Below, piece by piece: positions 1 through 64,000 of a stretch of 64,000 nucleotides of DNA. The notes under the pieces were generated by a model. It was given only the letters and a program-made list of their open reading frames with translations, was not told the DNA's origin and did no database searches. Positions within the stretch are counted from its first letter, which is position 1, and each line of letters starts with the position of its first letter. Made by a program: the position numbers and the translations under genes. The stretch spans positions 1,302,001 through 1,366,000 of the forward strand of contig NZ_WKJO01000001.1 in NCBI RefSeq assembly GCF_009674605.1, in the 5' to 3' direction. The DNA comes from Haloferax litoreum (GTDB lineage Archaea; Halobacteriota; Halobacteria; Halobacteriales; Haloferacaceae).

Positions 1-193
1 GCACCGCCTCGATGCCGATGAACGGGTTCGGCGGGTCGCCGCAGACAGTCCCGGGGAACCCGTGAATCACTGTCGAGTCCGGGTTTTTCGGGGCGGGAAA
101 GCCCGCTATCGGGGGCCGAATATCCCCACTGGCACACCCGGCGAGACCGGCCGTCGAACCGGTGAGTAACCCGAGAAACGTCCGTCGGTCCAT
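1..193 (-). CDS. DUF3179-family lipoprotein, N-terminal part (runs off window)
   Basis: The ATG is at 193 and the frame is open to the window edge, giving 64 codons. The N terminus MDRRTFLGLLTG followed by GLAGC is a Tat-type signal with a lipobox, so a lipid-anchored exported protein is expected. About 39 of the 64 residues are identical, without gaps, to the start of the next gene (280-1050), including RPP-AGFP-P-NPD and FP-TVC. This is therefore a tandem paralogue. The C-terminal CxxC region that typifies the family lies outside the window. Function of DUF3179 is unknown. The assignment rests on the paralogy alone. Confidence 0.85.
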   Translation of the reverse strand, partial: MDRRTFLGLLTGSTAGLAGCASGDIRPPIAGFPAPKNPDSTVIHGFPGTVCGDPPNPFIGIEAV

Positions 194-279
194 GTGTAAC
201 GTGGGTCCGTGTGCTGGGAAACTCCCGCGGAGTCGTGCGTCGGCGTCGCACGCGGTGTGTGGGTTCCGTATCGTTCGCA

Positions 280-1050
280 CTACGCCGTCTTCGACTGCGG
301 CGGTGGGAGCAACACGTCGGTGTCAGGATAGTCCGCGCGCCACTCCGCCCAGGTCGCCACAGAAGATGGCATGATGCGCATTCGCTCACCTGACATCGGC
401 CCGCAGATACCGCGCGCCAGTATTTGACTCCAGTAACTTCCCGTCGCTTCGTCGAGGAGGACGAGATTCGCGGCGTTACGGAACTCGACTTCACCCGTGA
501 CGACAGATGCGCCGAACACGCGTCCTTCTTCGGCGCTCGCGTAACTGTACGGTTGGGGTGCCTGCCACAGTTGCCCGGAGACACGGAATGTCGTCTCTTC
601 ACCGCCGACGCGGCGTTCTGCGACCATCCCCGTCTCGCACATCGCACAGTAGGTCACGAGGACCGGGTCGCCGCCGAGGGTGTCGTTGACGACTTCGTGC
701 CACCAGAGGATGGAAAGTGGGTACGCACGGGCCGCACCGTTGTACTCGACACCGACGACGTACGTGTCTGCGGAGAGGCCGCGGCCGGTTTCGTCGGCGA
801 AGCGGTACTCCTCGGGGACGGTCACGTCCTCCCAGTCGGGGCCGACTGCTGGTTCGACCACCGCGTGGATTCCGTCGCTCAGGTACGGTGGGTTACTGCA
901 GACTGTCGTCGGGAATCCCTCTTTGACGATTGGGTCGGGGTTCCCCGGCGTGGGAAAGCCCGCAACTGGTGGCCGAGCGTTCCCTTCGGTACACCCTGCA
1001 AAGCTTAGTGTCGCTCCTGTGAGGAGGCCGAGGTACGCCCGACGGTCCAT
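280..1050 (-). CDS. DUF3179-domain Tat lipoprotein
   Basis: 256 residues. MDRRAYLGLLTG...SFAGC is a Tat signal with a lipobox cysteine near residue 20, predicting an exported, lipid-anchored protein on the outer face of the membrane. The body matches what I recall of DUF3179: the mid-region Y-N-G-A-RAYPLSIL, WHEVVND and the conserved YCAMCETGM with a CxxC pair (about residue 133-136). The CxxC could bind metal or be redox active, but no activity is established. It lies 86 bp upstream, in transcription order, of its tandem paralogue. A TATA-like ATTATC at 1075-1080 sits 25-30 bp before the ATG, so the mRNA is probably leaderless. Confidence 0.88.
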   Translation of the reverse strand: MDRRAYLGLLTGATLSFAGCTEGNARPPVAGFPTPGNPDPIVKEGFPTTVCSNPPYLSDGIHAVVEPAVGPDWEDVTVPEEYRFADETGRGLSADTYVVGVEYNGAARAYPLSILWWHEVVNDTLGGDPVLVTYCAMCETGMVAERRVGGEETTFRVSGQLWQAPQPYSYASAEEGRVFGASVVTGEVEFRNAANLVLLDEATGSYWSQILARGICGPMSGERMRIMPSSVATWAEWRADYPDTDVLLPPPQSKTA

Positions 1051-1074
1051 ACTGTAGTGTTGGTCACTTGAAGA

Positions 1075-1080
1075 GATAAT
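1075..1080 (-). promoter_or_regulatory. TATA-like box of the DUF3179 gene
   Basis: ATTATC on the minus strand, 25-30 bp before the ATG at 1050, is the normal position for a haloarchaeal TATA box with a leaderless transcript. The rest of 1051-1335 shows nothing I recognise. Confidence 0.45.
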
Positions 1081-1335
1081 GTCGATGGAACAGTCTCGTG
1101 GGCGTACCAGTCGGTGGTAGACGAAACAGACGCGTCGCTCTCGGGTCAGTAAGATGGTGGCTCAGCTAAAATCCATCATCACAAAGGGCTGAGTGGGGGT
1201 AACTTTCTTCATCGCCACCGAATAGCCCTCGGATTTCGAGCGTGATGAATCCATCTCATTCGTGTCTTCGTGGGTCCGTGTGCGACTGCCGACGACCACA
1301 TCACCGCGTCGACGACACTCATCCAACTCGTACGG

Positions 1336-2070
1336 TCACGCCGCATGTTCGAGGGCCTCGTGAATCGCCGCGTTGAGTTCCCGAAGACGCTCGCGGATTG
1401 GGTCGGCCAACTCCGCCGGTGGGTCGGTGAGTGCCGGTTCTCCCTCCGGGTCGGGCGTCCCGACGATGACGCTTCCAATCATCCCCACGAACTCGTGCGG
1501 GAGACAGAAGTAGTGATAGACGCCGGGCATCTCGAACGTCTTCTCGAACGTCACACCACCCTCGGTGATAATCTCGCTATTCCACGACGCTGTCCCGTCG
1601 GGGGTGAGTTGTGGTCTGTAGTTCTCCGGGGAGTACGACGTCGTCGAGTGGAACCCACGCTCGTTTGTCCACGTGACCGTCCCACCGACGTCGACCCAGC
1701 AGATGTGTGGTTCGAAGTGGTGTCCGGTCGCTGTGGTTACCATGCCGACGTCGGCACTGTCGAGTGGCCCAGTAAGTTGCTCGTCGTGTTCGTGACTGTC
1801 TTCGACGCGTTCCGCAGACTCCTCGTCGTCGTGGTGCTCATCCCCTCCGTGATGGTCGTCGACGTGATGCTCACTTTCTCCGTGGTGGTCGTTGACGTGA
1901 TGGTCGTCGACTTCAGCACCAGCGCCGCCTGTGTCCGTGGTCGTCGTCTGGCCCTCGCTCCCCTGCCCATCTGTCGTTACGGGCGCTGTCGTGCACCCTG
2001 CAAGCCCTGTGACCGTCGTCGTCCCTGCAAGAAGGAGGAACTGGCGGCGGTGAAGTTCGATATCGGACAT
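1336..2070 (-). CDS. Halocyanin-like blue copper lipoprotein with His-rich linker
   Basis: The ATG at 2070 is preferred over the longer open frame because GAGGTGAACGAG precedes it and a Tat lipobox signal follows (RRQFLLLAG...GLAGC). 244 residues. After the signal come a Thr/Gly linker and, at about residues 51-100, a stretch extremely rich in His-His pairs with Asp/Glu (DDHH, NDHH, HHVDDHHGGDEHH). The C-terminal half is a cupredoxin: GFHSTTS supplies the first His ligand and YHYFCLPHEFVGM the Cys, His and Met ligands of a type 1 copper site. Halocyanins carry electrons at the outer membrane face. The His tract is an unusual addition that probably binds Cu, Zn or Ni (inference). Neighbours are a Met-rich protein and a membrane regulator, suggesting a metal locus. 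Confidence 0.88.
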   Translation of the reverse strand: MSDIELHRRQFLLLAGTTTVTGLAGCTTAPVTTDGQGSEGQTTTTDTGGAGAEVDDHHVNDHHGESEHHVDDHHGGDEHHDDEESAERVEDSHEHDEQLTGPLDSADVGMVTTATGHHFEPHICWVDVGGTVTWTNERGFHSTTSYSPENYRPQLTPDGTASWNSEIITEGGVTFEKTFEMPGVYHYFCLPHEFVGMIGSVIVGTPDPEGEPALTDPPAELADPIRERLRELNAAIHEALEHAA

Positions 2071-2161
2071 CTCGTTCACCTCTGCTGAGACGTACGTGAC
2101 GAGTGGGTAAAACGGGATACAGTTCGTGCGGTGGAGAATATCCCCGAGTCGTCGGATAGGA

Positions 2162-2533
2162 TTAACAGCCCGGTCCACCGCCGTACATGCCACCCCCGCT
2201 ACCGTACATCCCGCCGTTTCCGTGACCGTACATGCCGCCGGGACTCCGTCCGGTGACTCCGGGCCCTCTCGGTCCGTCTTCAGCCATGAACTGTCCCATC
2301 TCTTCGACAGTCACGCCCATGTGTGATTCCATCCATTCGACCGCACCGGGTCCCATGTGTTGGGCCATGTGCGTCTCCATCCACGCGGTCCACTCGTCGG
2401 CGGTTCCGTCGTACGGTGGCGTATCGTCTGTCGCGCTGTCGGTTCCGTGGGCACTGACGACGGACGCGCTGAACGCGAGTCCGACGACTGCGAGTACCAC
2501 GAGCACCAATCGTCCGGTTGTGAGTTGGGTCAT
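2162..2533 (-). CDS. Secreted Met-rich small protein
   Basis: The ATG at 2533 is chosen because a GAGGCGAAC precedes it and the protein then begins with a Sec-type signal (MTQLTTGRLVLVVLAVVGLAFSASVVSAHG). 123 residues. The mature part carries repeated Met and His spaced as WMETHMAQHM, WMESHMG, EEMGQFM, then a glycine-rich tail with three GGMYG units (GGMYGHGNGGMYGSGGGMYGGG) and a final Cys. I do not recognise a named family. Met-rich, His-containing exported proteins typically bind Cu(I) or Ag(I). It lies between the His-rich cupredoxin gene and the membrane regulator at 2761-3357. Both fit a copper-binding role, which is inference. Confidence 0.75.
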   Translation of the reverse strand: MTQLTTGRLVLVVLAVVGLAFSASVVSAHGTDSATDDTPPYDGTADEWTAWMETHMAQHMGPGAVEWMESHMGVTVEEMGQFMAEDGPRGPGVTGRSPGGMYGHGNGGMYGSGGGMYGGGPGC

Positions 2534-2600
2534 TGTCGTTCGCCTCGGTTTCTCGTAGGGTGGCCCGGTGGTTATCGTCGTGGGTGTGAACAGAGTCAGG

Positions 2601-2620
2601 AGAACGTTCGAGAACGTTTC
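2601..2620. promoter_or_regulatory. Tandem AGAACGTT repeat, candidate operator
   Basis: Two adjacent 10-bp units, AGAACGTTCG and AGAACGTTTC, each contain the palindrome AACGTT. They sit 68-87 bp upstream of the Met-rich gene start (2533), and a TATA-like GATAAC lies near 2568 between them. This is a plausible activator or repressor site for the membrane-bound winged-helix protein encoded just upstream. No binding data exist here. Confidence 0.4.
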
Positions 2621-2760
2621 TAGACTTCTCTCGTCGTTTCTCAGCGACAGAATCGTTCGTGTCGGGAGAATCCGAGACGTGCGCGCTCGGCCTCTCGACA
2701 GCAACTGCTGTCCCGGATATTCTGTGGGTGAGTCGCACTGAGTCGTGGCGAGGGGGACGG

Positions 2761-3357
2761 TTACTGCACCTGATTTTGTGACAGGTCGTCATCGGGATAG
2801 ATGCGGTACGTCCGTCCCTGTCGCTCGCGGTAGAGCAGTCCGCGCTTTTCGAGTTCGCTCACGGTCTGACTCACTTTGCTCTTCGAGAAGTTCGACCGGT
2901 CGCGGAGTTCTATCTGCGTGATTCCCGGTGACGTGAGAATCGGTTCGAGAACGCGGCGCTCGTCCTCGGGCAGGACGTCGAGTAGACGCGGGCGAGGACG
3001 CTCGTTCGCACCGGTCGTCACGTCAGTCTCGCCGGTTGTCGTCGTTCCCGCATCCTTCGAATCCGGTGATGCGTCGTCTTCGCGTCTGTGCTGTTCAGTC
3101 TCTCCGCCGCTGGCTGTGAGTTCACGCCGGAACGCGAGGTACACGCCGCCAACCGCTCCCGCGAAGAGGACCGCACCGAACACGTACCAAAGCGGGTTCG
3201 TGCCGTGTACCGCCGACATCGACGTCCCCATCATCGACCCCATCGTCTGGTCGAGCGCGCGGTTCTGCTGATAGGTCTGCCACGCGAGTGCGCCGCCCAA
3301 GACGAGGACGGCCGCGACGACGAAGCTAACGGCGACATCAGCACGCCGTCTGTTCAT
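2761..3357 (-). CDS. Membrane-anchored winged-helix regulator with Met-rich outer loop
   Basis: 198 residues. MNRRR then a first membrane helix (about 8-26), a roughly 30-residue loop holding MGSMMGTSMSAVHG, a second helix (about 56-76), a charged linker of about 50 residues, and a C-terminal MarR/DUF7343-like winged helix (about 125-190: EPILTSPGITQIELRDR, SKSKVSQTVSELEKRGLL, YRIYPDDD). By the positive-inside rule both termini are cytoplasmic and the Met/His loop faces outside. Such proteins are one-component regulators. The loop could sense an extracytoplasmic metal, which would suit its Met-rich and His-rich neighbours. It is the first of the run of minus-strand genes and has a 227-bp gap to the Met-rich gene. 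Confidence 0.8.
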   Translation of the reverse strand: MNRRRADVAVSFVVAAVLVLGGALAWQTYQQNRALDQTMGSMMGTSMSAVHGTNPLWYVFGAVLFAGAVGGVYLAFRRELTASGGETEQHRREDDASPDSKDAGTTTTGETDVTTGANERPRPRLLDVLPEDERRVLEPILTSPGITQIELRDRSNFSKSKVSQTVSELEKRGLLYRERQGRTYRIYPDDDLSQNQVQ

Positions 3358-3472
3358 GCCACCACCTCGAACGAACGTCCCATGTCGTCATACGTTCGAG
3401 TTGGTCGGGGAAGAGGGTACCAGTTTTGTTCGTTCTCACCGCGTAGGTTCGACCACTCGGTACTGGGCGATA

Positions 3473-4714
3473 TCACCCAACTGTTCCACTGTCGTCCCAC
3501 GCCGCGAGTGCGGCGTGTTCGGACGCAATCGTGGACACGTCGTCGGCGTCGAGGACGCCATCTTCGGTGACGATACCAGTGACGAGGTCGGCAGGCACGA
3601 CTTCGAACACCGGGTTCTCGGTCACGACCGACGCCTCGCCGTCGTACAACGACCCACCGTCTTCGCCGACGAACTTGTCGTCTCCGCGTATCTTGTCCCG
3701 GGCACAGACTGCGAACACGGGGACGCCGGCCCGATGGGCGGCGAGTGCGAAGGGGAAACTGCCGACTTTGTTGACGACTGCCCCCGACGCGAGGACCGAA
3801 TCCGCGCCGAGGAGAACCACGTCGATATCGCCTCCCGCGACGAGACTGGGGAGCGCCGCGTCGGTGGTCAACGTCACTTCGATACCCGCGTTGTCGAGTG
3901 CTTCGGCCACGGAGACGCCTTCTGCGCCCGGCCGTGACTCGCTGACGACGACTGCTGGGTGCGCATCTTCGAGGGCCGCGACCACGGTTCCAGAGCGTGA
4001 GAGGGTGGCGATGCGGTCGTACTCGCGTGTTCTGAGGAGGCTTGCCATCGCTGCTGCCGCCGCCTCGTCGGCGACGACGGCCTCGTCGATTGTTTCTTCG
4101 GCGCGACGACGGAGCGTCTCGATATCTCCATTCGCTTCGGCCATCACTCGGTTGACCCGGGTGACCACGGCGCTCATACTGGGTCGTGCATCGCGGAGTT
4201 GGCGGCCGAACGAGACGAGCACTTCCCACGAGTCCGCGTCGACGGCACAATCGCGGAGGACTTCGAGCGCCCGAAGTGATATCCACGCCGACCCGTGCAC
4301 CTCGTCTTCGCGGACAGTCTCCAGCGTCGGAGCGACTCGGTGGTACGTCGCCCACAACTCGGGGACAGTCTCGCGTTCGTGGATGACCGTTGGGTGGACC
4401 CACTCTACCGCCGCGAGTTCCTCGTTTGGCTCTATCGAGCGGTCCCTCACGTCGAACATGAACGGGTGAACGGTCCACTCGCGGTCACCGTCGGTGATGG
4501 TCATCGGGTGGCCCGCGCAGGCGAGTGTCGCGTCGGTGACGCCGACTTCTTCGCGGAGTTCCCGACGGGCGTCGTCCAACGCGTCGTGAGGGTTGCCCTC
4601 GACGTACCCCGAGACACCGGCCCACCGCCCTGCGTACGTCCCGACTTCGTCGCTCCGCCGCGTGAGGAGGATGCGCCCGCCGTGTCGGAGAAACGCGGTG
4701 ACGACGTGTGTCAT
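3473..4714 (-). CDS. Nudix hydrolase fused to eIF2B-alpha-like domain
   Basis: 413 residues; ATG at 4714 (MTHVVTAFLRHGG). The N-terminal 130 residues form a Nudix domain: the second half of the Nudix box, RELREEVGV, is intact, while the first half is divergent by one residue. From about residue 170 the protein resembles the eIF2B alpha/beta/delta and ribose-1,5-bisphosphate isomerase family: RDARPSMSAVVTRVNRVM, SRPGAEGVSVAEAL, LLGADSVLASGAVVNKVGSFP, VPFAVCARDKI-type segments. Haloarchaeal genomes often annotate this fusion as a translation initiation factor. A sugar-phosphate isomerase coupled to nucleotide hydrolysis is more likely (inference). The open frame continues upstream to 5920 but only antisense to other genes. 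Confidence 0.85.
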   Translation of the reverse strand: MTHVVTAFLRHGGRILLTRRSDEVGTYAGRWAGVSGYVEGNPHDALDDARRELREEVGVTDATLACAGHPMTITDGDREWTVHPFMFDVRDRSIEPNEELAAVEWVHPTVIHERETVPELWATYHRVAPTLETVREDEVHGSAWISLRALEVLRDCAVDADSWEVLVSFGRQLRDARPSMSAVVTRVNRVMAEANGDIETLRRRAEETIDEAVVADEAAAAAMASLLRTREYDRIATLSRSGTVVAALEDAHPAVVVSESRPGAEGVSVAEALDNAGIEVTLTTDAALPSLVAGGDIDVVLLGADSVLASGAVVNKVGSFPFALAAHRAGVPVFAVCARDKIRGDDKFVGEDGGSLYDGEASVVTENPVFEVVPADLVTGIVTEDGVLDADDVSTIASEHAALAAWDDSGTVG

Positions 4715-4774
4715 ATCCTGAACTACGTGTCCGACAGACAAAATGACTATCCAGATTGGGACTGATGGTGAGAC

Positions 4775-5272
4775 ATGCGACTCGCCATAATGAGCGATAC
4801 GCACGTCCCCGGCCGTGCTGCAGTACTTCCAGACTGGGTCGAAGACCAGATTCGTGAAGCCGACCTCGTGATACACGCGGGCGACTACGACTCTCCGGAG
4901 ACCCTCCAACACCTCCGCGACATCTCGAACGAGTTCGTCGGCGTCTCTGGTAACGTCGACCCTCCCGAGGTGGACCTCCCGTTCGTCGAGATAGTCGAAG
5001 CAGACGGTCTCACGTTCGTCGTCACACACGGCACGGGGACGAGAACTGGGTACTGTTCGCGCGTCGCCGACGTGGTCAAAGACGCCGCAGGAACCGATGC
5101 AGTCGGTGTCGCCGGCCACATCCACGAGGTCATCGACGAGATGACCGCCGACGGCGTCCGTATCTTGAACCCCGGAACGGCCGCACCAGCCAGTCCCGAC
5201 GGCGAGGCGACGATGATGGTCGGAACGGTCACCGACGGTGACCTCTCTGTCGAAGTCCTCCACGGCGACTGA
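4775..5272 (+). CDS. YfcE/MJ0936-type metallophosphoesterase
   Basis: 165 residues, divergent from the Nudix fusion with only 60 bp between the start codons. Calcineurin-like metal motifs are visible: MSDTHVPG (D-x-H), HAGDYDS (GD), SGNVD (GN), THGTGT (TH) and GHIHE (GHxH). These would bind two divalent metals and hydrolyse phosphodiesters, as in the single-domain archaeal MJ0936 and bacterial YfcE families. No signal peptide is seen, so the enzyme is cytoplasmic. The natural substrate is not known. Confidence 0.92.
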   Translation: MRLAIMSDTHVPGRAAVLPDWVEDQIREADLVIHAGDYDSPETLQHLRDISNEFVGVSGNVDPPEVDLPFVEIVEADGLTFVVTHGTGTRTGYCSRVADVVKDAAGTDAVGVAGHIHEVIDEMTADGVRILNPGTAAPASPDGEATMMVGTVTDGDLSVEVLHGD

Positions 5273-5443
5273 CAGACCGTCCATCCCGTTCGACACATCC
5301 GCGTTCGGCACCCTGTCTCCCTCCACGACCCTGCCCTCCGGCAGACTCGCCAGCCGACACAGCGAGCAATCGCGCCACCTCCGATACCGGCCCGGTTCGC
5401 CAACACCCAGTCGTTTTTCACTGCCGTCCTCTTCCGGATTCGT

Positions 5444-6199
5444 ATGGAGCTGTTTCCCGTCCCCGACGTCCCCGAGATACGTGAGGGCGACGACCTCGCA
5501 GCGCTCGTCTCGGAACGCGTCGACCTTCGCCCGGACGACGTGGTCTGTGTCGCGTCGACCGTCGTCTCGAAGGCTGAAGGGCGGTTCGCCGACCTCGACG
5601 ACTTCCCGGCCGGTCCGCGGGCGCGCGAACTCGCCACACGCCTCTCGGAGGTGACTGGCGACGAGAAAGACCCGCGATTCGCGCAGGCGGTCCTCGAAGA
5701 GAGCGTGGACCTCGTGATGGACGAACCGTTCCTCCTCACGGAGACACGATTCGGCCACGTCGGCGTCAACGCCGGTATCGACCGGTCGAACGTCCCCGAC
5801 CACGACCTGCTGTTGCTCCCGAAGCGACCCAGTGAGTCGGCAGAACGCATCCGCGCCGGCATCGACGCAGACCAGGTCATCGTCACCGACACTTGCGGGC
5901 GACCCTTCAGACACGGCCAACGCGGCGTCGCTATCGGGTGGGCGGGCATGGCCCCGTCACGCGATTGGCGCGGCGAGTCAGACCGCGACGGGCGCGAACT
6001 CGGCGTCACCGTCGAGAGCGTCGTGGATGAACTCGCGGCCGCTGCCAACCTCGTGCAGGGCGAAGGTGCCGACGGGACGCCGGTCGTCGTCGTCCGCGGA
6101 TTCGAGTGGGGCGACCACGGCGAGAGCGACGCTCACTTCCGCGACGTCGAGGGCGACTTCGTCCGACAGGCGCTCCGCGGATGGACGTACGAACCCTGA
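5444..6199 (+). CDS. cofE: Coenzyme F420:L-glutamate ligase
   Basis: 251 residues, full length for CofE. The enzyme adds L-glutamate residues to F420-0 using GTP, finishing coenzyme F420. Family features seen: VPDVPEIREGDDLA near the N terminus, VCVASTVVSKAEGR, the DKDPRFAQAVLEES-like segment, DSF/TDTCGRPFRHGQRGVAIGWAGM in the centre and LVQGEGADGTPVVVVRGF near the end. It stands 39 bp before mer, whose product uses F420, so cofactor synthesis and use are grouped. The 171 bp before it contains a TTTTTC element about 30 bp before the ATG and nothing else notable. Confidence 0.95.
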   Translation: MELFPVPDVPEIREGDDLAALVSERVDLRPDDVVCVASTVVSKAEGRFADLDDFPAGPRARELATRLSEVTGDEKDPRFAQAVLEESVDLVMDEPFLLTETRFGHVGVNAGIDRSNVPDHDLLLLPKRPSESAERIRAGIDADQVIVTDTCGRPFRHGQRGVAIGWAGMAPSRDWRGESDRDGRELGVTVESVVDELAAAANLVQGEGADGTPVVVVRGFEWGDHGESDAHFRDVEGDFVRQALRGWTYEP

Positions 6200-6238
6200 C
6201 CTGCCTCACTCCGACCCCATCTCTTTCACACCACACCA

Positions 6239-7219
6239 ATGCTCGGACTCGAACTTACGCCAGAACATCCGCTCGATAGACTCGTCGAACTGGGCACACA
6301 GGCCGAACGCGAGGGCTACGACTCGCTGTTCGTCTCGTGTCACTACAACAACCGCGACCCCTTCGCGGTCCTCGCGCGACTCGCGGCGGAGACGGACGAC
6401 ATCCGCCTCGGCCCCGGCGTCGCCAACCCGTACGAGATGCACCCTGTCACGCTCGCCAGCAAGGTCGCCACTGTCGCCGAATCATCCGGTGGCCGCGGCC
6501 TCCTCGGCATCGGTCCCGGCGACCCCTCGACGCTGCGAAACCTCGGCCTCGACGACCAGCGCGGCCTCCGCTCCGTCTTGGAGGCGTTCAAAGTCGCACA
6601 GGACCTCTGGGCCGGCGAACGCGTCACACACGACGGTACCTTCCAAGCGACAGACGCCGGCCTCAACTTCGACGTGCCCGGCGAGGTGCCAGTCTACGTC
6701 GGCGGCGAGGGACCGCACATGTGCCGGATGGCGGGGAAACACGCCGATGGCCTGCTGTTCAACGGGTCGCACCCCGACGACTTGGCGTGGGCCCGCGAGC
6801 AGGTCGATATCGGCCGCGAGGACCGCTCCGACGGACGGGGCGACTTCACGCTGGCCGCCTACGCGAGCGTCTCTATCTCAGAAGACGCCGAGGCGGCCCG
6901 CGAGGCCGCACGCCCGCCAGTCGCGTTCATCACTGCCGGCGCGGCCCCGCCGGTCCTCGACAGACACGGCATCGACGCGGAACTCGCCAGCGACATCGGC
7001 GAAAAGATATCCGCAGGCGACTTCTCCGAGGCGTTCGGTCTCGTCACGCCGGAGATGATAGACGCCTTCTCGATGGCCGGGACGCCAGACGACGTGACCG
7101 ACCGGATGGCCGCGGTGCTCGACCACGCAGATGGCGTCGTGGTCGGGTCACCAATCGGCCCCGACCTCGAAGAAGCGATTACTCTCGCCGCGCAGGCTCA
7201 CCGCGAGAGCCGGGCGTGA
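6239..7219 (+). CDS. mer: F420-dependent methylene-tetrahydropterin reductase (Mer-like)
   Basis: 326 residues, luciferase-like (beta/alpha)8 barrel of the bacterial-luciferase/Mer family. Diagnostic segments: LGLELTPEHPLDRLVEL, YDSLFVSCHYNNRDPF, RLGPGVANPYEMHPVTLAS, LLGIGPGDPSTL and PVYVGGEGPHMCRMAG. In methanogens Mer reduces 5,10-methylene-H4MPT with F420H2. Haloarchaea use folates, so the likely reaction here is 5,10-methylene-tetrahydrofolate to 5-methyl, for methionine synthesis (inference from the family and lineage). It follows cofE. Its last 41 bp overlap, tail to tail, the small membrane protein gene on the other strand. Confidence 0.92.
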   Translation: MLGLELTPEHPLDRLVELGTQAEREGYDSLFVSCHYNNRDPFAVLARLAAETDDIRLGPGVANPYEMHPVTLASKVATVAESSGGRGLLGIGPGDPSTLRNLGLDDQRGLRSVLEAFKVAQDLWAGERVTHDGTFQATDAGLNFDVPGEVPVYVGGEGPHMCRMAGKHADGLLFNGSHPDDLAWAREQVDIGREDRSDGRGDFTLAAYASVSISEDAEAAREAARPPVAFITAGAAPPVLDRHGIDAELASDIGEKISAGDFSEAFGLVTPEMIDAFSMAGTPDDVTDRMAAVLDHADGVVVGSPIGPDLEEAITLAAQAHRESRA

Positions 7220-7415
7220 CGCCGATACCGAGTTCTGCCGCGAGTGCGCCGAGGACGACGTAGGCGAACGCGCCGACGGCCCCGAGGATGAACAGGTTGC
7301 CGACGAGGATGATGATGGGTGAAAGTGGGTCGCTCAGCGCCACGTCGGCGAAGTTCACGACCAGTTCGACGACGCTCTGCAAGAGCGCGATGACGAAGTC
7401 CGTGAGTGTAGGCAT
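7179..7415 (-). CDS. Small two-helix membrane protein
   Basis: 78 residues. Two hydrophobic segments (about 4-24 and 30-62, the second broken by prolines at DPLSPIIILVG) and a short hydrophilic tail predict an integral membrane protein. No family recognised, though it has the look of a conserved haloarchaeal small protein. It overlaps the end of mer by 41 bp in convergent orientation, which would make transcripts with antisense 3' ends. The ATG at 7415 is the only good start. Confidence 0.7.
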   Translation of the reverse strand: MPTLTDFVIALLQSVVELVVNFADVALSDPLSPIIILVGNLFILGAVGAFAYVVLGALAAELGIGVTPGSRGEPARRE

Positions 7416-7508
7416 ACGCGAAGTTCGGAATTCGGGGGTATTGATTGTGTGGGTTTCGCACGCCTCGGTGTCGGCACCGATAAGGGCCGGCCCGACGGAG
7501 AGGGGTGC

Positions 7509-7754
7509 ATGCCGAATCGTTCGCTCGACGACTTCGCCACGGGGTCCGAACCCGAAGACGTGGACGCGGAACAGGACTCGGAGTCGGAGTCGGAGCAGAC
7601 GCCCACTGCCGACGACCCGTCAGACGACGTGGACACGCTCGCGACCTATCGCTGGACACCGACTGGAACGACCTGTCCGCAGTGCGGCGAGTCAGTCGAA
7701 AAGACGTGGCTCGACGAGGACGAGTACGTCTGCGCCGAGTGCAAGAACTGGTGA
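7509..7754 (+). CDS. Small zinc-ribbon protein (DUF7573-like)
   Basis: The ATG at 7509 is preceded by AGGGGTG, and upstream codons of the frame look like non-coding leader. 81 residues. The N-terminal MPNRSLDDFATG is followed by a very acidic linker and a C-terminal zinc ribbon made of CPQCGESV and YVCAECKNW (two CxxC pairs about 17 residues apart). It is a soluble haloarchaeal protein of unknown role, possibly nucleic-acid or protein binding. It ends 22 bp before the mutL stop codon on the opposite strand. Confidence 0.8.
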   Translation: MPNRSLDDFATGSEPEDVDAEQDSESESEQTPTADDPSDDVDTLATYRWTPTGTTCPQCGESVEKTWLDEDEYVCAECKNW

Positions 7755-7776
7755 CGCCACGCGCTCGGATTGTCTT

Positions 7777-9432
7777 CTACGAGGTCCGTCGCCCACTCCG
7801 CCGACCGAACCCACGGACGAACGTCGATTCGTCGATAGCGAGGATGGTCGGCCGACCGTGCGGGCACGTGTACGGTGTTTCGCACGACCCCAGTCGTTCG
7901 ACCAGTCGAGTCGCATCCTCGTCGGAGAGGTCGTCTCCGGCCTTGATGGACGGGTGACACGCGAGGTCTTTGAGCAACGTGTCTCGCGGGTCGGGCGTGT
8001 CGCCGGCGGCGACGTCTGCAACCACGTCGGCCAGCGCTTCGGGTGCGAACGGTCGGCCGAGCGGTGCGGGAACTGCTTCGACCCGATACGTGTCGCCACC
8101 GAACTCGGCGACGCGGAACCCGAGCGCGTCGACGAGGTCGCGGTTCGCCTCCAAGAGTGCCGCATCGGTTGCAGTGAGCGAGACGCTCTCTGGCGGGTCG
8201 ATTGCGACAGACTCGATGCCCGCCGGCTCGACTGCGTCGCGGAGTCGTTCGTAGTTCACTCGCTCGTGAGCGGCGTGCTGGTCGATTACGAGCAACTCGT
8301 CGTCCGCCTCACAGAGCAGATACAACCCACGGAACCGGCCGATGACGCGGACATCGTCGAACACCGACGACGCCGTCACGGGTTCGAGCGAGGTGTCGAG
8401 GTCCATCGCCAACTCGCCGCTTCGTCGGAGGTCCGCCGTCGAAAGTGCGTCGCGGACGCTCGTCTCGACTGTCTCGGTGATGGCGTCGGCGTCTCTGAAC
8501 TCGATTTCTGCTTTCGCGGGGTGGACGTTGTGGTCCACCCACGCGGGCGGCACCGAGACGCGGACGACGGCCACGGGTTCTCTGCCGTCGGGTAAGAGCG
8601 TCCCGTAGCCATCGACCACCGCGCGTCTGATTTTCGAGTCGGTGACGGCGCGGCCATTCACCGAGACGTGGACGTGGTCACGCCGAGAGCGAGTCACGTC
8701 GGGATGACAGAGGATGCCGTCTACGTCGACCGTTCCTGTCTCGTCTGCGAGTGCGACAGTCTGCGTCGCTTCGAACGTCGATGCGTGACTCGCGGCGTCG
8801 CGTCCGTAGACTGCGAGCACCGCGTCGCTGAATCGCCCCGTGCCGGGCGTCGTCAGCGTCTCGTGGTCGTCGTGCCGGAGGACGAACCGCACGTCGGGTC
8901 TGGTGAGTGCGTACCGCGAGATGACCGACGAAATGCGTGCGAACTCGGCTTTCGGCGAGGCGAGCGACTTCTTTCGCGCGGGTCGGTCGGCGAAGAGACC
9001 GGTGACGTCGACAGTCGTTCCGCGACCCCTGCCCGCCGGGTGGACGGTCTTCTCACCGTCTTCGACCACGACGCGCGTCCCACGTGTCGTCCCGGCGTTC
9101 GTAGTCACTTCGAGTCGAGCGACGGTGGCGATACTCGGCAGGGCCTCGCCGCGGAACCCGAGTGTCTCGACGGTTTCGATGTCGTCTGCGTCCCAGAGTT
9201 TACTCGTCGTGTGGCGTTCGACGGCGAGGACGGCGTTCGACTCGGACATCCCGTGGCCGTCGTCGACGACGCGGATTCGTTCGGTTCCGTCGCCTTCGAC
9301 CCCGATTTCGATGGTCTCTGCGCCCGCGTCGAGCGCGTTCTCCACGAGTTCGACGACGACGCTCGCCGGGCGCGTGACGACTTCGCCGGCGGCGATTTTC
9401 GAGCGTGTCTCCGGGTCGAGGCGGTGAATCAT
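7777..9432 (-). CDS. mutL: DNA mismatch repair protein MutL
   Basis: 551 residues. The N-terminal GHKL ATPase motifs are intact: [13 protein letters not shown] (about 27-39), [10 protein letters not shown] (about 55-64) and [14 protein letters not shown] (about 88-101). The C-terminal domain holds the endonuclease metal motif DQHA(x)2E(x)4E as [12 protein letters not shown] (about 381-392), with ACHPSIKAG and TCPHGRP nearby. It is therefore an incising type of MutL, as in organisms without MutH. The start overlaps the mutS stop by ATGA, so the two are translationally coupled in a mutS-mutL operon on the minus strand. Confidence 0.97.
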
Positions 9433-12206
9433 TCGAGTCTCCGCTTGAGGTCCGACAGGAGGTTCAGCGCCTCCAGTGGCGTCGTATCCACGAGGTCCGC
9501 CTCGCGGAGTTCGTCGGCGACGTCGCGGGCGACGGCGTCGACAGTCGGTTCGGTCTCGTGGTCGTCGTCTGCCGTTCGGTGACCGTTCTCCAGCCCGTCG
9601 ACGTAGGCCGCGAGCGTTCCGTCCTGTGGGGATTCGGGTCCGTCTTGTGGGGATTGGATATCGTCGTCGGGTCGGGCGTCGGCGGTGGGTTGGGCGTCGT
9701 TGTCGGGTCCGGTGTGGGCCGAGCGTTGCCCCGGTTTGGTATTTGAACCTTCGTCGTCTGCTTCCACGAGGCTCCGAGCGCGTTCGACCACCGTTGCCGG
9801 AACCCCCGCGAGATGGGCGACTTCGACGCCGTAGGACGACGACGACGGCCCTTCGGCGACGCTGTGGAGGAAGGTGACTTCGCCGTCGGTCTGCGTGGCG
9901 GTGAAGTGCAGGTTGAAGACGCCGTCGCGTTCGTCTGCCGTGTCGGTCAGGTCGTGATAGTGGGTGGCGAAGAGCGTCATCGCGCCGACTTCGTCGTGGA
10001 CGAATTCGGTCGCCGCGCGGGCGATAGCGAGGCCATCGGTCGTCGAGGTACCGCGGCCAACTTCGTCCAAGAGGACCAGCGAGTCGTCGGTGGCGTTGTG
10101 GAGAATCTCGGTCAACTCGCTCATCTCGCGCATGAACGTCGATTGCCCGCCAGCGATGTCGTCGGACGCTCCGACGCGGGTGAACACTCTGTCGACGACT
10201 GGCAACCGGGCGGCGTCTGCGGGGACGAAACTCCCCATCTGTGCGAGGATGCAGACGAGTGCGACCTGTCGCATGTACGTCGATTTCCCGGACATGTTCG
10301 GACCGGTGATGAGCGCTACGCCTCCCTGCGGGAGCGACGTGGGGTTCGGGACGAACTCGTCTTGGGTGCGTTCGACCACGGGATGTCGACCACCGTCTAT
10401 TTCGATGCCTGCGGTGGTGCCGTCGTTCGACGCCCCGTCTGTCGCGTCTCCGTCGTGGAAGACGGGCCGAGCGTAGTCGTTGGCGACGGCGACGTCTGCG
10501 AGTGTGCGAAGCACGTCGAGGTCGGCGAGGGCGTCGGCGACGGCCTGAATACGCGCCGATTCGGTGGCAACGTCGGCGCGAACCTCACAGAAGAGGTCGT
10601 ATTCGAGGCTGTCGGCGCGTTCTGCGGCGCGGAGAATCTCGTCTTCGCGTTCCTTCAACTCGGGCGTGTAGAAGCGCTCGGAGTTCTTCAGCGTCTGCCG
10701 GCGGACGTAGTCGTCCGGCACCCGGTCGAGGTTCGGGTTCGTCACCTCGATGTAGTAGCCGTGGACCTGATTGTAGCCGACTTCGAGCGAGTCGATACCG
10801 GTTCGTTCCTGCTCGTGCGCTTCGAGGTTCGAGACCCATGCTCGGCCGTCCTCTGCGGTGCCGCGCAGGTCGTCCAGTTCGGCGTCGTATCCTTCGGCGA
10901 TGACGCCGCCTTCGGTAATCTCCTGCGGTGGGTCGGCGACGATGGCCCGGTCGATGTGGTCACGGACGCCGTCGAGTTCGTCCAGCGAGTCGCGGAGGTC
11001 GGCGAGGAGACCTGATTCGACGCCGTCGAGCGTCTCGCGAATCTCGGGGACGCGGTCGAGGGTCGTCTTCAGGGAGCGCAAGTCACGGGCACTGGCACGT
11101 TCACGAGAGATGCGAGCGACGAGGCGTTCGAGGTCGTAGACGGACGAGAGATGGTCGCGGAGGTCCGCCCGCGAGAGGGCGTCGTCGGCGAGGGCACCCA
11201 CCGCGTCGAGGCGCGCCTCGATAGCGCCCTGTTCGACGAGCGGTCGTCTCAACCACGCTTCGAGGCGACGGCGACCCAGTGCGCACGCCGTCTCGTCGAG
11301 GACCGAAAACAGCGTACTGCCGGCGCGGGCGCTCCGCGAGTCGAAGAGTTCGAGGCTCCGTATCGCCGTCGCGTCGAGTTGGAGGAACTCGCGCGGGTCG
11401 AAGCGTGTGACGCGAGTGACGTACTCCAGTTTCGAGTCTCCTTGTGCGTACTCAGCGTACGCGAGAAGCGCCCCGACTGCACGACGTTCGACTGTCGATT
11501 CGACCACTGCCTCGGGGCGTGGGACATACCTTGACAGCGTCTCACGGGCCGTCTCCGGGTCGAACGCGTCCGGGTCGAACGGTGTCTCCATCGGGTCGAA
11601 CGAGAGCGACGGGAGGTCACAGTTCGGGCCGACGACGAGTTCGGCCGGCGCGAGTCGTTCCAGTTCTTCGAGTGCGAGTGCTCGGTCTGCCCCCGTCACG
11701 AGGCACTCGCCGGTGGACACGTCGACGACGGCGAGTCCGTAGTCGTCGCCGTCGCGAGCGACGGCACCGAGATACGTCGCCCGTCCCGCTTCGAGGAGTT
11801 CTTCGTCGACGACGGTCCCGGGGGTGATGAGTTGCGTGACGGCCCGGTCGACCAGTCCCGATGCCTCCGAGGCGTCTTCGACTTGGTCGGCGAGGGCGAC
11901 GCGATACCCGGCGTCGAGCAGGCGTTCGAGGTAGCCCGCGGCGTTGTCGATGGGGATGCCGGCCATCGGCCACGTGCCTGTCGAATCTTCGCGCTTCGTG
12001 AGCGTCACCTCGCACGTTCGCGCCACCGCCTCGGCAGCGCCACAGAAGGCCTCGTAGAAGTCACCGACCTGGAACAACACGAGGGCGTCGTCGTGTGCCT
12101 CACAGAGGTCGGCGTACTGCGAGAGCATCGGCGTCAGGTCGTCTCGTACCGCCAGCATCTCGGGCGGTGCACCGTAGACCGCCTCGTGCTGGGCATCCGC
12201 GTTCAT
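9429..12206 (-). CDS. mutS: DNA mismatch recognition ATPase MutS
   Basis: 925 residues from the ATG at 12206 ([12 protein letters not shown]). The frame continues 35 codons upstream, but the upstream part is Arg-rich and unlike the family. The mismatch-binding F-x-E is present in VGDFYEAF (about 45-52). The ATPase has Walker [12 protein letters not shown] (about 632-642), Walker [14 protein letters not shown] and the signature region [18 protein letters not shown] long Asp/Pro/Gln-rich low-complexity linker with an imperfect SPQDG repeat precedes the C-terminal dimerisation segment. MutS finds mismatches and recruits MutL, encoded next with an ATGA overlap. Confidence 0.97.
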
Positions 12207-12324
12207 ACCCGGTAGGGGGCGGCCGAGCGACAAAAACGCCCGGGAACGTCTGCGCTGGTTCGCCCCGACGAGGGTCCCGTTCGCCACTGTTCGCGTGGAT
12301 GTGGTGTGCACACACCCAGCAACG

Positions 12325-12347
12325 TTAGGTAGGCTGAGCCTATATTA
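12325..12347. promoter_or_regulatory. DtxR/SirR-like inverted repeat overlapping a TATA box
   Basis: TTAGGT at 12325-12330 runs into the perfect dyad TAGGCTgAGCCTA (12330-12342), which abuts CTATATTA (12340-12347), a good TATA box for moxR. The TTAGG...AGCCTA layout resembles the 19-bp DtxR-family metal-repressor box. In this position it would block transcription of the moxR operon, whose leader would be about 35 nt. The similarity is by eye only. Confidence 0.4.
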
Positions 12348-12367
12348 CAGGACAGAGACTCGTTCGG

Positions 12368-12381
12368 CCACCACGTGGTGG
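12368..12381. promoter_or_regulatory. Perfect 14-bp palindrome in the moxR leader
   Basis: CCACCACGTGGTGG is a perfect dyad lying 25-38 bp before the moxR ATG, about where transcription should start from the TATA box at 12340-12347. It may be an operator. A protein cannot be named. Confidence 0.4.
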
Positions 12382-12405
12382 TCGACGAGACATTCCGGGA
12401 TATCA

Positions 12406-13362
12406 ATGACTGATGTACATGCAGACGCCGACGTCGACCGCGCGCGCTCGGTCGAAGCGGTATCGGACCTCGCCACACGAATCTCCGAAAACGTCGAACA
12501 GGTCATCGTGGGCCACCACGACGCGATAGAAGACATCATCGTGACCCTGTTCGCCCGCGGCCACCTCCTCTTAGAAGACGTTCCGGGTGTCGGGAAGACG
12601 ATGCTCGCACGGGCGATTGCGACTTCCATCGAGGGGTCGTTCGAACGGATTCAGTTCACGCCCGACCTCCTCCCCTCCGACGTGACCGGGGTGAACGTGT
12701 TCAACCAACAGACCTCCGAATTCGAGTTCCGCAAGGGGCCGGTGTTCGGAAACGTCGTCCTCGGCGACGAAATCAATCGCGCTCCCCCGAAGACACAGGC
12801 GGCACTCCTCGAAGTCATGGAAGAACTGCAAGTGACTATCGACGGGGTGACGCGACGAGTCCCCGACCCCTTCACAGTCATCGCGACGCAGAACGACGTC
12901 GAACCGGACCGAACCTACGACCTTCCGTTGGCCGAACTCGACCGCTTCATGAAGAAGATTCACCTCGGCTACCCGAACGAAGCCGAGGAGACGGAACTCC
13001 TCGGACGTGTCTCTGGTCACCATCCAATCGAGTCACTCGGACCGGTCGCCACGTCCGCGGACGTTCGTGCCGCCCGTGAGACCATCCTCGGGGTGACGGT
13101 GAGTGAACCGGTCCGGCGGTACGTCTCGCGACTCGCCGCCGACACCCGCGAACGGGCACACCTCGGGGTGAGTCCGCGTGGGTCCATCGCGCTCATTCGG
13201 GCCGCACAGGCCCGTGCCGCCCTCGACGCCCGTGACTACGTCGTCCCCGACGACGTGCAACGCGAGGTTCGAAGCGTCTGGGCACACCGTATCCGAACGA
13301 CGACTGGCGAAGACGGCATCGACGTGGTCGAACGAGCGCTCGAGTACGTCCCAGTCGAATGA
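12406..13362 (+). CDS. MoxR-family AAA+ ATPase
   Basis: 318 residues from the ATG at 12406; the frame is open to a GTG at 12295 but the upstream part has no family similarity and overlaps the promoter. Visible motifs: Walker A EDVPGVGKTM (about 57-66), Walker B VVLGDEINRAPPKTQ (about 118-132), sensor-1 TVIATQN, and the MoxR-typical PLAELDRFM. MoxR ATPases act as chaperones that mature partner proteins, often with a DUF58/VWA-type partner. The gene starts a coupled operon: its stop overlaps the DUF58 start by ATGA, and a transglutaminase follows. The shared promoter region with mutS carries two dyads. Confidence 0.95.
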   Translation: MTDVHADADVDRARSVEAVSDLATRISENVEQVIVGHHDAIEDIIVTLFARGHLLLEDVPGVGKTMLARAIATSIEGSFERIQFTPDLLPSDVTGVNVFNQQTSEFEFRKGPVFGNVVLGDEINRAPPKTQAALLEVMEELQVTIDGVTRRVPDPFTVIATQNDVEPDRTYDLPLAELDRFMKKIHLGYPNEAEETELLGRVSGHHPIESLGPVATSADVRAARETILGVTVSEPVRRYVSRLAADTRERAHLGVSPRGSIALIRAAQARAALDARDYVVPDDVQREVRSVWAHRIRTTTGEDGIDVVERALEYVPVE

Positions 13363-14438
13363 AACTCACGGCACGAGGATGGGTCGCCGTCGCTGCCGTC
13401 CTCCTCGGCGTCGTCAACGCCGTCGCGTTCGGCCCACGGGCACTCAACGCCGTCGTCGTCCCCGTGGCGGTTGCGCTGGTCGTCGGCGCAATCCAACTGT
13501 GGCGCGTCGACGCCCCACGGGTCACCCGTGACGCGCCGGACGACGGGTTCCCCGGAACGACCGAAACTGTCAGCCTCACCATCGATAGCGAACGAACCTT
13601 CCCTGCGACGACGACGGACGCACTCTCGGACGGATTCGACGGTGACGCGACAGTCGACGCCGTCGTCGGTGGCGGTCGCATCTCGTACGACGTGACCTAC
13701 CACGCCCGCGGACCGGCGACGATTGGCCCAGCGACAATCGTCGCACACGACCTGCTCGGCCTCTTCTCGCGGACGTTCACTGCCGGTGGGACGTCCGAAG
13801 TGCTCGTCTTCCCCCGACTCGACTCGCTCACCACGACGGCACGCCGCGACCTGTCTGCGCTCACGGACCGCCAGAAGACGATGCATCGCGGCGAGTTCGA
13901 CCGTCTGCGCGAGTACGTGTCGGGCGACCCCCTCCGCGACATCCACTGGAAGTCGAGTGCGAAGTCGGGCGACCTCGTGGTGAAGACGTACGTCGACCGC
14001 ACCAATCCAGACGCCGTGAGTATCTCCGCCGGCGGTGTCGATGGGCGCGAGGACGACGTTGCAGAAGCCGCGGCGACCCTCTCGTGTGCGCTCCTCGACG
14101 CGGGCGTCCCGGTCCACCTCTCGTCACCGGTCGGTGTCACCGAAGCGCTTCCCGGCGAGCGCCGACGGGTGCTCGCCCACCTCTCGCGCCTCGAATCCGG
14201 GTCGGTCCCCGACTCGTCGGCGGAAGTCGTGATCCGCGGTGACGCTGGGGAGACGTACGTCTCCTTCGCCGGACGCGAGACGACCTACGACCGACTCCGT
14301 GCCGACTCGGACGCGGGTGCAGACGGTCGACCGAGTGGGTGGCGCATCCAAGACGGGTCCGAGACCAATGGACAGTCGAAGGCTGCCGACGTCGTCGGAA
14401 GACAGCGAACCGACGGTCGGCGTGGGGTGAGTCGATGA
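13359..14438 (+). CDS. DUF58 membrane protein, partner of MoxR
   Basis: 359 residues. Two short N-terminal membrane helices (about 7-24 and 28-46) are followed by a beta-rich region and the DUF58 signature FDRLREYVSGDPLRDIHWK-SAK (about 187-208), then a VWA-like C-terminal part (DRTNPDAVSISA). DUF58 proteins are typically encoded with MoxR and transglutaminase genes and may be clients of the ATPase. Both ends overlap the neighbours by ATGA, so the three proteins are probably made in stoichiometric amounts at the membrane. Confidence 0.93.
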   Translation: MKLTARGWVAVAAVLLGVVNAVAFGPRALNAVVVPVAVALVVGAIQLWRVDAPRVTRDAPDDGFPGTTETVSLTIDSERTFPATTTDALSDGFDGDATVDAVVGGGRISYDVTYHARGPATIGPATIVAHDLLGLFSRTFTAGGTSEVLVFPRLDSLTTTARRDLSALTDRQKTMHRGEFDRLREYVSGDPLRDIHWKSSAKSGDLVVKTYVDRTNPDAVSISAGGVDGREDDVAEAAATLSCALLDAGVPVHLSSPVGVTEALPGERRRVLAHLSRLESGSVPDSSAEVVIRGDAGETYVSFAGRETTYDRLRADSDAGADGRPSGWRIQDGSETNGQSKAADVVGRQRTDGRRGVSR

Positions 14439-16699
14439 GTACCGAATCCGCGACACGTCAGTCGTCGACGACGCCCGAGGCGGCCCGACACACCGTCGCC
14501 GGCGTCGACGCGAACGTACTCGCGATGGCGTCTACGCTCGTCCTCCTCGGGTCGTTCCTCTTCGTGCTCAACGACGTGACGAACGTGGTCGGCCGGCGTG
14601 ACCAGTTCCTACTCGTCGCCGGCGGCGCACTCGTACTCGCGACAGTCGTCGGCGTGACGCTTCGGCCACGAGTTGCACTCCTCCTCACCATCGCCCTCGT
14701 CGGCGGCGGGTTCGCCGCGTACTTCCTCTCGCTTCCATCGAGTCAACTCGCGTTGTTGTCGCCGACGCGGCTCCTCGCCGACTCCGTGGCCCTCCTCAGC
14801 GGACTGTCGGTCCTTCGTCTGCTCTCGGCGGACGTGTGGGCACTCGCGGTGACACCTGCACCGACGTTCCTCGCGTGGTATCTCGCCGTTCGTGGGCGTA
14901 TCGCACCTGCTGTCGCCGTCGCCGGTGGTGGCCTCGGACTGTTTGTCCTGACGGGCGACGCGAACGGTCCGCTCACACTGGTCGGCGTTGGCGCGGGAAT
15001 GGCCGCGATTGGCTTCGACAGCATCGGTCGGTTCGGCCACGACGGCGGACAACTGGACGTTCTCGTCGCCGTTCTCGCCGCGATGGTCGTCCTCTCGGCG
15101 ACGGTCACGGTGCTCCCCGGTGCGGGTGGGTCGCCCATCATCCCGACCAGCGGTGTCGCCGAGCAACCGACCGTCGAAGCGAGTCTCGTGAGTGCCAGCG
15201 ACAGCATCTCCGTCGTCGGGAGCATCAGCCTCTCACCGGAGGTCCGATTCGAAGTCGAGAGCACGTCGCCGTCGTACTGGCAGACGGCGTCGTTCGACCG
15301 CTACACTGGAACTGGGTGGGTCAGAACCGGTGATTCCGAACCGTACACCGGTGGCCGACTCGAAGGTCCCGAAGGGCCGTCACGACTCGTCCGCCAGACT
15401 GTCTCGCCGGCGACGCCGCTTGACGCCATGCCCAGTGCGTGGCGACCCGTCGCCGTCAGCGGAAACATCTCGTCCGAGACGCTCGTCACACAGCAGGGCA
15501 ACATCCGCCCCGCGCGGACTATCGGCACCGACGAGAACTTCACCGTGACGAGTTCAGTCCCGCAGTACACGCCGGCGTCGCTCCGTCGAACCGGGACCGA
15601 CTACCCCGACGACATCCGCGAGCGATACCTCGCGCTCCCCGACAGCACATCGGACCGCGTCCGCGAGCGAGCGGCCGAGATTACGGCAGACGCGGAGACG
15701 CCGTACGACAAGGCTGTCGCCATCGAGGAGTGGCTGGAAGCCAACAAGGAGTACTCGCTGCAGGTGTCGCGACCAGACGGTGACATCGCCGAGTCGTTCC
15801 TATTCGACATGGACGCGGGATACTGTACCTACTACGCCTCGACGATGGTCGTCATCCTGCGGTCTGAAGGTGTCCCTGCCCGGTTCGTCACCGGGTACAC
15901 CACGGGTGAACGTGTCGGTGACGACCGATACGTCGTCCGTGGCCTCGACTCGCACGCGTGGGTCGAAGTCTACTTCGAGGACACCGGCTGGGTCCGGTTC
16001 GACCCGACGCCCGCCGGCCCCCGAATCGACGCCGAAACCTCGACGCTCACCGACGCTCGCGAAGACGGTCTGGATGGCGTCGACACCAACGAGACTGCTG
16101 CTGCCGCAGCGGAGACGAACGAATCAGACACCGAAACGCCGACGCCGACCGAAACGGCGAACGAGACAGAGACGGCGAACGGCACGAACGCGACGCCACA
16201 GAGTGGTCTCGCGCCCGGCCTCGAAGAGCGAATCGGCGGCACACCCGGTGCAGGCAACGAGGCCGCCGCCGACGAGGGTGACGGACTCGTTCCGGAGTTG
16301 CCGTCGCGTGAGACGCTCTTCGTCGGCTTGGCGGCCCTCGTTGGCATCGCGGCGGGAGTCCGTCGAACGCGGATACCCACACAAGTTCGCTGGGCGACTG
16401 TTGCGCTGTACCAGCGCCGGACCGATTCACCGACGGACGACGTGTTCCGGGCGTACGACCGCCTCGAACTCGTCCTCGAACGCGACTATCGGCCACGCAG
16501 GCCGGGTGAGACGGTGCGCCACTACCTCGCCGCGTTGTCCCGTGTCGGCGTCGACGAACGAACTCGACAGGTCGCGGATATCTACGAACGGGCGCGGTAC
16601 GGACACGGTGTCACACGGGCCGACGCCGACGAGGTGATTGCCGTCGCCGACAGGGCCGTCAGGTCGCGTCTGCCGGTCGTCAGACGCTGGGCGGACTGA
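14435..16699 (+). CDS. TgpA-type membrane transglutaminase-like protein
   Basis: 754 residues; ATG at 14435 overlaps the DUF58 stop. About six N-terminal membrane helices (residues about 25-230) precede an extracytoplasmic region with a transglutaminase core. The catalytic triad is visible as Cys in DAGYCTYYAS, His in GLDSHAWVEVY and Asp in WVRFDPTPAG. A Thr/Glu/Asn-rich linker, another membrane helix (ETLFVGLAALVGIAAGV) and a C-terminal cytoplasmic DUF4129-like segment follow. Such enzymes could crosslink or cleave envelope proteins. The substrate here is unknown. Haloarchaea lack peptidoglycan, so the S-layer or lipoproteins are candidates (inference). Confidence 0.92.
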   Translation: MSTESATRQSSTTPEAARHTVAGVDANVLAMASTLVLLGSFLFVLNDVTNVVGRRDQFLLVAGGALVLATVVGVTLRPRVALLLTIALVGGGFAAYFLSLPSSQLALLSPTRLLADSVALLSGLSVLRLLSADVWALAVTPAPTFLAWYLAVRGRIAPAVAVAGGGLGLFVLTGDANGPLTLVGVGAGMAAIGFDSIGRFGHDGGQLDVLVAVLAAMVVLSATVTVLPGAGGSPIIPTSGVAEQPTVEASLVSASDSISVVGSISLSPEVRFEVESTSPSYWQTASFDRYTGTGWVRTGDSEPYTGGRLEGPEGPSRLVRQTVSPATPLDAMPSAWRPVAVSGNISSETLVTQQGNIRPARTIGTDENFTVTSSVPQYTPASLRRTGTDYPDDIRERYLALPDSTSDRVRERAAEITADAETPYDKAVAIEEWLEANKEYSLQVSRPDGDIAESFLFDMDAGYCTYYASTMVVILRSEGVPARFVTGYTTGERVGDDRYVVRGLDSHAWVEVYFEDTGWVRFDPTPAGPRIDAETSTLTDAREDGLDGVDTNETAAAAAETNESDTETPTPTETANETETANGTNATPQSGLAPGLEERIGGTPGAGNEAAADEGDGLVPELPSRETLFVGLAALVGIAAGVRRTRIPTQVRWATVALYQRRTDSPTDDVFRAYDRLELVLERDYRPRRPGETVRHYLAALSRVGVDERTRQVADIYERARYGHGVTRADADEVIAVADRAVRSRLPVVRRWAD

Positions 16700-16739
16700 A
16701 CCGCGTCACTTTTTCAGGATGGGGCCACAGGAGAGAGCA

Positions 16740-17999
16740 ATGGCGACGAGAGACGCCGTCCCCGCACTCCTGTGCATCCTGCTGTGTGTGCTCGCCGCAG
16801 TCCCCCCAGTCGCGGCCACACCCGACGGGTCTGCCGCCGGTCCCGGCATCGACCCACTCGTCCAGCAGGGTGTCGAACCGGATAGTACACGCGTCGTCGT
16901 CGACGTCGAGTCCGACGGGTCTGCCCGCTGGGAGATTCAGTACTGGACTCGGTTAGACGACCAGAACACCACCGACGCCTTCCAATCACTCCAAGACGAC
17001 GTCGAGGCCAACCCGGGCGACTACACGTCTGCGTTCGAATCACGAATCATCGACACCATCTCCGCGGCGGAGAACTCGACCGGTCGCGAGATGACGGCGA
17101 CGAACGTCTCCGTCTCGGCCGAGACGCGGTCGCTCCCCGATAGTTACGGTGTCGTTACCTACTCCTTCGAGTGGTCGAACTTCGCCGCCACAGACGGCGA
17201 CAGCCTCGTCGTCGGCGACGCAATCGAGGGGTTCTTCCTCGATTCGAGTTCGCGACTCATCGTCTCGTGGCCGGACGAGTACGGGTCGGTGACGGTCACT
17301 CCAGAACCGGACGAGACACGCGAAAACACGGTCATCTGGCGCGGGTCTGACACCGAGTTCGTCTCGGGTGAACCGAGCCTCGTCCTCGAAGTAGGCGCGG
17401 GTGCCGGCGAGACATCGACCACCACACCGACCGCCACACCGACAGACCAGACGACGGCGAGTCAGGTCGACGACCCGTTCCCCACGACGAGCGCACTCGC
17501 GGCACTCGCCGTGTTAGCCCTGTTCGTCGTCGGTGGGGCGTTCTTCCTCCGGTCTCGTGGTGTGCTCGGCGACGACGACGGACCCGGTGCGTCGCCAGCG
17601 GCGGGTGTCCCTGATGCGCCGACGACACCGGCAGACAGTGACGGAGAAGTCGCTGCCGCGGCGGACGCCCCGGAGGCCACCACGGACACAGAGACGACGA
17701 CAGACGAGTCGGGGACAGCATCGGCGGACGAAGGTGCGACTGACGACGGCGCGGACGACGAAGAAGAAGACGTGCCACCCGAACTCCTCAGCAACGAAGA
17801 ACGGGTGCTTCGCCTCATCGAGTCCCGCGGGGGGCGGGTCAAGCAACAGGAGGTTGCCGGCGCACTCGACTGGACCGACGCGAAGACCAGCAAGGTCGTT
17901 CGCGGCATGCGCGACGAGGGGACCATCGAAGGGTTCCGCCTCGGCCGTGAGAACGTCCTTCGACTCCCGGAGGACGACGACGAGTCCGAAGACACATAA
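16740..17999 (+). CDS. Membrane-anchored winged-helix regulator with extracellular domain
   Basis: 419 residues. The ATG at 16740 is preceded by GGAGAG and opens a signal sequence (ALLCILLCVLAAVPPVAA). A folded extracytoplasmic domain (about 45-235; STRVVVDVESDGSARWEI, YGVVTYSFEWSNFA) may be the haloarchaeal DUF7345 type. A Thr-rich stretch, one membrane helix (about 250-268, ALAALAVLALFVVGGAFFL), a long acidic linker and a C-terminal winged helix (LLSNEERVLRLIESRGGRV, DAKTSKVVRGM, DEGTIEGFRLG) complete it. It looks like a one-component transmembrane regulator. It lies 40 bp after the transglutaminase gene and is probably co-transcribed, so it may sense envelope state (inference). Confidence 0.85.
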   Translation: MATRDAVPALLCILLCVLAAVPPVAATPDGSAAGPGIDPLVQQGVEPDSTRVVVDVESDGSARWEIQYWTRLDDQNTTDAFQSLQDDVEANPGDYTSAFESRIIDTISAAENSTGREMTATNVSVSAETRSLPDSYGVVTYSFEWSNFAATDGDSLVVGDAIEGFFLDSSSRLIVSWPDEYGSVTVTPEPDETRENTVIWRGSDTEFVSGEPSLVLEVGAGAGETSTTTPTATPTDQTTASQVDDPFPTTSALAALAVLALFVVGGAFFLRSRGVLGDDDGPGASPAAGVPDAPTTPADSDGEVAAAADAPEATTDTETTTDESGTASADEGATDDGADDEEEDVPPELLSNEERVLRLIESRGGRVKQQEVAGALDWTDAKTSKVVRGMRDEGTIEGFRLGRENVLRLPEDDDESEDT

Positions 18000-18114
18000 A
18001 TATCTTACGACCGTTTACACGGTTCAATGGGGCGATAATCGACGTACTGCGCCGCATTCGCGAGCACTCGCGAAGTCCGGTTGAATCGAGTTGATTCGGG
18101 GGGAAGACCTCCAG

Positions 18115-18120
18115 TTTATA
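18115..18120 (+). promoter_or_regulatory. TATA box of the DUF7096-like gene
   Basis: TTTATA 28-33 bp before the ATG at 18148, with no Shine-Dalgarno near the start, predicts a leaderless mRNA and separates this gene from the operon before it. Confidence 0.65.
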
Positions 18121-18147
18121 TCCGAATACGGGACGTACGAGGAATCG

Positions 18148-19417
<1,270 letters not shown>

Positions 19418-19491
19418 CCGCCCTCTGACTTAGCCCGGCGTCGAGATACTTTTCGGAAACTGTACCGCGGTGAGCGGCGGCACTCGTCGCG

Positions 19492-19818
19492 CTACTCGTC
19501 GGGGCCGCGTTCGAGTGGCCCTGTCCACGCGTCGAGACCACCCGCCATGCTCTCTATCGTCGCGTCGTTCGTTCCCTCGTACGCGGAGAGGAGTCGCACC
19601 GCCTGGATGCTCGCCTCGCCCTGCGGGCAGACGGTGACGATGTGACGCGCGCCGCTGATACGTCCGAGGTTCGATACGAGGTCGTCTAACGGGACGTTGA
19701 TACTTCCGGGGATGTGCCCTGCTTCGAAGTCCGCCGGCGTACTCACGTCCACGACGAGTGGTGGGTCGTCGTCGTCGAGGCGCGATTCCACCTCGTCCGG
19801 GTCGATTTCGCTGACCAT
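19492..19818 (-). CDS. Rhodanese-like sulfurtransferase, single domain
   Basis: 108 residues, typical of GlpE-like single-domain rhodaneses. The catalytic loop is TVCPQGEAS with the active cysteine at about residue 64, preceded by DVSTPADFEAGHIPGSINVP and followed by AGGLDAWTG. It would carry persulfide sulfur or act as a phosphatase-like domain. It lies 3 bp after the Nudix gene in the same minus-strand operon, but no functional link is obvious. Confidence 0.93.
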   Translation of the reverse strand: MVSEIDPDEVESRLDDDDPPLVVDVSTPADFEAGHIPGSINVPLDDLVSNLGRISGARHIVTVCPQGEASIQAVRLLSAYEGTNDATIESMAGGLDAWTGPLERGPDE

Positions 19819-19821
19819 CGG

Positions 19822-20385
19822 CTACAACACTCCTTCGTCGCGGGCGAGGAGAATCCCTTCGACAGTCGCGTCGTTCGTCGGTGGTTCGGTGGCCCGGTCG
19901 ATAGCCTCCTCGACCGGAACCGCGTGGACGGAGAGGAACTCGTTGTCGTCTAAGTCACGTTCGACCGGGGTGAGGCCCTCGGCGAAGACGAACCCGCGTC
20001 GATGCCGAAGCACACCCGTCGAACACCAGACGTCGCCGATGAGCGACGCCGAGTCTGCCGCAAATCCGGTCTCTTCGCGGAGTTCGCGCACGGCGGCATC
20101 GGTGAGGGACTCGCCCTTCTCGACGACTCCTGCGGGCAGTTCCAGTTGCGTCTGGCGGATGTTCGGCCGGTACTGTTCGACGAACACGACGTGGTCGTCC
20201 GCGACGGCGACGACGACGACTGCCGTCGCGAGTTCGGCCCAGTAGTACCGCTTCGTCGTCCCGTTCGGTTGCTCTACGAGGTCGTAGCCCCCGGTGAACC
20301 ATCCTGTCTCGTACTCGGTCTTCGTTTCGAGGACGGGCCACTCAGGGTCCGGCAGTCGCTCGTGTCTCCGCCCGTCGTGGGTCAT
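19822..20385 (-). CDS. ADP-ribose pyrophosphatase-type Nudix hydrolase
   Basis: 187 residues with a complete Nudix box, G-VVEKG-E-SLTDAAV-RELREETGF (about 85-107). The preceding VEQYRPNIRQTQLELPAG is characteristic of ADP-ribose pyrophosphatases: the QYR and the E-P-G before the box bind the adenine dinucleotide-like substrate. It probably hydrolyses ADP-ribose or a related nucleoside diphosphate sugar in the cytoplasm. The start overlaps the previous gene's stop by ATGA. Confidence 0.9.
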   Translation of the reverse strand: MTHDGRRHERLPDPEWPVLETKTEYETGWFTGGYDLVEQPNGTTKRYYWAELATAVVVVAVADDHVVFVEQYRPNIRQTQLELPAGVVEKGESLTDAAVRELREETGFAADSASLIGDVWCSTGVLRHRRGFVFAEGLTPVERDLDDNEFLSVHAVPVEEAIDRATEPPTNDATVEGILLARDEGVL

Positions 20386-20876
20386 CGGTCGTCGCCTCCG
20401 ACGTCTCCCTCGCTGATGCCGGCGTCGTCGCCCGCGCTTTTCTCGCCGTCTTCACCGTCCAGAATCGTGTCGCGGTACACTCTCCCGAACGCGTTGCGTC
20501 GGAGGGTGCTGATTGCGGCGTCTCGTTTGTTCTGGAAGGTAGTGGCGACGACTGTGTTGGCAAACGGAATCGGGTGCCACGCGACGCGTTCGACGTCGGG
20601 GTTCCCCAGTTCGACCACGTCGTACTCGGGATGCGACTCACACCAGTCGTCGAACTCGGTGCGAGACCCGACGGTCACGGACAACGATTCGGCGAACAGC
20701 GCGTTTCGGACCGTCTCGACGACGTCGCCCGTCACGCGTTCGCGGTACTCTTCCCGGCCGAAGTCCATCGCTTTCGCCGTCTCTCTGACGACGACTTGCG
20801 CCGTCGGACCGACGCGGTCGAAGGCGTCTTCGGCCGCTTCACGCGTCTCCGGAGAAATCGTCCCGTGGGTTTCCAT
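20382..20876 (-). CDS. Haloarchaeal conserved protein (DUF5809-like)
   Basis: 164 residues from the ATG at 20876; a GTG two codons earlier is possible. It is soluble, with a helical N terminus (ISPETREAAEDAFDRVGPTAQVVV), a mixed centre with YDVVELGNPDVERVAWHPIP, and an acidic tail. From memory it matches DUF5809, a family confined to haloarchaea with no known function. It sits between a DUF5810-like gene and a Nudix hydrolase, a grouping that looks like an operon. Confidence 0.75.
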   Translation of the reverse strand: METHGTISPETREAAEDAFDRVGPTAQVVVRETAKAMDFGREEYRERVTGDVVETVRNALFAESLSVTVGSRTEFDDWCESHPEYDVVELGNPDVERVAWHPIPFANTVVATTFQNKRDAAISTLRRNAFGRVYRDTILDGEDGEKSAGDDAGISEGDVGGDDR

Positions 20877-20900
20877 CGCCACCCGATTCGAGGCCCGGAC

Positions 20901-21341
20901 TTACGACTCTTTCTCGTCGGCGTCGTCCGTGGATGACGCGTCTCCGCCGGCATCGTCGCCAGATTCGGGGTCAGACTGTCCGTCGTCGTCGTGCTCGTAC
21001 ATCTTTCGCGTCAGGTCTTTCGCCTCGTCGAGGATGCGCGCGGCGTCGCCGGAGAGCGATTGCCCCCCACCGAACTGCTGTTGCTCGTAGCCGTGGGTGT
21101 GGTCGTGACCGTGGCCGCGGTCCACCGTATCTTCGAACACCTCGTCGAACTCGTGTTCGTCGGCGTGTTCGGCGACGACGGGGCCGAGTCCCTCGGCGTT
21201 CATCGACGCCCACTCGGGTGCGTGGTCGTCGAGCCACGTCTCGTGGTCGTCACTGTGGACGATTGCTTGGAGCGCCAGATGGTTCGCGAGGTGCGTCTCG
21301 TCTCGCTGTGGCGCGTCGCAGACCGGACAGGCGTATCCCAT
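20901..21341 (-). CDS. Zn-finger haloarchaeal protein (DUF5810-like)
   Basis: 146 residues. The start at 21341 is favoured because a GGAGGG lies just upstream and the protein then opens MGYACPVCDAPQRDETHLANHLAL, a C2H2-type finger (CPVC...HLANH). Downstream are DHETWLDDHAPEW, a His-rich GHGHDHTHGYEQQQFGGG stretch and an acidic tail. It matches my memory of DUF5810. Zinc binding by the finger is likely. The later His tract may bind metal too. First gene of the minus-strand operon with the DUF5809-like, Nudix and rhodanese genes. Confidence 0.8.
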   Translation of the reverse strand: MGYACPVCDAPQRDETHLANHLALQAIVHSDDHETWLDDHAPEWASMNAEGLGPVVAEHADEHEFDEVFEDTVDRGHGHDHTHGYEQQQFGGGQSLSGDAARILDEAKDLTRKMYEHDDDGQSDPESGDDAGGDASSTDDADEKES

Positions 21342-21474
21342 ACCCTCCGGTAGCGTGTGAGTGTACCAAAATGCGTCGCAGTTCGTCGGAAGGGGAATGA
21401 AGTAGCCGTCGTGTTCGCGGGTGGTGGGTAGGGGGGAGGCGAACTGCCGACGAACGGCCACTATCCGCTTCGGT

Positions 21475-21510
21475 TGGTGGTGGTGGTGGTGGTGATGGTG
21501 TGGTGGTGAT
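21475..21510. repeat. (GGT)n simple repeat tract
   Basis: An uninterrupted run of six or more GGT units continues as an imperfect GGTGAT/GGTGTGG tract. It lies between the HalOD1 gene stop and the DUF5810-like gene, outside any gene I call. It could be slippage-prone. No function is visible. Confidence 0.7.
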
Positions 21511-21525
21511 ACCGATTCGATGCTG

Positions 21526-21876
21526 TTAGGCAGACTTGACGATGACCGTTCCGTCGGCCCAAACGGTCACGTCGCAGGCAGCGTACCGGAACTGAACGTG
21601 TGCGCGTGCAGGGTTCATCGATCCGCGCCCGACAGCGTCGCTCGTGGCCGATGCCCGTGCCGGCTGAGCGAACACTCTGTCGAGCGCTTCTGGATTGATG
21701 GTGTTCGATAGTGGGGGAAGGTCGACAGCGTCCACGTCTTCCAACTGGGAGACTGCAGTGACTATCGTCACCGCGAGAGTGTCTCGTCCGTCCCAGTCGT
21801 GTCGAGCGACGACCTCTTCGGTCGTGCCAGTGTTCCATCCAACATCGTTGCCCTGTAACACGCGAGTTTCGTCCAT
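21526..21876 (-). CDS. HalOD1 (halobacterial output domain 1) protein
   Basis: 116 residues made almost wholly of one HalOD1 domain: LAVTIVTAVSQLEDVDAVDLPPL, SNTINPEALDRVF and VQFRYAACDVTVWADGTVIV. HalOD1 is found alone or at the C terminus of haloarchaeal response regulators and is thought to be a signalling output. The role is unknown. It follows, on the same strand, the large REC-GAF-PAS regulator at 22025-25264, which is a natural partner (inference). A TATA-like GGATATATC at about 21928-21936 gives a short leader of about 25 nt. Confidence 0.88.
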   Translation of the reverse strand: MDETRVLQGNDVGWNTGTTEEVVARHDWDGRDTLAVTIVTAVSQLEDVDAVDLPPLSNTINPEALDRVFAQPARASATSDAVGRGSMNPARAHVQFRYAACDVTVWADGTVIVKSA

Positions 21877-22024
21877 GGTTCGGTTCGCGTCGGCGTCTTG
21901 CCGACAGTGGGTCCAACAACGGTAGTCGATATATCCCTCGTTGCTATCTGGCTAGTGGTGTCATCCGTGACGACTCTAGCCACCTAGAGTGCAGACTGAG
22001 AATCAGATGGTATGGCCGTGACAG

Positions 22025-25000
22025 TCACTCGAAGACGCTATCGACCAGTTTCCGCTCTGCGGCCCGCAGGTGGTACTGGAACGTCGGTGCGCTGATGTCG
22101 AACGTCTCCGCGAGTGCCTCGGCCGTACTCCGACGCGGCCACTCGTAGAACCCCGCGAGGTAGGCCGCTCGAATCGACTCGAACTGTCGGTCGGTCCACT
22201 CGTCGCGAATCTTCCACTGGAACGTCTGCGGTGACTCTTCTGCCTGTGTGACAGTCCGCCGAGACAGGAGACTCGTCCCCGGGTAGTCTGCGTCGAGGGT
22301 GTCGATGAACGAGCGGACTCGAATCCGTTCGGGCACTTCTACGGTGAGCGTGGTCTGCTGTCCGGTCGAGTGCAGTTCCCGGAGTGTCGCTTCCGAGGCG
22401 TACAGTGTCTCGAATAGCGACTCACGCGGGAGTCGCATCTCGAACAGGTTTCCCGTCTCGTCTTCCGAGAGGATTCGCACGTGCGTCGCAATCTCGCTTC
22501 CGGCTTCGACCACCGTCTCCGGGTCGGCGTCGGTGACGACGAACGCGATGACCGACCCGTCGGACTTCGGGAGGACGCCCGTGAGTCCGACGCCGTGGTC
22601 GACCCGTCGTGCCAGACGCGCGAGTGACAGACGGTCGCCGCCGAGGCGGGCCTGCACCTGCGTCCGGCGCTCTGTCAGCATCGCACCGGCACGTTTCGTC
22701 GTCGCGAGCGCGTACCCGGTCGTCTCACCGAGTTCGGCGAGGAGGCCGTCTTCGTTCGAGAGTGCGTCGGGGTCGGTTGCGTGGACGACGAACAGCGCTT
22801 CGATTCGGTCGTCTGCAACCGCAGGGATGACCGCGAGCGACCGGAACCCGTAGGTGAGTGCGTCACCGCGGTGGTCGGCCCACGCCGGGTCGTTGAGCAC
22901 GTCGTCGACTGTCTGCATCGTCTGCGTCTGGACGGCGGTGTCGAGGAGGTCCGCGAGTGGGCCAGACGAGGCAACTTCAGAGAGTCGGTCGGCGTAGGCG
23001 GTATCTGCCCCGTGAATCGCCTCTGGGGTCGGGTGGAACTCGCCGACCACTTCGTCAGAGTCGACGTGCCAGACGACGGCGTAGGGTCCGGTCTCGACGA
23101 GATGCTTTCCGACGGCCGAGAGAGCGTCGCTTCGCGTCGGCGCGCGGATGAGCGACTGGTTGATACTTCTGATGGTCGTGTTGACCTGGTCGAGTCGCCT
23201 GAGTATCTCGTTTTGTTCGGCGAGACGTCGGTCACGTTCGTGCAACTCCGACTCCGCGTCGATGCGCTCTAACAACTCCTCGACGGTGGCCACGAGCAAG
23301 TTCACGAGTTCGACGTCCACGTCGCTGGGTGCGGTGGTTCCCGGGTGGCCGGTCACGAGAACACCGTGTCGCCCGACTGGGGCCGCGATGACCCGTTCGA
23401 CACCTTCGACGATGCCGCCGTCCGGTGCGATTTCGACGACGGAGACTTCGCCGGCGACGAAGGCGTCCCAGACCCCACCTTCGGTCAGGCCGACACCGAG
23501 TGGTTTGTCACCGAGTCCCGTCCCTGCCTCGCCGACGCGTGTGAGTGCCGTGTTGGTGTCGTCGAAGACGAACAGTTCTGTCCGTGCGTCGCCGAGCACC
23601 TCGTCACAGGCCGCGACGGCATCGTTGAGGACCGTCTTGCGGTCCGTCGCACTCATCATCTCGCGCGTGCGCTCGTGGAGTGTCGCGAGCAGTCGTTCGT
23701 AGCGATGTCGCTCTGTCACGTCGCGTAACACGCCGACCGACCCAATCTCTATCCCGTCGACGACGAGCGGTGTCCGGTGGTTTTCGACCTGCACGACTTC
23801 GCCGTCCGTTCTCTCCAGTTCGAACTCCACGATTTGGTTCGCGGCGGTGATGAACACTTCGTCGCTGTCGTCGACCGCCTCGTCGAAGAGAGAACTCGCA
23901 GAGACGCCGAGTATCTCCTCGCGTAGAAGGCCGGTCAGACGCTCGAACGCTGGGTTGACGGCCGTGAACAGGCCGTCTCGGTCCAAGGCGTACACTGGGT
24001 CGGCGACTGCTTCGAGCATCCGCCCGTACTGTTCGACCTCTGCCTCTCGTTCGTGCTGTTCGGTGATGTCCGTGAAGTAGACCGAAAGCCCCGTCTCGGA
24101 GGGGTACGCCTTGATGTTGTACCACGTGTCCGAGTTTTCTGAGTACGCTTCGAAGGTTCTGGTCTGCTGGGTCCGCATCGCCGTTTTGAACTCCTCTCGG
24201 AATCTCCCCGACTCAGGCGTGAGGTCGCGCATCCTTCGGCCGAAGAGGTCCGTGGCGGGTTCTCTGAAGAGTACCTCCGCTGTCTCGTTGACGTAGGTGA
24301 GTCGCCAGTCGGCGTCGAACGCGACCACCGCTTCGTCGATTCGGCCCAGCACTTCGGAGAGTGCGTCTTTGAGTTCGTGACGGTCGGTCGCCGCGCCGAC
24401 GACGGCGGCGATGTTTTCGAGGAACAGCACGTCGTCGTCGGTGAACTCTCCCGACTCGAACGCCTGAACACCGATGACCCCCCACCGACTCGCGTCGCTT
24501 CCGATAGGGGCGCACATGCCACTTCCGAATCCCGACGAGGTGAACGCTTCTGAGTGGTCGAACCGTTCGTCTGCGTCGAAGTCGTCGGTGACGATAGACT
24601 GTCCGCGTTGGTACGTCTGCATCGCCTGTGTCTTCTCGTCGGCGACGATTGGTCGCTGGACGAACTTCTCGGCCCACCCGGTCCCGGCGGCGACGCGGAA
24701 GGTGTTCGGTTCGTCGAGTCGTTCGAGAATCGATACGGAGTCCGCGCCGAGCGTCTCGCCCACGCGACGAACGGCGAGTTGGAGAACCTCGTCCAGGTCG
24801 ACGGTCGTCAGCGCGCGGGTCCCGACTTCCGAGACGACCCGCTGTTGTTCGAGACGCGCCTGATTCGAACACTCGACGCGGTGGTCGGCGATGGCTTTCT
24901 GGACGCGGAACGCCAGCCACGAGAGTGAGTCGGTTTCGCCGTCACGGATGAAGTAGTCGGTCGCACCCGCGTCTACGGCATCTTGGACGAACGATTGTTT

Positions 25001-25264
25001 GTCGGCCGCGACGATGAGTGGGAGAGTCGCGTCGTTCGTCCGGGCGTTGCGGAGGAATGCGAGACCATCGGTCTCGGCGAGCGGAGTGGTGAGAACGACA
25101 CACTGGACGTCGTCTCCCGCAGCGAGGAGTTCTGCGCGGGCCGAACCTGCGTCTCGGACGTGGCGAACCGCGAACTCCGTTGAGAGTGCTCCGAGTGACG
25201 ATTGAAGTGAGTCTGCGAATGCTCCGTCGTCACTCACGCAGAGAACCGCTGTGGACGGTGACAC
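22025..25264 (-). CDS. Large REC-GAF-PAS-PAS-GAF-GAF-Bat/HTH_10 regulator
   Basis: 1079 residues with a GTG start. Order: a receiver-like domain (about 1-125), a GAF domain (about 150-295), two PAS domains (about 305-400 and 415-520; AVADPVYALDRDGLFTAVNPAFERLTG), GAF-like regions (about 540-660 and 700-850), then a Bat-type GAF/HTH_10 C terminus ending with the helix-turn-helix RRSTAEALAETFDISAPTFQYHLRAAERKL. This is the bacterio-opsin activator (Bat) class. The receiver lacks the phosphorylated Asp: the site reads VVLTTPLAETDG with Thr in its place, so phosphorelay is unlikely. It probably senses a small ligand, light or redox through GAF/PAS. The TATA-like ATACTTATC at 25288-25296 fits a leaderless start. 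Confidence 0.9.
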   Translation of the reverse strand: MSPSTAVLCVSDDGAFADSLQSSLGALSTEFAVRHVRDAGSARAELLAAGDDVQCVVLTTPLAETDGLAFLRNARTNDATLPLIVAADKQSFVQDAVDAGATDYFIRDGETDSLSWLAFRVQKAIADHRVECSNQARLEQQRVVSEVGTRALTTVDLDEVLQLAVRRVGETLGADSVSILERLDEPNTFRVAAGTGWAEKFVQRPIVADEKTQAMQTYQRGQSIVTDDFDADERFDHSEAFTSSGFGSGMCAPIGSDASRWGVIGVQAFESGEFTDDDVLFLENIAAVVGAATDRHELKDALSEVLGRIDEAVVAFDADWRLTYVNETAEVLFREPATDLFGRRMRDLTPESGRFREEFKTAMRTQQTRTFEAYSENSDTWYNIKAYPSETGLSVYFTDITEQHEREAEVEQYGRMLEAVADPVYALDRDGLFTAVNPAFERLTGLLREEILGVSASSLFDEAVDDSDEVFITAANQIVEFELERTDGEVVQVENHRTPLVVDGIEIGSVGVLRDVTERHRYERLLATLHERTREMMSATDRKTVLNDAVAACDEVLGDARTELFVFDDTNTALTRVGEAGTGLGDKPLGVGLTEGGVWDAFVAGEVSVVEIAPDGGIVEGVERVIAAPVGRHGVLVTGHPGTTAPSDVDVELVNLLVATVEELLERIDAESELHERDRRLAEQNEILRRLDQVNTTIRSINQSLIRAPTRSDALSAVGKHLVETGPYAVVWHVDSDEVVGEFHPTPEAIHGADTAYADRLSEVASSGPLADLLDTAVQTQTMQTVDDVLNDPAWADHRGDALTYGFRSLAVIPAVADDRIEALFVVHATDPDALSNEDGLLAELGETTGYALATTKRAGAMLTERRTQVQARLGGDRLSLARLARRVDHGVGLTGVLPKSDGSVIAFVVTDADPETVVEAGSEIATHVRILSEDETGNLFEMRLPRESLFETLYASEATLRELHSTGQQTTLTVEVPERIRVRSFIDTLDADYPGTSLLSRRTVTQAEESPQTFQWKIRDEWTDRQFESIRAAYLAGFYEWPRRSTAEALAETFDISAPTFQYHLRAAERKLVDSVFE

Positions 25265-25287
25265 ATGCGCACTACGAGAGCAAGTGT

Positions 25288-25296
25288 GATAAGTAT
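25288..25296 (-). promoter_or_regulatory. TATA-like box of the Bat-type regulator
   Basis: ATACTTATC on the minus strand, 24-32 bp before the GTG at 25264, supports that GTG as a leaderless start. Confidence 0.5.
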
Positions 25297-25337
25297 CCCC
25301 ACGGTTTGCGAGGCGGTCGTGTCACTCGTTTTTCGTG

Positions 25338-25865
25338 TTAATCTGTCAGCCCCTGTGAGTTCCAGTCTCCAAGGTCGAGAACCATGATGAAGGCGTCTTC
25401 CCCGTCGCCGTAGTATCGCGGTACTCGGCGGGCGGGACGAAAGCCCACGCTCTGGTAGAGGTGCCGTGCCGGTTCGTTCGAAGCGCGAACTTCGAGTTTG
25501 ACGACGGCGGCACCGGCGATGGTCATCGACGTCAACGCGTCGAGTAAGAGTCGTCGTCCGAGGCCGTTCCCGCGTGCCTCGGGGTGGACTGCCAGGTCTT
25601 TGACGTGGCCGATGTCGTTGCCGTGGTTCGGCATCACGTCGGCGACGACGTATCCGAGTATCTCGTTCCCCCGGGCGGCGACGAGGAACGCCGGTTCGTC
25701 GACGAAGAGTTCGAACGCGGAGTAGGGCCATGGCTCAGAGAAACACGCTCGTTCGATTCTGAGGACGTCGAGTAAGTCGGCACGCTCGGCCCGTCGGACG
25801 ATTACGTCGTCGTCGAGGACGTCGTCGAACTCCGTCACACTCGGCGCTAAGCGGTGGGGATGCAA
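25338..25865 (-). CDS. rimI: Ribosomal protein N-terminal acetyltransferase (RimI/Ard1-type)
   Basis: 175 residues, one GNAT fold. The acetyl-CoA loop is HPEARGNGLGRRLL (about 94-107), preceded by VKDLAV and followed by KLEVRASNEPARHLYQSVGFRPARRVPRYYGDGEDAFIM, the typical RimI C-terminal pattern. ERACFSEPWPYSAFE near the N terminus is also family-like. It would acetylate the N termini of proteins, as archaeal RimI/Ard1 enzymes do. Cytoplasmic, probably monocistronic. Confidence 0.92.
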   Translation of the reverse strand: MHPHRLAPSVTEFDDVLDDDVIVRRAERADLLDVLRIERACFSEPWPYSAFELFVDEPAFLVAARGNEILGYVVADVMPNHGNDIGHVKDLAVHPEARGNGLGRRLLLDALTSMTIAGAAVVKLEVRASNEPARHLYQSVGFRPARRVPRYYGDGEDAFIMVLDLGDWNSQGLTD

Positions 25866-26008
25866 AAACGCGACGGGGCTCCCCGGGCGTTCTCGACTGG
25901 GACTGCGGCAGACGCGCCCCGCGAGACTGCGGGAGAAACGCGCCTACGCCTGACGCTCACGGTGCAGTCGCTCGCCGGTCGAAAAATGTGAGAAGTGTGG
26001 GTGTGGAC

Positions 26009-27976
26009 TTAGTCGTCCGCGGGTGCCGCGCCGCCTTCGGCCCGCTGCTTCGTGAGGGGCAGCTTGCCACCGGCCGCGAGGATGTTGCGCTCACGCTCGG
26101 ACGCGTTGAGTTCCGCCGTCGCTTCCCAGTCGTCGTTCACGCGGATGGTGAACTCCTTCTGACCGGATTCGACTGCGGCGGCCACGTCGTCGACGATTTC
26201 GATGTCGTCGCCCTGTTCGAGCTTCTCGTACGTCTCCTCGTCGATGGCGAGGGGGACGATACCGAAGTTGAACAGGTTCGCCTTGTGGATGCGGGCGAAC
26301 GACTGCGCGAAGACTGCCTCGATACCGAGGTACATCGGGCACATCGCGGCGTGTTCGCGGGAGGAACCCTGACCGTAGTTCTCGCCGGCCACGAGGACAC
26401 CGTTACCGGCGTCCTTGGCGCGCTGCGCGAACGTCTCGTCGACGCGCGAGAGCGTGAAGTCCGAGAGGCGCTCGATGTTCGAGCGGAACTTGAGGATGTC
26501 GGACGTCGCCGGGATGATGTGGTCGGTCGTGATGTTGTCCTCCATCTTCAGGAGTGCTTCGCCGCCGACTTCGGCGCCGAGGGGGTCCTGAAGCGGGACT
26601 TCGCCGATGTTCGGGCCCTTGATGAGTTCGTCGTCGATGGCGTCTTCCGCGTAGATGAGGTCCGTCTTCGCCCCGTCGTACGTCTCGGGGAGTTCGACGC
26701 CGGGTGCTTCGAGGTCACCGAGTTCGTCGGCGAGGTCACGCGGGTCGACGATTTCGCCTTTGAGCGCCGCGGCGGCGGCGACTTCCGGCGAGCAGAGGTA
26801 GACGTTGTCGTCTTCGATACCGGAGCGACCCTCGAAGTTGCGGTTGAAGGTACGCAGGGAGATGGAGTCGGAGGCGGGCACGTGGCCGATACCGATACAC
26901 GGTCCACAGGTCGCCTCGGAGACGTTGACACCAGCGGCCATCATCTCTGCCGTCCAGCCCTGACGGGCGAGAATCTCGCCGGCCTGCTTCGAACCGGGTG
27001 CGACAATCATCTCGAGGTGCTTGGCGACTTCGCGGCCCTTGAACATCTTCGCGGCCGGGAGGATGTCCTCGTAGCCACCGTTCGTACAGGAACCGATGAG
27101 GACCTGTTCGACCTTGTTGCCGGCGACTTCGCGGACGGGAACGACCTTGTCCGGCATCGACGGGCAGGCGATGAGCGGTTCGAGCTCGTCGAGGTCGATG
27201 ACGATTTCGTCTGCGTATTCGGCGTCTTCGTCGGCCTTCAGCTCGGTGTAGACGTCGCCGCGACCCTGACGTTCGAGGTAGTCTTTCGTCTTCTCGTCCG
27301 TCTCGAAGATGGACGAGGTTGCGCCGAGTTCCGTCCCCATGTTGGTGATGGTCGTGCGCTCGGGCACGGAGAGCGACTCTGCACCGGGGCCGGTGTACTC
27401 GAAGACCTTGCCGACGCCACCCTTGACGGTCTCGCGGCGGAGCATCTCGAGGATGATGTCCTTCGCGGAGGACCAGTCGGGGAGTTCGCCTTCGAGGCGG
27501 ACGTTGACGACTTCCGGCATCTCGACGTAGTAGGCGCCACCGCCCATGGCGACGGCGATGTCGAGGCCACCTGCACCGATGGCGAGTTGGCCGAGGCCAC
27601 CGGGGGTCGGCGTGTGAGAGTCAGAACCGAGGAGGGTCTTGCCGGGCGCAGCGAAGTTCTCCTTGTGGACGTTGTGGCAAATACCGTTGCCCGGTCGGGA
27701 GAAGTGTGCACCATATGTGCCGGCCGCAGAGCGGAGGAAGCGGTGGTCGTCCGTGTTCTTGAAGTCGAACTGGTAGGTCTGGTGGTCACAGTACTGGGCG
27801 GCGAGTTCGGTCTGTGCCTCGTCGAGGTCGAGTGCCTCGAACTGAAGCCACACCATCGTCCCAGTCGTGTCCTGCATCAGGACCTGGTCGATTTCGATTC
27901 CGATTTCCTCTCCGGGGGTGAGGTCACCCTCGACGAGGTGATCCGAGAGAATCTTTTCCGTGAGCGTCTGTCCCAT
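26009..27976 (-). CDS. acn: Aconitate hydratase
   Basis: 655 residues. The enzyme isomerises citrate to isocitrate in the TCA cycle and feeds the glyoxylate bypass genes at 53522-55919. [4Fe-4S] ligands are visible in IGSCTNGG (about 295) and ATCGPCIGIG (about 355-362). GSDSHTPTPGGLGQLAIGAGG (about 116-136), ENYGQGSSREHAA and ARIHKANLFNFG in the swivel domain are also diagnostic. The size is that of the compact archaeal/mitochondrial-type enzyme. Strong codon bias suggests high expression. TTTATATCC at 28001-28010 is a near-consensus TATA box 25-34 bp upstream of the ATG. Confidence 0.97.
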   Translation of the reverse strand: MGQTLTEKILSDHLVEGDLTPGEEIGIEIDQVLMQDTTGTMVWLQFEALDLDEAQTELAAQYCDHQTYQFDFKNTDDHRFLRSAAGTYGAHFSRPGNGICHNVHKENFAAPGKTLLGSDSHTPTPGGLGQLAIGAGGLDIAVAMGGGAYYVEMPEVVNVRLEGELPDWSSAKDIILEMLRRETVKGGVGKVFEYTGPGAESLSVPERTTITNMGTELGATSSIFETDEKTKDYLERQGRGDVYTELKADEDAEYADEIVIDLDELEPLIACPSMPDKVVPVREVAGNKVEQVLIGSCTNGGYEDILPAAKMFKGREVAKHLEMIVAPGSKQAGEILARQGWTAEMMAAGVNVSEATCGPCIGIGHVPASDSISLRTFNRNFEGRSGIEDDNVYLCSPEVAAAAALKGEIVDPRDLADELGDLEAPGVELPETYDGAKTDLIYAEDAIDDELIKGPNIGEVPLQDPLGAEVGGEALLKMEDNITTDHIIPATSDILKFRSNIERLSDFTLSRVDETFAQRAKDAGNGVLVAGENYGQGSSREHAAMCPMYLGIEAVFAQSFARIHKANLFNFGIVPLAIDEETYEKLEQGDDIEIVDDVAAAVESGQKEFTIRVNDDWEATAELNASERERNILAAGGKLPLTKQRAEGGAAPADD

Positions 27977-28000
27977 AACACCCGACTCTCGATGGTCCTC

Positions 28001-28010
28001 GGATATAAAT
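28001..28010 (-). promoter_or_regulatory. TATA box of aconitase
   Basis: ATTTATATCC on the minus strand, 25-34 bp upstream of the ATG at 27976, is one of the best TATA boxes in the window and fits a leaderless, highly expressed gene. Confidence 0.75.
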
Positions 28011-28179
28011 CCCGCGTACTTCCCTATCTTCGAACGTGAAGAATAGCGCCGTCTCCGGGTTTCTAGCGTCTAAGGGACATTAAATTCCTTGTTGGTTTCC
28101 CAATGATAGTCGCACCCAAGTGACGGTCTGGTCGACCCGAGTTCGGCACCGTTTTGCACCCGGTCGACTCTGAGCAGAT

Positions 28180-28653
28180 ATGTACCGTTCCGGTTCCTTC
28201 GTCGCGGAGCACATCTCGCCAGTCACCGACGAGCAAGTCCAACCGAACGGCGTCGACCTGACGCTCGAATCGGTCCTCGAACAGGTCGAGGCCGGACACC
28301 TCGGCAGGGAGGGAAAGACCATCGGTGAACGTCGTCCCCTCGACTTCGCCGACCCAAACACGGAGACGTACCGCCTCGACCCCGGCGGGTACGTCCTCCA
28401 GTACGCCGAGACGGTCCAAATCCCCGAGGAACACGTTGGGTTCATCTACCCGCGGTCGTCGCTCATGCGGAACTCTTGCATGCTCAACACCGCCGTCTGG
28501 GATGCGGGGTACGAGGGGAAAGGTGAAGGGCTATTGCAGGTTCACCACCCCATCGACCTCGAACGCGGTGCCCGCGTCGCCCAAATCGTCCTCACGGAAG
28601 CGAACCACGACGGCACCTACGACGGAAGCTATCAGGGCGAACGGACTGAGTAG
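28180..28653 (+). CDS. dut: dUTPase/dCTP deaminase-family nucleotidohydrolase
   Basis: 157 residues with the fold shared by dUTP diphosphatase and dCTP deaminase. Motifs: QPNGVDLTLE, LDPGGYVLQYAETVQIPE, GFIYPRSSLMRNSC (the RSS nucleotide-binding motif), LNTAVWDAGYEGKGEG and LERGARVAQIVL. It would hydrolyse dUTP to dUMP, keeping uracil out of DNA. Deamination of dCTP cannot be excluded from sequence alone. It is divergent from aconitase. A GTTTTGC about 28 bp before the ATG is a weak TATA candidate. Confidence 0.88.
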   Translation: MYRSGSFVAEHISPVTDEQVQPNGVDLTLESVLEQVEAGHLGREGKTIGERRPLDFADPNTETYRLDPGGYVLQYAETVQIPEEHVGFIYPRSSLMRNSCMLNTAVWDAGYEGKGEGLLQVHHPIDLERGARVAQIVLTEANHDGTYDGSYQGERTE

Positions 28654-29083
28654 ACGACGCGACGCTGGGACTGCTGTCTCCGGTTCGATTCCACGCTGGA
28701 CCCGAACCGACACGGTTCACTGACTCTCTGTACATACCACATTGTTACCCACCTGTCCGTAGCGGTGACGTTCTCCCGGACGACGAATTTGTTTCAAGTC
28801 ACTGGACGACATACTATCGACCTGCGGAGGCCACATGAGACGGGACGAACGAGGGGCGAACCCGTGATTACCTACCTCCGCAACTTCCTTCCGGCCCACT
28901 TTCCGCACGTGTGAGCAAACGCGCCCGCTCACGGAGGGGTGGGCGCGACACGTGCGAGAGACACGATTTTCATCGATAGCGCCGACGTGCCTTCCGCTCG
29001 AAGTAAAGCCCTTCGAGTGAGGCACTCGGGTTCTGTGACCCAAAGGCACATTTACGCGCGTCCCTAAATCCGGCTAATTACTG
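28654..29083. other. 430-bp gene-free stretch with nested hairpins (structured RNA candidate)
   Basis: No long gene fits here. Three pairing elements are visible. TGCGGAGG (28823-28830) can pair with CCTCCGCA (28875-28882), covering a Shine-Dalgarno-like GGAGG and an 11-codon frame at 28835-28867. CGCACGTGT (28904-28912) pairs over 9 bp with ACACGTGCG (28948-28956) and encloses a 10-bp stem (28921-28930 with 28937-28946, two G-U pairs). CTCGAAG (28997-29003) pairs with CTTCGAG (29011-29017) over a 7-nt loop. GGGT...ACCC follows at about 29028-29041. It may be a non-coding RNA or a regulator of panB. The strand is undecided. Confidence 0.5.
29051..29056 (+). promoter_or_regulatory. TATA-like box of panB
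   Basis: TTTACG 28-33 bp before the ATG at 29084. With no Shine-Dalgarno, it indicates a leaderless panB mRNA that would start after the hairpin region. Confidence 0.5.
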
Positions 29084-30322
29084 ATGTCCCGGAGTCCATC
29101 TCTTCCAGAACGCCCTCATCTCGATCTGGACCCCGACATGTCGGATGCAGAGCGTCTCTCTGCACTCCGCCAACACGTCGAACGGATGATCGAGGTCAAC
29201 AGGGAACTCGACCAACGACTGCAATCTGCCGACGACCGGCACGCGGAACTGGTCGAGGAAGTCGAACAGATGAAAGCGCGCAACGAGGCGCTGAAGACTG
29301 CCTCGTACTACATCGCCACCGTCGAAGAACTGACCGACGACGGCGTCATCATCAAACAACACGGCAACAATCAGGAGGTCTTGACCGAGTTCGCGCCGAC
29401 TATCGACCGCGACGCCATCGAACCCGGTGACCGCGTCGCCATCAACGACTCCTTCGCCGTGCAGACGATTCTCGACGACGAGACGGACGCCCGCGCGCAG
29501 GCGATGGAAGTCGTGGAGTCGCCGACGGTCACCTACGACGACATCGGCGGCATCGACGAGCAGGTTCGCGAGGTCCGCGAGGCAGTCGAACAACCGCTGG
29601 AGAACCCCGAGATGTTCGAGAAGGTCGGCATCGACCCACCGTCTGGCGTCCTCCTCTACGGCCCACCGGGGACCGGGAAGACGATGCTGGCGAAAGCCGT
29701 CGCCAACGAGACGAACGCCTCGTTCATCAAGATGGCCGGGTCCGAACTCGTCCAGAAGTTCATCGGTGAGGGCGCACGCCTCGTCCGCGACCTGTTCAAA
29801 CTCGCCGCAGAACGTGAACCGGTGGTCATCTTCATCGACGAAATCGACGCCGTCGCCTCCAAGCGGACGGATTCGAAGACCTCTGGCGACGCCGAAGTCC
29901 AGCGGACGATGATGCAACTGCTCTCGGAGATGGACGGATTCGACGACCGCGGCGAGATTCGCATCATCGCGGCGACCAACCGCTTCGACATGCTCGACGA
30001 GGCAATCCTCCGGCCCGGCCGGTTCGACCGCCTCATCGAGGTGCCCAAGCCAGCAGTCGAGGGGCGCCGCCGCATCCTCGACATCCATACTCGCGACATG
30101 AACGTCGCCGACGACGTGGACCTCGACGCCCTCGCCGAGGAACTCGACGACTACTCCGGTGCCGACATCGCCTCGCTCACGACAGAAGCGGGCATGTTCG
30201 CCATCCGTGACGAACGCACCGAAGTCACCGAGGCCGACTTCGAAGCGGCCCACGAGAAACTCGCCAACGTCGAAGAGTCCGGAACTGGCCCCATCTCGGG
30301 ATTCACCGACTACCAGTACTGA
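29084..30322 (+). CDS. panB: Proteasome-activating nucleotidase (PAN), PanB-like
   Basis: 412 residues. An N-terminal coiled coil (about 25-75), an OB-type domain (about 78-130) and one AAA domain with Walker A LYGPPGTGKTMLAKAV (about 192-207), Walker B VIFIDEIDA (about 246-254) and the second region of homology ATNRFDMLDEAILRPGRFDR. PAN rings unfold proteins and feed them to the 20S proteasome. Haloferax has two, PanA and PanB. From memory this N terminus (MSRSPSLPERPHLDLDP) matches PanB. The C terminus is DYQY: the penultimate residue is Gln, so the strict hydrophobic-Tyr-X gate-opening motif is not met. Confidence 0.95.
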   Translation: MSRSPSLPERPHLDLDPDMSDAERLSALRQHVERMIEVNRELDQRLQSADDRHAELVEEVEQMKARNEALKTASYYIATVEELTDDGVIIKQHGNNQEVLTEFAPTIDRDAIEPGDRVAINDSFAVQTILDDETDARAQAMEVVESPTVTYDDIGGIDEQVREVREAVEQPLENPEMFEKVGIDPPSGVLLYGPPGTGKTMLAKAVANETNASFIKMAGSELVQKFIGEGARLVRDLFKLAAEREPVVIFIDEIDAVASKRTDSKTSGDAEVQRTMMQLLSEMDGFDDRGEIRIIAATNRFDMLDEAILRPGRFDRLIEVPKPAVEGRRRILDIHTRDMNVADDVDLDALAEELDDYSGADIASLTTEAGMFAIRDERTEVTEADFEAAHEKLANVEESGTGPISGFTDYQY

Positions 30323-30493
30323 ATCGGCCGCGACACGACCGAGACACTCCTGTCGTCGTCCGAAGTCGCCGTCGACGTTCGATATTGAGTCGCCGCCGCG
30401 GTTACCCTCGAATATGGAGACGACGTCGGTTTTACTTCCGTTCGAGGCGCTCTCATTCGTAACCCCCTTTTGAGCCCACGCTCTCGTTCAGTC

Positions 30494-30967
30494 ATGAACA
30501 CGATTCGCGTCGTCCGTGGGGTCGGAACCGCCCCGACGGAGATGGCGTCGTACGACGCCGCCCTCGCTGCTGCCAATATCCACAACTACAATCTCGTCGC
30601 CGTCTCGTCTGTCGTCCCCGCGGATGCAACGGTCGAAGAAGTCGACGTTGCGCCGGACCTCGGCCCCACTGGCAATCGTTTGACGGTCGTTCAAGCGCGC
30701 GAGACCACGTCGACACCGGGCGAACGCGTGGTCGCCGGCCTCGGATGGGCGACTGGGTCCGGTCCGGGTCTGTTCTACGAAGCGTCCGGGGCCGACGACG
30801 AGAACGTCCGCGACGCAATCGTCGCCGGTCTCGACGCCGGCCGAAACCTCCGCGACTGGGAGTTCGACGACGAACAGGTCGCACTCACCGCCGCGGAACA
30901 CGAGGGTGAGGGCTACACCACCGTCGTCACCGTCGCCGCCTACGGCCAGAGCGAATCTATCTTCTGA
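30494..30967 (+). CDS. pdaD: Pyruvoyl-dependent arginine decarboxylase
   Basis: 157 residues, full length for the archaeal family. It decarboxylates arginine to agmatine, a polyamine precursor and, in archaea, the modifier of tRNA-Ile2 cytidine 34. The proenzyme cleaves itself at the Ser-Ser bond in LVAVSSVVPADA (about 35-46), creating the pyruvoyl group. GLGWATGSGPGLFYEASG and the GEGYTTVVTVAAYG tail are also conserved. The ATG at 30494 is favoured over a GTG/ATG-less extension. It is 171 bp downstream of panB and probably has its own promoter. Confidence 0.93.
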   Translation: MNTIRVVRGVGTAPTEMASYDAALAAANIHNYNLVAVSSVVPADATVEEVDVAPDLGPTGNRLTVVQARETTSTPGERVVAGLGWATGSGPGLFYEASGADDENVRDAIVAGLDAGRNLRDWEFDDEQVALTAAEHEGEGYTTVVTVAAYGQSESIF

Positions 30968-31096
30968 GCAGGTTCGACCACACGCCGCGTGCGTACCACC
31001 CGCGTTTCACGTACTCCCCATCTGCGTACCGAACACGTACCGACCGCGCTCTGTCCTGACCGACGCACTCATCACCCGGTGTGCTAATCCCTCAGT

Positions 31097-31984
31097 ATGA
31101 GAGGGGTGAGACCGTTCGACTTGTCCGCGCAGCGTATCGCGGTCGTTTACACAGTCTTCGGACTCACGTGGGTCTCGCTCGGTGATTGGTTCGTCGAACA
31201 ACTCCCCAACCACCTCCTCGTGCAGACGGCGAAAGGATGGCTGTTCGTCTTTATCTCCGCGGGTCTCGTCTACGTCATGGTCGAGGAGAGTCACGCCGAA
31301 CTCACCCGTGCGACGTCCCGCCTCGACTCGAGGAACGCCCACACGAGCGTCCTCCATCGTATCCTCAGACACGACATCAGGAACGCCTGTACCGCGATAC
31401 TGGGGTACGCCGAACTCGTCGAACCGCGTGAGGACGTCCGCGACGATGTGGCCCCTGTAGAGGCGATTCGAGCGCGAGCGAACCGTCTCGTCGAAGTGAG
31501 CGACGAAGTGTCGCTGCTCCGTGCTGTCGAAGAGGCCGAAGGAAGCACCGTCGAGGTGGACCTCTCCTGCGCTGTGGCTGACGCCGTCGACGACGTTCAA
31601 CTCGAACACCCGGCCATCTCCGTCGACGTGTCCACGCCAGCGACCCTCCCCGTAGAGGTTCATCCGGCCTTCCCCCGATGCATCACGGAACTGCTCGACA
31701 ACGCGGCAGTCCACTCGGACCGCGCCGCGCCGACAGTCGGCGTGACGGTTCGCCGCGTCGGCGAGAGGGCCCGTGTGGCCGTCAGCGACGACGGGCCGGG
31801 AATCCCAGACGTCGAACGCGAGGCGCTTGTCTCCGGGACCGAAACCCCGCTGACGCACACGAGTGGCGTGGGTCTGTGGTTGGTTCGGGCCGTCGCCGAG
31901 GCGTCCGACGGGTCGCTCGATATCGAGTCTCTACCGTCGAACGGGACGTCTGTCGTCCTCTCCGTCCCGTTGGCCGGCCCGTAG
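31097..31984 (+). CDS. Two-helix membrane sensor histidine kinase
   Basis: 295 residues. Two membrane helices (about 12-30 and 44-63) are separated by only about 13 residues, leaving no room for an extracellular sensor domain. The kinase core has the H-box HRILRHDIRNACTAILGY (phosphorylated His about 92), N-box ITELLDNAAVHS, G1 SDDGPGIP and G2 TSGVGLWLVRAV. It is a haloarchaeal HisKA-type kinase. No response regulator is adjacent, so it is an orphan. The signal may come from the membrane itself or a partner protein (inference). Confidence 0.9.
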   Translation: MRGVRPFDLSAQRIAVVYTVFGLTWVSLGDWFVEQLPNHLLVQTAKGWLFVFISAGLVYVMVEESHAELTRATSRLDSRNAHTSVLHRILRHDIRNACTAILGYAELVEPREDVRDDVAPVEAIRARANRLVEVSDEVSLLRAVEEAEGSTVEVDLSCAVADAVDDVQLEHPAISVDVSTPATLPVEVHPAFPRCITELLDNAAVHSDRAAPTVGVTVRRVGERARVAVSDDGPGIPDVEREALVSGTETPLTHTSGVGLWLVRAVAEASDGSLDIESLPSNGTSVVLSVPLAGP

Positions 31985-32036
31985 GCTCACAGCCACGATT
32001 TCGACATACCCGGAGACAATCACGACTGACGACGCC

Positions 32037-32043
32037 TTTTTAC
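32037..32043 (+). promoter_or_regulatory. TATA-like box of the DUF5811-like gene
   Basis: TTTTTAC 28-34 bp before the ATG at 32071, placed correctly for a leaderless transcript. Confidence 0.45.
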
Positions 32044-32070
32044 ACGTCCTCCCCCTATCTCAGACGACTG

Positions 32071-32454
32071 ATGAACGGGAACAACCCATATGCGGGCGCT
32101 CCCGGCGTAACTGGTGCCGGTCAACCGTCTCACGGTGCCGAACTCACGGGCGAACAGATGGACTCGCTCCGGCGAGTGGTCGCCGGCATCGTTTCTCGAA
32201 CTGAATCGTACCTTCCCGAGGGGTTCGCCGTCGGGTCGGAACTGTCGACGGGGCCGAACGGTCCACTGGCGACTGTCGCGGTGCACCCGCCTGTCGGCCA
32301 CCCCGTCAGTGCCGGCTTTTCGCCCGACGCCGACGAACTCGACGCGGGCCTCACCGACGAGGACCGTGACGAAGTCGCGCGCGGACTCGCCGCTAGCGCG
32401 GCGTTTCAGGTGATGAGCGCCGTCGGCGACGACATCACTCCTGCCGCCCGGTAA
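32071..32454 (+). CDS. Haloarchaeal conserved protein (DUF5811-like)
   Basis: 127 residues from the ATG at 32071; the frame is open far upstream but only antisense to or inside the kinase gene in another frame. It is soluble and acidic: a Gly/Pro-rich N terminus (MNGNNPYAGAPGVTGAGQ), a helix with TGEQMDSLRRVVAGIVSR, then a beta-rich part LPEGFAVGSELS and AVHPPVGHPVSAGFSPD. It looks like DUF5811, a haloarchaeal family of unknown role. No partner is evident. Confidence 0.8.
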   Translation: MNGNNPYAGAPGVTGAGQPSHGAELTGEQMDSLRRVVAGIVSRTESYLPEGFAVGSELSTGPNGPLATVAVHPPVGHPVSAGFSPDADELDAGLTDEDRDEVARGLAASAAFQVMSAVGDDITPAAR

Positions 32455-32552
32455 TCACTCCAATCCTCTCACGGATTCACCCGCGGGGTTCGACAGCGGA
32501 CTCGCCGCCGCGTTCGAATTTTCACCGTGTCAAAATTGCAACAACGCACTTG

Positions 32553-32575
32553 ACCCACCAGTGCGTACGGTGGGT
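32553..32575 (+). promoter_or_regulatory. 7-bp inverted repeat abutting a start codon
   Basis: ACCCACC (32553-32559) and GGTGGGT (32569-32575) are perfect complements separated by 9 bp, and the ATG of the 53-codon gene follows at once (32576). In RNA this makes a hairpin that would hide the GGTGG Shine-Dalgarno-like sequence. In DNA it could be an operator at the start site. Confidence 0.5.
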
Positions 32576-32737
32576 ATGGTCTCTCTCAGTAGTTACGCGG
32601 ACGAGATTGGTCCGACGACGCTCATCCTCGTCGGATTCCTGTTGTTCATCTTTCCCGAACCCGCCACGTCTGCGCTCGGTGCGGGGTTGATGTTGTTCGG
32701 GGCAGCGTACTGGTTTTGGGAGTGGAACCGCCCGTGA
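32576..32737 (+). CDS. Small membrane protein (53 residues)
   Basis: A 54-codon frame reading MVSLSSYADEIGPTT, then two closely spaced hydrophobic helices (about 14-30, LILVGFLLFIFPEPATS, and 32-48, ALGAGLMLFGAAYWFW) and the end EWNRP. A GGTGGGT precedes the ATG directly. Codon use (GTC, CTC, GAC, GAG) is haloarchaeal. Similar small double-helix proteins are common in haloarchaea without known role. It is flanked by the DUF5811-like gene and a convergent membrane protein gene. Confidence 0.65.
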   Translation: MVSLSSYADEIGPTTLILVGFLLFIFPEPATSALGAGLMLFGAAYWFWEWNRP

Positions 32738-32785
32738 ATCAGCGAGGCGAAACGTGACGGTCGAATCCGTGTCTTCGAGTCAGCG

Positions 32786-33091
32786 TCAGACGCCTCGGTG
32801 ACGGCGTCGCTGTCCGGTGTCGTCTGGCCCCGAGAGGTCCACCGATTCGAGTGGTGTCTCTCCCGAACTGGGTCTCGACTCGGGAGACGCCGTCGGCCCG
32901 GCGACGAAGAGTCCGTACGCGAGCACTGTGACGGAGAGCAGTCCGCTCAGACCGACGACGGGCGAGACGGGCAGGTCGGTGAGCGTTCCGACAGTGACGC
33001 CGAAGAACAACGGGAGCGGAAGCGCCACCAGAATGAAGTCGTATCGTGACGCGTCCGAGACGATGCTGTCGCTGAATGTTCGTGTGCGCAT
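32786..33091 (-). CDS. Small haloarchaeal membrane protein
   Basis: 101 residues from the ATG at 33091, preceded by GGTGGTATA. After MRTRTFSDSIVSDASRYD come two membrane helices (about 19-38, FILVALPLPLFFGVTVGTL, and 43-68, SPVVGLSGLLSVTVLAYGLFVAG), then a hydrophilic tail with SRPSSGETP. Unknown function. Convergent with the 53-codon gene. TATA-like GTATTATTAG at about 33120-33129 would drive it. Confidence 0.7.
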   Translation of the reverse strand: MRTRTFSDSIVSDASRYDFILVALPLPLFFGVTVGTLTDLPVSPVVGLSGLLSVTVLAYGLFVAGPTASPESRPSSGETPLESVDLSGPDDTGQRRRHRGV

Positions 33092-33209
33092 TATACCACC
33101 TATTCGTGAATAACTGGCTAATAATACAAATTCGTTACGCCGTTGTCCTGCGGTTTGACAACTTCCTTCCGGGGGCCGCCGTGGACCTGACGGTGCCTGT
33201 CTGTCGCCC

Positions 33210-35012
33210 TTATTTGCCCCAGAAGGGGTCACGGCGGCGGTGCTTGTCGAGGTATCCGGAGAGTGCTTCGAGTTCGTCCACGGGGATGTCGTCGCGGAGT
33301 TCCTGTTCGAGAATCTTCGCGTGCTTCTCGGGGAGTTCAATCCAGAGTTCGTCGCCTTCGTCTATCTGGCGGCCCACAGTTGGGCCGTCGATGGCGACGC
33401 TGACGCGCGACCCGGCACGGGCGCTGGACACGTCTTCACCGTTTTCCTGAATCCCGGACAGTTGGCCGACTCGTTTGGGCTCGTTGCCCTCCCACTTCAC
33501 GACGTTCATGTTGTTCTTTATCGTGCCGGCCATGACTTCGACGCCGACGACGGCGGGACTACTCTGACGGAAGACGTGGTCTTGGAGAATCTGGAAGCGA
33601 CACGGACGGACGATTTTGTCGAGAATCGTCTCCTGTTGGGCGCGTTTCATCTCGTCGACGAACTCCTCGTACTCTTCGACGAGTTGGTAGATGACGTCGT
33701 CGTCGAACAGTTTGACCTCGCCTTTGTCGAGTTCGTCCTGCGCGTTCGAGAGCACGTCCACGTTGAACCCGAGGATGACCTTGTGCTCGGGTTCGCGGGC
33801 AGTCGACGCGACGGCCACGTCGCGTGGGGCGATGTCGCCGACTTCGGCGCGGAGGATGGGGACTTCTGCCTCTTGCAGTGCGTTCGCCATCGCTTCCAGA
33901 CTGCCGAGTGTGTCGGCTTTGACGACCACACCTTCCTCTTCGGTGGTCACTTCGATGTCCGCGAGTTCGGCTTCGACTTCGCGGATGACTTCGTCTACGT
34001 CGCGGTCACCGACGACCCGGACGGGTGCGCCGGCCATCGCGTCTTCGAGGTCCGGCGCGGCGATTTTGACACCGGCCGCGGCGCGGACTTCGTCCACCTT
34101 GTCGAATCGCTTCTCGGTGCGAATCTCGGCGTTCGGGCGGGGTTGGAGGAGTGCGCGAACCTCGGTCACGATGGGTTCGTTCGCGCCGCCGACGACGATG
34201 GTGTCGCCCGCGTGAATCGTCCCGTCGTAGAGGACCACGTCGAGGGTGGCACCGAAGCCACGTTCCTCCTTGACTTCGAGGACCGTCCCGTAGCCCGGTC
34301 CGGCCACGTCGATTGCCATCTCGTCTTTCATGTATCGTTGCGAGAGGCCCATGAGGACGCCGAGGAGGTCCGGGATGCCCTCACCGGTCAGCGCGGAGAC
34401 GGGGACGACACCGATGTTCTTCTGGAAGTTCTGGACGCGCCAGTAGAAGTCAGAAGAGAAGCCCTTGTCGGAGAGTTCGCCGATGAGTTGGTAGAGACTC
34501 TCGTCGAGTTTCGACTTGGCGCGTTTGGACTGCTTCTCCAGCGACTTCTGGATTGGTTCACCCTGTTGTGGGTTCCATCCGGGCGTCGTGTCCACCTTGT
34601 TGGCGGCGACGATGAACGGCGTGCCCGTTCGTTTGAGGATGTCGATGGCCTCCTCGGTCTGAGGTTGGAAGCCGTCGTTCACGTCCACGACGAGGATGGC
34701 GATGTCGGCCAGCGCACCACCGCGAGAGCGGAGCGTGCTGAACGAGTGGTGCCCCGGCGTGTCGATGAAGAGGAGTCCCGGGAGGTCGAAGTCCTCGGGC
34801 TTGACGAGGGAACCGGCCATCTGCGAGACGGTGTCTAACGGGACTGCGGTGGCCCCGATGTGCTGGGTGATGGCCCCGGCCTCACCCTCGCTGACGGCGG
34901 ACCCGCGAATCTTGTCGAGAAGACTCGTCTTCCCGTGGTCGACGTGGCCGAGGACGGCCACGATGGGTGTGCGAAGCGTATCGGATTGTGACGTCGAATC
35001 AGTGTCGGACAT
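33210..35012 (-). CDS. infB: Translation initiation factor aIF5B
   Basis: 600 residues. The N-terminal GTPase domain has G1 LGHVDHGKTSLLD (about 21-33), G2/G3 DTPGHHSF and G4 AANKVDTTP. Domains II-IV follow with LGSLEAMANALQEAEVPILRAEVGDI and ending GYLDKHRRRDPFWGK. aIF5B joins ribosomal subunits and helps place the initiator tRNA. The length is standard for archaeal aIF5B, shorter than eukaryotic eIF5B. It is preceded by the PH-domain and Tat-protein genes on the same strand but has a 119-bp gap, so it is probably transcribed separately. Confidence 0.97.
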   Translation of the reverse strand: MSDTDSTSQSDTLRTPIVAVLGHVDHGKTSLLDKIRGSAVSEGEAGAITQHIGATAVPLDTVSQMAGSLVKPEDFDLPGLLFIDTPGHHSFSTLRSRGGALADIAILVVDVNDGFQPQTEEAIDILKRTGTPFIVAANKVDTTPGWNPQQGEPIQKSLEKQSKRAKSKLDESLYQLIGELSDKGFSSDFYWRVQNFQKNIGVVPVSALTGEGIPDLLGVLMGLSQRYMKDEMAIDVAGPGYGTVLEVKEERGFGATLDVVLYDGTIHAGDTIVVGGANEPIVTEVRALLQPRPNAEIRTEKRFDKVDEVRAAAGVKIAAPDLEDAMAGAPVRVVGDRDVDEVIREVEAELADIEVTTEEEGVVVKADTLGSLEAMANALQEAEVPILRAEVGDIAPRDVAVASTAREPEHKVILGFNVDVLSNAQDELDKGEVKLFDDDVIYQLVEEYEEFVDEMKRAQQETILDKIVRPCRFQILQDHVFRQSSPAVVGVEVMAGTIKNNMNVVKWEGNEPKRVGQLSGIQENGEDVSSARAGSRVSVAIDGPTVGRQIDEGDELWIELPEKHAKILEQELRDDIPVDELEALSGYLDKHRRRDPFWGK

Positions 35013-35131
35013 GGAGAATCGCCCCGGAGAAGGTTACTTACCCGATTCGAGTCGGTGACTCCAGTTAAGTCCATCGTCACGGCATCAAGCGGGAATCGCG
35101 TCCCGGTTCTGGTGCGGAACGCCCGACGAAG

Positions 35132-35770
35132 TTACTCCGAGACGAGATTGCGAATACTGTCGGCGAACGACCCCGACTGCTCCATATTTCGCATCCGTAT
35201 CTCTAGCGAATGACCACCGCCACTGGCGACCATAACGTTCCCGAGGCCGACGAGGCTCTCGGTGATGGACTTCCGCTCTTGTACACCCCGAATCTTCGAC
35301 CGCGGAATCTCTTGTCGAACCAGCGAGACGAAGCGGTACTCCTTGATGATGCGGTTCGTCGTGACGTAGTACGTCGTCAGCGAGTTCGTCCAGTAGGTGT
35401 GGATACCGACTGAGAACAGATAGAGACCGACGACGAGTGTCAGCGTCGGGTAGACGTACGGGTAGTAGGTGAAGTACAGGAGGTACACTGTCAGTGCGAG
35501 AAGCGGGATTCCGGCCGCAACCTTCACCCGAGCGACCCGTTGTGTCGGGTGTCGTGTTTCGAGTATCTCTTCGCCGTCTGAGAGCCGGGGTGCACTCGGA
35601 GAGACGAAGTGGACGTACGCGCCGACGAGGACGACGAACGCCCCGAAGAGGACGAACGGGATGCCAACGTCCGGAGGGTACGTCTCTTGTCCGGTGTACA
35701 ACCACGCACCGGCACCGACGAACGGGAGGCCGAGAACGGCACTCCAGAGCGCTGGTTTGCCACGAGCCAT
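35132..35770 (-). CDS. Membrane protein with bacterial-type PH domain
   Basis: 212 residues. Four membrane helices (about 7-26, 35-54, 84-101 and 106-124) are followed by a cytoplasmic PH-like (bPH2/YdbS) domain: TNSLTTYYVTTNRIIKEYRFVSLVRQEIPRSKIRGVQ, then GLGNVMVASGGGHSLEIRM. This architecture occurs in many haloarchaeal proteins of unknown function that may bind lipids or proteins at the membrane. The start is 2 bp after the stop of the upstream Tat-exported protein gene, so the two are co-transcribed and may act together. Confidence 0.85.
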   Translation of the reverse strand: MARGKPALWSAVLGLPFVGAGAWLYTGQETYPPDVGIPFVLFGAFVVLVGAYVHFVSPSAPRLSDGEEILETRHPTQRVARVKVAAGIPLLALTVYLLYFTYYPYVYPTLTLVVGLYLFSVGIHTYWTNSLTTYYVTTNRIIKEYRFVSLVRQEIPRSKIRGVQERKSITESLVGLGNVMVASGGGHSLEIRMRNMEQSGSFADSIRNLVSE

Positions 35771-35772
35771 GG

Positions 35773-36744
35773 TTAGTACCCCCTCACGAGGTTGTGAGCG
35801 ATACCGAGCACAGACAGGAGAAAGCCGCCTACGGTCAACACGAACGGGTCGTTCAGTGCCCCGAGGTCCTCGGCGGACGCACCGTTCGACAGGAACCCAC
35901 GGGTCGGCCTGTCCGGCGTCGTTTCGTTCGCGTCGGTGGTCTGTGCTTCGGTACCGGTGTCTTCGGTTTCACGTGTCGTGTCGGCAGATGTCGCGGTCGC
36001 GGTGGACTCGCCCGACGTGCTCGCCGTCGATTCGGGCTTTTCCTCCGACTTCGACACGTCCCACGAGACGCCAGTCTCGCTCACCGTCGCGGTCACGACA
36101 GTCGGTCTGTCGACGTAGACCGCCTGCGTGAACGTCGCGTCTGGATACGTTTCGCCACGAGGTGGTTCTACTTCGACAGTTACCGACTCTACGACTTCGA
36201 AGCCAGTGAAATCCGCTTCGATGATTTTCGCATAGCCATCGTCATCGACGAGAATTCGATATGGGTCGACACCGAAGCCATCGTCTCTAATTTTTGGCCG
36301 AGCGTCAGTTAGTGGCTTCCCGTCGGGTGTCACGATTCGGATATCGAGGATGTGCGCAGTCGGTAGAACGATTTCGCCGAGGTCGACCGGCCCGTCGTCC
36401 ACCGTGACCTCTTCGAACATGTAGACGTGCGGCATCCCGTCTTTCGTCGGTTGCAACTCGCGTCCAGACTCTGCCTTGTGGACGGTGAACTCGTACTCAC
36501 TGTTCGTGCCGACGGCAATCTCGAACTCGCCGTTTGCATCTGTCTCTCCCGTGTGGTAGCTTCGGCCTGCGGCGCTTATTTTATCCCTATTGACCTTTGC
36601 TCCACTCTCGGCGACGAGCGTCCCCGAGACGATTGTCTGCTCTGCCGCCGTCGCCGTCCCAGTTCCGGCGGCCAGGGTACCCAGTGAGAGTCCCCCGAGT
36701 ACCCCTGCCCGTAGGAAAGAGCGACGAGTTGACTGCCTGCTCAT
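35773..36744 (-). CDS. Tat-exported surface protein with C-terminal anchor
   Basis: 323 residues. TRRSFLRAGVLGG is a Tat motif and the cleavage site is near TATAAEQ. The N-terminal half has carboxypeptidase-regulatory-like beta folds: VSGTLVAESGAKVNRDKISAAGRSY and GETDANGEFEIAV. A Thr/Ser/Glu-rich linker follows, then a C-terminal segment, RGFLSNGASAEDLGALNDP and a membrane helix FVLTVGGFLLSVLGIAHN, ending VRGY. The tail resembles a haloarchaeal anchor that recurs in other exported proteins (memory, not searched). It is co-transcribed with the PH-domain membrane protein. TATA-like GTATATATG is at 36766-36774. Confidence 0.82.
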   Translation of the reverse strand: MSRQSTRRSFLRAGVLGGLSLGTLAAGTGTATAAEQTIVSGTLVAESGAKVNRDKISAAGRSYHTGETDANGEFEIAVGTNSEYEFTVHKAESGRELQPTKDGMPHVYMFEEVTVDDGPVDLGEIVLPTAHILDIRIVTPDGKPLTDARPKIRDDGFGVDPYRILVDDDGYAKIIEADFTGFEVVESVTVEVEPPRGETYPDATFTQAVYVDRPTVVTATVSETGVSWDVSKSEEKPESTASTSGESTATATSADTTRETEDTGTEAQTTDANETTPDRPTRGFLSNGASAEDLGALNDPFVLTVGGFLLSVLGIAHNLVRGY

Positions 36745-36765
36745 ATTTCCAGCTTGATACTACTA

Positions 36766-36774
36766 CATATATAC
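36766..36774 (-). promoter_or_regulatory. TATA box of the Tat-exported protein operon
   Basis: GTATATATG on the minus strand, 22-30 bp before the ATG at 36744, suits a leaderless transcript covering this gene and the PH-domain gene. Confidence 0.6.
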
Positions 36775-36937
36775 GTTCTTGTCGATGTAACCGGCAGACT
36801 ACGCTGTTGTCACCGGCCTCGAAGGGTCTTTTCCACACGGTTATTCTCTCTACTGATAATCTCGGTGGGGTGCCATCTTCGGTTCGAGCGTCGGACGAAT
36901 CACTGTCGTCCGCCGCCCGTCAGACGTGCCCGTGGCG

Positions 36938-36944
36938 TTTATGG
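36938..36944 (+). promoter_or_regulatory. TATA-like box of the PRC-barrel gene
   Basis: TTTATGG 24-30 bp before the ATG at 36968 gives a leaderless mRNA and argues for that ATG over the two upstream in-frame starts. Confidence 0.55.
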
Positions 36945-36967
36945 TAACCCACGAGGAACGTTCGAGC

Positions 36968-37213
36968 ATGGCCGACATACTCGCCGAGAACCTCTCCGGA
37001 AAGGCCGTCATGGGGTCGGACGGAACGGAACTCGGGATGCTGTACAACATCACGATGAACCTGAAGTCGGGGTCGCTCAACGACCTGCTCGTCCAACCCA
37101 ACGAGCAAGTCGCACCCGCGCGTGTCGCGTTCGACCGCGACGAGAGCGGTCGGTTCAAGATTCCGGTGAACCGCGTGCAGGCAGTCAAAGACTACATCGT
37201 CGTCCAACGATAG
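36968..37213 (+). CDS. PRC-barrel protein (CdpB-like)
   Basis: 81 residues from the ATG at 36968, forming one PRC-barrel: SGKAVMGSDGTELGMLYNI, SLNDLLVQPNEQV, FKIPVNRVQAVKDYIVVQ. Small archaeal PRC-barrel proteins were shown in Haloferax to bridge FtsZ-ring proteins (CdpB1, CdpB2, with SepF and CdpA). The position next to infB and nob1 matches, from memory, the CdpB2 locus. So a role in cell-division ring assembly is likely but is inferred from synteny. Seven base pairs separate it from nob1, implying co-transcription with ribosome-maturation genes. Confidence 0.85.
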   Translation: MADILAENLSGKAVMGSDGTELGMLYNITMNLKSGSLNDLLVQPNEQVAPARVAFDRDESGRFKIPVNRVQAVKDYIVVQR

Positions 37214-37220
37214 ACTGCTC

Positions 37221-37679
37221 ATGCGGATTCTCGACTCTTCTGCGTTCATCCACGAGTACCACACTGACGACGAGACGGCGTCGATTCCGCTCGTCAAAGA
37301 AGAACTCACCGGCGAACACGCCTTCCGATTCGACGCGCAGGAAGGGGCCGGCATGTACGTCCACATCCCCGGGCAAGGAACCGTCGACAAGGTGCTTCGG
37401 GCCGCCAAGGAGACGGGTGACGCTGACGTGCTCTCTGAGACTGACGCTCGCCTCATCGCCGCCGCGTTCGAACTCGACGCGGTTCTCGTCACCGACGACT
37501 ACGCGATGCAGAACGTCGCCGAGCGACTCAACGTCACCGTCGAAGTCATCGCCCAGGACGGAATCTCCGAGCAGCGAAGTTGGAAGTTCCAGTGTCAGGG
37601 CTGTGGCCGCGAGTTCGACGAGAACAAAGACCGCTGTCCCATCTGCGGGATGGGCCTCGCACGAAAGAACCCGGCGTAG
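37221..37679 (+). CDS. nob1: rRNA maturation endonuclease Nob1
   Basis: 152 residues. The N-terminal PIN domain shows its acidic residues in ILDSSAFIHE, SETDARLIAAA and VTDDYAMQN. The C-terminal zinc ribbon CQGCGREF and DRCPICGMG ends the protein. Nob1 cuts the 3' end of 16S rRNA in small-subunit maturation. The start is 7 bp downstream of the PRC-barrel stop. The size is typical of archaeal Nob1. Confidence 0.95.
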   Translation: MRILDSSAFIHEYHTDDETASIPLVKEELTGEHAFRFDAQEGAGMYVHIPGQGTVDKVLRAAKETGDADVLSETDARLIAAAFELDAVLVTDDYAMQNVAERLNVTVEVIAQDGISEQRSWKFQCQGCGREFDENKDRCPICGMGLARKNPA

Positions 37680-37697
37680 ACCGACAGCCGCCCGGCG

Positions 37698-38435
37698 TTA
37701 GAGCAGTCCAGTCGTCTGCGCGTAACTCGCGAGGAACTGGACTGCGTTGAACAGACCGTGAGCGACGGCAGCGACGAGGAGATTGCCACTCTGCTCGTAG
37801 ATAATCGCGAGGACGCTCCCGAGGACGAACACCATCCCGAGCGAGATGAGCATCCCTTCACCCGAGAACGACCAGAGGTGGATAGAGGCGAACACCGCAC
37901 TCGACAGAACGACGGCCGGGGCTGGCCCCCAGAGGCGGCGGAGTTCGCCGTACGCGATACCTCGGAAGATGAGTTCTTCGGTCGGACCTACGAGGAAGAT
38001 AGTGACAGCGGTGAGATAGAGGAAGTACACCGGATTCTCACGGCCCTGTTGTGCCAGGACGCTCTCTCCGCTCTGGATGTCGAGGAGGTTCATCAGCGCC
38101 GTCGCGGCGAGGTAGACGACGAGAAGCGCGAACAGACCGCCGCCAATCCACAGCATGTCTCGCTTCGAGGGGCGTTCGAGGCGGATGATGTCCCAGTCGT
38201 CGCGGGACGCGAGGTACGCGAGTCCGACGACGCCGAAGCCGACGAACTGTCCCGCGCTGGCGATGGCGTCTACGAGCGGGTCTGACGGGGCGAGGAACCC
38301 TCTCCCGATTCCGCTCGCGACGGCACCGAACATCGCACCGACGATAAGCGCGAGGGCGACGACGATGATGATACCGCCGTACGCCTGGAGGTGGTCGCTG
38401 GGACTCGCCGACGAGTGGGCGGAGTCGTGTGCCAT
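37698..38435 (-). CDS. CPBP-family intramembrane metalloprotease
   Basis: 245 residues; ATG at 38435 preceded by AAGGGAGACC. Seven to eight membrane helices. The CPBP/Abi motifs are complete: GPTEELIFRGIAYGEL (EExxxR, about 155-170), FASIHLWSF (His) and AHGLFNAVQF (HxxxN). Enzymes of this family cleave transmembrane or prenylated proteins. The target is unknown. Convergent with nob1, 18 bp apart. Confidence 0.9.
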   Translation of the reverse strand: MAHDSAHSSASPSDHLQAYGGIIIVVALALIVGAMFGAVASGIGRGFLAPSDPLVDAIASAGQFVGFGVVGLAYLASRDDWDIIRLERPSKRDMLWIGGGLFALLVVYLAATALMNLLDIQSGESVLAQQGRENPVYFLYLTAVTIFLVGPTEELIFRGIAYGELRRLWGPAPAVVLSSAVFASIHLWSFSGEGMLISLGMVFVLGSVLAIIYEQSGNLLVAAVAHGLFNAVQFLASYAQTTGLL

Positions 38436-38577
38436 TGGTCTCCCTTTCGGAAGCAGACCGGATAACGGATTCGGGTCAGGTCGCGTTCGACGTCGCCGTC
38501 TGTTCACGCCCGAGAGACAGTCTGGAATCTGTCAACCTACCGTCGCTCCTAACGTGATAGAGGACCTATACGATGTG

Positions 38578-39603
38578 ATGAGTGCACCTCAGCAACTTCA
38601 CGAGTTGCTATCCGAGGGGAACGAACTCAACATCGTCTGCCACAACAACCCTGACCCAGACTGTCTCGCGAGTGCCCTCGCGTTGGGGCGAATCGCCGCT
38701 GCTGCCGGCGTCGATGAGTCACACATCCACATCCTCTACGATGGAGATATCTCGCACCAGCAGAACCGCGCGTTCGTCAACCTCCTGGATATCGACCTCG
38801 GTAAGTTCGACCCGAAGACTGTTCGAGACCGTCCTCCAGAGTCGTTGCTCGCGTTCGTCGACCACTCGATTCCCGGTGCGAACAACAGAGTCCCGAAGGA
38901 CACGCCCATCGATATCGTCATCGACCACCATCCGGCGAACGGTATCGACGCACGATTCGTCGACCACCGAGAGCACATCGGTGCCGCGGCGACCATCCTC
39001 ACCGAGTACGTCGAAGCACTCGACATCGACATCGACGAGGCGCTAGCGACGGCACTCCTGTTTGCGATTCGTCGCGAGACGCTCAATTTTCTCCGGAGCG
39101 TGACCCGCGAAGAATACGAAGCGGCGGCGTTTCTCCACGAGTCAGCGGACCACGAACTACTCCGCCGATTGTCGGCACCGTCGTTCACGGGGGAGACGCT
39201 CGATGCGATTGCGACTGCCATCGGCAATAGAAGAGTAAAGCGTTCGGTCCTCGTCTCGCACGTCGGCCGAACCACCGAGCGGGATGCACTACCACAGGCC
39301 GCGGACTATCTTGCGACCTTAGAGGGTGTCGAAACGGCCATCATCTTCGGTGTCATCGACGACGCAATCCAACTCAGCGCTCGGTCACCAGACCCGCGTA
39401 TCCACGCTGGCAACGTCCTCAGAAAAGCGTTCAGCGACGTGGGGAGCGCCGGCGGACACCACGACGTCGCGGGCGGTGAAATCCCGCTCGGCATCTTTGG
39501 CGACTACACGAGTGACGACGAGACGTTGCTCCGAATCGTCGAAGAAGTCGTCACTGCACGTCTCTTCGCAGAACTCAAGATAGCCGACGAGTCCAATAAA
39601 TGA
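38578..39603 (+). CDS. DHH-family phosphoesterase (NrnA/RecJ-like)
   Basis: 341 residues from the ATG at 38578 (MSAPQQLHELL); a GTG at 38554 eight codons upstream is possible. Metal-binding motifs of the DHH domain: VCHNNPDPDCLASALAL (about 19-35), FVDHSIPG and VIDHHPANG. The DHHA1 half has GSAGGHHDVAGGEIPLG with the substrate-binding GGHxxAxG. Such proteins hydrolyse short oligoribonucleotides, cyclic dinucleotides or pAp. It differs from replication GAN/RecJ in length. Substrate cannot be set from the sequence. Confidence 0.9.
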   Translation: MSAPQQLHELLSEGNELNIVCHNNPDPDCLASALALGRIAAAAGVDESHIHILYDGDISHQQNRAFVNLLDIDLGKFDPKTVRDRPPESLLAFVDHSIPGANNRVPKDTPIDIVIDHHPANGIDARFVDHREHIGAAATILTEYVEALDIDIDEALATALLFAIRRETLNFLRSVTREEYEAAAFLHESADHELLRRLSAPSFTGETLDAIATAIGNRRVKRSVLVSHVGRTTERDALPQAADYLATLEGVETAIIFGVIDDAIQLSARSPDPRIHAGNVLRKAFSDVGSAGGHHDVAGGEIPLGIFGDYTSDDETLLRIVEEVVTARLFAELKIADESNK

Positions 39604-39815
39604 CTGCGAGGGGTACGTGCGACGACGCCCGCACAAGTGGTCGACTCAATCGGTCTGAGCGCGAACCGGCGTGTTTGCTCTGCGTCCGGCCGTCTATCTG
39701 TTCACACGCTCGATAGGCCGACACTCGACATGGTCACCGACGGTTGAATGTATGATAATACCGAACGTTCGTGTATCTAATTTATGCCTCTAAATAACGT
39801 ATATTTGTCGTAAAA

Positions 39816-41156
39816 ATGCGCCTCGTTCACGTACTCATCCCAATTGGCAGACTGGAGGACGTTCTCGACGAGTTGGACGACGAAGGAATCGACTACGCTG
39901 TGAGCGAAGAGATTGGGAGAGGAGAGTACGAAGCGCAGGTTTCGTTTCCGCTCCCGACCAGCGCAGTCGAACCGGTGTTGACCCGACTCCGGGGCGTCGG
40001 ACTCGAAGAAGCGGGGTACACCATCGTCGTCAGCGCCGAGACGGTCGTCTCAAAGCGATTCGCCGAGACGAAGAAGAAGTATACCGACCTGTCGCTGTCA
40101 CGTGCAGAACTGGTCTCGCGTGCCGAGGATATGGCACCGCCGCTGTCCACGTTCGTCGTGATGACTATCGTCAGCGCTGTCGTCGCGACGACGGGGTTGC
40201 TGTCGAACTCTGCGGCGGTCATCATCGGCGCGATGATTATCGCGCCCGTGATGGGGCCGGCCATCTCCGCGTCTGTCGGGAGCGTACTCTACGAACCGAA
40301 ACTCTTCCGTCGAGGTGTCGGGTTGCAGGTTCTCGGCGTGTTGCTCGCCATCGCGAGCGGACTCGTCTTCTCACTGCTGGTCAAAGAGACCCTGTTGGTG
40401 CCGCCGGGATTCAATCCGATAGAGGTCCCACAGGTCCAAGAACGACTGACGCCGAACATCCTCTCGCTGGTCCTCGCAGTCGGGGCCGGTGTTGCGGCCG
40501 TGTTCAGCCTGACTCGCGGTGTGTCGTCGGTGCTGGTCGGTGCGATGATTGCCGTCGCGCTGGTTCCGCCGGCGGCCACTGTCGGCATCGGCATCGCGTG
40601 GGACGCCCCACTCGCGATACTCGAAGCCGGGACCCTCCTACTCGTGAACATTCTCGCGGTGAATCTCGTGGCGCTCAGTCTCCTGTGGGTGAGTGGCTAC
40701 CGTCCAGTGTCCGAAGGTGATGCGGGCTACGCTCGCAAACGGACCATCCAACTGCTCGGCATCATCACGTTCTCGCTCCTCGTCTTGGGCGTCATTCTCT
40801 CGGGTGTGACGCTCCTCTCGATTGCCGACGCCCAGTTCAAGCAGAACCTGAACACCGAGATAGCCGACGTCCTCTCACAACAGCGGTATCAGAACGTCCG
40901 CCTCGTAGAAGTCCATATCGACGTCTCACCGGTACAGGGTCTCCTGTTCAGTGAAGACCCCGAAGTGACGATTCTCGTCGACTCCCCCGGTGGGGTCCTA
41001 CCCAGTGGATTAGCCGAAGCGATTCGCACGACAATCAAAGAAGAACAGGGGTACGACGTCATCGTCCTCATCGAAGCAGTCGACGCGTCCCGGCCTGCTG
41101 ACGACGAGGCGACGATGACGGAACGGGTGGCCGTTCCCTCTCGGGTCGCCATCTAG
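39816..41156 (+). CDS. DUF389/TIGR00341 membrane protein
   Basis: 446 residues. A cytoplasmic N-terminal part (about 1-110) with MRLVHVLIPIGRLEDVLDELDDEGIDY, a membrane core of about seven helices with the DUF389 signatures NSAAVIIGAMIIAPVMGPAISAS and VSSVLVGAMIAVALVPPAATVGIGI, and a soluble C-terminal tail. The family is widespread but uncharacterised. Similar proteins appear with stress or transport roles in annotation. The upstream 150 bp is unusually AT-rich with TTTATGCC at 39781-39788, a TATA candidate, and a palindrome CGAACGTTCG at about 39762-39771. Confidence 0.9.
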   Translation: MRLVHVLIPIGRLEDVLDELDDEGIDYAVSEEIGRGEYEAQVSFPLPTSAVEPVLTRLRGVGLEEAGYTIVVSAETVVSKRFAETKKKYTDLSLSRAELVSRAEDMAPPLSTFVVMTIVSAVVATTGLLSNSAAVIIGAMIIAPVMGPAISASVGSVLYEPKLFRRGVGLQVLGVLLAIASGLVFSLLVKETLLVPPGFNPIEVPQVQERLTPNILSLVLAVGAGVAAVFSLTRGVSSVLVGAMIAVALVPPAATVGIGIAWDAPLAILEAGTLLLVNILAVNLVALSLLWVSGYRPVSEGDAGYARKRTIQLLGIITFSLLVLGVILSGVTLLSIADAQFKQNLNTEIADVLSQQRYQNVRLVEVHIDVSPVQGLLFSEDPEVTILVDSPGGVLPSGLAEAIRTTIKEEQGYDVIVLIEAVDASRPADDEATMTERVAVPSRVAI

Positions 41157-41170
41157 GGTCGTTTCGAGCG

Positions 41171-42463
41171 CTATTCGACGACCAGTCGTTCTTTGTCCGC
41201 CACCGCGTCCGCCTCTTCGAAGTCGCCGCCACCGAGGAGGCCGCGGGCGGCGCGTTTGCCCCACTCGACGGCCGGTTGGACGAAGGTATCCACGTTCGCG
41301 AGTTCACCGTAGAGGACACAGGCCGCTTCCATCGCGTAGAGGAGTTCGCCGAGGCCGTACTCGTCCACGCGTTCGAGTTCGATGCGGACGTTCGGGCGGT
41401 CGGCGGCGACGAGACTCGCTTCCGTGGCCTCGAACTCGGCATCGAGGAGTTCACTGAGCGAGGACCCGCCGAGGTACGCGAGGCCGTCGAGGTCCGTCTC
41501 CGGGATGGCTACGTCGTCGCGTTCGGTGGCGCGGACGAGGGTGACGAGTTTGTCCCGTGGGCCGGCGCGGTACAGTTGGAGTTGTGAGTGCTGGTCGGTC
41601 GCCCCGAGGGCGCGAAGCGGTGTCTGGCCCAACCCATCCTTGCCGAGTGACTCGGCCCACAACTGTGCGAACCACTCGGAGAACGTCTCCAGCGACTCCG
41701 CGTAGGGCATCATCGCGTTCTGGAGCATCCCGCGCTCGGCGAGGGCGAACGAGACGGCACCGTAGGCGTACGCAGGCGAGTCGAACAGCGAGTCGGAGAG
41801 ACGGGCCTCCTGTGCGGCCGCCCCGTCCAGAATCGCCTCGATGTCGTGCCCGCAGATGGCCGCCGCGGCGAGACCGACTGTCGAGAGGACGGAAAAGCGG
41901 CCGGGGACGCCGTCGGGAACCGGGAGAAGTGGCAGGTCGTGCTTCTCGGCGAGGTCACGGAGGTTGCCCTCCTCACCGGTCGTGACGAACGTCCGGTCAG
42001 CCCAGTCCACGCCGGCGTCGGCCATCGCCTCGCGGACGACGAGGAAGTTCGCCAGCGTCTCGGCCGTCGTCCCGGAGCGTGAGACGACGTTGACGACGGT
42101 CTGCGAGAGGTCCAGCGAGTCGAGGAGCGACGCGACCGCTTCGGGGTCGACGTTGTCGAGGTAGTACGCGTCCACGTCGCTGTCGAGGGCGTCCGTCAGC
42201 GTTGCCGCGCCGAGGGCGCTGCCGCCGATACCGACGGTGATGACCGCGTTGGGGTCGTCGAATCGGCTGACTGCCTCGCGAATCGCGTCGGGGTCTGTCG
42301 TGCTCGGAAGGTTCAGCGCTTCGTAGCCGTGTTCGTTGTCCTCCCGTCCCTGTTCGATACGTTCGTGGGCGTCCGCGACGCGCCCGTCGAGCCGTTCGAG
42401 CGTCTCGCGTGAGACACCGTGGGCCGACGCCGTGTCGAGGACGTTCCCGAGGTCTACTTGCAT
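41171..42463 (-). CDS. pgi: Glucose-6-phosphate isomerase
   Basis: 430 residues from the ATG at 42463; a short upstream in-frame start is not family-like. Signature parts: VITVGIGGSALGAATL, VNVVSRSGTTAETLANFLVVR (substrate phosphate site), GVPGRFSVLSTVGLAAAAI and LGQTPLRALGATDQHSQLQLYRAGPRDK. The enzyme interconverts glucose 6-phosphate and fructose 6-phosphate, mainly for gluconeogenesis and the semi-phosphorylative Entner-Doudoroff route in haloarchaea. It is a conventional SIS-fold PGI, not the cupin type. Divergent from the 42537 gene with 73 bp between starts. Confidence 0.96.
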   Translation of the reverse strand: MQVDLGNVLDTASAHGVSRETLERLDGRVADAHERIEQGREDNEHGYEALNLPSTTDPDAIREAVSRFDDPNAVITVGIGGSALGAATLTDALDSDVDAYYLDNVDPEAVASLLDSLDLSQTVVNVVSRSGTTAETLANFLVVREAMADAGVDWADRTFVTTGEEGNLRDLAEKHDLPLLPVPDGVPGRFSVLSTVGLAAAAICGHDIEAILDGAAAQEARLSDSLFDSPAYAYGAVSFALAERGMLQNAMMPYAESLETFSEWFAQLWAESLGKDGLGQTPLRALGATDQHSQLQLYRAGPRDKLVTLVRATERDDVAIPETDLDGLAYLGGSSLSELLDAEFEATEASLVAADRPNVRIELERVDEYGLGELLYAMEAACVLYGELANVDTFVQPAVEWGKRAARGLLGGGDFEEADAVADKERLVVE

Positions 42464-42505
42464 GGTAATTCGCGCGTCGGCCGGCGTGAAAACGACACCG
42501 GTCGG

Positions 42506-42512
42506 TTTAATC
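42506..42512 (+). promoter_or_regulatory. TATA-like box of the 42537 membrane gene
   Basis: TTTAATC 25-31 bp before the ATG at 42537 indicates a leaderless start within the short pgi divergent region. Confidence 0.55.
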
Positions 42513-42536
42513 GCAGTCACTCCTAATCACCGGCTA

Positions 42537-43070
42537 ATGGCAGACGACTACGGCGGCGTCTTCGGGGCGTTCCCGTACGCGTTCCGGCACAGCGAGTCGT
42601 GGCTGTTCAAACTCTACGTCCTCGTGGGTGCCCTCGCGTCCGGTATCGTCTCGTTGTTCGTCATCTTCGGACTCGTGGTCCTCATCGGCGCGACGGCGGC
42701 CGTCCCCGGCGGGTCGCTCACCCTTTCGCGGTCGTTTTACGTCCTCGTGGGACTGTTTCTGGTCGCACCGCTCGTCGCACCCATCCTGTTCGTCGCTCGG
42801 CGGCATCGACGCACTGGGTCGGACCCCCGCTACGACGTGAGCCTCGCGTTCACCGGGTTCCTGTTCATGCTCTCGATGTACGTCGGTCTCGTCGTCTCGG
42901 TGCCGGCGGACTTACAGACGCCTGTCGAACCGTTCACACTCGGCCCAATCACCGTCTCGGCGCTCGTTCCCGTCGTGGAACTCCTCTACGCGCTTCCGCC
43001 GTTGTACGGCCTCGTCCCACCCGTAGTGTGCGCGGCGGCGATTTACGGCGTCCATCGATTGCTGCGGTGA
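42537..43070 (+). CDS. Five-helix membrane protein of unknown function
   Basis: 177 residues. MADDYGGVFGAFPYAFRHSESWLFK precedes about five membrane helices (25-47, 57-77, 93-112, 124-143 and 153-170). No catalytic residues or known family could be seen. The conserved-looking N terminus and the middle RRHRRTGSDPRY loop face the cytoplasm. Followed by a perfect 14-bp palindrome at 43084. Confidence 0.75.
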   Translation: MADDYGGVFGAFPYAFRHSESWLFKLYVLVGALASGIVSLFVIFGLVVLIGATAAVPGGSLTLSRSFYVLVGLFLVAPLVAPILFVARRHRRTGSDPRYDVSLAFTGFLFMLSMYVGLVVSVPADLQTPVEPFTLGPITVSALVPVVELLYALPPLYGLVPPVVCAAAIYGVHRLLR

Positions 43071-43083
43071 GTAGTGGCCGGAC

Positions 43084-43097
43084 CTCGGTGCACCGAG
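43084..43097. terminator. 14-bp palindrome downstream of a membrane gene (weak terminator candidate)
   Basis: CTCGGTGCACCGAG is a perfect palindrome 14 bp after the stop at 43070. In RNA it makes a five-pair stem with loop TGCA, but no T-run follows, so either a weak hairpin terminator or a protein site is possible. Confidence 0.35.
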
Positions 43098-43228
43098 CTA
43101 GGATGGTACCGTCTTCGTAGTTGAACACTCGCAGTAGTCGTTTCACCATCTGTTTCCGTGTGAACCAGCGACAACCAGCGCCGACAGACCCCGAAACGGG
43201 GAAAAGGCGCGACTGCCTACACCGGGTG

Positions 43229-43702
43229 ATGACCGAGTCCGAACGAACGGGAACGTTCCTCGTGACGGCGGCCGACGACCAGTCGGCGGTCCTGCGAGAC
43301 GTGCAATCCGGGCAGGTACACACGCTCTCTTCGAACCCCGGGGTCTCCGAGGAAGAGGCCGTCCGCGGCACCGTCGCGCCCGACCCGCCGATGAACGTCT
43401 CGTGGCAACTCGTCGAAGTCGAATCACGCTGGACCGTCTCCATCGAACGCTCGTCGGAGTCGCCGACGACGAACTCGCGAACCATCGCCAGTGAGAACCC
43501 CGAGGGCGAACTCGTCACCCAAGAGCGAGCGGGGACGGGCGAAATTCACGTCCTGTCGGTGCCCGAAGAGATGACCGAACAGGCCGTCGACGACATCCTC
43601 TCCGACCGAGAGGGACTACTTTCTCGCGCGGCCCGACTCGACGTGAACCGCGTCGAAGTCCGGTCTGGTCCGGGCGTCGTCTCGGTTCGGTACATGCCCT
43701 AG
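43229..43702 (+). CDS. Haloarchaeal conserved protein (DUF5812-like)
   Basis: 157 residues from the ATG at 43229. Beta-rich start TGTFLVTAADDQSAVLRDVQSGQVHTL, a middle PDPPMNVSWQLVEVE, and a C-terminal half with GTGEIHVLSVPEEMTEQAVDDILSDREGLLSRAARL. Soluble, acidic, no catalytic motif. It looks like DUF5812, a haloarchaea-specific family. Its function is unknown. A short CCCCG-AAA-CGGGG hairpin lies at about 43188-43200. Confidence 0.78.
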   Translation: MTESERTGTFLVTAADDQSAVLRDVQSGQVHTLSSNPGVSEEEAVRGTVAPDPPMNVSWQLVEVESRWTVSIERSSESPTTNSRTIASENPEGELVTQERAGTGEIHVLSVPEEMTEQAVDDILSDREGLLSRAARLDVNRVEVRSGPGVVSVRYMP

Positions 43703-43728
43703 TCGGTAGGGAACCCTGTTTTCCGTCG

Positions 43729-44097
43729 TCAGTCTTGCTTCCCCGTCGTCGACGCAGGTCCGTCGGCGCTCTGGACGCACCACCCTCCGTGGACGCTTCC
43801 TTCGCGTTCGACGAACTCCACGTCCGTCTCTTCGGAGAGGGTCGTCGCGCCGGCGGGTTCGAGTTCTTCGACGCGAAGCGTCAGCGTGAGCGAGTCACCA
43901 CAGCACCCCACGTCGAGGAACTCTTCCCACTCGTCGCCGAGGGCCGCCTCGTCGTGGAACCGTTTCAGGTAGTTCACGAACCGGTCGGCCGTCAACTGGT
44001 CGCGGCCCCACGCGCTCAGTTCGTCCGGGAAAGAGACGACGACGCTCGTCGCCGTCGCTTCAGTCGCTGGTTCTGGTGCTGCCGATTCACTGGTCAT
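43729..44097 (-). CDS. Small Cys-containing protein of unknown function
   Basis: 122 residues. After an Ala/Pro/Thr-rich start the protein reads VVVSFPDELSAWGRDQLTADRFVNYLKRFHDEAALGDEW, a helical part, then EEFLDVGCCGDSLTLTLRVEEL with adjacent cysteines, and GGWCVQS near the end. The three cysteines could bind a metal. No family recognised. Convergent with the DUF5812-like gene, divergent from secF. Confidence 0.7.
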   Translation of the reverse strand: MTSESAAPEPATEATATSVVVSFPDELSAWGRDQLTADRFVNYLKRFHDEAALGDEWEEFLDVGCCGDSLTLTLRVEELEPAGATTLSEETDVEFVEREGSVHGGWCVQSADGPASTTGKQD

Positions 44098-44198
44098 GAT
44101 TCACGATTGTTGTTCAAAGACTATGGGCCTGTCGCGGAATCGTCGCGCGTCCGTCAAACCGTGTGCCTCGGCACCGTATCCTGCCACGGATAAGAAAC

Positions 44199-44205
44199 CT
44201 TATTC
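44199..44205 (+). promoter_or_regulatory. TATA-like box of secF-secD
   Basis: CTTATTC, inside ATAAG-AAAC-CTTAT, lies 24-30 bp before the secF ATG at 44229. The dyad is short but sits on the TATA box. Confidence 0.5.
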
Positions 44206-44228
44206 GGCGTCGCTCAGGACCGCAACGC

Positions 44229-45092
44229 ATGGTCGAGTTTACGGTACCGGAGGTAGACTACACCCGGTACACGAATCGCCAACTCGCGGCCGTCCCCCTC
44301 GCGGTTCTCGCGGTGGCCCTGCTGGTCATCGGAGGGTGGTACGTCGCGACTGGTTCACCGGTAGACCCCGGCGTCGATTTCACCGGTGGCACCGAACTCC
44401 GTATCGCAACGGATGCCCCGCAAGACGAGGTCCGCGCGGCCTTCGATACCAACCCCGAGTCGATTCGCGCCGTCGCCGCCGACGGGACGTACGTGGTGAC
44501 GTTCCAGTCCGGAAGCGCGACGACGACGGAACTCGAACAACAGGCCGAAGCGGCAGGCTTCGAAATCCGCTCCGTCGACGCTGTCTCCGCGAGTTTCGGT
44601 TCCGACACGCAACTGCTCGCGCTCGGCGGCGTCCTCGTCGCGTTCGCCGGGATGAGCATTCTCGTGTTCGCGATGTTCCGCACGTTCGTTCCCTCCATCG
44701 CCGTCGTCATCTCTGCGTTCTCAGACATCGTCATCCCGGTGGCACTGATGAACATCCTCGGCATCGAACTGTCGCTCGGAACCGTCGCAGCACTCCTCAT
44801 GCTCATCGGGTACTCCGTCGACTCCGACATCCTCCTGAACAACCACATCCTCCGGCGCTCTGGTGACTTCTACGAATCGACGTACCGCGCCATGCAGACC
44901 GGTGTGACGATGACGCTGACGTCCATCGCGGCCATGATTGTCATGACCATCACGGCGACGCTGTTCGGCATTCAACTGCTCGCCGCTATCGGCACCGTCC
45001 TCGTCTTCGGGCTTACCGCCGACCTGATGAACACCTACATGCTCAACGTGACGCTCCTTCGCTGGTACAAGTTCGAGGGGGTGGCCCGATGA
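44229..45092 (+). CDS. secF: Protein-export membrane protein SecF
   Basis: 287 residues with the RND-like SecF fold: helix 1 (about 21-40), an extracytoplasmic domain starting DPGVDFTGGTELRI (the family motif) and five C-terminal helices carrying SVDSDILLNNHILRR, the conserved SecF motif. With SecD it uses the ion gradient to pull exported proteins across the membrane after SecYEG. In archaea secF precedes secD, as here. Its stop overlaps the secD start by ATGA. Confidence 0.96.
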   Translation: MVEFTVPEVDYTRYTNRQLAAVPLAVLAVALLVIGGWYVATGSPVDPGVDFTGGTELRIATDAPQDEVRAAFDTNPESIRAVAADGTYVVTFQSGSATTTELEQQAEAAGFEIRSVDAVSASFGSDTQLLALGGVLVAFAGMSILVFAMFRTFVPSIAVVISAFSDIVIPVALMNILGIELSLGTVAALLMLIGYSVDSDILLNNHILRRSGDFYESTYRAMQTGVTMTLTSIAAMIVMTITATLFGIQLLAAIGTVLVFGLTADLMNTYMLNVTLLRWYKFEGVAR

Positions 45093-46660
45093 GTACCATC
45101 CGCGACAACTGGCGGGTCATCCTGCTCGTCATCGGCATCCTCATCTCGACGTTCGCCCTGTTCTCGCCGACGGTCGGGTCTCAACCCGCTATCGGCGAGG
45201 ACGACAGCATGACCAACCTCAAGTACGGTCTCCAACTCGACGGCGGGACGCGAATCCGCGCACCGCTCGTCGGCGTCACCGCCGAGGACGTGGAGTTCAA
45301 CGGGGACTCCGACCGCGTCGTCGAACAGCAAGTCGCCGCGCAGTTACCGGACGCCGACGCCGCGGACGTCATCGCCCGGCAGGGTGCCGAAGGCAACACG
45401 GTCGAAGCGACTGCCGAGAACGTCACCACCGACGACCTCAGCAGTGCGCTCGACGCGGCCGGATACGCGCACGGTGAGGTCAGAGACGGCGTCACCGAGA
45501 CGACCCGAACGGAGACGGTCCGCGTCCTCGAATCGAAAATTAACGAGGCAGGACTCTCCGGCGGGACGGTCCAACAGGTAACCACGGCGACGAACGAACA
45601 CTTCATCCTCGTCGAGGTGCCGAACCGTGACCGACAGGACGTCATCGACCTCGTCGGTGAGCGCGGGACCGTCCAAATCGACATCTACTACCCGACCTCC
45701 CAGAACGGGTCGCGGGTCTACGAGACGCGTGAGGCCGTCTTGACGCAAGCCGACTTCACGTCCATCGGGACGGCACAGGAACCACAGACTGGCGGTGGGG
45801 CGTTCGTCCCCGTCTCGGTCCGTGACGAACCAGCGCGGGACTTCCAAGACGACGTCGTCGAAACTGGTGTCGCCCAACCCGGCGGCACACAGTGTACGTA
45901 CATGGATGAAGACGGCCGCAACACGACCGAAGGGTGTCTGCTCCTCGTCGTCAACGGCGAAGTCGTCAACGCCTTCGGGATGAGTCCCGGACTCGCCGAC
46001 GGTATGCGCTCCGGCGAGTGGGCCAACGCACCGAGTTTCCAACTGCAGACGCTCAACACGTCCGAGGCACAGGAGATTGCCATCAACCTCCGTGCCGGTG
46101 CGCTCCCCGCGAAACTCGACCTCTCGGGTGAAGACGGCGGTACATCGTCGTACATCTCTCCGAGTCAGGGTGAGAACTTCAAGACCGACTCGCTCATCAC
46201 GGGTATCATCGCCGTCCTCGCCGTCGCTGGGGTCGTCTTCCTCCGCTACGGCAAACCGCAGGTCGCACTTCCGATGATCGTCACGGGTCTCTCCGAGGTG
46301 TACATCCTCCTCGGGTTCGCCGCGGCAATCGGCTACCCACTCGACCTCTCGGTCATCGCTGGGTTCATCGCTGTCATCGGGACTGGTGTGGACGACCTCA
46401 TCATCATCGCCGACGAGGTGATGGGCGAAGGGACGGTGAAGTCGCGCAAGGTCTTCCAGTCGCGCTTCCGCCGTGCCTTCTGGGTTATCGGCGCTGCCGC
46501 CGCGACGACCATCATCGCGATGAGTCCGCTCGCCGTGCTCTCGCTCGGCGACCTGCAAGGCTTCGCCATCTTCACCATCCTCGGCGTCATCGTCGGCGTC
46601 CTCGTCACCCGTCCGGCGTACGGTGACATCCTCCGAATCCTCCTGACCGAGGATCGCTGA
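45089..46660 (+). CDS. secD: Protein-export membrane protein SecD
   Basis: 523 residues. N-terminal helix (about 9-27), then NLKYGLQLDGGTRIR, the SecD D1 motif, a large extracytoplasmic region and six membrane helices with LRAGALPAKLDL, DLSVIAGFIAVIGTGVDDLIIIADEVM and a C-terminal TRPAYGDILRIL. Partner of SecF, encoded upstream with an ATGA overlap. Archaeal SecD is shorter than bacterial forms. A T-rich GCTTTTCTCC (about 46689-46698) after the stop may end transcription. Confidence 0.96.
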   Translation: MSTIRDNWRVILLVIGILISTFALFSPTVGSQPAIGEDDSMTNLKYGLQLDGGTRIRAPLVGVTAEDVEFNGDSDRVVEQQVAAQLPDADAADVIARQGAEGNTVEATAENVTTDDLSSALDAAGYAHGEVRDGVTETTRTETVRVLESKINEAGLSGGTVQQVTTATNEHFILVEVPNRDRQDVIDLVGERGTVQIDIYYPTSQNGSRVYETREAVLTQADFTSIGTAQEPQTGGGAFVPVSVRDEPARDFQDDVVETGVAQPGGTQCTYMDEDGRNTTEGCLLLVVNGEVVNAFGMSPGLADGMRSGEWANAPSFQLQTLNTSEAQEIAINLRAGALPAKLDLSGEDGGTSSYISPSQGENFKTDSLITGIIAVLAVAGVVFLRYGKPQVALPMIVTGLSEVYILLGFAAAIGYPLDLSVIAGFIAVIGTGVDDLIIIADEVMGEGTVKSRKVFQSRFRRAFWVIGAAAATTIIAMSPLAVLSLGDLQGFAIFTILGVIVGVLVTRPAYGDILRILLTEDR

Positions 46661-46893
46661 CACCACTTCTGGACTCGCTTTCACTGCGGCTTTTCTCCGT
46701 CTCTCGTAGACCCAGCACTGAGTGCGTGCTGTACGAGTGGTCTCCCCCGATTCTGGATAGGTAGCTGGTTCCGGTCGTTTCAATCTCGGGGTAATCTCCA
46801 GTAGAGTAATATAGTCTGAATGAAAACTATTGATTGAAGCGATTTCTGAGAAACCGCCGCCCGTCGGTGATTACGGTGCAAACCACTCCACTC

Positions 46894-47133
46894 ATGGAAG
46901 AGACTCCACTTCGACACGACGACACGGACGCGATGACGACGACGACGACGGAGCGTCAGGGACGAAACGTATCCCCGGCAGATGACTTGGAGTATACGGC
47001 AATCGTTGCCCCGTACGACGACGCACCAGACGAGTGCACCATCTTCCCCGCAGGCCTCTCCGAGGACGAACTGGTGACGACGTGGATTTCCGCGCAAGAA
47101 GGTTCGTACGTCTCGCTCGACGAGATGGTGTAA
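46894..47133 (+). CDS. Small haloarchaeal protein (DUF7511-like)
   Basis: 79 residues from the ATG at 46894; a later ATG at 46933 is also possible. The conserved-looking part is LEYTAIVAPYDDAPDECTIFP and AGLSEDELVTTWISAQEGSYVSLDEM, which matches haloarchaeal DUF7511 from memory. The N terminus is Thr-rich and probably disordered. A TATA-like TAATATAG at about 46807-46814 would give a leader of about 50 nt. Function unknown. Confidence 0.65.
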   Translation: MEETPLRHDDTDAMTTTTTERQGRNVSPADDLEYTAIVAPYDDAPDECTIFPAGLSEDELVTTWISAQEGSYVSLDEMV

Positions 47134-47205
47134 CCCTCCGCCGACACTCGTTCCCCCGCGACCAATCCTCCAACTAACCCGCCGCGCGACCAGATTTTTT
47201 GTGCC

Positions 47206-47853
47206 TCAGAAGTCCCCGAGCGACGCCTGTTCGTGCGCGGCCAGCACGTCCGCACACGTCGACCACGACTTCCGCGCGCAATCGGGCAGGATACCGTGCT
47301 CGCGGACGAACTCCCGCAAGAAGTCACGCGTCGTCTGGTCGCTCGGATAGCCGCTTCCGACGTCGCCGTACTCCTCGGCGATGGCGTCGACGCGGCGGTC
47401 ACGTTCGACCTTGGCGACGATGCTCGCCGCGCCGACGATGGCGTGTTCGTCGTCGGCGCGGTGCTGGGCGTGAACCTCGACGGAGACGCCCGCGTCGGCG
47501 AGTCCGTCGCGGACGCGAGTGCCGAACCGCGACTCGCTCACGTCACCGGCGTCACAGACGAGTTCGTCGGCGTCGGCGGCGACTTCGGCCGCCGCTTCCA
47601 CCTGCGCCCGGACGGTGAGGAGATTCATGTCCGTCTCGGGGTCGTCGATGGTCGCGGGTTCGACGAACGCGACACCGACCGAGATGTCGTCGCGTTCGCG
47701 GAGCGTCGCGGCGAGTTCCTCGCGGCGGGCGGGCGAGAGTCGCTTCGAGTCGGCGATTCCATCGGGAAGCGTCTGGGGGTCTGCTCGAACCGCTGCGGCG
47801 ACCATCGGACCGAGCACGGGTCCCTTTCCGGCCTCGTCGACGCCGATTCGCAT
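47206..47853 (-). CDS. rnhB: Ribonuclease HII
   Basis: 215 residues; ATG at 47853. The catalytic carboxylates are in RIGVDEAGKGPVLGPM (DE, about 5-6), LVCDAGDV and the ASIVAKVERDR motif. The enzyme cleaves RNA in RNA:DNA hybrids, removing ribonucleotides and primers. The upstream open frame to 47961 is not family-like. It follows the 47894 lipoprotein gene on the same strand with a 40-bp gap. Confidence 0.95.
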   Translation of the reverse strand: MRIGVDEAGKGPVLGPMVAAAVRADPQTLPDGIADSKRLSPARREELAATLRERDDISVGVAFVEPATIDDPETDMNLLTVRAQVEAAAEVAADADELVCDAGDVSESRFGTRVRDGLADAGVSVEVHAQHRADDEHAIVGAASIVAKVERDRRVDAIAEEYGDVGSGYPSDQTTRDFLREFVREHGILPDCARKSWSTCADVLAAHEQASLGDF

Positions 47854-47893
47854 ATCTGGACGGGTCTTCGAGGGAGGGATTGAACGTACCGAT

Positions 47894-48445
47894 TCAGTCT
47901 CGCGGGTAGCAATCCCAGTTGACTCGCGGCCCGGGGTCAGCGTGGTAGTCGAAGACGGCAACCCCGTCGGACGTGACGGCGACGGCGATACCCCTGATGA
48001 GTGGTGTCTGCGCGACGACTGACACGTCTTCGGTGTCGGATTGCTCGCCGACCGTGGCAGTAGCCCAGATTTGGTGGTCAGTCTCGGGGTCGAGCGAGGA
48101 GAACACGGTGTCGTCTTCTTCGGTCGTCAACTCGTTCGCCGGCACGTCGTAAGTCGATTCGAACAACAGTGTGCCGGTCGTCCGGTCTTCGACGGTGAGC
48201 GTGACGATGACCGGTTCGTCCCGTTTGTTGCGGACTTCGACGTCGGGGACGACTCCCTGTTCGTCACACGTGTGGGTCTCGATTGTCGTCGTGTCTGTCT
48301 CGACTTCCGTCGTGGTCGATTCCTGCGTCGGTGCCGTCGTGGACGTGGTCCCCGCAGAACCACCTCCCAGACACCCGGCGAGAAGCGTGGCCGACCCGCT
48401 TGCGAACACTTTGAGCACGGCGCGGCGGCGGGGGTGGAGGGACAT
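47894..48445 (-). CDS. Tat lipoprotein of unknown function
   Basis: 183 residues. RRRAVLKVFASGSATLLAGC is a Tat signal with a lipobox (Cys about 25). A Thr-rich spacer follows, then a beta-sandwich-like part, PDVEVRNKRDEPVIVTLTVEDR, LFESTYDVPANEL and QIWATATVGEQSD. It would sit lipid-anchored on the outer face. No enzymatic motif. Haloarchaea have many such lipoproteins of unknown role. Confidence 0.75.
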   Translation of the reverse strand: MSLHPRRRAVLKVFASGSATLLAGCLGGGSAGTTSTTAPTQESTTTEVETDTTTIETHTCDEQGVVPDVEVRNKRDEPVIVTLTVEDRTTGTLLFESTYDVPANELTTEEDDTVFSSLDPETDHQIWATATVGEQSDTEDVSVVAQTPLIRGIAVAVTSDGVAVFDYHADPGPRVNWDCYPRD

Positions 48446-48523
48446 GGTCTGACCACCTGTCGGTCGAATAAGTGTCTTCCCCCTGTCCATTCGTGGAGTG
48501 GACTCTCGTCTTCCACTGCTTCG

Positions 48524-49372
48524 TCAGGTACCGACCGACCGAACCTGCTGTCCAATCACCTCACGCTTTCGCCACCCGACCACCGCGACGGCGACGAGGA
48601 TCGTGAGGTAGAACGCGTACCACCTGACCTGCTGGGACGGCGCGAGCACCTCGCCGGTGAGGTTAATCATCAGGTGGAAGAGGATTGCCGCGAGGACGCT
48701 CCGGTCGGTGTTGTCGTAGAGCCACGCGTACAGCGTCTCTAAGAAGACGAACGTGGCGAAAAAGCGCCAGACGATTGGCTGGTACGACGCCTGACTGTAG
48801 TAGCCGTCCATCAAGAACAGCGGGATGTGCCAACTCGCCCAGACGACACCGCTGACGACACCCGCAACTGTCGGGTTCCAGACGGCGATGAGTCGGTCCA
48901 GAAAGTACCCTGTCGAACCGGTCTCTTCGACCAGTCCAGCGCCGAGCGTGAACCCGAAGAAGGCGAACAGACTCAGCGGCGTCACCAGTCGTTCGAGCGC
49001 CTCGGTGGGGTTCAGCGGGGTGGTCTCGGCACCGACGAGAGCGGCGATTCCGGCGGCGGTCAACGTAATCGCCGGATACAACCCCACGATGACGAGTGAC
49101 CACCGCGGGCGGATTCGCCGAACGTCGACGATGCGGTTCCCAAGTCGTCGGAGGCCAGCGACACCGCTGCGGCGGTACACCATCAGGATGCCCCCCAACG
49201 CGGGACTGATAGCACCGACGTAGAACAGGAGGACGTTCGGGAACGTCCAGACGCTCTGTCCGGAGAGAACGACGAGACTCCAGAAGAACCACGCCCATCC
49301 GAGGTAGATGGCGACGTAGCCCACCAACCCGCGTTTTCCCGCGAAGATGGTGCGGGTCGCTGTCTTTCCCAT
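48524..49372 (-). CDS. CPBP-family membrane protein with altered EExxxR motif
   Basis: 282 residues, about eight membrane helices. Motifs: GLVEETGSTGYFLDRL at about 148-163 in place of EExxxR (the Arg is absent), VVWASWHIPLFLM (His, about 182-194) and AILFHLMINLTGEV (HxxxN). Loss of the Arg suggests reduced or changed protease activity, though the two His sites remain. Compare the complete CPBP protein at 37698-38435. Confidence 0.85.
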   Translation of the reverse strand: MGKTATRTIFAGKRGLVGYVAIYLGWAWFFWSLVVLSGQSVWTFPNVLLFYVGAISPALGGILMVYRRSGVAGLRRLGNRIVDVRRIRPRWSLVIVGLYPAITLTAAGIAALVGAETTPLNPTEALERLVTPLSLFAFFGFTLGAGLVEETGSTGYFLDRLIAVWNPTVAGVVSGVVWASWHIPLFLMDGYYSQASYQPIVWRFFATFVFLETLYAWLYDNTDRSVLAAILFHLMINLTGEVLAPSQQVRWYAFYLTILVAVAVVGWRKREVIGQQVRSVGT

Positions 49373-49487
49373 ACGGACTATCGGTTCGTCGTCATCTTAA
49401 TGCCGAATCACAGTTCTCCGACTGTGGGAGTCGAGCATCGAGACGTGGTACGACTTGCCGAGAGAAGTCTGGTGCCGGAGTCCCCGG

Positions 49488-50771
49488 TCAGTCCTTGAAG
49501 AACTCGTCGTCCTCGAACGGTTCGTCCTCGCCTTCGACGGCGATAACGTCGAGTGCCGTCACGACTGCCCCCGTGTCGAGGAGGCCAGCGAGACTCGGTT
49601 CCGTCCGGCCTTCGTCGCCGGAGACGAGTTCTTTGATGTAGAGGCCACCTTCGCCGTGAATTTCGACGGTGGCGTGCCGTGCGTCTTCGAGTTCGCCGGA
49701 GGCGTCGTAGACCTGCCGGACGCGAGTGAGACTGGCGCGGCGGTGGTCGACGCGGTTAGGCGTGTACTGGTCGATGGTCGCGCCGGTGAGTTCGTCCAGT
49801 GCGGCCTGTAACTCTTCGTCGGTTACGTCGTCGTCGAACTCGACGGCGGCGCGGTACTGCTTGCTCGCGTCGAGTTTCTTCACGCGTTCGACCATGTCGT
49901 AGGTGGCGAGGCGGAGTCCCTCGACTTCGATGGCTCCCTCGGCCATCGCGTTGACGTCGCCTTCGAGTTGTTCCACGTCGATGTCGCGACGCCGGGGTTC
50001 CATGATTTCGACCACGAAAGGACGACCCGTCCCGAGCATCAGGGCGTCCACGTCCTCGCGGCCCGCACCGTGGAATTTCGCGTCGACGCCGTCCATCACG
50101 TCCATCACGACGGGCGCGACGAACCCCTCGACGCTGTGTTCGTAGAGGTAGCCAGACCCGCCGCAGTAGTCACACGGCTCTTTTCCTTTGTATCCCGACC
50201 CGTCGCACTCGCGGCAGGGCCACTCTGTCTGCGGGATATCGCGTTCGAGTTTGCGGTAGCGACCGTAGACGAACGCCGAGTTGAGTTGTGTCTCGACGAC
50301 GTCTCGCTCGATGTCGAGGAGGAACTGTACGTCTGGGCGTGTGAAGTCGACGTCAGTGCCGGTGAGACGGCCGATGCGCTTGCCGACTTCGCGGTTGAAT
50401 TCGGACTTGAACAGTTCGCCGGCGTCTTCGGGGAGGCCAGCACCTTCGCGGAGGAGTATCTCGTTCTCTTCGACCAGCGGTGGTGCTCGCGTCCCGACCT
50501 GATACGTCTCGACTTCGACGTCGTCGATGGACGCGGCACAGCGCTCTGCCCAGTCGTCGAAGCGAGCACATTCACCTTCGCAGACCCAGCAGTCTTCGGT
50601 GTCGACGGATTCGTACGGTTCGTCTGCGTCGAGGGCGGCGGCGATGCGAAGCGATTGGCCTCGTTCGGCGTTCGTCAACCCGAAACTCCGTTCGGCGAAG
50701 GCCCGGCCGAGACAGGCATCACAGACAGGCCCACTCTCGGCGAGGGCACGGGCGTCCTCCAAGATACTCAT
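49488..50771 (-). CDS. pus10: tRNA pseudouridine synthase Pus10
   Basis: 427 residues. Pus10 makes pseudouridine 54 (and 55) in archaeal tRNA. It has a THUMP-like N-terminal part with CDACLGRAF and CWVCEGEC zinc ligands, and a catalytic domain with FHGAGREDVDALMLGTGRPFVVEI (catalytic Asp in REDVD, about 237), then VKKLDASKQYRA and DQYTPNRVDHRR. An unusual insert, CRECDGSGYKGKEPCDYCGGSGY (split here as CxxCxGxG units at about 184 and 198), resembles DnaJ zinc knuckles. It pairs functionally with trmY at 63407, which methylates pseudouridine 54. Confidence 0.95.
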   Translation of the reverse strand: MSILEDARALAESGPVCDACLGRAFAERSFGLTNAERGQSLRIAAALDADEPYESVDTEDCWVCEGECARFDDWAERCAASIDDVEVETYQVGTRAPPLVEENEILLREGAGLPEDAGELFKSEFNREVGKRIGRLTGTDVDFTRPDVQFLLDIERDVVETQLNSAFVYGRYRKLERDIPQTEWPCRECDGSGYKGKEPCDYCGGSGYLYEHSVEGFVAPVVMDVMDGVDAKFHGAGREDVDALMLGTGRPFVVEIMEPRRRDIDVEQLEGDVNAMAEGAIEVEGLRLATYDMVERVKKLDASKQYRAAVEFDDDVTDEELQAALDELTGATIDQYTPNRVDHRRASLTRVRQVYDASGELEDARHATVEIHGEGGLYIKELVSGDEGRTEPSLAGLLDTGAVVTALDVIAVEGEDEPFEDDEFFKD

Positions 50772-50951
50772 ACTCGGGTTCTCTCGCGGCGCGCGTAACT
50801 ACCTTACTTTGTTCGAACGCCCACAGAGACTCATCTTCTTGCTGAGACATTCGTCAACATACGCCGGGTGAGGTGTTATCCTGACTCCGAGAAATTTCAT
50901 GTACGGGGGCGTGATAGTCCGGGCAACAACCGGGTCTCAGGTCGATATCTC

Positions 50952-51935
50952 GTGTCTATCGGAACACAAACACATCGAAACGTCGCACTGTTCGCAATCC
51001 TCGCGGTTCTCTGGGGGACATCCTTCATCGCCATCGAAGTCGGGTTGGAGGTGCTTCCCCCCGCACTCTTCGCTGCACTTCGGTACGACGTGGCCGGTGT
51101 CGTGCTGTTCGGCTACGCGTTGTTCGCGGCCGAAGATTGGCGGCCACGCGGCCGAGACGAGTGGGTCGTCGTCGCCGTCGGTGGCACGCTTCTCATCGGT
51201 GCACACTTCGCACTCTTGTTCTCCGGCCAGCGGTACGTCACCAGTGGTGTCGCGGCTATCGTTCTCAGCACCTCTCCCATTCTCACGCCACTGTTCGCGT
51301 GGTCGATGCTCCCCGACGAACGACTCGACGCTGGCGGGTTCGTCGGCGTCTCCCTGGGTCTCGTCGGAACCGTCGTCATCGCTCTCTCCTCTGGGTCGGT
51401 CGGCGGCCAACTCGTGGGCGTCGTCCTCCTCTCTCTCGCCGCCGTGAGTTGGGCGTTCGGCACCGTCCTCGTCAAGCGACTCCCAGGCAACCCACCGGTC
51501 GTTCCGATGCAGGCGTGGATGATGCTGCTCGGTGCTGGACTGCTCCACGTCGCGAGTCCCGTCCTCGGCGAACCCGGTATCGCAACCGTCGCGTGGTCAC
51601 CGCTGGTCGTGGCGGCACTCCTCTTCCTCGCCGTCCTCTGTAGTGCCGCCGGGTTCATCATCTACTTCGTCCTCTTGGACCGTATCGGAGCCATCGAAAT
51701 CAACCTCGTGAGCTACGCCGTGCCCATCGTCGCCGCACTCAGTGGATGGGCCGTCCTCGGCGAGACCATCGGGTCCGAGACCATCCTCGGGTTCGCCTTC
51801 ATCCTCTCCGGGTTCGCGCTGATGAAGCGCCGGGCACTCGTCCCGTTCGTTCAGCGCCTCGGCGTCCGTACCGGTATCGTGGCACCCGAAGCAGTCAGTG
51901 ACTACGAGCACGACGGCGTGCCTGCGGACGACTAA
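50952..51935 (+). CDS. EamA/DMT-superfamily transporter
   Basis: 327 residues from the GTG at 50952. The longer start adds 28 polar residues before the first helix and is less likely. Ten membrane helices form two EamA repeats: AILAVLWGTSFIAIEVGL and SGVAAIVLSTSPILTPLFAW in the first, SWAFGTVLVKRL and INLVSYAVPIVAALSGWAVLGE in the second. It probably exports amino acids or metabolites. The substrate is unknown. A short acidic tail ends the protein. Confidence 0.85.
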   Translation: MSIGTQTHRNVALFAILAVLWGTSFIAIEVGLEVLPPALFAALRYDVAGVVLFGYALFAAEDWRPRGRDEWVVVAVGGTLLIGAHFALLFSGQRYVTSGVAAIVLSTSPILTPLFAWSMLPDERLDAGGFVGVSLGLVGTVVIALSSGSVGGQLVGVVLLSLAAVSWAFGTVLVKRLPGNPPVVPMQAWMMLLGAGLLHVASPVLGEPGIATVAWSPLVVAALLFLAVLCSAAGFIIYFVLLDRIGAIEINLVSYAVPIVAALSGWAVLGETIGSETILGFAFILSGFALMKRRALVPFVQRLGVRTGIVAPEAVSDYEHDGVPADD

Positions 51936-52014
51936 GTGCGCTTCTGTCGGTCGTCGACTGCGCCGAATTGGCCGCGTCTTCGAATAAAAAAGTTCGCTGA
52001 CGGTTGTTGCTCGG

Positions 52015-52626
52015 TTACTCGCTGGTCGTGGTCGTCTCGTTTGCAGTCGTCGTGGTATCCGTGGTCGTCTCGTTTGCAGTCGTCGTGGTATCCGTGACCG
52101 TCTCGTTTGCAGGTGTCGTCGTGGTCGGCGTGGCCGTCTGGTTCGTCGTCGTGGTTGTCGTCTCGTTAGCCGTCGCCGTCTCGGTCGGCGTGGCTGTCTC
52201 TGTCGTCGTCTCTTTGGCGGGTACTTCGTGCGTGGCGAGTACCGATTCGGTGCCGGCGCGACCCACCCAGACGACTTCGACGGTGGACCCGGACTCCGCC
52301 GCCTCGATTTCGACGAAGTTCCCGACCGAGATTGGGTACGGTTGCGTCTCTTCGTCGTCTGCGACCCACGTCGTGGTTCGCTCGCCGTCGACGGCGACGT
52401 ACACCTCGGTCGTGTCCTCGTCTTCGATTTGGTCGCCGCCCATGTGGACTGCGCGGAGGACGCCGCCTTCGCTCGGGAACGAGATGTCGGACTCCGGAAC
52501 CGGGGCGGGTTCGGGAGTCGTCGTCTCGTCCGATGCGCCGCCGGACGTGGGAGCACCGCCGAGACAACCGGCGGTGAGGAGGGCACCTGTCGCGCTGACG
52601 CCTTTCAGAAAGGTTCGTCGTTGCAT
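52015..52626 (-). CDS. Tat lipoprotein with Thr-rich tandem-repeat tail
   Basis: 203 residues. MQRRTFLKGVSATGALLTAGC is a Tat lipobox signal. A globular part (about 45-130) with VLRAVHMGGDQIEDEDTTEVYVAV and VEVVWVGRAGTESVLATHEVP precedes a tail of Thr-Glu-Asn repeats, with two perfect 11-residue units of the form TANETTTDTTT and imperfect ones. The tail may be O-glycosylated, as surface proteins of haloarchaea are (inference). Unknown function. Confidence 0.78.
   Translation of the reverse strand: MQRRTFLKGVSATGALLTAGCLGGAPTSGGASDETTTPEPAPVPESDISFPSEGGVLRAVHMGGDQIEDEDTTEVYVAVDGERTTTWVADDEETQPYPISVGNFVEIEAAESGSTVEVVWVGRAGTESVLATHEVPAKETTTETATPTETATANETTTTTTNQTATPTTTTPANETVTDTTTTANETTTDTTTTANETTTTSE
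52028..52124. repeat. 33-bp tandem repeat inside the lipoprotein gene
   Basis: Two identical 33-bp units at 52028-52060 and 52061-52093, and a diverged third at 52094-52124. The period is a multiple of three, so gain or loss of a unit would lengthen or shorten the Thr-rich tail without a frameshift. Confidence 0.85.
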
Positions 52627-52746
52627 AGGCAATTTTTGCGAGGCCGGTATAAATGTCTTTTATTTTATACTTTGGGCATCGATGACCAGTCCCACGGTCA
52701 CACAGGTCACTGTCGAGAACCCGAACAGACGGGGGACGCAGAGTCG

Positions 52747-53295
52747 TCAGAAGAGGCCGATACCGAGTTGGCCGAGAACCCACAGTACAGCGAGCGTGAC
52801 CGAAACGCCGAGTCCGACCAAGAGTACCGTGACGATAGCGACGGCGAAGAGCAGGAATCGCCGGTCCGCTTCGACGCCCTCGCCCGAAAACTCGCCGTAG
52901 CGGTCCTCGATGAGGCGGACGTTCCGCGCGTTCGCCTTCCACGCGGCGTCGAACACGTCACCGGCGACGGGAACCGACCCAACCGTCGCGTCGAGCAGGA
53001 CGTTGCCGAACATCCGAGCGAGTGTGGCCCGCGGGACGCCCATCATCGCCGCTTCGACGAGGATGTACGCCGAGAGGGCCGACCCGACGGTGTCGCCGAC
53101 GCCGGGGACGAATCCCAAGATGGGGTCGAGACCGATTCGGTAGTTCGTCCCCGGAATCTCGATGGCGTTGTCGAGGTAGAAACTCACAGTCCGGAGTCGC
53201 TCCAGTGTCTCTTCGGGTAGGTCGTCGTCGAACTCGACGATTGCGTCGGGTTCCGCCGGTCGGTCACCGACGTGCTGGAGGCTCGAATCGTTCAC
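52747..53295 (-). CDS. DUF4112 membrane protein
   Basis: 182 residues. The family signature is visible as DNAIEIPGTNYRIGLDPILGFVPGVGDTVGSALSAYIL (about 41-78) and MFGNVLLDATVGSVPVAGDVFDAAWKANARNVRLI. One clear C-terminal helix pair (about 150-180, LLFAVAIVTVLLVGLGVSVTLAVLWVLG). The function of DUF4112 is not known. It lies downstream of the aceB terminator, so is separately expressed. Confidence 0.88.
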   Translation of the reverse strand: MNDSSLQHVGDRPAEPDAIVEFDDDLPEETLERLRTVSFYLDNAIEIPGTNYRIGLDPILGFVPGVGDTVGSALSAYILVEAAMMGVPRATLARMFGNVLLDATVGSVPVAGDVFDAAWKANARNVRLIEDRYGEFSGEGVEADRRFLLFAVAIVTVLLVGLGVSVTLAVLWVLGQLGIGLF

Positions 53296-53381
53296 GTGGG
53301 AGGAGTCGCGCCGCTCGAACTTGAGCGTGGCGTCGAACCCGTCGCCGGTCGAGACTGGACAGGAGCGAAGGAGATTCGTCG

Positions 53382-53427
53382 AAAAAACGAGTGGCGCACC
53401 GCCCCCACGGTATCGGGCGTGTGCGCC
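53382..53427 (-). terminator. Hairpin plus T6 terminator of the aceA-aceB transcript
   Basis: On the minus strand GGCGCAC(A)CGCCC pairs with GGGCGGTGCGCC over 12 bp with one bulged A (53393-53427), followed within five bases by TTTTTT (53382-53387). This is a strong stem plus U-tract placed about 95 bp after the aceB stop and about 90 bp before the DUF4112 start, and looks like an intrinsic-type terminator. Confidence 0.65.
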
Positions 53428-53497
53428 GCGTAGAGCTACAACCAGGAGTGCCGTCGAACGTGGTTCCTGCCCGACGGCGACCGCATCTAGGCGGAGT

Positions 53498-53512
53498 GCT
53501 GCCGAAGGCAGC
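53498..53512 (-). other. Stable hairpin immediately after aceB
   Basis: GCTGCCTTCGGCAGC on the minus strand folds into a 5-6 bp stem with a TTC/CTTCG loop, 10 bp after the aceB stop codon. It may protect the 3' end of the mRNA or begin a 3'-derived RNA. Confidence 0.5.
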
Positions 53513-53521
53513 GTGCTGTGC

Positions 53522-54823
53522 TTAGAGACCGACCTCCATCGCGCGTTCGACGACGCCCGTACTGTAGCGTTCTTCCAACTCGTCGTGTTGGTCAGGGCGG
53601 TTCTCGTACACGTCCTGGAACAGACTGATGGGTGTCATCGCGGCCTGATAGGTCGCCTCGTCCCACATCCGGTCGGTGGAGATGTCGAACTCGGTGTCAC
53701 CGATGCGGAGCGTCGCAGACCGTTCCATGGCGATTGCACCTCGTCCGGCCTCCTTGGCGGCCTCGAACTCCTCCATCGAGTCGACGATGTCGTCCATGCT
53801 CGGGACGTACGAGGTCAGACCGAGGAGTTCCTCGTGCAGTTCGTCTTCGTCCAGCGTTCGCGTGTCGCTGCCGACGCGAAGTTCGTAGCCACCGTCGGTC
53901 GCTTCGAGCGACATGCGGTCGCCGTCGTAGACTTCGACGCCGTCCTCGGAGTCGAGTTCGACCTGCTCGCCGTCCACGTCGAGAAGCCAACTACCGGTCT
54001 TCGGCGGAAGCGGCGACGTGTTGGCCTCGACGACCTGACCGGGCGTGAGCGACCAGATGCCGAGCATCCCTTTCGCCTGGTTCTCGGTCATGCGCTCGTG
54101 GTAGCCTTCCACGTCGCGGATGTCGTCGTACGGGCCGTCGACTGCGATACACCCGTTCGCGCTGGCACCGCGAGAGGTGTTGTGGCGCAGCTCGGGCCAC
54201 GCCGGCAGTTCGCCCGTCGGCGTCATCGCGCGCATGTCTTTCGTGTAGTCCACCTCGCCGTCGACGAAGAGGAACAACCGTTCGAGGTTGTTCGTGTCCT
54301 TGCCCATCTCGTCACGGAGTTTCCCCATCGCGAGTTCGGACTCTCCGCTCTCGATGATGACGGACATCGCGAGGCTTCCCTCTTCGAGGCCGCACTCGTT
54401 TTCGACGATGGTGAAGAACTCGTCGGCCTTCTTCCAGTCGTCGATGTCGCCGACTTCGGGGATGACGAACCCGTCAATGTGTTCGATTGCACCGGTGTCG
54501 GAACTCGCGATTTCCAGCATGTGCTGGAATCCCTGATAGCGCGTCGCAGGACTGTCGCGGTGCCAGACCATCCGCGGGTGAATCTCACCCGGGAAGTCGG
54601 CTCCATTCTCGGAGACGACTTCGATGATGTTCTCGACACCTTCGTCGCGCATCGAGGGCGCTGTCGCGTCTTCGTTGTCGGGCACCCACACGTCCGGGGC
54701 CTGCATGCCGCGGAGCTGGGACGCGCTTCGAATCATCTTCGCGGAGTCTTCTTCGCCTTCGACGGCCGTCGGCGACGTGAAGAACGTCCGCACGAACTCT
54801 CTGTCGTGTCTTCGTTCAGTCAT
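53522..54823 (-). CDS. aceB: Malate synthase (haloarchaeal AceB type)
   Basis: 433 residues, the short haloarchaeal malate synthase class related to HpcH/HpaI aldolases and CitE rather than to classical A or G isoforms. Seen: APDVWVPDNEDATAPSMRDEGVENI (nucleophile-region acidic residues), DFPGEIHPRMVWHRDSPATRYQGF, EHIDGFVIPEVGDIDDW and LPAWPELRHNTSRGASANGCIAV. It condenses glyoxylate with acetyl-CoA to malate. It lies 61 bp after aceA with an AT-rich spacer (TTATTAAC near 54847), so it may also have its own start signal. Confidence 0.95.
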   Translation of the reverse strand: MTERRHDREFVRTFFTSPTAVEGEEDSAKMIRSASQLRGMQAPDVWVPDNEDATAPSMRDEGVENIIEVVSENGADFPGEIHPRMVWHRDSPATRYQGFQHMLEIASSDTGAIEHIDGFVIPEVGDIDDWKKADEFFTIVENECGLEEGSLAMSVIIESGESELAMGKLRDEMGKDTNNLERLFLFVDGEVDYTKDMRAMTPTGELPAWPELRHNTSRGASANGCIAVDGPYDDIRDVEGYHERMTENQAKGMLGIWSLTPGQVVEANTSPLPPKTGSWLLDVDGEQVELDSEDGVEVYDGDRMSLEATDGGYELRVGSDTRTLDEDELHEELLGLTSYVPSMDDIVDSMEEFEAAKEAGRGAIAMERSATLRIGDTEFDISTDRMWDEATYQAAMTPISLFQDVYENRPDQHDELEERYSTGVVERAMEVGL

Positions 54824-54884
54824 ATACGTGTATCTGGATTATAGTGTGTTAATAATTGGTTTGGCAGAAAGTATCGGTGTGTCC

Positions 54885-55919
54885 CTAGTCGTCGTTCGAC
54901 GTGATGGGGTCGGCCTGTTCTTCGCTGAACCCTTCGGATTCCTCGATGCGTCGGCGGGCCTCTGGGTCGAACTCCGTCTCGATGTCCTGATACCGTGAGA
55001 CGAACGAGAGTTCGTGGTGACTCTCGGTCGGGTGGCCGAGGTAGCGCTGTTCGAGGTCGAACTGCCCCTCTTCGTCCTGTTCGGCGAGTTTCTTGAAGTC
55101 CTCGTAGACGGCGTGTGCGCCCGAGTGGAGGCCGAACAGCGTGATGAAGATGTACTTGTACCCGAGGTCACCCAGTTCCTGGAACGTGAGCGGGTCTTCC
55201 TCTTCGGACCACGCGAACGACGACGAGTAGTTGAATGCGAGTTTCAGGTCGGGATGCGTCTCGTGAATCTCCTCGGCGTACTTGACGGCGTCCTCTCGAC
55301 TCGGGTTGGGCATCTCTGGCCAGACCAGGTCGACGCCGGCGTCGGCGTAGATGCGGCCACGTTCGAGGTGCTCTTCCCAGTCACCGTTCGACGACCCGTA
55401 GGCGTCGGTGCGGGCGATGATGATGGTGTCTTCGCTCTGCTTGGCGTCGACGGCGGCCTCGAATCGAGCCTTGGCCTTCTCTCGGGAGACGATTTGCTTC
55501 CCAGCGATGTGGCCACATCGCTTCGGCGTCGTCTGGTCTTCGATGTGAATCGCGGCGACGCCTGCCTTCTCGTACTCGCGGACGGCGCGGCGGACGTTGT
55601 GGATGCCGCCGTAGCCAGTGTCACAGTCGGCGATGATGGGGAGGTTGGTCGCCTCGACCATGCGCTTGGCGTTCTCGACCATCTCGGTCATCGTGACCAT
55701 CTCCAGGTCCGGGAAGCCGAACTGCCCGAGGACCGTCGAGTAGCCGGACATGTACGCGGCGTCGTGGCCGGTCATCTCGGCCAGTCGGGCGTCCAGTGCG
55801 TGGTACATGCCGGGTGCGAACACGAAGTCCTGCGTGTTCAGTTTCTCGCGGAGTTCGCGGGCTTTCTGGTTGTCAACTTCCTGTGCGAAGACGTCGCTGT
55901 CGAGTTCGGTCGGATTCAT
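54885..55919 (-). CDS. aceA: Isocitrate lyase
   Basis: 344 residues, the compact archaeal ICL/PEP-mutase fold. The catalytic loop [13 protein letters not shown] (KRCGH, about 131-135), [32 protein letters not shown] and IIARTDAYG are clear. The enzyme splits isocitrate to glyoxylate and succinate, so acetate can be used as carbon source together with AceB. The start overlaps the stop of an upstream 82-residue gene by ATGA. Acetate induction of aceBA is known in Haloferax. Confidence 0.97.
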
Positions 55920-56164
55920 TGGGTGTTGTCGGTCGGAGTCGTCTGCATCGTTCGCTCGATGCGGTTCAGTTGCGTGCGGAGCGCGGCGAGTTCACGACGG
56001 ATGTTCGTCATCTCGTCTTCTTCGCCGGGTGTCTGGATGAAGGGGACGAGCGGCGCGTCCATGTTCTCCTCGTTGTTGGGGTAGCGTCGCGTCGTCTGGG
56101 GAGGGCGAGTGGTCGTCGTGCGGGTCGTCGTGTCGGTTCGGGTCGTGTTGGGTCGGTCTGTCAT
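55916..56164 (-). CDS. Small Thr-rich/coiled-coil protein coupled to aceA
   Basis: 82 residues. The first half is dominated by Thr and Arg with many Thr-Arg repeats ([17 protein letters not shown]). The second half has [19 protein letters not shown] and then a charged helix, [22 protein letters not shown], likely a coiled coil. No family recognised. The stop codon overlaps the aceA start (ATGA), so the two would be translated together. This suggests a regulator, scaffold or assembly partner of isocitrate lyase (inference). The ATG at 56164 has no clear Shine-Dalgarno. TTTTAATATC at 56291-56300 would leave a leader of about 100 nt. Confidence 0.65.
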
Positions 56165-56480
56165 TGGTTACGTTGGGGGTGTCGGTGGTCGATAGCGGTC
56201 CAGTCGGCGGGGCGTCGATTTGTGATGTGCTGCGGCGGATACTGCGGATACTACCATTGTGCGTTACCTCACTCGGTTCGACTCGAGAGCGATATTAAAA
56301 GTTAATCATTTATAATGATAATATTCGTTAATGACTTAGTTCGATACACACGAATAATAGGTCCTAATTTGATACGTTACAACATACCATGCTCTCGCAA
56401 CGACGACCGTGTCACGTGGTTTCACGCCATTCCGCGGACAGCACGCTTAATCGCGTCCACGTCTGACGACGCATCAACGA
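56165..56480. promoter_or_regulatory. 316-bp AT-rich divergent promoter region of aceA operon and ABC transporter
   Basis: Unusually AT-rich between 56281 and 56400. TTTTAATATC on the minus strand (56291-56300) is a TATA candidate for the ace operon. The perfect dyad ATCATT-TAT-AATGAT (56305-56319) lies just upstream of it on that strand, so it may be an operator for acetate control. CTTAATCG (56446-56453) is a TATA candidate 28-35 bp before the ABC ATPase start at 56481. I see no gene. Confidence 0.55.
56446..56453 (+). promoter_or_regulatory. TATA-like box of the ABC transporter operon
   Basis: CTTAATCG 28-35 bp before the ATG at 56481 suggests a leaderless mRNA. Confidence 0.5.
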
Positions 56481-57434
56481 ATGGCATCCGCGATAGAGAT
56501 ACGAGACCTCACGAAGTCCTACGGTGACGTGACGGCCCTCGACGGAATCGACCTCGACGTGCCGGAAGGGTCGTTCTTCGGGTTGTTGGGACCGAACGGT
56601 GCCGGGAAGACGACGTTCATCAACATCCTCGTCGGCCTCGTCCGCAAGTCCGGTGGGACGGCCAGTGTGTTCGGGTACGACGTGGAAGCAGACTACCGAG
56701 AGGCCCGTGACCGAATCGGCCTCGCCCCACAGGAGTTCAACGTCGACCGCTTCTTCCCCATCCGCGAAGTGCTGGAACACAAAGCCGGGTACCACGGGAT
56801 TCCGCAGGACGAAGCGCGCGAACGGGCGGACGAAGTCCTCAAACGCGTCGGCATCTACGACAAGCGCGACACGCGATTCGACTGGCTCTCCGGCGGGATG
56901 AAACGCCGATTCATGCTCGCACGTGCGCTCATCACCGACCCCGACCTGCTCATCCTCGACGAACCGACTGCCGGCGTCGACGTGCAACTCCGCCACGAAC
57001 TCTGGGAGACCATCGTCGACCTGAACGACCAGGGGACGACCATCCTCCTCACCACCCACTACATCGAAGAAGCAGAACGCCTCTGTGACGAAGTCGCTAT
57101 CCTCGACTCCGGGCGCGTCATCGAAGTGGCGAGTCCCGAGGAGTTGATGGACCGCGGCACCGACGACATCGTCGTCCAACTGCGCGACAAACCGACGGCA
57201 GTCCCCGATTTCGAGGCCGAAGACGACCGGGTCGAGTCCGTCGAACTCGACGGAATTCGCCTCGTCGTCACCGCGCATCAGGGGGGACTCGTCGCCCCCG
57301 ACGTCGTGCAGGCACTCGACGATGCCGGTCACGAAATCGTCGACCTCGAAATCTCTCGCACGTCGCTCGAAGAGGTGTTCGTGGAGATGACCAGACAGGG
57401 ACAGGGCCGTGCGACGATGGAGGTAGAACAATGA
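56481..57434 (+). CDS. ABC-2 transporter ATP-binding protein
   Basis: 317 residues. Walker A GLLGPNGAGKTTFIN (about 34-48), ABC signature DWLSGGMKRRFMLARAL (about 134-150), Walker B DLLILDEPTAGVD (about 154-166) and H-loop TTHYIEEAERL. A C-terminal extension (about 230-317) is of the DrrA/NodI drug-export type. It pairs with the membrane protein encoded next, overlapping by ATGA. Probably exports a lipid, polysaccharide or drug. The substrate is not known. Confidence 0.94.
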   Translation: MASAIEIRDLTKSYGDVTALDGIDLDVPEGSFFGLLGPNGAGKTTFINILVGLVRKSGGTASVFGYDVEADYREARDRIGLAPQEFNVDRFFPIREVLEHKAGYHGIPQDEARERADEVLKRVGIYDKRDTRFDWLSGGMKRRFMLARALITDPDLLILDEPTAGVDVQLRHELWETIVDLNDQGTTILLTTHYIEEAERLCDEVAILDSGRVIEVASPEELMDRGTDDIVVQLRDKPTAVPDFEAEDDRVESVELDGIRLVVTAHQGGLVAPDVVQALDDAGHEIVDLEISRTSLEEVFVEMTRQGQGRATMEVEQ

Positions 57435-58198
57435 ATCTCGACGTGACCGGATTCTACGCACTCCTCCGGCGCGAGGTCCTCCGGTTCGTCCGCCGTCCCC
57501 GGAACACCTTCGTCCCGCCGTTCATCACGAACGTGCTGTACTTCTCGGTGTTCGGCGTCATCCTCGGCGAACGTATCGACCAGATTGCGGGCGTCCGCTA
57601 CATCCTCTTCATCCTCCCCGGTCTCATCGTCCTCGGGGCCGTCTCGAACGCCTTCGAGAACGCCTCGTTCTCTATCTTCCACGGCCGCTGGAACCGCTAC
57701 ATCGAAGAGGCACTCACGTCGCCGCTGTCGTACACCTCGATGGTCGGCGCGTACGTCCTCTCCAGTGCGACTCGCGGCGTCCTCGTCGGCGCACTCGTCG
57801 CACTCATCGGCGCGTTCTTCACGACTGTCGGCGTCGCCCGGCCGTTCTACCTCGTGGCGTTCATGCTCGTCATCACGCTCCTCTTCGCCGGATTCGGCGT
57901 CATCGGCGGTCTCTGGGCCGACGACTTCGACGACCTGACGATGATGAACCAGTTCATCCTCCGCCCGCTCGTCTTCTTCGGCGGCGTCTTCTACTCGCTC
58001 AACGAGATTCCCGAACTGTTCCGGCAGGCGTCGCTCCTCAACCCGATGATATACATGGTCAACGGCGTCCGCTACGGGTTCCTCGGCGTCACCGAAGTCG
58101 ACCCGAACCTCTCGCTCGGCGTCCTCTCGGCGCTCACGTTCGTCGTCGTCGCCGTCAACATCGCTCTCTTCCGGCGTGGGTACGGACTGACTGACTGA
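57431..58198 (+). CDS. ABC-2 transporter permease
   Basis: 255 residues with six membrane helices and the ABC-2 family profile: FYALLRREVLRFVRRPRNTFVPPFITNVLYF, GRWNRYIEEALTSPLSY, and FILRPLVFFGGVFYSLNEIPELFRQASLLNPMIYMVNGVRYGFLG, typical of NodJ/DrrB exporters. Works with the ATPase encoded upstream (ATGA overlap). Confidence 0.94.
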   Translation: MNLDVTGFYALLRREVLRFVRRPRNTFVPPFITNVLYFSVFGVILGERIDQIAGVRYILFILPGLIVLGAVSNAFENASFSIFHGRWNRYIEEALTSPLSYTSMVGAYVLSSATRGVLVGALVALIGAFFTTVGVARPFYLVAFMLVITLLFAGFGVIGGLWADDFDDLTMMNQFILRPLVFFGGVFYSLNEIPELFRQASLLNPMIYMVNGVRYGFLGVTEVDPNLSLGVLSALTFVVVAVNIALFRRGYGLTD

Positions 58199-58298
58199 CC
58201 AACTGACCGAGACGTTCCATTTTCTGCTCGTTCGATACACACCTCCACCGACTTCCGAGAGCCGAACAGCTATGCGGCGTGTTTACGAAGCACACGGC

Positions 58299-59927
58299 AT
58301 GTCCGGCCCCACACCCGACCCCGACCGTTTTACCTCCCGGCGGTCGACCGTCTACGCCCCGAACGGTATCGTCGCAACGAGTCAGCCACTGGCCGCACAG
58401 GCAGGCGTGGAGATTCTCTCGAACGGTGGCAACGCGTTCGACGCCGCCGTCGCCACGGCCGCCGCGCTGAACGTCGTCGAACCCACGTCGACGGGACTGG
58501 GTGGCGACGTGTTCGCCTGCTATCGAACCGCCGACGGCGAGGTGGGTGCGATGCGCAGTTGTGGCGGTGCACCCGCGGACGCGACGCGTGACCGGGTTCG
58601 AAAGGCAGTCGCTGCCGAGGAGGGCGTGCCCCTCTACGAGGTGGAGATGCCCGAAACGGGTGCACACACAGTCACCGTCCCCGGGACTGCTCGCGGATGG
58701 GAGGCGACGCTCGACCGCTTCGGAGCGCAGTCGCTCGGCGACGTGCTTCGACCGGCGATTCGCTACGCGAACGAGGGCTATCCCGTCACGGAAGTCGTCG
58801 CGGCGCAGTGGCAACACGGCGAGGACCTGTTCGAGTCCGACAACGCACGCGAGGCGTACCTCTTCGACGGTTCTGCGCCGACAGTCGGGCAGATGGTCAC
58901 GCTCCCGAAGTTGGGCCGGACACTCGAACGGGTCGCCGAGGAGGGTGCAGATGTCGTCTACGAGGGCGACATCGCGGCGGCCATTGCCGACGAAGTCCAG
59001 TCGAACGGCGGGTTTCTCACCACTGACGACTTGGCCGCGTTCGAACCGGAGTTCGTCGACCCCGTCTCGACGACCTACGGCGGCGTCGAAGTGTACGAAC
59101 TCCCACCGAACAATCAGGGCCTCGTCGCCCTCGAAGCCCTGAACGTCGCCACCGAAATCGACGCGGGCGACCACCCGTTCGGGTCCGCCGAGTCGGTCCA
59201 CGCCTTCGCCGAGGCGATGAAAGTCGCGTTCCACGATGGCCACCGGTACATCACCGACCCCGAACACGAGGAGATACCGCCGCTTGCCAGTCGGGAGTGG
59301 GCCGCGAAACGGGCCGAAGAAATCGGTGACGAGGCGAACCACGACGTGACCTTCGGCGTCGCCGACGCACACGCTGAAGACGCCGACACCGTCCTCTGTT
59401 GTGTCGCCGACGCCGCCGGGAACGTCGTCTCGTTCATCAACTCGCGGTTCGCCGGGTTTGGCTCCGGCCTCGTCGCGGGCGACACCGGCATCGCCTTACA
59501 GAATCGGGGTGCCTCGTTCTCGCTGGACGACGACCACCCGAATCGGTTGGAACCCGGAAAACGCCCGTTCCACACGCTCATCCCGGGCCTCATCGAGTTC
59601 GGTGCGGACGACTGGGCGGCCTTCGGCGTCATGGGCGGGTACATGCAACCGCAGGGGCACGTGCAGGTCGTCTCGAACATCGTCGACCACGGCCTTCCGG
59701 CGCAGGCCGCCCTCGACGCGCCTCGATGGCGATACCGCGAAGACGGGACACTCGCAGTCGAAGACAGACTCGGCGGCAGCGTCGGTGCGAAGTTGGCTCG
59801 GAAGGGCCACGACGTTCGACTCCTTCCGGCGTCGATGTTCGGCGGTGCCCAGTTCGCTCGCTGGGAGGACGGCACGCTCTCGGGGGCCACCGAACCACGG
59901 AAAGACGGGCAGGTCGCCGGGTATTGA
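58299..59927 (+). CDS. ggt: Gamma-glutamyltransferase family protein
   Basis: 542 residues from the ATG at 58299; an ATG at 58272 adds nine residues. The fold is Ntn-hydrolase: NGIVATSQPLAAQAGVEILSNGGNAFDAAVATAAALNVVEP at the N terminus, STGLGGDVFA and, at about residue 364, DTVLCCVADAAGNVVSF, where the Thr is the expected self-cleavage and nucleophile residue. Later YMQPQGHVQVVSNIVDHG and LDAPRWR. There is no signal peptide, so it is cytoplasmic. Haloarchaea accumulate gamma-glutamylcysteine, a possible substrate (inference). Confidence 0.92.
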   Translation: MSGPTPDPDRFTSRRSTVYAPNGIVATSQPLAAQAGVEILSNGGNAFDAAVATAAALNVVEPTSTGLGGDVFACYRTADGEVGAMRSCGGAPADATRDRVRKAVAAEEGVPLYEVEMPETGAHTVTVPGTARGWEATLDRFGAQSLGDVLRPAIRYANEGYPVTEVVAAQWQHGEDLFESDNAREAYLFDGSAPTVGQMVTLPKLGRTLERVAEEGADVVYEGDIAAAIADEVQSNGGFLTTDDLAAFEPEFVDPVSTTYGGVEVYELPPNNQGLVALEALNVATEIDAGDHPFGSAESVHAFAEAMKVAFHDGHRYITDPEHEEIPPLASREWAAKRAEEIGDEANHDVTFGVADAHAEDADTVLCCVADAAGNVVSFINSRFAGFGSGLVAGDTGIALQNRGASFSLDDDHPNRLEPGKRPFHTLIPGLIEFGADDWAAFGVMGGYMQPQGHVQVVSNIVDHGLPAQAALDAPRWRYREDGTLAVEDRLGGSVGAKLARKGHDVRLLPASMFGGAQFARWEDGTLSGATEPRKDGQVAGY

Positions 59928-60002
59928 ATCCCACTGCCGAACGTTGTCCTGTGGCAACACATGTCGTAACAGTAAAGCACGACGCCTCGGCAGTGAGAGT
60001 CG

Positions 60003-61349
60003 ATGGTTCCACTCGGTCGCCGAAGATTTCTCAAACACGCCGGTGTCGGTGCCGCGGGAGTCTTTGGCCTCACGCGAACCGTTCGCGGTGCCGTCGACGA
60101 CACTGCGTTCGACCCTGAGCGACACGCGTTTGGATTCAAAAACTGGTCGTCTTCGGACGTGGCGTATCCCGAACACCAGCACGCAAGCGTCGACCCGAAG
60201 GCCGTCGAGAAACGGATTCGGCGCGAGTGGAGCGGTGTCTTCTCGGACTTGTTTGGTCTCGCACTCTCGAATACGCCCGGGTCGCTCGTGAGCCTCCTCG
60301 CCAGCCAACTGTCGGTCGATGTCAACCAACTCGCGGCGTCGAACGGCCACTGTTACGGGATGACCTTCGCGGCACAACGATACTTCGAAGTCCCGGGTGA
60401 CCTCCCCGATGGTGTCGAAACCGCGTCCGACGTATCCGACCCCGAGATTCCGCTCGGGTCCGATGAGGGGCCAATCGGTGACCTCATCGACCACTATCAG
60501 GTGACGCAACTCCTCGACGTGCACGCGTGGCTTGGGCGGCGGCGCATGCTCCGCCCACGCCACATTGACTACGAGGCCGAACTCGCGGCGCTGGTCGCCG
60601 TCATCGACGAGTTCGGAACGGCTGGTATCACACTCGTCGACTCCGAAACACGGGCCTCTCATCAAGTCCTCGTCTATGGGTACGACGAGACGCCGACCGG
60701 CGTCGAATTGACGCTCTACGACCCGAACTACCCCGCACAGAAGTATCTGAATCAGACGCGACGACTCACTATCGACGTGGGGAAGACGACGCCCGTTTCG
60801 GGGTCGTCGGAGTACGACGCATTCGTCTTCAACCGCTGGGACCGCGCGATTCGGTCCGATGCCGACACCACGAAACCCACCCAGAACGGCGTTCGAGAGA
60901 CGTTCGACCACTTACTGTCTCGGGTGTTCCGGGTCGCCGTCGACAGTGACGCCGTTTCGCTCGCAGTCGTCGACCCCGGCGGGAACCCGGTCGGACGAAA
61001 CAACGCGGCGTTCATGGACCGCGAGCAATCCGACGTGTGGGCGACGCGCTATTGTTACGACGCCCCGGCGGGGACGTACCGACTCGCTCTCGTCGGTGCC
61101 ACGGAGACGGCGTACGACCTCCGCGTGCAAGTCGCAGGACTCGGGACTGAGTCGCTCGATACCGTCGTCTGGAAAGCGCTGTCGTCCGGTGAAGTCCACG
61201 AGTACGAAATCACGGTTCCCGAGTCTGACACGCCGTCGGTCGCCCGTGTCGGCGAGACGCCGACGGCCTTCTCTCGGTTGGACCCGACGAGCGTCGCAAT
61301 CGGTCTCGCGGGTGGGGCAGCGCTCACGTACCTCGCTCGCTCGCGCTGA
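60003..61349 (+). CDS. Tat-exported putative papain-fold cysteine peptidase
   Basis: 448 residues. GRRRFLKHAGVGAAGVFGL is a Tat signal. A possible catalytic triad is visible: Cys117 in NGHCYGMTFAAQRYF, His220 in RASHQVLVYGYD and Asp240 or Asn242 in LYDPNYP. This C...H...D/N order with a CYGM context is that of papain-like or peptidase C39-like secreted proteins. The C-terminal half (about 300-405) is beta-rich (AGTYRLALVGATETAYDLRVQVAG), perhaps a binding domain, and the end holds a hydrophobic stretch (SVAIGLAGGAALTYLA) that may anchor it. A substrate cannot be named. TATA-like ACAGTAAAGC lies about 30 bp before the ATG. Confidence 0.75.
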   Translation: MVPLGRRRFLKHAGVGAAGVFGLTRTVRGAVDDTAFDPERHAFGFKNWSSSDVAYPEHQHASVDPKAVEKRIRREWSGVFSDLFGLALSNTPGSLVSLLASQLSVDVNQLAASNGHCYGMTFAAQRYFEVPGDLPDGVETASDVSDPEIPLGSDEGPIGDLIDHYQVTQLLDVHAWLGRRRMLRPRHIDYEAELAALVAVIDEFGTAGITLVDSETRASHQVLVYGYDETPTGVELTLYDPNYPAQKYLNQTRRLTIDVGKTTPVSGSSEYDAFVFNRWDRAIRSDADTTKPTQNGVRETFDHLLSRVFRVAVDSDAVSLAVVDPGGNPVGRNNAAFMDREQSDVWATRYCYDAPAGTYRLALVGATETAYDLRVQVAGLGTESLDTVVWKALSSGEVHEYEITVPESDTPSVARVGETPTAFSRLDPTSVAIGLAGGAALTYLARSR

Positions 61350-61379
61350 ATCGGTCGGTCACTCGCGTTCACTGGCGTG

Positions 61380-63287
61380 TCACTCTTCGCCGCCGTCGGC
61401 AGACACTTCATCGACGATATCGGCCACTCGAACCCGGTCGACCAGTCGGTCGAGGAGGTCCGCGGACACGCCGGACGTGTCGCCTGCTTGGACGCTCCAC
61501 AGCGTCGCGTACAGGCCGCCCTCGGCGACGAGTTCGTCGTGCGTGCCGGATTCGGCGACGCGCCCTTCGTCGAGGACGACGATGGTATCTGCGTGTCGAA
61601 TCGTCGAGAGACGATGTGCGATGACGAGCGTCGTTCGGCCTTCGGTCAACCGGGCAAGCGCGCGCTGGATGAGGAGTTCCGTCTCGGTATCGACGGCGCT
61701 CGTCGCCTCGTCGAGGACGAGTATCCGTGGGTTTTGGAGCATCGCGCGGGCGATGGAGAGTCGCTGTCGCTGCCCACCCGAGAGTTTCACGCCGCGTTCG
61801 CCGATGCGGGTGTCGTACCCGTCGGGCAGGTGTGAGACGAAGTCGTGTGCTTCGGCGGCCCTCGCGGCGGCGACCATCTCTGCTTCCGTCGCCTCGAACG
61901 CGCCGTACAGCAGGTTCTCGCGGACGGTTCCGTCGAAGAGATACACGTCCTGACTCACGTACCCCATCGCCTCGCGGAGACTCCGTATCGACACGTCGCG
62001 CACGTCGTGGCCGTCGACGCGGACCGCCCCACCAGAGGTGTCGTAGAGGCGCAAGAGGAGTTTCGCGGCGGTGGATTTCCCGGCTCCCGTCGGGCCGACG
62101 AGTGCAACTGTCTCACCGGGGGCGGCGGCGAACGAGACGTCGTGGAGGACCTCTCGCCCAGTGGCGTACGCGAACGACACGTGGTCGAACTCGATACCAC
62201 CTGCGACGGTACCGAGGTCCACTGTCTCTGAGGAGTCTCGAACCGTCACGTCGCGGTCGGTCAAGCCGAAGATTCGCTCGCCCGAGGCGCGGGCGTTCTC
62301 GTAGGCGTTGACGATGCGTCCAGCACCGGAGAGTGGGTCGATGAATCGCTGCGTCATGAACAGGAAGGTGACGAACTCTCCGACGAGGAGTTTCCCCGTG
62401 AACGGCCACGGCGGGCCGAGGATGAGCCAGAGTCCACCGATGGCGAACGTGGCCGCGAAGGCGACGCCCGCGAGGAGTTCCATCGTCGGTTGGTAGAGGT
62501 AGTCGAGTCGGACGACGGCGAGCGCACGCGTGTAGTAGTCCATCGACGCGTCGGCGACGCGGGTCGTCTCGTACTCTTCGGTGGTGGACGCTTTGATGAC
62601 CTCCATCCCGGCGACGTTGTTCTCGATGCGCGTGTTGAGTGCGCCGACGCTCTCGCGAAGAGCGCGGTACATCGGACGGATGGTTCGCATGAACCAGACG
62701 GTGAAGACGGCGAGGAGTGGGACGGCCACGAGGGTGACCACGGCGAGTTGCGCGTTCAGGTAGAACAGCACGCCTGCGATACCGACGACGGAGACGACGA
62801 GTTGCAGGCCGCCGGAGAGCGTGCTGTCCAGAAACGTCCGCAAGTTTCGTACGTCGCTGTCGAGGATAGAGAGCACTTGTCCCGTCTGCTTGTCGTCGAA
62901 GAAGGTCATATCGAGGCGCTGGAGCACGTCGTAGGTGTCCACGCGGACGGCGTGCTGGACGCGATTCGAGTAGACGGCGAGGCCGAGTCCCTGCACCCAC
63001 GAGAGGCCGACACCGGCGACGAACGCCGCGATGACGAGCCAGAAACTCAGCCAGAACTGTCCCGTAACCATCTCCGGAATCCACGCCGACGGAACGAGCG
63101 GAAGCGCGTAGGCGGTGTTCTGGAAGAACACGGCGTCGATGGCCACTCCGAGGACGAGTGCCGGCACGATTCCGACGAGTCGATTGAAGACGCTCGCTGC
63201 TAGCCCGACGACGAAGAACGCGAGGTTCTCCCGACCGTATTCGGCGAACAGGCGGACCATCGGGTCGCGCCCGGATTGGTGGCTCAC
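61380..63287 (-). CDS. ABC exporter, fused permease-ATPase (MsbA/LmrA type)
   Basis: 635 residues with a GTG start at 63287; an ATG at 63260 is the alternative. Six membrane helices (about 15-310) then one ABC domain: Walker A VALVGPTGAGKSTAAKLLL (about 411-429), signature VKLSGGQRQRLSIARAML, Walker B RILVLDEATSAVD, H-loop VIAHRLST. It dimerises to export lipids, peptides or drugs. The GTG lies inside an inverted repeat, CTTACC-TGA-GGTAAG, with TATA-like TCATATC 25-31 bp upstream, supporting a leaderless GTG start under repressor control (inference). Confidence 0.92.
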   Translation of the reverse strand: MSHQSGRDPMVRLFAEYGRENLAFFVVGLAASVFNRLVGIVPALVLGVAIDAVFFQNTAYALPLVPSAWIPEMVTGQFWLSFWLVIAAFVAGVGLSWVQGLGLAVYSNRVQHAVRVDTYDVLQRLDMTFFDDKQTGQVLSILDSDVRNLRTFLDSTLSGGLQLVVSVVGIAGVLFYLNAQLAVVTLVAVPLLAVFTVWFMRTIRPMYRALRESVGALNTRIENNVAGMEVIKASTTEEYETTRVADASMDYYTRALAVVRLDYLYQPTMELLAGVAFAATFAIGGLWLILGPPWPFTGKLLVGEFVTFLFMTQRFIDPLSGAGRIVNAYENARASGERIFGLTDRDVTVRDSSETVDLGTVAGGIEFDHVSFAYATGREVLHDVSFAAAPGETVALVGPTGAGKSTAAKLLLRLYDTSGGAVRVDGHDVRDVSIRSLREAMGYVSQDVYLFDGTVRENLLYGAFEATEAEMVAAARAAEAHDFVSHLPDGYDTRIGERGVKLSGGQRQRLSIARAMLQNPRILVLDEATSAVDTETELLIQRALARLTEGRTTLVIAHRLSTIRHADTIVVLDEGRVAESGTHDELVAEGGLYATLWSVQAGDTSGVSADLLDRLVDRVRVADIVDEVSADGGEE

Positions 63288-63301
63288 TTACCTGAGGTAA
63301 G
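63287..63301. promoter_or_regulatory. Inverted repeat at the ABC exporter start, with TATA box upstream
   Basis: CTTACC-TGA-GGTAAG, a perfect 6+6 dyad, covers the expected transcription start and touches the GTG codon. The TATA-like TCATATC on the minus strand at 63312-63318 is 25-31 bp upstream. This is a classic place for a repressor operator. Confidence 0.55.
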
Positions 63302-63406
63302 GCTCCGACAGATATGACGTGCGCGGTGGGGGTAATCGGTGTCTGCACATGGACTCTCTCGACCACGAGTGGACAGGGCTAAGGGTCTCTCCGGCGGAGT
63401 CGGCGT

Positions 63407-64000
63407 ATGCGCCAATTCATCGTCCTCGGCCACGACGTGCCGACGACACCCGACTTCACGCTCGACGACATCGCCGGCGGTGCCGGCCGTCTCGACGTGC
63501 TCTGCCGCTGTGTCAACTCTGCGTTCTTCCTCTCGCATGCGATTCGTGAGGACGTGCGCGTCCACCTCGTCCTCGGCGACGAGTACACCGTCCGATTCGA
63601 AGGCTCCGAACTCCGCCGCCTCAACCCCGACGAGCGTTCGACTGCCGCACTCGTTCGGAAGGCGCTAGAGAAACGCGACGAGGCTATCGGCCACATGCCT
63701 GCCGAGTCGTCACCGGGAGTCTCCATCCGGCGGATGGGATTCGAAGCGACGCTCGAAGAGGCGGCCCGCGATTCGACTGTCGTCGAACTGCACGAAGACG
63801 GCGACCCGGTGGTCGACGTGGAACCGCCTGAGAACCCACTGTTCGTCCTCTCTGACCACAACGACTTCACCGACGAGGAAGCCGAGTTGCTGGCCGAGGT
63901 GTCTGACCAGCGGGTTCGACTCGGCCCGGAAGTGCTCCACGCCGACCACTCGATTACGGTGGCGCACAACTACCTCGATACCGAGGGCTATTCGCAGTAC
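63407..64000 (+). CDS. trmY: tRNA (pseudouridine54-N1)-methyltransferase TrmY, nearly complete
   Basis: The frame opens at the ATG 63407 ([17 protein letters not shown]) and is open for 198 codons to the window end without a stop. The family is about 195-200 residues long, so only a few residues can be missing. SPOUT-fold motifs: [44 protein letters not shown] (the SAM-binding knot region) and [22 protein letters not shown]. TrmY converts pseudouridine 54 made by Pus10 (49488-50771) to 1-methylpseudouridine in archaeal tRNA. Confidence 0.95.

Follow-up and report, generated by a model that had tools for sequence, protein, structure and literature searches.

Extracytoplasmic metal sensing is the textbook domain of histidine kinases. 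CusS, SilS and PcoS, which belong to two-component systems, sense soft metals through Met and His residues in an extracytoplasmic region between two transmembrane helices. In CusS this region holds a Met triad and a His stretch, and one-component regulators are expected for cytoplasmic metal only (PMC10100754). Transmembrane transcription regulators (TTRs), defined by a DNA-binding domain and at least one transmembrane region in one protein, include ToxR, TcpP, CadC and the archaeal ArnR/ArnR1, which join membrane helix(es) to a cytoplasmic DNA-binding domain; the TTR census uses neither the word copper nor the word metal (PMC10269533). The archaeal copper regulators of the CopR/Lrp-TRASH type (VNG1179C, P. 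furiosus CopR) are cytosolic proteins with a TRASH domain, encoded beside Cu ATPases and CopZ. SilE and PcoE are periplasmic metal sponges: small, exported, likely disordered proteins with Met/His motifs, of which SilE motif 1 opens with MxxH (PMC5008109).

The locus described here lies near the start of the window, the whole 64,000-nucleotide stretch of Haloferax litoreum DNA that was analysed. It is minimal, comprising a regulator, a Met-rich protein and a halocyanin-like protein, with no ATPase. The first-pass annotation had placed three neighbouring minus-strand genes here; the genes are real, their coordinates are right, and they are conserved as proteins in other genomes. Its reading of the locus as a one-component metal-sensing system gains support from a conserved neighbourhood and from a candidate target element before the Met-rich gene. 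Judged from sequence, the regulator is probably a membrane-spanning one-component sensor of Cu(I)/Ag(I), and the Met-rich sponge operon would be its main target. If true, copper is sensed outside the cell by one small protein, without the usual two-protein relay, and the union of an outer Met loop and a winged helix in one protein would break the division of metal sensing between kinases and one-component regulators. The reading also proposes functions for a "MarR family" protein, a "hypothetical protein" and a widespread copper cassette. A search of the open literature found no earlier description of the regulator system.

A predicted membrane winged-helix regulator

The regulator gene (2761-3357, minus strand) encodes 198 amino acids, read from Pfam, 50 orthologues and AlphaFold as two transmembrane helices, an outer Met/His loop, a variable linker and a C-terminal winged helix. 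A two-helix membrane protein with a winged helix at its cytoplasmic end had been proposed earlier, and the Pfam matches to DUF7343 and MarR_2 and the AlphaFold helices agree with it. The predicted DNA-binding domain occupies 2788-2988 (minus strand; residues 124-190), and its wHTH at residues 130-186 matches DUF7343 (7.5e-10) and MarR_2 (5.2e-9) in Pfam. The MarR winged-helix core passes the curated Pfam cut-offs (MarR_2, 36.6 bits vs 27; MarR, 29.8 vs 24.6), and public records name the protein only "MarR family". Because the long N- and C-terminal dimerisation helices of soluble MarR proteins are absent from the regulator, which has a transmembrane hairpin instead and a wHTH standing alone after the linker, the domain content identifies a MarR-like wHTH protein and not a classical MarR protein. 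The AlphaFold model has helices at residues 3-39 and 55-82, and between them the chain turns over the Met motif. Its pLDDT is 80-90 in the membrane parts; the wHTH is poorly modelled (pLDDT about 45-50).

The outer loop spans 24 residues and contains the metal-type motif MGSMMGTSMSAVHG (3202-3243, minus strand; residues 39-52). Five of the six Met/His/Cys residues of the protein, the initiator Met excluded, fall within 13 residues, a clustering that is beyond chance (shuffle P=0.00015). The ligands are well kept among 87 orthologues dereplicated to 50 at 90% identity: M39 in 49/50, M42 in 47/50, M43 in 48/50, M47 in 45/50 and H51 in 48/50, with G52 and P55 both in 50/50. Mean identity in this set is 86% for the wHTH, 77% for the loop motif, 51-56% for the helices and 14% for the linker. 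Cysteine occurs in 0/50 orthologues, so the conserved soft-metal ligands are confined to the loop. If both predicted helices span the membrane, an outside position of the Met loop is forced, since the C-terminal wHTH has to be cytoplasmic. Among 197 sampled genomes from the phylum, full-length matches are confined to Halobacteriales, and genomes beyond that order match almost solely in the wHTH.

Compared with CusS, SilS and PcoS, the protein would keep soft-metal sensing between two helices but unite sensor and DNA-binding domain, with no kinase or response regulator; Pfam and NCBIfam find neither a histidine kinase core nor a response regulator domain in it. By prediction, it carries the DNA-binding domain and transmembrane region in one protein that define a TTR. 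The HTH of ArnR is N-terminal (PMC13286277); that of the regulator sits at the C-terminus, behind the two helices and the Met loop. Unlike the CopR/Lrp-TRASH proteins, the regulator is predicted to be membrane-bound, has no Cys and gives no Pfam match to the TRASH domain.

Exported partners and gene neighbourhood

The Met-rich gene (2162-2533, minus strand) encodes a putative Cu/Ag sponge, with a signal peptide followed by 94 mature residues that include 10 Met, 4 His and 1 C-terminal Cys. Its M/H motif count was equalled in 0/10,000 shuffles. Across the partner proteins, a C-terminal Cys is found in 40/42, and in 41/42 the mature part holds a single Cys, which might act as a ligand, a cross-link or an attachment point. 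The protein has zero Pfam, NCBIfam or PDB matches, and hence no detectable homology to SilE or PcoE, from which it also differs in its GGMYG repeats and single C-terminal Cys. Like them it is small, likely disordered and equipped with Met/His motifs, here MxxHM, and it would work in the manner of SilE as a non-homologous counterpart.

The third gene (1336-2070, minus strand) starts at the ATG at 2070; a longer ORF from a GTG at 2193 is not needed. Its product shows a Tat/lipobox N-terminus (RRQFLLLAG...LAGC), a His-rich spacer of HH/D tracts and a Copper-bind domain (Pfam, 7.6e-10, 39.5 bits vs a cut-off of 21.2), in which the type-1 Cu ligand set His-Cys-His-Met is visible. The NCBIfam halocyanin match is partial and misses its cut-off (46.9 bits vs 93.8), and the predicted blue-copper lipoprotein is for that reason called halocyanin-like. 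With the HH/D tracts, the MxxHM/GGMYG motifs and the clustered loop Met/His, the metal-type residues that had been noted in all three proteins are borne out, the clustering by shuffles. Two related genes (68% alike) lie downstream of the locus, within 2-1050: one at 280-1050 for a DUF3179 lipoprotein, the other cut at the window start. DUF3179 genes are also found downstream in Hfx. profundi, Hfx. marinum and G005.

Conserved co-occurrence of the three gene families had been proposed as a check on the reading, which a missing neighbourhood would have refuted; co-occurrence holds for two of them. In a sample of 98 relatives, with regulator presence counted at E<1e-40, the regulator is found in 30/98 and the Met-rich protein in 31/98, and both in 28, so that the pair is present in 28/30 regulator genomes (Fisher 7e-19 over genomes, uncorrected for relatedness). 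Within the genus Haloferax, 10 genomes have both genes and 5 have neither. The halocyanin gene, by contrast, keeps its position next to the pair in Hfx. profundi, Hfx. marinum and G005, with a diverged form in G047; it is a feature of a few chromosomal loci in Haloferax plus one further genome, and in most relatives a SHOCT protein takes that position.

A census of 80 regulator loci (±8 kb, tblastn for the Met-rich gene, identities checked by domain) recovers the Met-rich gene most often (70 loci), then a SHOCT Met/Gly-rich membrane protein (62) and an ArsP/YHS permease (59). DUF302 (45), cupredoxin-SHOCT (33), an Lrp/AsnC-type regulator (25), multicopper oxidase (20) and CopZ (13) follow, and thioredoxin-like, DoxX and Csp-like genes are also among the neighbours. 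Of the 10/80 loci at which tblastn finds no Met-rich gene, two (L140 and L142) have a diverged partner. A copper-type P-ATPase lies in 15/43 dereplicated regulator loci, against a chance expectation of roughly 2-3% derived from 5 such genes in the 3.56-Mb genome of Hfx. litoreum. By their domain assignments, then, the cassette neighbours are usually copper genes, namely Cu P-type ATPases, CopZ, multicopper oxidase, cupredoxins, SHOCT and DUF302.

The exported partner ranges from Met-rich to His-rich, the latter in L057, L058, L140 and L142. The regulators of L057, L058 and L140 have His-enriched outer loops (3-4 His vs 0-1), and all three are paired with His-rich partners. This co-variation (3/3, Fisher 9e-4) is suggestive of sensor and sponge having switched metal preference together, but it comprises just 1-2 independent phylogenetic pairs and is not relied on as evidence.

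A conserved promoter element

A conserved element at 2600-2660, absent from the first-pass annotation, precedes the Met-rich gene. Its core (2600-2617, minus strand) is a tandem repeat, ACGTTCTCGA ACGTTCTC, with a 10-bp period, and begins 85 nt before the Met-rich start codon. Additional repeats of the same array lie upstream (2618-2660, minus strand), GAACGaTTC with ACG at -123 and AAACG with ACG at -104. Of 34 dereplicated loci, 31 have ACGNT at -123 and 33 have it at -104; the -104 copy in the window reads ACGAC. The tandem element ACGnTCTCGAACGnTCTC (AACGTTCTCGAACGTT) begins exactly at -85 from the Met-rich start in 34/38 dereplicated loci, with at most 3/14 mismatches, at a chance rate calculated for equal base use of about 4e-5 per position. 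Its position is constant whether the regulator lies 0.2 or 8 kb away.

The core can also be read as a palindrome, AACGTTC-nn-GAACGTT, at 2603-2618. Sequence statistics favour the tandem repeat ACGnTCTCgA-ACGnTCTCcT over this reading, although both are possible. In some loci a change at position 5 recurs 10 bp further along, and L059 has a tandem ACGTT repeat without a palindrome; given these, a purely palindromic operator is not preferred. The sites of ToxR and TcpP are likewise direct repeats, spaced by about one helical turn.

Distribution of the element suggests that it marks the Met-rich operon. The exact sequence is a single copy in the 3.56-Mb genome, at 2600-2617. The element is present before the strongly diverged His-rich partners of L057, L058 and L142, and in G042, where the regulator is on a separate contig, a perfect copy precedes the Met-rich gene. 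Scanning with a position matrix yields a single strong site at each locus, at the Met-rich promoter, and in the loci covered no strong element upstream of the regulator gene or ATPases; autoregulation and direct ATPase control by the regulator are accordingly set aside. Weaker matches with 2 mismatches occur in the window at 38815-38832 and 49229-49246 (minus strand). Of three near-matches checked, two lie inside ORFs, that at 49229 among them, and the one at 38815 is on the 5' side of the ORF at 37701-38531.

The placement of the element bears on whether the copper islands are governed by a different protein altogether. The regulator could be constitutive or respond to another signal, its Met loop passive or structural, while a cytosolic Lrp-TRASH-type regulator controls the island. 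Lrp/AsnC-type genes at 25/80 loci would suit this, as would the haloarchaeal sensor VNG1179C, which governs a Cu ATPase and chaperones (PMC3551603), and the silver RNA-seq of Hfx. alexandrinus, where lrp, copA and copZ are induced together with petE and a SHOCT membrane protein (PMC10694973; these genes may belong to the cassette). The element, however, sits at the Met-rich promoter and not at the ATPase or CopZ promoters, and most loci pair the regulator and Met-rich gene without a nearby Lrp gene, which makes this explanation unlikely. Where Lrp-type proteins are present, they are possibly a complementary cytosolic sensor beside a membrane regulator.

Conservation extends beyond the core to the entire leader, from -127 to -1. 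The leader (2543-2590, minus strand) contains TTCACACCCA at 2581-2590, a candidate TATA sequence GATAAC at 2571-2576 and a GAGG Shine-Dalgarno at 2543-2546, and its pattern TTCACACCCA....GATAAC....TACGA..AACCGAGG is conserved across genera nearly as well as the regulator element. A small upstream ORF in the leader was rejected, as many loci have ACG, AGG or AAG in place of its ATG and several carry stops. A structured RNA leader was also rejected, with folding z-scores of -0.03 to -1.21, nothing unusual.

Such broad conservation is what a general promoter or leader feature would give, or an element bound by another factor, with the regulator linked only by hitch-hiking on copper islands. G055 is compatible with this, as it keeps the element and Met-rich operon with no detectable regulator. 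Two other regulator-less genomes, G016 and G024, lack the element before their Met-rich homologues, though both are weak controls (one match is truncated, the other aligned only from residue 16). Their lack of it, the uniqueness of the exact element in its own genome and the fit of tandem half-sites to a multimeric wHTH protein all argue against another factor, a quite improbable reading on this balance. Recognition by the regulator remains preferred, and the conserved promoter element is consistent with a regulator acting on promoters from the membrane.

A proposed route from outside metal to a probably mobile copper cassette

We infer metal binding, DNA binding, dimer signalling and the sponge function of the system as follows. 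On the outer face of the membrane, the 4 Met and 1 His of the loop between the regulator's two helices would capture an extracellular soft metal, of which Cu(I) is the likeliest and Ag(I) would mimic it. Metal capture would shift the seating of the helix pairs in a dimer and so be relayed to the cytoplasmic winged helices. These would recognise the tandem ACGnTCTC repeats, which lie 67-127 nt ahead of the Met-rich gene, and turn on the operon, which in this genome would comprise the Met-rich sponge and the His-rich halocyanin and in most relatives the sponge with SHOCT, DUF302, thioredoxin and cupredoxin proteins. The products of the operon would then trap metal beneath the S-layer ahead of its entry.

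The direction of control is a guess that tilts modestly to activation over repression, since the TATA candidate, the invariant GATAAC, comes downstream of the repeats. In many relatives, AAACGnTTAGA at about -106 to -96 offers a possible alternative TATA region, which is not found in the window; its use would place the repeats over the start site and imply repression. Copper specificity rests on the neighbour genes, and the actual signal could instead be Ag, Hg or the oxidation of Met. Least likely of the explanations weighed is a regulator whose loop Mets undergo oxidation by hypohalites or by radicals that copper generates, with the sponge operon repairing or buffering the damage: Met-only loops are oxidisable and the thioredoxin-like, DUF302 and DoxX neighbours are equally compatible with an oxidative-stress role, but His51 and Gly52 are conserved next to the loop Mets, the Met-poor loops of L057, L058 and L140 and their partners are His-richer, as ligand exchange explains better, and the neighbours include copper ATPase, CopZ, Csp-like and multicopper oxidase genes.

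Metal sensing by the outer loop is thus the favoured account. In its fullest form, which we put forward tentatively, this haloarchaeal membrane winged-helix protein with a Met/His outer loop might be the first one-component extracytoplasmic Cu/Ag sensor, controlling a sponge/cupredoxin operon through one conserved tandem-repeat promoter, with the operon spreading between genera on near-identical copper islands.

Two copper-resistance islands share 96-99.9% DNA identity over 8-16.6 kb across many haloarchaeal genera (L122-L131 and L097-L113; Haloarcula, Halorussus, Halorhabdus, Halosegnis and Halohasta, and Halorubrum, Halobellus, Natrinema and Halosimplex). Their near-identity in sequence points to recent horizontal spread. 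The named record for the L122-L131 island is L225, on plasmid pHMA155 of Haloarcula marismortui (E6P14_RS00530/RS00535), and cultured carriers of the regulator system also include Haloferax denitrificans, Hfx. prahovense and Hfx. larsenii.

Follow-up and report, generated by a model that had tools for sequence, protein, structure and literature searches.

The question raised by this locus is whether the 430-nt gap at 28654-29083 in Haloferax litoreum, flanked by a dUTPase-like gene on the 5' side and the Pan2/PanB gene on the 3' side, gives rise to an RNA of its own, and from which part. A first-pass annotation of the 64,000-nt stretch analysed here (the window) had read the gap as a chain of strong hairpins forming a candidate novel structured RNA or leader before panB. 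The panB named there is the haloarchaeal proteasomal PanB, and it is followed by a pyruvoyl-dependent arginine decarboxylase gene. Our comparison of Haloferax genomes points to a smaller unit, with about 28820-28893 probably being an independently transcribed, non-coding intergenic small RNA (sRNA) gene of this genus. The features of the locus are listed below.

28180..28653, + strand: dUTP nucleotidohydrolase/DCD-like gene, upstream neighbour (NF002598, 229 bits against a cut-off of 130; PF22769)
28767..28798, + strand: promoter module of the putative sRNA gene, GACGTTC-N11-GAA-N4-TTTCAAG, with BRE-like CGAATT (28784-28789) and TATA-like TTTCAAG (28792-28798)
28823..28892 (about 28820-28893), + strand: conserved candidate RNA element, matched by models R1 and R2 in 15/15 Haloferax
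28824..28881, + strand: closing stem, GCGGAGG (28824-28830) with CCTCCGC (28875-28881), extended to 8 bp in the window by T28823-A28882
28840..28865, + strand: inner stem, ACGGG (28840-28844) with CCCGT (28861-28865), predicted for the window sequence and its clade
28850..28859, + strand: invariant loop core CGAGGGGCGA, in 15/15 Haloferax
28882..28892, + strand: pyrimidine-rich tail AACTTCCTTCC, with TTCCTNC in 15/15
28904..28956: nested hairpin (z -6.2), outside the conserved RNA, found in the window and, altered, in H. profundi, with low identity otherwise
29014-29028: semi-palindrome CGAGTGAGGCACTCG, directly 5' of the Pan2 BRE, partly retained in other Haloferax
29040..29057, + strand: Pan2 promoter CCCAAAGGCACATTTACG, in 15/15 Haloferax
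29084..30322, + strand: proteasome-activating nucleotidase Pan2 (PanB), downstream neighbour (NF047747, 775.6 bits against a cut-off of 700)

Hairpins and conservation within the gap

All of the stems described in the first-pass annotation could be located. The nested hairpin has 9-bp arms (28904-28912/28948-28956) around an inner stem (28920-28926/28941-28947) that is longer when G-U pairs are counted, the 8-bp long-range stem pairs 28823-28830 with 28875-28882, and a 7-bp hairpin pairs 28997-29003 with 29011-29017. The + strand of the gap folded better than 100 of 100 shuffled versions (z -3.53), compared with a z of -1.66 on the - strand, where 5 of 100 shuffles were equally good. Sub-regions were picked post hoc and compared with 200 shuffles each, giving z values of -6.2 for the nested hairpin, -3.6 for the dyad region 28676-28714, -4.0 for 28985-29052 and -2.3 for the element at 28822-28893, which was equalled by 6 of its 200 shuffles. 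The 79-82-nt versions of the element from five species ranged from -1.2 to +1.3, with the window's own at -0.4, and its folding energy is thus unremarkable to modest. Against the claim that the hairpins exceed chance expectation, perfect 9-bp inverted repeats within 60 nt were no more frequent in the window (53) than in five shuffles (43, 55, 50, 55 and 52).

Parts of the gap were matched by DNA search in 20 of 59 genomes, the closest relative being H. profundi (L002), with a gap 95% identical. The gap alignment held 16 loci, 15 from Haloferax and one (L018) from a different genus. L018 has no such element in its 1249-bp gap and was excluded from later counts. Besides H. litoreum, the Haloferax sample includes H. 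marinum, H. marisrubri, H. denitrificans, H. profundi, H. gibbonsii, H. mucosum, H. sulfurifontis, H. elongans, H. larsenii, H. massiliensis, H. prahovense and Haloferax sp. Q22. Synteny of the gap with panB, and the placement of the element on the panB strand, were seen in 15/15. Column identity was computed on nine representatives of this alignment, which misplaces the 5' arm of the element in one clade where the model-based alignment A4 is correct.

Two conserved islands stood out within the gap in all 15 Haloferax genomes, one at about 28767-28892 and a second from about 29030 that comprises the Pan2 promoter and start. Column identity was 0.21-0.43 between them (28901-29000) and 0.03-0.27 beside the dUTPase gene (28651-28710). 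The nested hairpin, the CTCGAAG hairpin and the dyad at 28681-28709 all fall in low-identity columns, and among the listed stems only the element at 28823-28892 is distinguished by conservation. The whole gap as a single RNA was rejected on the low identity at 28901-29000. A reading in which every hairpin of the gap belongs to one structured RNA is consistent with the z values of the gap and the nested hairpin, but the identity in both low-conservation stretches makes it scarcely credible. The independent RNA proposed in the first pass survives as an apparent RNA gene of about 28820-28893, while the idea that its hairpins make up one chain or one structured RNA is not supported. The nested hairpin is perhaps a lineage-specific terminator or insulator. 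Its candidacy as a genomic repeat was dropped, as the genome held only its own full copy and seven partial matches (E 0.13-3.0).

Promoters and anatomy of the element

The promoter module in island one lies on the + strand only and was present at the locus in 15/15 Haloferax, 14 without mismatch and one with a single mismatch. Matches with 1-2 mismatches also occurred away from the locus in several genomes, and a reversed control gave 3 matches in 39 genomes. Its boxes, CGAAT and TTTCAAG, are close but not identical to the haloarchaeal consensus of BRE CGAAA and TATA box TTWT given in PMC4983044. Identity in the module's columns was mostly 0.8-1.0 on the nine representatives (0.84-0.88 for the promoter), compared with 0.96 in the core and 0.42-0.53 between the TATA-like box and the stem; this lower conservation is expected if the transcript starts at the stem. 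In every Haloferax genome GCGGAGG begins 31-32 nt past the first T of TTTCAAG, a spacing that resembles the 33-35 nt between the TATA-like box of Pan2 (ATTTACG) and its ATG, likewise found in 15/15. In G005 only, a second copy of the module with one mismatch was observed upstream of another reading frame (L178:1501-1532).

The conserved Pan2 promoter at 29040-29057 confirms the earlier observation that the panB promoter follows the hairpins, and a promoter of this type also precedes PAN in 5/5 loci of other genera. Its position 3' of the element speaks against an ordinary panB leader. The semi-palindrome CGAGTGAGGCACTCG beside it is possibly a Pan2 operator.

In Haloferax the parts of the element follow a fixed order. 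GCGGAGG and CGAGGGGCGA are 16, 18 or 19 nt apart, another 13, 14 or 15 nt separate CGAGGGGCGA from CCTCCGC, and last comes the TTCCTNC tail, past which conservation drops. Both 7-nt arms of the closing stem are invariant in all 15 genomes, and predicted folds of the interior vary by clade. Among eight distinct sequences, 7 of the 8 closing pairs never vary and no pair has changed on both sides, so covariation speaks neither for nor against the stem. Core and tail are predicted to form a duplex with a raw energy of about -7 kcal/mol in 15/15 Haloferax, and we propose that they may pair as a pseudoknot. The tail is possibly the start of a terminator, although a T-run of at least 5 follows it in just 3/15 and a terminator is only suggested.

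As a separate observation, the 12-mer AACGAGGGGCGA recurs in the sense strand of the RNase P p29 gene (L105:1247-1678, - strand; G000:C1:1880962-1881390), which adjoins the uL29 and uS17 genes, and in some species up to 20 nt are identical between this gene and the RNA core. Motif searches found nothing like it in G009 and G010. The p29 gene carries synonymous changes in G003 and G013 that have no matching change in the RNA, and G006 and G011 differ too. We set aside a link between the RNA and p29 as probably chance, given the unmatched changes in G003 and G013. The p29 protein of Haloferax appears to have a long insertion within its Pfam domain, with residues 7-135 corresponding to profile positions 2-83.

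Distribution and comparison with known RNAs

Searches used two models, R1 built from 7 sequences with the closing stem and R2 from 15 sequences. Each gave one strong match per genome in 15/15 Haloferax, and in the window's own genome the next-best matches had E values of about 5, indicating that the element is single-copy. Elsewhere the matches were weak. Of the 155 other genomes of the family, 9 were matched by R1 (E ≤ 0.1) and 9 by R2 (E ≤ 0.05); R1 also matched 13 of 376 others of the class (E ≤ 0.1), and R2 matched 4 of the 379 genomes sampled from the order (E ≤ 0.01). The family, class and order samples overlap, and the stricter filters of the large searches miss weak matches. None of the 17 weak R1 loci, nor of two background matches in the window's genome, retained more than two of the five blocks, whereas all five are present in 15/15 Haloferax copies, a block reading that left out eight places found by R2 only (G021, G077, G123, G185, G191, G315, G441 and G464). 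The weak R1 loci sit in stop-free frames of at least 175 codons, which is weak evidence because many true copies do too. With the R2-only places aside, no convincing copy was found outside Haloferax in the 155 other family and 376 other class genomes. A pattern scan of named genomes returned 25 stretches, of which 12 from Haloferax scored 75-87 bits and the others at most 23 bits, and neither of two pattern matches in viral contigs was this RNA.

The first-pass annotation could not match the hairpins to SRP, RNase P, tRNA, box C/D or H/ACA RNA. Rfam 15, which covers SRP, RNase P and riboswitches among others, likewise gave no hits: none to the window at gathering scores, none to the gap up to an E value of 10 and none to four Haloferax loci up to an E value of 1. 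The two boxes of C/D guide RNAs, RUGAUGA (C) and CUGA (D), are both absent from 28823-28893 by reading. In box H/ACA guide RNAs an ACA (ANA) box lies just 3' of a stem; the tail AACTTCCTTCC contains no ACA by reading. Table 1 of PMC3956466 has no HVO_1956 or HVO_1957 number among its 27 sRNA genes, and literature on HVO_1957, HVO_1956, HVO_1956s and the core letters, supplementary tables aside, contained no description of this RNA. The H. volcanii copy is assumed from gene order. One H. volcanii study reports 395 novel intergenic RNAs (PMC4983044), and its tables may list the transcript; it is quite possible that transcriptomes of that species have already detected it.

An sRNA gene and its alternatives

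The case for an RNA follows from the placement of the promoter relative to one strand, the invariant complementary arms amid variable spacers, and the lack of a coding signal. As in archaeal intergenic sRNA genes, the element has its own promoter, lies between two protein genes and shows no conserved coding frame, as judged from indels and ATG counts. The first pass had also noted an 11-codon frame, which does begin at ATG 28835 in the window but is not conserved, the ATG being there in 2/15 elements. A leader peptide or small protein read from this frame would use the Shine-Dalgarno-like GGAGG that precedes the ATG in the window and H. profundi, and in a further 4/15 elements an ATG occurs at a different offset. 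However, 9/15 have none, and frames are shifted by spacer length differences of 1-3 nt (16/18/19 and 13/14/15), not all of them divisible by three. Such indels, together with the lack of a conserved ATG, speak against a peptide, which we consider most improbable. Every species has a stop-free frame across the element, between 53 and 358 codons long and ordinary for G+C-rich DNA, but the longest in L033 spans only 53 codons, so no long frame is conserved.

Two other readings concern the promoter itself. Island one might contain a second panB promoter with a 5' leader of about 260 nt, in which stem and tail act as an attenuator or other cis-acting element. The synteny and shared strand in 15/15 would suit such a leader, and PMC6490895 describes an H. 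volcanii "intergenic sRNA" upstream of HVO_2392 that turned out to be a very long 5'-UTR, likewise with a start site far upstream on the strand of the gene. In H. volcanii, panB induction was altered by a transposon inserted upstream of its TATA box (PMC6267482). In contrast to the HVO_2392 case, a conserved Pan2 promoter lies close to the gene, and the stretch from the element to this promoter measures between 82 and 184 nt in Haloferax and is poorly conserved. The documented HVO_2392 case keeps the long leader a real rival, albeit an unlikely one. A conserved DNA element, consisting of a promoter and a regulator-bound operator that produce no functional RNA, would equally suit perfect invariance without covariation, as expected of protein-DNA contacts, but the blocks, which reach 31-100 nt past the TATA-like box, include complementary arms and accommodate spacers of differing length; we regard this reading as quite improbable.

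For the favoured sRNA gene, the transcript would be approximately 70-90 nt. Transcription would start with the closing stem or slightly upstream of it and end within the pyrimidine tail or soon beyond, and the resulting hairpin would present the purine-rich core, perhaps tied back through the core-tail pseudoknot. Core or tail may then work in trans, with mRNAs as pairing partners or with a protein or the ribosome as binding partner. Such a role is plausible by analogy, as H. volcanii has regulatory and ribosome-associated sRNAs (PMC6104027 and PMC12482152). Pan2, which has its own promoter, is a neighbour and a candidate target at most; pairing of the core with the mRNA starts of panB and the dUTPase gene ranked 21 and 18 among 56 ORFs of the window, which is ordinary.

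The closest counterparts are the intergenic sRNAs of H. volcanii (s194, sRNA132 and the sets in PMC3956466 and PMC4983044), which are likewise free-standing, fall in a similar size range and share a promoter of the BRE/TATA type; the element described here has no Rfam family. In PMC3956466, 22 of 27 studied sRNA genes are reported as confined to H. volcanii, whereas this sequence-defined candidate occurs in 15/15 Haloferax genomes. The ribosome-associated sRNAs (rancRNA_s194, PMC6104027; ribosome-occupancy sRNAs, PMC12482152) are also small, non-coding and from Haloferax, and the arms and tail of the element bear Shine-Dalgarno-like and anti-Shine-Dalgarno-like letters.

A possible phenotypic lead comes from H. 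volcanii isolate 36A, in which, according to PMC6267482, a transposon sits between genes on the 5' side of the TATA box predicted for hvo_1957, and which shows hypochlorite hypertolerance and a panB induction of 5-fold in place of more than 10-fold. It is a lead only, because the transposon carries promoters and the exact insertion site is given only in that paper's supplement. As a long shot, a Haloferax-specific pseudoknotted sRNA, in which GAGGGG of the core pairs with the UUCCUY tail beyond the closing stem, might tune stress responses, including Pan2/proteasome induction, and its disturbance might contribute to the hypochlorite tolerance of 36A.

Haloarchaeal sRNAs are numerous, have mostly been reported as poorly conserved, and have few known targets. 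With its promoter, stem, core and tail retained across the genus, and a proteasome ATPase gene that responds to stress next to it, this locus would be a good deletion candidate in a laboratory H. volcanii strain, and the sRNA candidate offers an alternative reading of a published transposon mutant.
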